Origin: Tannerella sp. | GTDB taxonomy: Bacteria; Bacteroidota; Bacteroidia; Bacteroidales; Tannerellaceae | Reading direction: 5' to 3' | Length of the DNA: 10,317 bases | Assembly (NCBI GenBank): GCA_031288935.1 | Contig: JAITQL010000230.1 | Location: 1-10,317 of the forward strand | Shown here: positions 1 to 10,317 of the stretch, in pieces | Numbering within the stretch: the stretch's first letter is position 1 | Layout of the letters: the number at the start of each line of letters is the position of its first letter | The notes under the pieces: generated by a model | What the model was told of the DNA's origin: nothing | Databases searched by the model: none | The model's input: the letters and a program-made list of their open reading frames with translations, nothing else | Position numbers and translations under genes: made by a program

Positions 1-462
1 TACGACCTGTATTCCCGGAAAATGATGGGAGTCTGTCTGCGCTATGTCGGCGACAGAGAGACGGCGCGTGACTTGCTGCAGGACGGTTTCATCAGAGTGT
101 ATACTTCGCTCCATACGTACACCGGAGCGGGGGCGCTGGAAGGATGGATCCGCATGGTCTTTGTGAACGGGGCGCTGGAATATCTGCGCAAGCGGGACAT
201 CCTGCGGGATTCGACGGACATCGCAAACATGTACGAGGTGCTGGAAGACCGGGAAACGGCCCTCTCGAACATCTCGGCCGAAGAACTGATGGCAGTGGTG
301 CAGTCGCTGCCGGACGGGTTCAAGGCCGTATTCAACCTGTATGCCATCGAAGGCTATTCGCACAGGGAGATCGCCGGGATGCTGCATATTACGGAAAGCA
401 CCTCGCGTTCGCAGTACGTAAGGGCAAGGAAATGGTTGCAGGAACGGATCGAACGGTATTAA
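1..462 (+). CDS. ECF-type RNA polymerase sigma-70 factor (5' end outside window)
   Basis: This is an alternative sigma factor that would redirect RNA polymerase to a small set of promoters, typically in response to an envelope signal. The frame is open from base 1 (YDLYSRKMMGVCLRY), and the Met at 22 lies inside the conserved region 2 core, so the true start is upstream of the window. Visible are most of sigma region 2 (MMGVCLRYVGDRETARDLLQ, then the stretch ending FVNGALEYLRKR) and a C-terminal region 4 helix-turn-helix (LPDGFKAVFNLYAIEGYSHR, then EIAGMLHITESTSRSQYVRA). About 153 residues are present; the family is usually 160-190, so only some 20-40 residues are missing. The stop is TAA at 460-462, and the barrel protein starts 17 bases later, which suggests co-transcription and a sigma/membrane-partner pair. 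Family assignment is firm; the regulon is unknown. Confidence 0.93.
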   Translation, partial: YDLYSRKMMGVCLRYVGDRETARDLLQDGFIRVYTSLHTYTGAGALEGWIRMVFVNGALEYLRKRDILRDSTDIANMYEVLEDRETALSNISAEELMAVVQSLPDGFKAVFNLYAIEGYSHREIAGMLHITESTSRSQYVRARKWLQERIERY

Positions 463-479
463 AACGAAGCAGAAAACAA

Positions 480-1703
480 ATGATGAATACAGACAAGGAA
501 AAGAATCGGGGCAGATGGGAGGAAGCCCTCCGGTCGAAGTTGCAGAATTACGAGGCGGAAACGCTGCCGGAGGACTGGACGGCCATTGCCGGCCGCCTGC
601 CGGAAGGGAAGGGGAGGGGGAAGAGGCTCCCGCTTCACGTCCGGCGCTGTGCGGCAGCCGTCATTGCCCTGCTGCTGCTGTCGGCAGGCGGGTATTTTTA
701 CCGGCACCGGCAGGCGCACCGGCCCTGCGTGGACAGCGTGGCCGGGGTAACCGTTCTTCCGGAAACAAAAGAGGAAGCGGCCACACCTTCCGTCCCTGCG
801 CATCCGCTGCCGGACGGTGAAACGGCCGCCCGGCCCGTCCGGAAGGAAACGGCTCCTCCGGCCGTAAAAACGGAACGCACGCCGGAACGGGAAGCGGCGC
901 CCGAAGAAGTACCGGCCGTTACTCCGGCCGCGGACGGGTATGAGGAAACGGAGCCGGCTCAACCCCCCGCGGAAGAAACCGCGCCGGTGCAGCAGGCAGA
1001 GGCCTCCCGGCTCCTTGCCGATGCCGGCACGCACACGCCCCCGAAGCAACATTCCCCGCAAAAGCGATGGGGACTGGGCATGAGCGGCGGAAGCTATTCC
1101 GCGGGAACGAACAGCGGCGGAGCGCCAATGGCAGCCCCGTCCAAGTTCATGGTCTACAATCCCGAAACCGCGTTAAGAAGGGAACGGGAAAAACAGAAGG
1201 TGTCGCACAAGTACCCGGTCTCGTTCGGACTGGGAGCAAGCTATGCACTGAACGGCCGCTGGGCGCTGCAAAGCGGTTTAACCTATACCCTGCTGCGGTC
1301 GGAATGGATCGCGCTGGCCGACTGTCCGGGCGATGCCAGACAGCGACTGCACTTCATCGGCCTTCCGCTGGGAGCAAGCTACAGGATCGCCGAGTGGAAA
1401 AAACTCCGTTTCTACGCCACGGGCGGCGTTATGACGGAATGGAACGTGGCCGGAGACATCCGTACCGACTATTACAACGGCGGCGAAAAGCTGCGGACGG
1501 AAAGGGAATCCGTGCGGATGAAGGAATGGCTCTGGTCGGTCAATGCACGGGTCGGAGCAAGCTATCCCCTGCTCCGGTTCGTAAACATCTACGTCGAAGG
1601 CGGCGCCAATTATTATTTCGACAACGGAAGTTTTATCGAAACCGTTCGTTCGGATAAACCTTTTCACGTATCTTTGCAGGCCGGCGTCCGGCTTGGATTT
1701 TAA
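480..1703 (+). CDS. Single-pass membrane protein with C-terminal outer-membrane beta-barrel domain; likely partner of the sigma factor
   Basis: The protein has 407 residues from ATG 480 (a second ATG follows at 483). Residues 1-55 are charged and probably cytoplasmic, with an LQNYEAETLPEDWTAI segment typical of proteins encoded next to ECF sigma factors in Bacteroidetes. A hydrophobic helix lies at about 57-74 (CAAAVIALLLLSAGGYFY), followed by a Pro/Glu/Ala-rich low-complexity linker at about 90-190. Residues about 246-407 show alternating amphipathic strands with small-residue turns (VSFGLGASYAL, GRWALQSGLTYT, HFIGLPLGASYRI, NIYVEGGANYYF) and end in Phe, as outer-membrane barrels do. I infer that the cytoplasmic part binds the sigma factor and the linker spans the periplasm. 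The upstream extension of this frame to 144 is an out-of-frame reading of the sigma gene. The annotation most likely elsewhere is 'outer membrane beta-barrel protein'. The anti-sigma role is inference. Confidence 0.82.
   Translation: MMNTDKEKNRGRWEEALRSKLQNYEAETLPEDWTAIAGRLPEGKGRGKRLPLHVRRCAAAVIALLLLSAGGYFYRHRQAHRPCVDSVAGVTVLPETKEEAATPSVPAHPLPDGETAARPVRKETAPPAVKTERTPEREAAPEEVPAVTPAADGYEETEPAQPPAEETAPVQQAEASRLLADAGTHTPPKQHSPQKRWGLGMSGGSYSAGTNSGGAPMAAPSKFMVYNPETALRREREKQKVSHKYPVSFGLGASYALNGRWALQSGLTYTLLRSEWIALADCPGDARQRLHFIGLPLGASYRIAEWKKLRFYATGGVMTEWNVAGDIRTDYYNGGEKLRTERESVRMKEWLWSVNARVGASYPLLRFVNIYVEGGANYYFDNGSFIETVRSDKPFHVSLQAGVRLGF
1645..1676 (+). promoter_or_regulatory. Possible Bacteroidetes-type promoter for the lipoprotein gene
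   Basis: TATCTTTG at 1669-1676 matches the Bacteroidetes -7 consensus TAnnTTTG exactly. TTCG at 1645-1648, 20 bases upstream, is a 3-of-4 match to the -33 TTTG. It lies inside the 3' end of the barrel gene and would give a leader of about 60 bases for the lipoprotein at 1745. The gene could equally be read only from the upstream operon promoter. Confidence 0.35.
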
Positions 1704-1744
1704 CAGACAAACAAGTAGAATAATCAAATCAAACAGAAGAAAAA

Positions 1745-2524
1745 ATGAAAAAAAGAACTTTGACATGGCTTCGCGCCATTTTGTGCGTAACAGCAATAAC
1801 GATGTTTACTGCCTGTCTCGAAGGCGGCAGGAATACAATGAGCGACTCCACCATCGGCATCGTCCGTTTCGACACGAAGACGGCCCGGAAGGTGCTGGAC
1901 GTCTACGGAGGAGTGTTCTACTCCCCGACGTTCGACAACATGCAGGAGGGCGCGTGCTGCTACATTGCTTTCGAGGTAGACTTCAACGCTCCTGAAAACG
2001 ACCCGGCCGTACTGGAATTGAACGGCTATTACACCGTCACGGTCACCTACAAGGAAGATATTGACAAGTACATGATGTCGCCCGGCACGCTGACCGACAC
2101 GACGCAGGTGCTGGCGGACGAGACGCCGGTCACGAACGCGCTGGACACCAAACTGGGCTACCTGAACGGCGTGCTCTTCATGGCGCACCAGCTGAAAAAG
2201 GCCTCCGACCAGCGGGAAATATGGGATCTCTCCTACGATATGCAAAACCGGATGACGGAAGAAAGCGGACGGCACATCTACAACGTCTACCTGCGCGCCA
2301 CCGTGCGTGTGTCGAGCGCCAAAACGCAGGAAGAAGGCTACGACGTATGCGCCTACGAGATGAAATACTTCATGGACACCGCGGCGGAGCAGGAAAAGAA
2401 CGCCGGCCAGACCACGTTCTACATCCGCTTCCATTACGTATCCGAAATCAACGGCGACATCCTCACCTGGAAACACGCGGACATGGAAATGAACGTGGGC
2501 GAGGTCATCACAACCGCCCCCTGA
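1745..2524 (+). CDS. Lipoprotein of unknown function, possibly NigD-like
   Basis: The protein has 259 residues. The N-terminus is a lipoprotein signal peptide: positively charged start (MKKR), hydrophobic stretch, and a lipobox-like MFTAC with the acylated Cys at residue 24. The next residues (LEGG) carry only one acid, so the acid-rich surface-export signal described for Bacteroidetes lipoproteins is not obvious and the final membrane face is uncertain. The mature part is acidic, rich in Tyr, Thr and Asp, and shows beta-strand patterns near residues 140-260 (KLGYLNGVLFMAHQL, HIYNVYLRATVRV, TTFYIRFHYVSEING). The layout vaguely recalls NigD-like lipoproteins of Bacteroidales, but I cannot establish this by eye. 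It starts 41 bases after the barrel gene on the same strand and is followed by a terminator, so it is probably the last gene of the sigma/barrel operon. No enzymatic motif is visible. Confidence 0.78.
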   Translation: MKKRTLTWLRAILCVTAITMFTACLEGGRNTMSDSTIGIVRFDTKTARKVLDVYGGVFYSPTFDNMQEGACCYIAFEVDFNAPENDPAVLELNGYYTVTVTYKEDIDKYMMSPGTLTDTTQVLADETPVTNALDTKLGYLNGVLFMAHQLKKASDQREIWDLSYDMQNRMTEESGRHIYNVYLRATVRVSSAKTQEEGYDVCAYEMKYFMDTAAEQEKNAGQTTFYIRFHYVSEINGDILTWKHADMEMNVGEVITTAP

Positions 2525-2576
2525 CGCTTCAACCCTTCATCCGGGCGCTTCCGGAACGCAACGCGGCAAAGACAGA

Positions 2577-2615
2577 GCCGTCCTGTCGGGACACTTCCCG
2601 GCAGGACGGCTTTTT
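2577..2615 (+). terminator. Intrinsic terminator ending the sigma/barrel/lipoprotein operon
   Basis: A 14-base-pair stem (GCCGTCCTGTCGGG at 2577-2590 with CCCGGCAGGACGGC at 2597-2610) contains a single T-G wobble and closes a 6-base loop (ACACTT). It is followed by TTTTTCTTTC. On the minus strand only a weak T-rich run follows the same stem (TCTGTCTTTG), so it may partly terminate the converging cysN transcript too, but it is clearly built for plus-strand transcription. Confidence 0.92.
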
Positions 2616-2618
2616 CTT

Positions 2619-4034
2619 TCAATCGAACGAATCCGAAGTTCCCAGACCCGGGTCTGAAGTTTCCAGACCCAAGTCTGAAGTTTCCAGACCCAAGTCCGAA
2701 GTTTCCGTACCCAAGTCCGAAGTTTCCGTACCCAAGTCCGAAAAGTTCGTACCCAAGTCCGAAGCGTCCGGCTGCTCCGCGATCATGCCCGCGCCCACGG
2801 TTTCAAAAGTCGATTCGTCGATGAGAACAAGGCTTCCGGTGATGCGGTTCCGGCGGTAGAAGTCGTACTTGAGCGGTCGGGAAGTCTTGAGTTCGATGCT
2901 GGCAATGTCGTTCATCCGGACGGTCTTTTCTCCGGCAACGTTCTCGAGCGTATTCATGTTTACCTTGTAATGAACGTCTCGGACGATGCCGAAGAGTTCG
3001 TCGGTTGCATGGCGGACGATGTAGCGGGCGCCCACGCTCAGCGGCCGGTGGTGGAGCCAGCAGACGGTCAGGCGGATGTGTGCGCCGACGAGGGGCAGTT
3101 CGCTGCTTTTGACGATCATGTCTCCGCGGCCGACGTCCACGCTGTCCGCCAGCCGGATGGCGACCGACCGGGGCGAGGAGGCCTCGTGGAGCGGGCGGTC
3201 GGCCTCGTCGATGGCCGTGATGGTGGACTGCGTGCCGGAGGGCAGGACGGTGACGGCGTCGCCCACGCGGTACGTGCCGGAGGCGATCCGTCCGGCACAG
3301 GCGCGGTAGTCGTGGAAGGCGGCCGTTTGCGGGCGGATCACGTACTGCACCGGAAAGCGCGCCGGCCGGTCGTCGAGCGTTTCCCTGAGCGGGAGCGTCT
3401 CCAGCAGCGACAGCAGCGGGGCGCCTTCGTACCAGGCCATGCGGGTCGAGGGCGTAACGACGTTGTCGCCCTCCAGGGCCGAGATGGGCAGGCAGTGCAC
3501 GTGCTGCAGGTGCAGCCGGGCGGCCATGGCCGCGTATGCGCCGCGTATGCGCAGGAAGACGTCCCGGTCGAAATGGACCAGATCCATCTTGTTGACCGCC
3601 ACGATGACGTGCGGCAGTTGCAGCAGGGCGGCGATGCAGGAATGGCGGCGGGTCTGCTCGATGATGCCGTTGCGGGCGTCGACCAGGATGATGGCGGCGT
3701 CGGCCGTGGAAGCGCCGGTCACCATGTTGCGCGTGTACTCGATGTGCCCCGGCGTGTCGGCAATGATAAACTTGCGTTTGGGCGTGGCGAAATACCGGTA
3801 GGCCACGTCGATGGTAATGCCCTGTTCGCGCTCGGCGCGCAGGCCGTCGGTCAGCAGCGCCAGGTTGACGGCCTCGTTCCCCAGCCGCTCGCTGGCAGCC
3901 CGCACGGCCTCCATCTGGTCTTCAAAAATGGACTTGCTGTCGTAGAGCAGCCGCCCGATGAGGGTGCTCTTGCCGTCGTCCACACTGCCGGCCGTAGTGA
4001 AGCGCAGCAGTTCCATGTCTAAATATCCGTTCAT
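2619..4034 (-). CDS. cysN: Sulfate adenylyltransferase subunit 1 (GTPase subunit), with repeat tail
   Basis: CysN hydrolyses GTP to drive formation of adenosine 5'-phosphosulfate from ATP and sulfate by its partner CysD. The 471-residue protein has all elongation-factor-like GTPase motifs: P-loop GSVDDGKS (16-23), QGITID (71-76), DTPGH (93-97), NKMD (148-151) and SAL (185-187). The beta-barrel domains then run to about residue 420. Residues 425-467 are a heptapeptide repeat (SDLGTET type) ending in SDSFD. This tail is not part of the conserved enzyme, which would otherwise end near VGAGMIAEQ at about 412-421. ATG 4034 is used; an in-frame ATG at residue 7 (MELLRFTTAG) is a possible alternative. 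It follows cysD by 25 bases on the same strand and converges on the lipoprotein gene. A fused APS kinase domain, seen in some relatives, is absent. Confidence 0.96.
   Translation of the reverse strand: MNGYLDMELLRFTTAGSVDDGKSTLIGRLLYDSKSIFEDQMEAVRAASERLGNEAVNLALLTDGLRAEREQGITIDVAYRYFATPKRKFIIADTPGHIEYTRNMVTGASTADAAIILVDARNGIIEQTRRHSCIAALLQLPHVIVAVNKMDLVHFDRDVFLRIRGAYAAMAARLHLQHVHCLPISALEGDNVVTPSTRMAWYEGAPLLSLLETLPLRETLDDRPARFPVQYVIRPQTAAFHDYRACAGRIASGTYRVGDAVTVLPSGTQSTITAIDEADRPLHEASSPRSVAIRLADSVDVGRGDMIVKSSELPLVGAHIRLTVCWLHHRPLSVGARYIVRHATDELFGIVRDVHYKVNMNTLENVAGEKTVRMNDIASIELKTSRPLKYDFYRRNRITGSLVLIDESTFETVGAGMIAEQPDASDLGTNFSDLGTETSDLGTETSDLGLETSDLGLETSDPGLGTSDSFD
2635..2760 (-). repeat. Six tandem copies of a 21-base repeat inside the 3' end of cysN
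   Basis: Six contiguous 21-base units start at 2635, 2656, 2677, 2698, 2719 and 2740. Copies 4 and 5 are identical, copies 2 and 3 differ at one base, and copies 1 and 6 are more diverged. Read on the minus strand they encode heptapeptides: SDLGTNF, SDLGTET, SDLGTET, SDLGLET, SDLGLET, SDPGLGT. The period is a multiple of three, so gain or loss of a unit keeps the frame. There are no spacers, so this is not a CRISPR array. Confidence 0.95.
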
Positions 4035-4059
4035 AATGAAACTGAAAATGAGTGACGAA

Positions 4060-4959
4060 TTAAAAATAGCCGGCTTTCTTCCGGTCTTCCATGGCGGCGT
4101 CGGAACGCTTGTCGTCCGACCGTCCGCCGCGTTCGGTGACGCGCGAGGCAGCGATTTCGTTCACAATCTCCTCCAGCGTGTTCGCTTCGGAAAGGGTCAG
4201 CCCCGTGCACGTAATGTCGCCGATGGTACGGCAGCGTACCCGCCTGCGCACCGCCGGCTCGTCCGGCTTCCGCTTCATGAACGGGTAGCAGGCCAGCCAG
4301 ATGCCGTCGCGTTCAAACACCTCCCGCTCGTGCGTGTAGTACAGGCTCGGCAGTTCGATCCCCTCTTGCAGGATGTAATGCCATATGTCCATCTCCGTCC
4401 AGTTGCTCAGCGGGAAGATGCGGAAATGTTCGCCCGGCTGCTTTTTGCCGTTGAAGATGTTCCACAGTTCGGGACGCTGGTTCCTGGGATCCCACTGTCC
4501 GAACTCGTCGCGGTGCGAGAAGAAGCGTTCCTTGGCGCGCGCCTTTTCCTCGTCGCGGCGGGCGCCGCCGAGCGCCGCGTCGAACTTGTACTTTTCGAGC
4601 GCGTCCAGCAGGGTGACGGTTTGCAGCTTGTTGCGGCTGGCGTTGTATCCCGTTTCCTCCGCCACGCGCCCGCGGTCGATGGACTCCTGCACGGAGCCTG
4701 TGAACAGCCGCACGCCCAGCCGTTTCACCAGCGTGTCGCGAAAGGCGATCGTTTCCTCAAAGTTGTGTCCCGTGTCGATATGCAGAAACGGGAACGGGAT
4801 GGCGGCCGGATAAAACGCCCGGCAGGCCAGGTGCGCCATGACGATGGAATCCTTTCCGCCCGAAAACAGCAGCACGGGTTTCTCGAACTGCGCCGCCACC
4901 TCGCGGATGACGTAGACGGATTCCGATTCCAGTTCTTTTAAATGGGTCAGCTTGCTCAT
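4060..4959 (-). CDS. cysD: Sulfate adenylyltransferase subunit 2
   Basis: CysD is the catalytic subunit that adenylates sulfate to APS in the first step of sulfate activation; it works as a complex with CysN. The protein has 299 residues from ATG 4959 (the E. coli enzyme is about 302). The N-terminal LTHLKELESESVYVIREVAA is followed by the PP-loop ATP-pyrophosphatase motif SGGKDS (33-38). Further family blocks are PFLHIDTGHNFEE, ALGGARRDEEKARAKERFFS, FRIFPLSNWTEMDIW and the C-terminal AAMEDRKKAGYF. The frame can be extended five codons to a TTG at 4974, but that TTG lies in the putative -7 promoter element and the family begins near MSKLTH, so the ATG is preferred. Its stop is 25 bases before cysN and its start is 26 bases after the hemB stop. 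No cysC, cysH or sulfite reductase gene is in the window. Confidence 0.96.
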   Translation of the reverse strand: MSKLTHLKELESESVYVIREVAAQFEKPVLLFSGGKDSIVMAHLACRAFYPAAIPFPFLHIDTGHNFEETIAFRDTLVKRLGVRLFTGSVQESIDRGRVAEETGYNASRNKLQTVTLLDALEKYKFDAALGGARRDEEKARAKERFFSHRDEFGQWDPRNQRPELWNIFNGKKQPGEHFRIFPLSNWTEMDIWHYILQEGIELPSLYYTHEREVFERDGIWLACYPFMKRKPDEPAVRRRVRCRTIGDITCTGLTLSEANTLEEIVNEIAASRVTERGGRSDDKRSDAAMEDRKKAGYF

Positions 4960-4971
4960 AGCATTTTTTTG

Positions 4972-4979
4972 CAAAGGTA
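4972..4979 (-). promoter_or_regulatory. Possible -7 element of an internal promoter for cysDN
   Basis: Read on the minus strand, 4979-4972 is TACCTTTG, an exact TAnnTTTG match. No convincing TTTG is found 19-21 bases upstream (the sequence there is GTGT/AGTG). It sits in the 26-base gap between hemB and cysD and would give a leader of about 5-10 bases before ATG 4959. Without a -33 element it could be chance. Confidence 0.4.
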
Positions 4980-4985
4980 ATACAT

Positions 4986-5966
4986 CTACATAAATTTAAC
5001 ACTACCCGAATCCACAAAATCTTTTGCGTAATAGGAAATGATATGCGTGGCGCCCGCCCGCTTGATGGCGGTCAGGCTTTCAAGGAAGATCCGCTTCCCG
5101 TCGAAGAAACCGGCCCTGGCGCCCTGCTTCAGCATGGCATATTCGCCCGACACCTGGTAGGCCACCAGCGGATAGCCGGGAAAGCGAACCGCCGCCCGCT
5201 GCACCATGTCCAGATACGGCATGGCGGGCTTTACCATGATCCACGCGGCGCCCTCCTCGATGTCGGCCGCTATTTCGTCCAGTCCCTGACCGACGGTGCG
5301 GAAGTCCATCTGGTACGTTTTGCGGTCGCCGAACGAAGGCGCCGAGCCGGCCGCGTCGCGAAAGGGGCCGTAGAAGGCCGAAGCGTACTTGGCGGAATAG
5401 CCCAGTATGCGCGTGTGGCCGAAGCCGTCGCGGTCGAGCCGCGCGCGGATGGCCTGCACCTGCCCGTCCATCATGGCCGAGGGAGCGACGAAGTCGGCGC
5501 CCGCCGCCGCGTGCCCGGCAGCCATCTCGGCCAGCAGCGGCAGGGTGGCGTCGTTGTCCACGTCGTGCCCGTGTACCACTCCGCAGTGGCCGTGCGACGT
5601 GTATTCGCACAGGCAGACGTCGGTAAAGACGGTGATGGACGGAAAGCGCTCCTTGACGGCGCGCACGGTCCGGCAGACGAGGCTGTCGGGCGACGTGCCC
5701 GCGCTGCCGCGCCCGTCCTTTACAGCTTCGGGAACGACGCCGAAGAGCAGTATCTTGTCGATTCCCGCAGCGGCCAGCGTAGCGGCGTCGGCCAGCAGTT
5801 CATCCGTCGACAGGCGGCAGATGCCCTCCATCGTCGCAATCTTCTGCCTCACGCCTTCGCCTTCGGTCACGAAATACGGATAAATAAAATCGGAGGCCGA
5901 AAGGCTCACTTCGGCCTGTTCGTCACGCACGGCCTGCGTGGTGCGAAAATGTCTAAATCGTTTCAT
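4986..5966 (-). CDS. hemB: Porphobilinogen synthase (5-aminolevulinate dehydratase)
   Basis: HemB condenses two 5-aminolevulinate molecules into porphobilinogen, the pyrrole building block of all tetrapyrroles. The 326-residue protein is full length. It has the two Schiff-base lysines in their usual contexts (GYSAKYASAFYGPFRDA, Lys193; WIMVKPAMPYLDM, Lys246). It also has the zinc-type cysteine triad TDVCLCEYTSHGHCG (Cys118, Cys120, Cys128), so it belongs to the Zn-dependent rather than the Asp-rich Mg-dependent class. The family signature GADFVAPSAMMDG is intact. The start ATG at 5966 lies inside the end of the upstream fusion gene (14-base overlap), which indicates translational coupling. 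cysD follows 26 bases after its stop. Confidence 0.97.
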   Translation of the reverse strand: MKRFRHFRTTQAVRDEQAEVSLSASDFIYPYFVTEGEGVRQKIATMEGICRLSTDELLADAATLAAAGIDKILLFGVVPEAVKDGRGSAGTSPDSLVCRTVRAVKERFPSITVFTDVCLCEYTSHGHCGVVHGHDVDNDATLPLLAEMAAGHAAAGADFVAPSAMMDGQVQAIRARLDRDGFGHTRILGYSAKYASAFYGPFRDAAGSAPSFGDRKTYQMDFRTVGQGLDEIAADIEEGAAWIMVKPAMPYLDMVQRAAVRFPGYPLVAYQVSGEYAMLKQGARAGFFDGKRIFLESLTAIKRAGATHIISYYAKDFVDSGSVKFM

Positions 5967-8007
5967 ATAATTCGGATTTTAATTTTTCGGCGGTTGTCTT
6001 TCCCTTTGCCACCAGCTGAATGCCGGACGGAAGAATACCGGACGGAAGGGCGCCGTACAGCCGGATAAAGGCGTCGACGCCGGAGGGCGACGCAAAGATG
6101 ATTTTTCGGTAGCCGGACAGGTCGGCCGCTTTCGCCGCCGCGTTGACCCGGTTGCTGTATGCCGGCGCCTCGGTCACGTCGTGACCCATTCCGGCCAGCG
6201 CTTCCGGGAGGTATTTCACCGCCCTGTCCGACCGGGGCAGCAGGATGCGCTGCGCCGGCTCTCCCGCGGCTGCGAAGGCGCGTACCAGCCCTTCGGCCGA
6301 TTCGTCGTCGGGTTGCAGATCGGGACGGATGCCGTGTTTGCGCAGTTCGGCCGCGGTAGTTTTCCCCACCGACGCAAAGCGAAGCGGCGCCAGCATCCGG
6401 ACGTCGGACTGCATCCGGTGAAAGGCTTCGAAAAAGTAGCGCACGCCGTAGCGACTGGTGAAGACGACCCACTGAAAGGTATCCAGCGCGCGCACGGCGT
6501 CGTACAGCGGCCCGCTGTCGGCAATCCGTCCGATTTCGATCAGGGGCGTATGCGTCACGTTGGCATCCGGGTCGTGCGTTCCGGCAGAGGTGCCGGTCAC
6601 CAGCACGGGTTGCGTCCGGGCGGCTCCGCTTTCAAAGGCCACCGTTTCGCCGACGAGGATCAGGATCGGCGTCGGGCAGTGAACCGCCGAGTACTGCAAC
6701 TCGCCGAGCGTGGAGAAGCACACCTTTTGATCGGGCATCGACACGTTGCTCACCAGTGCAACGGGCAGTTCCCGGCTGCGTCCGGCGGCAATCAGCCGTC
6801 CGGCAACGGCGGCGACGTGCGCCCCGCCCATGTAGTAAACCAGCGTGTCGGCATTGGGTGCGGGCGCCTGCAGTCCGGCATGTCCCGAGACAAACGCGAC
6901 GGACGACGCCCGCCCGCGGTGTGTAAGCGGGATGTGCGTGCAGGCCGCAGCGGCGATGCCTGCCGACACGCCCGGCACGACGTGCACCGCTACCAGACGG
7001 CGTTGCAGGAAGTCGATCTCTTCCCGTCCGCGGGCAAAGATCATCGGGTCGCCCCCCTTGAGGCGCACCGTTGTCCGTCCGGCGATGGCCGCCCGATAGA
7101 CCTGTTCGTTGATTTCGTCCTGATGAAAGCGGTGATGCCCCTTGCGCTTGCCGACGTTGATCTTTTCGCCCGGATAGCGCGACAGGCAGGCGTGGTCGAT
7201 CAACTCGTCGTGAAAGATCGCGTCCGCTTCGGCCAGCGCCCGGTCGCCGCCGATCGTCAGCAGGTCTCTATGCCCCGGGCCGAAGCCGACGAGCGTCACC
7301 CGTCCGTATTGCCGGCGGATGTCGCGGTCGCAAAACAGGGCGCCGAGTTCCGGGCGGTCTTTCCGTCCGACCAGAGCCAGATGGCCTTGCAGGGGATGGG
7401 TGCGGAAGGGAAGCGTCTCGGCCATGCGGCAACTTTCGCCCAGACGTTTCAGGGCGCAGGTAGCCACAACGAGGGCGTCGACGGCGCCACTGTCCACCTG
7501 CGCAAGACGTTCGCCGACCGTACCCCGGATGCTCACGATTTGCAAGTCGGGACGCCGCCGCAGGAGTTCATCCCTCCGCGTCGGCGAGCTTGTCCCCACA
7601 CGTGCGCCGGCCGGCAGCCCGTCCAGCGGCAAGTTGTCCCTGCTCACCAGCGCGTCGGTACGGTCTGCCGCCTCAAGCAACGCATACACGTCCAGTTCCG
7701 GAGGAAGCGGATACGGCAAATCCTTGGCCGAATGAACCGCCACATCCGCCTCGCCGCGAATCAGCAGTTCGTCCAGTTCACGGGTAAAGAAATCGGGCGG
7801 CACCCCGTTCCCTCCATCCCCGCCGGCATCCAGCAAAGAAATATGTTTGTTTTTGTCGCCACAGGAATCCACCGCAGTCAACCGGCAGTCAAGTTTCGGG
7901 AAAAACGAAAAAGCCTCTTCCACCTGAAGCAACGAAAGCGGACTTCTCCGGCCGACCACCCTTACTATTACACTATCCGTTCTTACTCCACACATACTAC
8001 CCAACAT
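5953..8007 (-). CDS. Trifunctional fusion: truncated hydroxymethylbilane synthase / uroporphyrinogen-III C-methyltransferase / uroporphyrinogen-III synthase
   Basis: The protein has 684 residues in three parts. Residues about 14-229 resemble HemC domains 1 and 2: VVGRRSPLSLLQ, VAVHSAKDLPYPLP (Asp96 matches the catalytic Asp), VGTSSPTRRDELL, SIRGTVGERL. It ends at HPLQGHLALVGRKDRPELG with no domain 3 and no EGGC cofactor-attachment cysteine. Residues about 236-455 are a complete SUMT/CobA: LVGFGPGHRDLLTI, RLKGGDPMIFARGREE, VPGVSAG, CTHIPLTHRG and PTPILILVGE. It would make precorrin-2 with S-adenosylmethionine. Residues about 466-684 are HemD-like (WVVFTSRYGVRYFFEAF, VGKTTAAELRKHGI, ILLPRSD, IIFASPSGVDAF). 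Start ATG 8007 is listed; ATG 7995 (MCGVRTDSVIV) is equally possible given the promoter at 8022-8052. SUMT and HemD assignments are firm. The HemC part is homologous, but its activity is doubtful. Confidence 0.93.
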   Translation of the reverse strand: MLGSMCGVRTDSVIVRVVGRRSPLSLLQVEEAFSFFPKLDCRLTAVDSCGDKNKHISLLDAGGDGGNGVPPDFFTRELDELLIRGEADVAVHSAKDLPYPLPPELDVYALLEAADRTDALVSRDNLPLDGLPAGARVGTSSPTRRDELLRRRPDLQIVSIRGTVGERLAQVDSGAVDALVVATCALKRLGESCRMAETLPFRTHPLQGHLALVGRKDRPELGALFCDRDIRRQYGRVTLVGFGPGHRDLLTIGGDRALAEADAIFHDELIDHACLSRYPGEKINVGKRKGHHRFHQDEINEQVYRAAIAGRTTVRLKGGDPMIFARGREEIDFLQRRLVAVHVVPGVSAGIAAAACTHIPLTHRGRASSVAFVSGHAGLQAPAPNADTLVYYMGGAHVAAVAGRLIAAGRSRELPVALVSNVSMPDQKVCFSTLGELQYSAVHCPTPILILVGETVAFESGAARTQPVLVTGTSAGTHDPDANVTHTPLIEIGRIADSGPLYDAVRALDTFQWVVFTSRYGVRYFFEAFHRMQSDVRMLAPLRFASVGKTTAAELRKHGIRPDLQPDDESAEGLVRAFAAAGEPAQRILLPRSDRAVKYLPEALAGMGHDVTEAPAYSNRVNAAAKAADLSGYRKIIFASPSGVDAFIRLYGALPSGILPSGIQLVAKGKTTAEKLKSELYETI

Positions 8008-8021
8008 CTCGAATCAGGCCG

Positions 8022-8052
8022 CAAAAGTAACCGGAATAAAGCCAAAAACAAA
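8022..8052 (-). promoter_or_regulatory. Bacteroidetes-type promoter of the hem-cys operon
   Basis: On the minus strand, TTTG (8052-8049) is followed by exactly 19 bases and then TACTTTTG (8029-8022). This is a full match to the -33 TTTG / -7 TAnnTTTG Bacteroidetes consensus. Transcription would start about 8015-8018, giving a leader of roughly 10 bases to ATG 8007 or 20 to ATG 7995. No cobalamin riboswitch-like structure can fit in such a leader. Confidence 0.8.
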
Positions 8053-8256
8053 TACCTTGCAACGGGTATATTTCAAAACCCCGGCTCCCTCCCTCGCCCG
8101 GTTTAAATCCTGAAATCCACTCTCCAGCATGTACCCGTCCCGGGGTATCCCGTTCACCCGCCCGGCCAACCCGTTTTCGTAACAGTGATACTCTTCCGCC
8201 ATGCTGATTTTCATCCCCTTTCGAGTCGGCAACTTCGCGTTGGGAAGACACGTTTT
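8053..8256. other. Intergenic region between divergent promoters, no gene recognised
   Basis: This is the sequence between the minus-strand hem promoter and the plus-strand ATPase promoter. Two overlapping minus-strand open frames of 84 and 98 codons cross it, but neither resembles a known protein, both run across the two promoters, and their compositions are unremarkable. I see no RNA gene, terminator or strong inverted repeat here. Confidence 0.5.
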
Positions 8257-8287
8257 TTTGCCGGTTAAAGGAAAAGCGCTACCTTTG
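8257..8287 (+). promoter_or_regulatory. Bacteroidetes-type promoter of the ATPase gene
   Basis: TTTG at 8257-8260, a 19-base spacer, and TACCTTTG at 8280-8287 match the Bacteroidetes -33/-7 consensus exactly. The start of transcription should be near 8291-8294, about 11-14 bases before ATG 8305. This placement excludes the in-frame GTG at 8287 as a start codon, because it lies within the -7 element. Confidence 0.82.
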
Positions 8288-8304
8288 TGCAAATTGAACA
8301 TGCG

Positions 8305-9486
8305 ATGCACAATTTACACGAATTTATCAGGAGGCGTTTGGAACCGGACATTTATAAACGCTTGAACATCTTCCCGGCCGTATTGATTCTGGGTTCGAGG
8401 CAGTGCGGGAAATCTACCTTGGTCAAAATGTTGGCGCAGGGAAAGGATCATTTTGTTTATCTTGACCTGCAAAATGCCGCCGACATAAACAAACTGACCG
8501 AACCGGCGCTGTTTTTTGAGGCAAACGACCCTTCGGTACTGTGTCTGGACGAGATACAGTCGGTTCCCCATCTGTTTTCCGCACTGCGCAGCGAAATCGA
8601 CCGCAATCGCCGTCCGGGACGTTTCATCTTGCTTGGCTCCGCTTCGCAGGAGCTGATTCAAAAATCATCGGAAAGTCTGGCCGGCAGAATCGGAATCGTT
8701 GAACTGTCGCCTTTTTCGATAGACGAACTGATGCTTCACAATGCCGAAACGGACTTGCATGTCTGTTGGAACAGAGGAGGCTATCCCGAAAGTTTTCTGG
8801 CGGCCGACGATGAAAGCAGTTGCCTGTGGCGCGAAGATTTTATCAAAACCTACGTGCAACGGGATATTCCGCAGCTGGGCTTTCAAATTCCCGCCGTGCA
8901 GATACGCCGTTTCATGACTTTGTGCGCCCACCTGTCGGGGCAGTTGCTCAACACGTCCAAAATCGGCGAATCGCTGGGCATGGCGCATACTACCGTGAGA
9001 AGATACATCGACCTGCTGGAACAGACGTTTCTGATCCGCACGCTTCCGCCCTTTGAAACCAACGAAAAAAAGCGGCTGGTAAAGTCGCCGAAACTGTATG
9101 TCCGAGACACCGGCATGTTGCATCAGCTGCTGCAAATCGGGGATTACAATTCGCTGCTGGGAAACCCCGTTTTCGGCGCATCGTGGGAAAGTTTCGTGGT
9201 CGAAACCCTGTGTTCGGTTTTCAACGACTGCCGATTCTCGTTCTACCGGAGCGCTACGGGCGACGAACTGGACTTGATCATCCAAAAAGCGGAAACAACT
9301 ATCGCCGTGGAATGCAAGGCGTCTGCCGCACCGCAGGTTACAAAAGGATTCTGGCGGGCCATCGAATTTGTGAAACCGCAAAAATCATTTGTAATCGCCC
9401 CCGTCAAGGCAAATTATCCGATACATGAACATGTGGAAGTTTGCGGATTGAACGGGGCGCTGGCAAAACTTTCCGGGTTGCTTTGA
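8305..9486 (+). CDS. ATP-binding protein, AAA_14 domain plus DUF4143 domain
   Basis: The protein has 393 residues from ATG 8305. It shows Walker A GSRQCGKST (30-38), Walker B VLCLDEIQ (78-85), a sensor-like LLGSAS (109-114) and a helix-turn-helix-like segment (KIGESLGMAHTTVRRYIDLL, 219-238). The C-terminal part carries E300, then GDELDLII and IAVECKA (Asp320/Glu321/Asp323, Glu336, Lys338). That pattern resembles the E/D...ExK core of PD-(D/E)xK nuclease folds. The RNA or DNA target and true role of this widespread bacterial and archaeal family are not established, and many members occur as multiple copies per genome. Base composition is lower in GC (about 48% in a 60-base sample) than the neighbouring hem genes, which suggests separate acquisition. 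It is monocistronic between its own promoter and a convergent gene 87 bases downstream. Confidence 0.92.
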   Translation: MHNLHEFIRRRLEPDIYKRLNIFPAVLILGSRQCGKSTLVKMLAQGKDHFVYLDLQNAADINKLTEPALFFEANDPSVLCLDEIQSVPHLFSALRSEIDRNRRPGRFILLGSASQELIQKSSESLAGRIGIVELSPFSIDELMLHNAETDLHVCWNRGGYPESFLAADDESSCLWREDFIKTYVQRDIPQLGFQIPAVQIRRFMTLCAHLSGQLLNTSKIGESLGMAHTTVRRYIDLLEQTFLIRTLPPFETNEKKRLVKSPKLYVRDTGMLHQLLQIGDYNSLLGNPVFGASWESFVVETLCSVFNDCRFSFYRSATGDELDLIIQKAETTIAVECKASAAPQVTKGFWRAIEFVKPQKSFVIAPVKANYPIHEHVEVCGLNGALAKLSGLL

Positions 9487-9573
9487 CTGCACCTGCAATT
9501 CCATTTTCAGCAATATCGTGAAGGAAGAAACCGGGAGCGTTTCACGGCCTTTCGCGTGCCTGTCCGGCGTGTT

Positions 9574-10317
9574 TTAGAATCCCAGATCGGGATCGTTGTA
9601 TATCGCCAGACCGATTTGTTCCAGATTTTCATTCCGCCCGTTGTACCAGAGCATCCAGCGGTCTTTTTCCCGAATGGCGAAGGGTCGATAGCAGGCGCTT
9701 GCGTCCCAGTCGCCGGGAGTCGGGAAGATCACCGGATTGCCGGCGAAACGTACCCAGCCGGTGATGCCGTCGGGGGATTTTGCCATGCCGATCCGCGCAA
9801 GGTGTATATCCTGGAAGCCGATGTAAAACATCAGATAGTCTTTTTCCCGCTTGATAACCTGGGCGGCTGTTACTTTGTGCCGTTCCCATTCGAGGGCGGG
9901 GGCGGCGGAAAAGACGGGATTGCCGGCATGTTTTTCCCACCGCAGCCCGTCCGTGCTGACGGCGTAGCCGATGGCGTCAGGCTCGTACTGTTCGCCGCCG
10001 GAGTACCACATCTTGAATATTTTTTCCTGCCCGTCCCAAATGACGTGCGGACACATGACCGCCACCTTTTCCCATGCTTTTTCGGCGCCGAGAACCGGCT
10101 CGGCGCTGCGGCGGACGAAGGTTTTCCCGTCGGCGCCCGTCGCATAGCCTATCCACGAACGGCCGTCCGCCTGTCCGGTGTACCACAGGTGGTATATGCC
10201 GCCGACTTTGACGATTGCCGGACGGTTTATGTCCTTCTCCCACAGGGTCTCGCTGTTCGGAGCAAGTACGGTTTCGGGTTCCGACCAGTTCATTCCGTCG
10301 ACGCTGACGGACAGGGC
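9574..10317 (-). CDS. Beta-propeller protein resembling GH43/GH32-type glycosidases (N-terminal part outside window)
   Basis: The C-terminal 247 residues are visible. The frame is open to the window edge (ALSVSVDGMNWSEP), and the Met at 10293 is internal to a repeat, so the true start lies beyond 10317. The sequence is a series of similar blades: YHLWYTGQADGRSWIGYATG, KMWYSGGE..DAIGYAVSTDGLRWEKH..NPVF, YLMFYIGFQ..RIGMAKSPDG..GNPVIF and WMLWYNGRNENLEQIGLAI. Recurrent WY.G, IGYA.S.DG..W and NPV motifs are typical of the five-bladed propeller fold shared by glycoside hydrolase families 43, 32, 68 and 130. I cannot place the catalytic acids with confidence, so substrate and even activity are open. 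It ends DPDLGF with a TAA at 9576-9574, convergent with the ATPase gene. No clear terminator is seen in the 87-base gap. Confidence 0.72.
   Translation of the reverse strand, partial: ALSVSVDGMNWSEPETVLAPNSETLWEKDINRPAIVKVGGIYHLWYTGQADGRSWIGYATGADGKTFVRRSAEPVLGAEKAWEKVAVMCPHVIWDGQEKIFKMWYSGGEQYEPDAIGYAVSTDGLRWEKHAGNPVFSAAPALEWERHKVTAAQVIKREKDYLMFYIGFQDIHLARIGMAKSPDGITGWVRFAGNPVIFPTPGDWDASACYRPFAIREKDRWMLWYNGRNENLEQIGLAIYNDPDLGF

Follow-up and report, generated by a model that had tools for sequence, protein, structure and literature searches.

The hydroxymethylbilane synthases (HMBS) of E. coli and human hold a two-pyrrole cofactor on a cysteine of domain 3, Cys242 and Cys261, respectively. 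Fusions on record for this path include SUMT-UROS pairs, PBGD-UROS pairs and one of the CysG type (PMC4921024). The window analysed here, i.e. the whole stretch of 10,317 nucleotides from Tannerella sp., encodes a single polypeptide that joins a HemC consisting of domains 1 and 2 to a SUMT (CobA) and a HemD module (Table 1). We propose, with the chances for and against about balanced, that this fusion makes precorrin-2 for siroheme, with its HemC working without domain 3 by means of a pyrrole chain tethered to Cys184.

Table 1 Location of the fusion, its modules, two key residues and the neighbouring genes in the window
Feature	Coordinates	Strand	Evidence
HemC(domains 1-2)-SUMT/CobA-HemD fusion	5953..8007	(-)	684 aa, one uninterrupted frame
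Two-domain HemC module, residues 15-232, without domain 3	7312..7965	(-)	PF01379 at residues 15-220; structural superposition
SUMT (CobA) module, residues 235-458	6634..7305	(-)	PF00590; TIGR01469 and NF004790 above cut-off
HemD (uroporphyrinogen-III synthase) module, residues 465-682	5962..6615	(-)	
Catalytic Asp96 (E. coli Asp84)	7720..7722	(-)	200/200 fusion rows
Cys184 (E. coli Ala172), candidate pyrrole-chain tether (predicted function)	7456..7458	(-)	199/200 rows
hemB (porphobilinogen synthase)	4986..5966	(-)	PF00490; NF006762 above cut-off
cysD (sulfate adenylyltransferase small subunit)	4060..4974	(-)	TIGR02039 above cut-off; 11 bases after hemB
cysN (sulfate adenylyltransferase large subunit)	2619..4034	(-)	TIGR02034 above cut-off; 25 bases after cysD

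Architecture and gene context of the fusion

The original prediction described a two-domain HemC joined to SUMT and HemD, with domain 3 and its cysteine missing, and both statements are borne out. It did not mention the domain-2 cysteine (Cys184), the loss of Arg131, the siroheme gene run, the heme-type derivatives or the unfused two-domain HemCs, all of which are described below. Within the one frame, PF01379 is matched with 155.7 bits (cut-off 22.1) and the SUMT model TIGR01469 with 219.2 (cut-off 185), while the HemD part scores above the cut-off of PF02602 and displays the HemD fold. Profile search of the 684 residues returned no match to PF03900 (domain 3), and domain 3 is likewise absent from the predicted structure, which shows no domain-3 fold concealed within residues 190-240. 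This structure is based on an alignment that combined the window's protein with 83 of the 120 homologues listed; a prediction for the HemC part from its sequence alone (pLDDT 32) was discarded. The HemC module superimposes on HMBS domains 1-2 with an rmsd of 1.5-1.7 over 207-212 residues (entries 1ypn, 7ccy_C and 1ah5). For the HMBS equivalog TIGR00212 the fusion remains below the cut-off (157.7 versus 164, aligned to positions 1-208 of 293), and this cut-off is passed by the HemC of locus L117, described below, and by each of six further two-domain proteins scored against it.

The window consists of a single 10.3-kb contig from an incomplete metagenome-assembled genome (MAG), compatible with a fusion created by misassembly or a frameshift. 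However, the HemC-SUMT-HemD make-up is common in Bacteroidales relatives, including cultured strains; all three domains occur in 120/120 homologues among the matches listed (one being the window's own protein), and the modules are also found in Dysgonomonas capnocytophagoides, Bacteroides neonati and Parabacteroides sp. Marseille-P3160. The homologues of identical domain make-up refute an artefact, the probability of which we regard as negligible.

The fusion gene and hemB overlap by 14 bases, and the genes that follow are cysD and cysN. Siroheme is the iron cofactor of sulfite reductase. Using known-gene probes within limited flanks, the neighbours of the short HemC were counted in 84 sequences, equivalent to 82 distinct loci (L044/L064 and L046/L101 are duplicated), yielding HemB in 74, HemA in 56, HemL in 53, the CysG N-terminal domain in 46 and CysD in 36. 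Sulfite/nitrite reductase matches are present in 11/11 short-type genomes, and the fusion likely converts porphobilinogen to precorrin-2 for siroheme. Nevertheless, siroheme may not be the sole product of the short-type pathway, as URO-D (HemE family) matches, which may be HemE or methyltransferase relatives, occur in three of these 11 genomes: G000 (one match, positions 101-346) and two of the ten others, G341 (partial matches) and G355 (one nearly full-length and three partial).

A domain exchange is seen among the surveyed loci, where SUMT is found in 71 of the 84 sequences, HemE in 13 and both together in none. A midpoint-rooted tree of 78 of the 80 loci (L055 and L069 excluded), the window and G091, comprising none of the 120 database proteins and with bootstrap values that had not converged, forces two separate switches from SUMT to HemE. 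The two-domain HemC is retained in all 13 HemE loci, in each case with the equivalent of Cys184. In ten of them the SUMT stretch has been deleted and in the remaining three, exemplified by L117, HemC is fused to HemA; 0-5 letters of window residues 240-330 are left in all 13, with breakpoints in L100, L102 and L098. HemN and protoporphyrinogen oxidase accompany HemE in both loci examined (n=2), and in genome G377 a siroheme-type run and a heme-type run each include a short HemC, giving two in all.

Genomic search for a complete HemC

Two options had been offered initially for the missing domain, namely a complete HemC encoded elsewhere, or some other means of holding the chain or cofactor. The second still stands, and the first is not supported by the genomes. 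In the family of the window, PF01379 is detected in 25/123 genomes and PF03900 in 3/123. Each of the 22 genomes without PF03900 possesses a PF01379 frame of at least 664 aa, classed as a putative fusion by its length; seven of these 22 are at least 90% complete, and a second PF01379 stretch is present in three (G275, G342 and G347). The window's own MAG is 55.66% complete, so the absence of a second HemC from it alone carries no weight. PF03900 is also absent from 23/23 genomes behind named loci, all of which contain PF01379; these were chosen from the genomes behind 80 loci and represent all 13 HemE (heme-type operon) loci and ten others, three repeating earlier genomes (G380 = G275, G385 = G030 and G386 = G037).

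Alternatively, a separate protein that has diverged beyond the reach of PF03900 may provide domain 3 in trans. The profile is insensitive in the phylum of G383, where it matched 10/74 genomes although HemC frames of about 300 aa are present in many of the 74, and its absence there is therefore weak evidence; moreover, the neighbour survey covered known genes. However, in a sample of the window's order, where PF01379 was found in 45/247 genomes and PF03900 in 39/247, the six PF01379 genomes without PF03900 are four with long frames (G000, G030, G037 and G091) and two with matches cut by a contig end, and PF03900 is detected in all 39 others. A domain 3 in trans thus appears highly improbable. 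With no complete HemC found elsewhere in the short-type genomes searched, and with HemC kept where HemE replaced SUMT in two switches, we predict with considerable confidence that the two-domain HemC is active, and it is likely the working hydroxymethylbilane synthase.

Active site and Cys184

Conservation was assessed in 200 rows (from 204), of which 117 come from database proteins and 83 from frames, with certain proteins represented in both forms; the 204 contain 182 distinct HemC parts. The equivalents of E. coli Lys83, Arg132 and Arg155 are kept in all 200 rows, as is the catalytic aspartate, those of Arg149 and Arg176 in 199, and that of Arg11 in 192/192 rows with a letter at that position. 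In the window, Asp84, Arg11, Arg132, Arg149, Arg155 and Arg176 correspond to Asp96, Arg20, Arg144, Arg161, Arg167 and Arg188. The residues reported to bind ring C2 in human HMBS (PMC7907807) are kept as well. The position of Arg131, by contrast, is occupied by T143 in the window and by arginine in 2/200 rows, compared to 30/30 canonical Bacteroidales HemCs (the best-scoring 30 of 45, drawn from the order sample, which has 39 with three domains). The loop lysines and Cys242 are also gone. In E. coli, the R131L substitution impairs binding of the cofactor (PMC3945110). Loss of Arg131 would be expected if the cofactor site had been dismantled, and also if activity had been lost.

Cys184, located in domain 2, is conserved in 181/182 distinct HemC parts, whereas the next commonest cysteine column is filled in 63/200 rows; pairwise identity has a median of 0.61. 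The canonical HemCs have alanine (27) or threonine (3) at this position (n=30). The single exception, L112, departs at six of 50 near-invariant positions compared to at most two in the other rows, and judged by its sequence is a visibly decayed HemC. L112 shows that such a HemC can decay and, together with the loss of domain 3, Arg131 and the loop lysines, lends some weight to the HemC part being a catalytically dead scaffold or channel that receives hydroxymethylbilane from another protein or from outside. We consider this quite unlikely, however, as the short-type genomes searched hold no three-domain HemC, the catalytic residues are near-invariant, the module was retained across both switches to heme-type runs, and the HemB, HemA and HemL genes are often adjacent.

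In simulations of the E. coli enzyme, contacts between A172 and the chain occur in stages P4M, P5M and P6M (PMC3945110). Such contacts give no distance to the ring carbon required by a thioether. Counting against the tether, residue 172 changes nine times on a rough tree in which E. coli and the 30 canonical HemCs form separate root branches; the test for a canonical clade was negative, and only the count of changes was used.

In the proposed mechanism, porphobilinogen would bind to the kept ring-C2 site, made up of Ser93, Lys95, Asp96, Arg144, Ala182, Arg188, Gln207 and Gly208, and would be deaminated by Asp96. The pyrrole chain, tethered to Cys184, would be extended to four rings and released as hydroxymethylbilane, which HemD would close prior to methylation of the product by SUMT, all on one polypeptide. 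The assignment of the chain to Cys184 in the cleft is in itself tentative, with the balance slightly against it. In a further variant, which we consider improbable, the dipyrromethane cofactor would be dispensed with: the first porphobilinogen would attach directly to Cys184, exactly four rings would be assembled, and hydrolysis of the thioether would free both product and enzyme. Neither domain 3 nor Arg131 nor the pair of stored pyrroles would then be needed, and cysteine-free relatives would proceed likewise in a non-covalent manner.

Stand-alone two-domain proteins and known systems

In a separate search, 117 of the 120 matches listed have PF01379 alone, and some are named hydroxymethylbilane synthase by their sources; no characterised enzyme was found among these listed proteins. 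That all known HMBS depend on the dipyrromethane cofactor, as stated in the original prediction, may be correct where enzymes have been characterised, but has to be set against these 117. From 222 fetched proteins, the 188 distinct sequences of 200-260 aa that begin with M were compared, and 187 of these covered the key positions. They were collected by a Termititenax query and Elusimicrobiota-led profile similarity, and proteins from short contigs are possibly cut. Being drawn by similarity with the best 120 per search, the set yields fractions that differ from natural frequencies: a cysteine at position 172 is present in 115/187 and absent from 72/187, and 13 of the latter are without any cysteine. 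The share with the cysteine is lower outside the fusions, as 24 candidates, which may be cut pieces, cluster with the fusions and all have it. A cysteine at position 107, a conceivable alternative anchor, occurs in 44/72 of the proteins without Cys172. Once cysteine-free two-domain proteins had appeared, a covalent tether at the Ala172 position as a general rule was narrowed to the fusion clade.

These proteins bear on the reading that the two-domain HemC is active but holds the cofactor or chain non-covalently, by way of those arginines, the lysine and the backbone sites that are kept, in which case Cys184 would serve another purpose. All 72 proteins without Cys172 keep D84, R132, R149, R155 and R176, and the cysteine-free HemC of L145 is encoded in a HemA-HemC-SUMT-HemD-HemB-HemL run, in a genome without a PF03900 match, although this profile is insensitive in its phylum; the kept ring-C2 residues agree with such holding. 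On the other hand, a cysteine with a purely structural role should drift, whereas in the window's own clade Cys184 is lost only in the decayed protein. We regard non-covalent holding in the fusion as possible, if on the doubtful side and slightly less probable than the tether. Given the 72 proteins without Cys172, the 13 free of cysteine and L145, a cysteine-held cofactor is probably not universal.

If two-domain HemCs are active as predicted, a large natural group would do without domain 3, and in part without cysteine, rendering the cysteine-bound cofactor one solution rather than a requirement. It would also provide a compact two-domain enzyme for dissecting how the chain is counted and held, and a single-polypeptide route from porphobilinogen to precorrin-2.

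In comparison to known systems, the fusion resembles CobA-HemD, HemC-HemD and CysG fusions in joining neighbouring steps of one path; no HemC-CobA-HemD triple and no shortened HemC was noted among the fusions listed in PMC4921024, and in the literature searched, with subscription papers mostly outside its scope, no description of either was recognised. Stand-alone two-domain HMBS of about 220 aa (Omnitrophota, Elusimicrobiota and Breznakibacter by their source names) share PF01379 as their only domain and identical catalytic residues with the HemC module; they differ in being unfused, in the partial absence of the cysteine, and in keeping Arg131 in 115/187. The curated short HMBS of NF002202 (PRK01066.1, an NCBI model of 241 positions), which we take to be the chlamydial HemC, aligns with residues 12-233 of the window's protein over positions 18-234, although a score of 155.5 versus a cut-off of 251 excludes the protein from membership as defined by this model. 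With three-domain HMBS, the fusion shares domains 1 and 2 and the equivalents of the catalytic Asp, Lys83, Arg11, Arg132, Arg149, Arg155, Arg176, Gln198 and Gly199. It differs in being without domain 3 and the cofactor cysteine located there, Arg131 and the loop lysines, and in possessing a cysteine at the position of Ala172 as well as joined SUMT and HemD modules.

Gene run, HemC complement and distribution

The HemC-SUMT-HemD fusion, which has no match to PF03900 (domain 3, with the cofactor cysteine) in a Pfam domain search, heads a minus-strand run continued by hemB (14-base overlap), cysD (11-base gap) and cysN (25-base gap). Together, these genes cover steps from aminolaevulinate towards siroheme, plus sulfate activation, and PF01077, a sulfite/nitrite reductase and siroheme enzyme family, is present in the window's genome (G000; 1.85 Mb, 55.66% completeness) and in 10/10 other short-type genomes tested (short HemC, no PF03900). 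The cysN tail array encodes a repeated SDLGTET-like heptapeptide past the end of the CysN model.

Features of the window and of two other loci
Feature	Position	Strand	Detail
ECF sigma factor	22-462	+	domain match
NigD-like lipoprotein	1745-2524	+	domain match
cysN	2619-4034	-	
Tandem array, C-terminal tail of cysN	2632-2764		21-base unit, 6.3 copies, 89% match
HemC-SUMT-HemD fusion	5953-8007	-	684 aa: PF01379 15-220, PF00590 236-437, PF02602 482-678
AAA_14/DUF4143 ATPase	8287-9486	+	domain match
Glycoside-hydrolase-130-like protein	9574-10293	-	domain match
Sulfite/nitrite reductase	L044:12056-14440	-	two NIR_SIR halves and C-terminal TusA domain, fused
Partial PF01379, Parabacteroides sp. Marseille-P3160 (G380/G275, L057)	C5:2738822-2739217		174-aa frame, 1.4 kb upstream of fusion gene

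The original prediction had considered a complete HemC encoded elsewhere. Within the window's family (123 genomes), PF01379 occurs in 25 genomes and PF03900 in three; the remaining 22 PF01379 genomes, G000 included, each have a PF01379 frame of at least 664 aa, the length by which, rather than by SUMT or HemD domains, they were typed. Completeness reaches 90% or more in seven of the 22, and three contain a second stretch matching PF01379 (G342, G347 and, as a partial one, G275). Among 247 genomes sampled evenly across the order, 45 carry PF01379 and 39 carry PF03900; the six lacking the latter comprise four with long frames (G000 and the 99-100% complete G030, G037 and G091) and two with PF01379 matches ending at a contig end. 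All 23 genomes examined from among those behind named loci, three of them already in the earlier samples, have PF01379 and none has PF03900. Hence, as PF03900 is absent from the 22 family genomes and from 23/23 locus genomes, a complete HemC elsewhere is not supported.

The three-domain architecture, which the original prediction proposed to seek in databases, is carried by all 120 homologues listed for the full-length protein, the window's own included (PF01379, PF00590 and PF02602). A named-genome scan gave 213 encoding stretches; the best 80 of the 213, which were retained, are nearly all labelled Bacteroidales or one of its families, with labels including Tannerella, Dysgonomonas, Parabacteroides, Paludibacter, Prevotella, Azobacteroides and Bacteroides neonati, and outside such labels Termititenax (L085), a Babeliaceae MAG (L114) and a 'Treponema' MAG (L067). 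The L067 fusion is of Bacteroidales type and adjoins Azobacteroides on the tree; either the sequence was misbinned or the gene was transferred. A single branch (support 100/100) separates the short HemCs from 31 canonical, i.e. three-domain, HemCs.

Exchange of SUMT for HemE

Mapping of neighbours with E. coli and window probes on 83 loci and the window (84 sequences, 82 distinct loci) assigns SUMT to 71 of the 84, HemE to 13 and both to none. Ten of the HemE loci, labelled Paludibacteraceae (one just Bacteroidales) and mostly from rumen, encode HemC-HemD with the SUMT stretch deleted; the L100 protein aligns to window residues 15-238 and then 386-680. In three Prevotella loci (L117-L119), HemC is instead fused to HemA, with HemD separate, as checked by domains in L117 (PF05201, PF01488 and PF01379); P0133, P0135 and P0337 likewise combine PF01488 and PF01379. 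C184 is kept in 13/13 HemE loci, and both HemE loci examined, L100 and L117, encode HemN and protoporphyrinogen oxidase above cut-off. On the tree, HemE-type loci arise inside the SUMT fusions with at least two separate origins, and genome G377 has both a siroheme-type and a heme-type run, each with its own two-domain HemC.

The end product thus appears to have shifted from siroheme to heme, with the methyltransferase lost and the two-domain HemC retained. Since an inactive HemC kept purely as a scaffold is not expected to track the pathway through such swaps, we infer from the genomes that the two-domain HemC works, and the module is very probably a functional hydroxymethylbilane synthase (HMBS).

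Active site and candidate tether

Residues, in E. coli numbering, were counted over 200 rows representing 182 distinct HemC parts. Equivalents of D84, K83, R132 and R155 are invariant, those of R149 and R176 are absent once each, and R11 is found in 192/192 rows with a letter. R131 is present in 30/30 canonical Bacteroidales HemCs versus 2/200 short rows, as are K55 in 29/30 versus 0/200 and K59 in 30/30 versus 1/200, in a loop where the alignment is loose, while R232 and C242 (30/30 canonical each) are gone together with domain 3. According to excerpts on human HMBS, ring C1, the cysteine-linked ring, has its acetate bound by the R131 equivalent, and ring C2 is contacted by S96, K98, D99, R150, A189, R195, Q217 and G218 (PMC7907807), a set whose equivalents are retained in the window's HemC; E. 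coli R131L and R132L are reported as impaired in cofactor binding (PMC3945110). With R131 lost and the ring-C2 set kept, the first cofactor ring's site looks partly dismantled and the second ring's intact.

At the position of E. coli Ala172, a cysteine (window Cys184) is found in 199/200 rows and 181/182 distinct HemC parts, versus Ala (27) or Thr (3) in the 30 canonical HemCs. In the predicted model it is located on helix 183-188, one turn ahead of Arg188 (Arg176), and E. coli simulations, as excerpted, have A172 touching the pyrrole chain once it has reached four rings and thereafter (PMC3945110). L112, the sole row without Cys184, is changed at six of 50 positions conserved to at least 98%, including R161S, R188C and S140D, compared to at most two in any other row; in this one case loss of Cys184 accompanies apparent loss of the enzyme, which fits a chemical role. 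The SUMT and HemD parts of the L112 fusion are still matched beside its decayed HemC part.

We propose that the growing pyrrole chain could be tethered to Cys184. For the window's clade, such a role of this residue is quite possible, if short of probable; in the boldest reading, the enzyme would dispense with dipyrromethane and grow four rings directly on Cys184. Alternatively, the chain may be held non-covalently in this clade, which we consider only slightly less likely than the tether. Evidence against a general cysteine tether comes from stand-alone proteins. Proteins near 220 aa in length that have PF01379 as their only domain, from sources including Omnitrophota, Elusimicrobiota and Breznakibacter, constitute 117/120 rows among the matches listed in one homology search; PF03900 is found in none of those 120 rows and in 3/120 listed rows of a second search. 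Among 187 two-domain proteins of 200-260 aa, a cysteine at 172 is present in 115 and absent from 72. D84, R132, R149, R155 and R176 are retained in every one of the 72, 13 of which have no cysteine at all. Residue 172 changes nine times on a rough tree, and 24 stand-alone candidates, all with the cysteine, group with the fusions and may be cut fusion pieces. In genome G462, a cysteine-free HemC (L145) lies in a HemA-HemC-SUMT-HemD-HemB-HemL run, a sulfite/nitrite reductase is encoded, and no domain-3 match is found, PF03900 being weak in that phylum, shared with G383 (10/74 genomes matched, though many have HemC frames of about 300 aa). If cysteine-free proteins work, the thioether would be wholly unnecessary.

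A cysteine at position 107 is present in 44/72 of the proteins without Cys172. Two-domain HemCs are also joined to PF01966, presumably an HD domain (P0305), and to PF01451, which we take to be a low-molecular-weight phosphatase domain (P0245).

Relation to known proteins

Our literature search returned no paper recognised as treating the missing domain 3 of HemC; in review excerpts, the cofactor on Cys242 belongs to the enzyme's description (PMC7242693). The excerpted part of a metabolic-fusion survey lists SUMT-UROS and PBGD-UROS pairs and one CysG-type fusion, and the HemC-CobA-HemD triple is not among them (PMC4921024). Chemistry and fold are those of HMBS. NCBI holds an HMBS model of 241 positions (NF002202, presumably for chlamydial HemC) and some short two-domain proteins carry the database name 'hydroxymethylbilane synthase', so the existence of short HMBS proteins is already on record.
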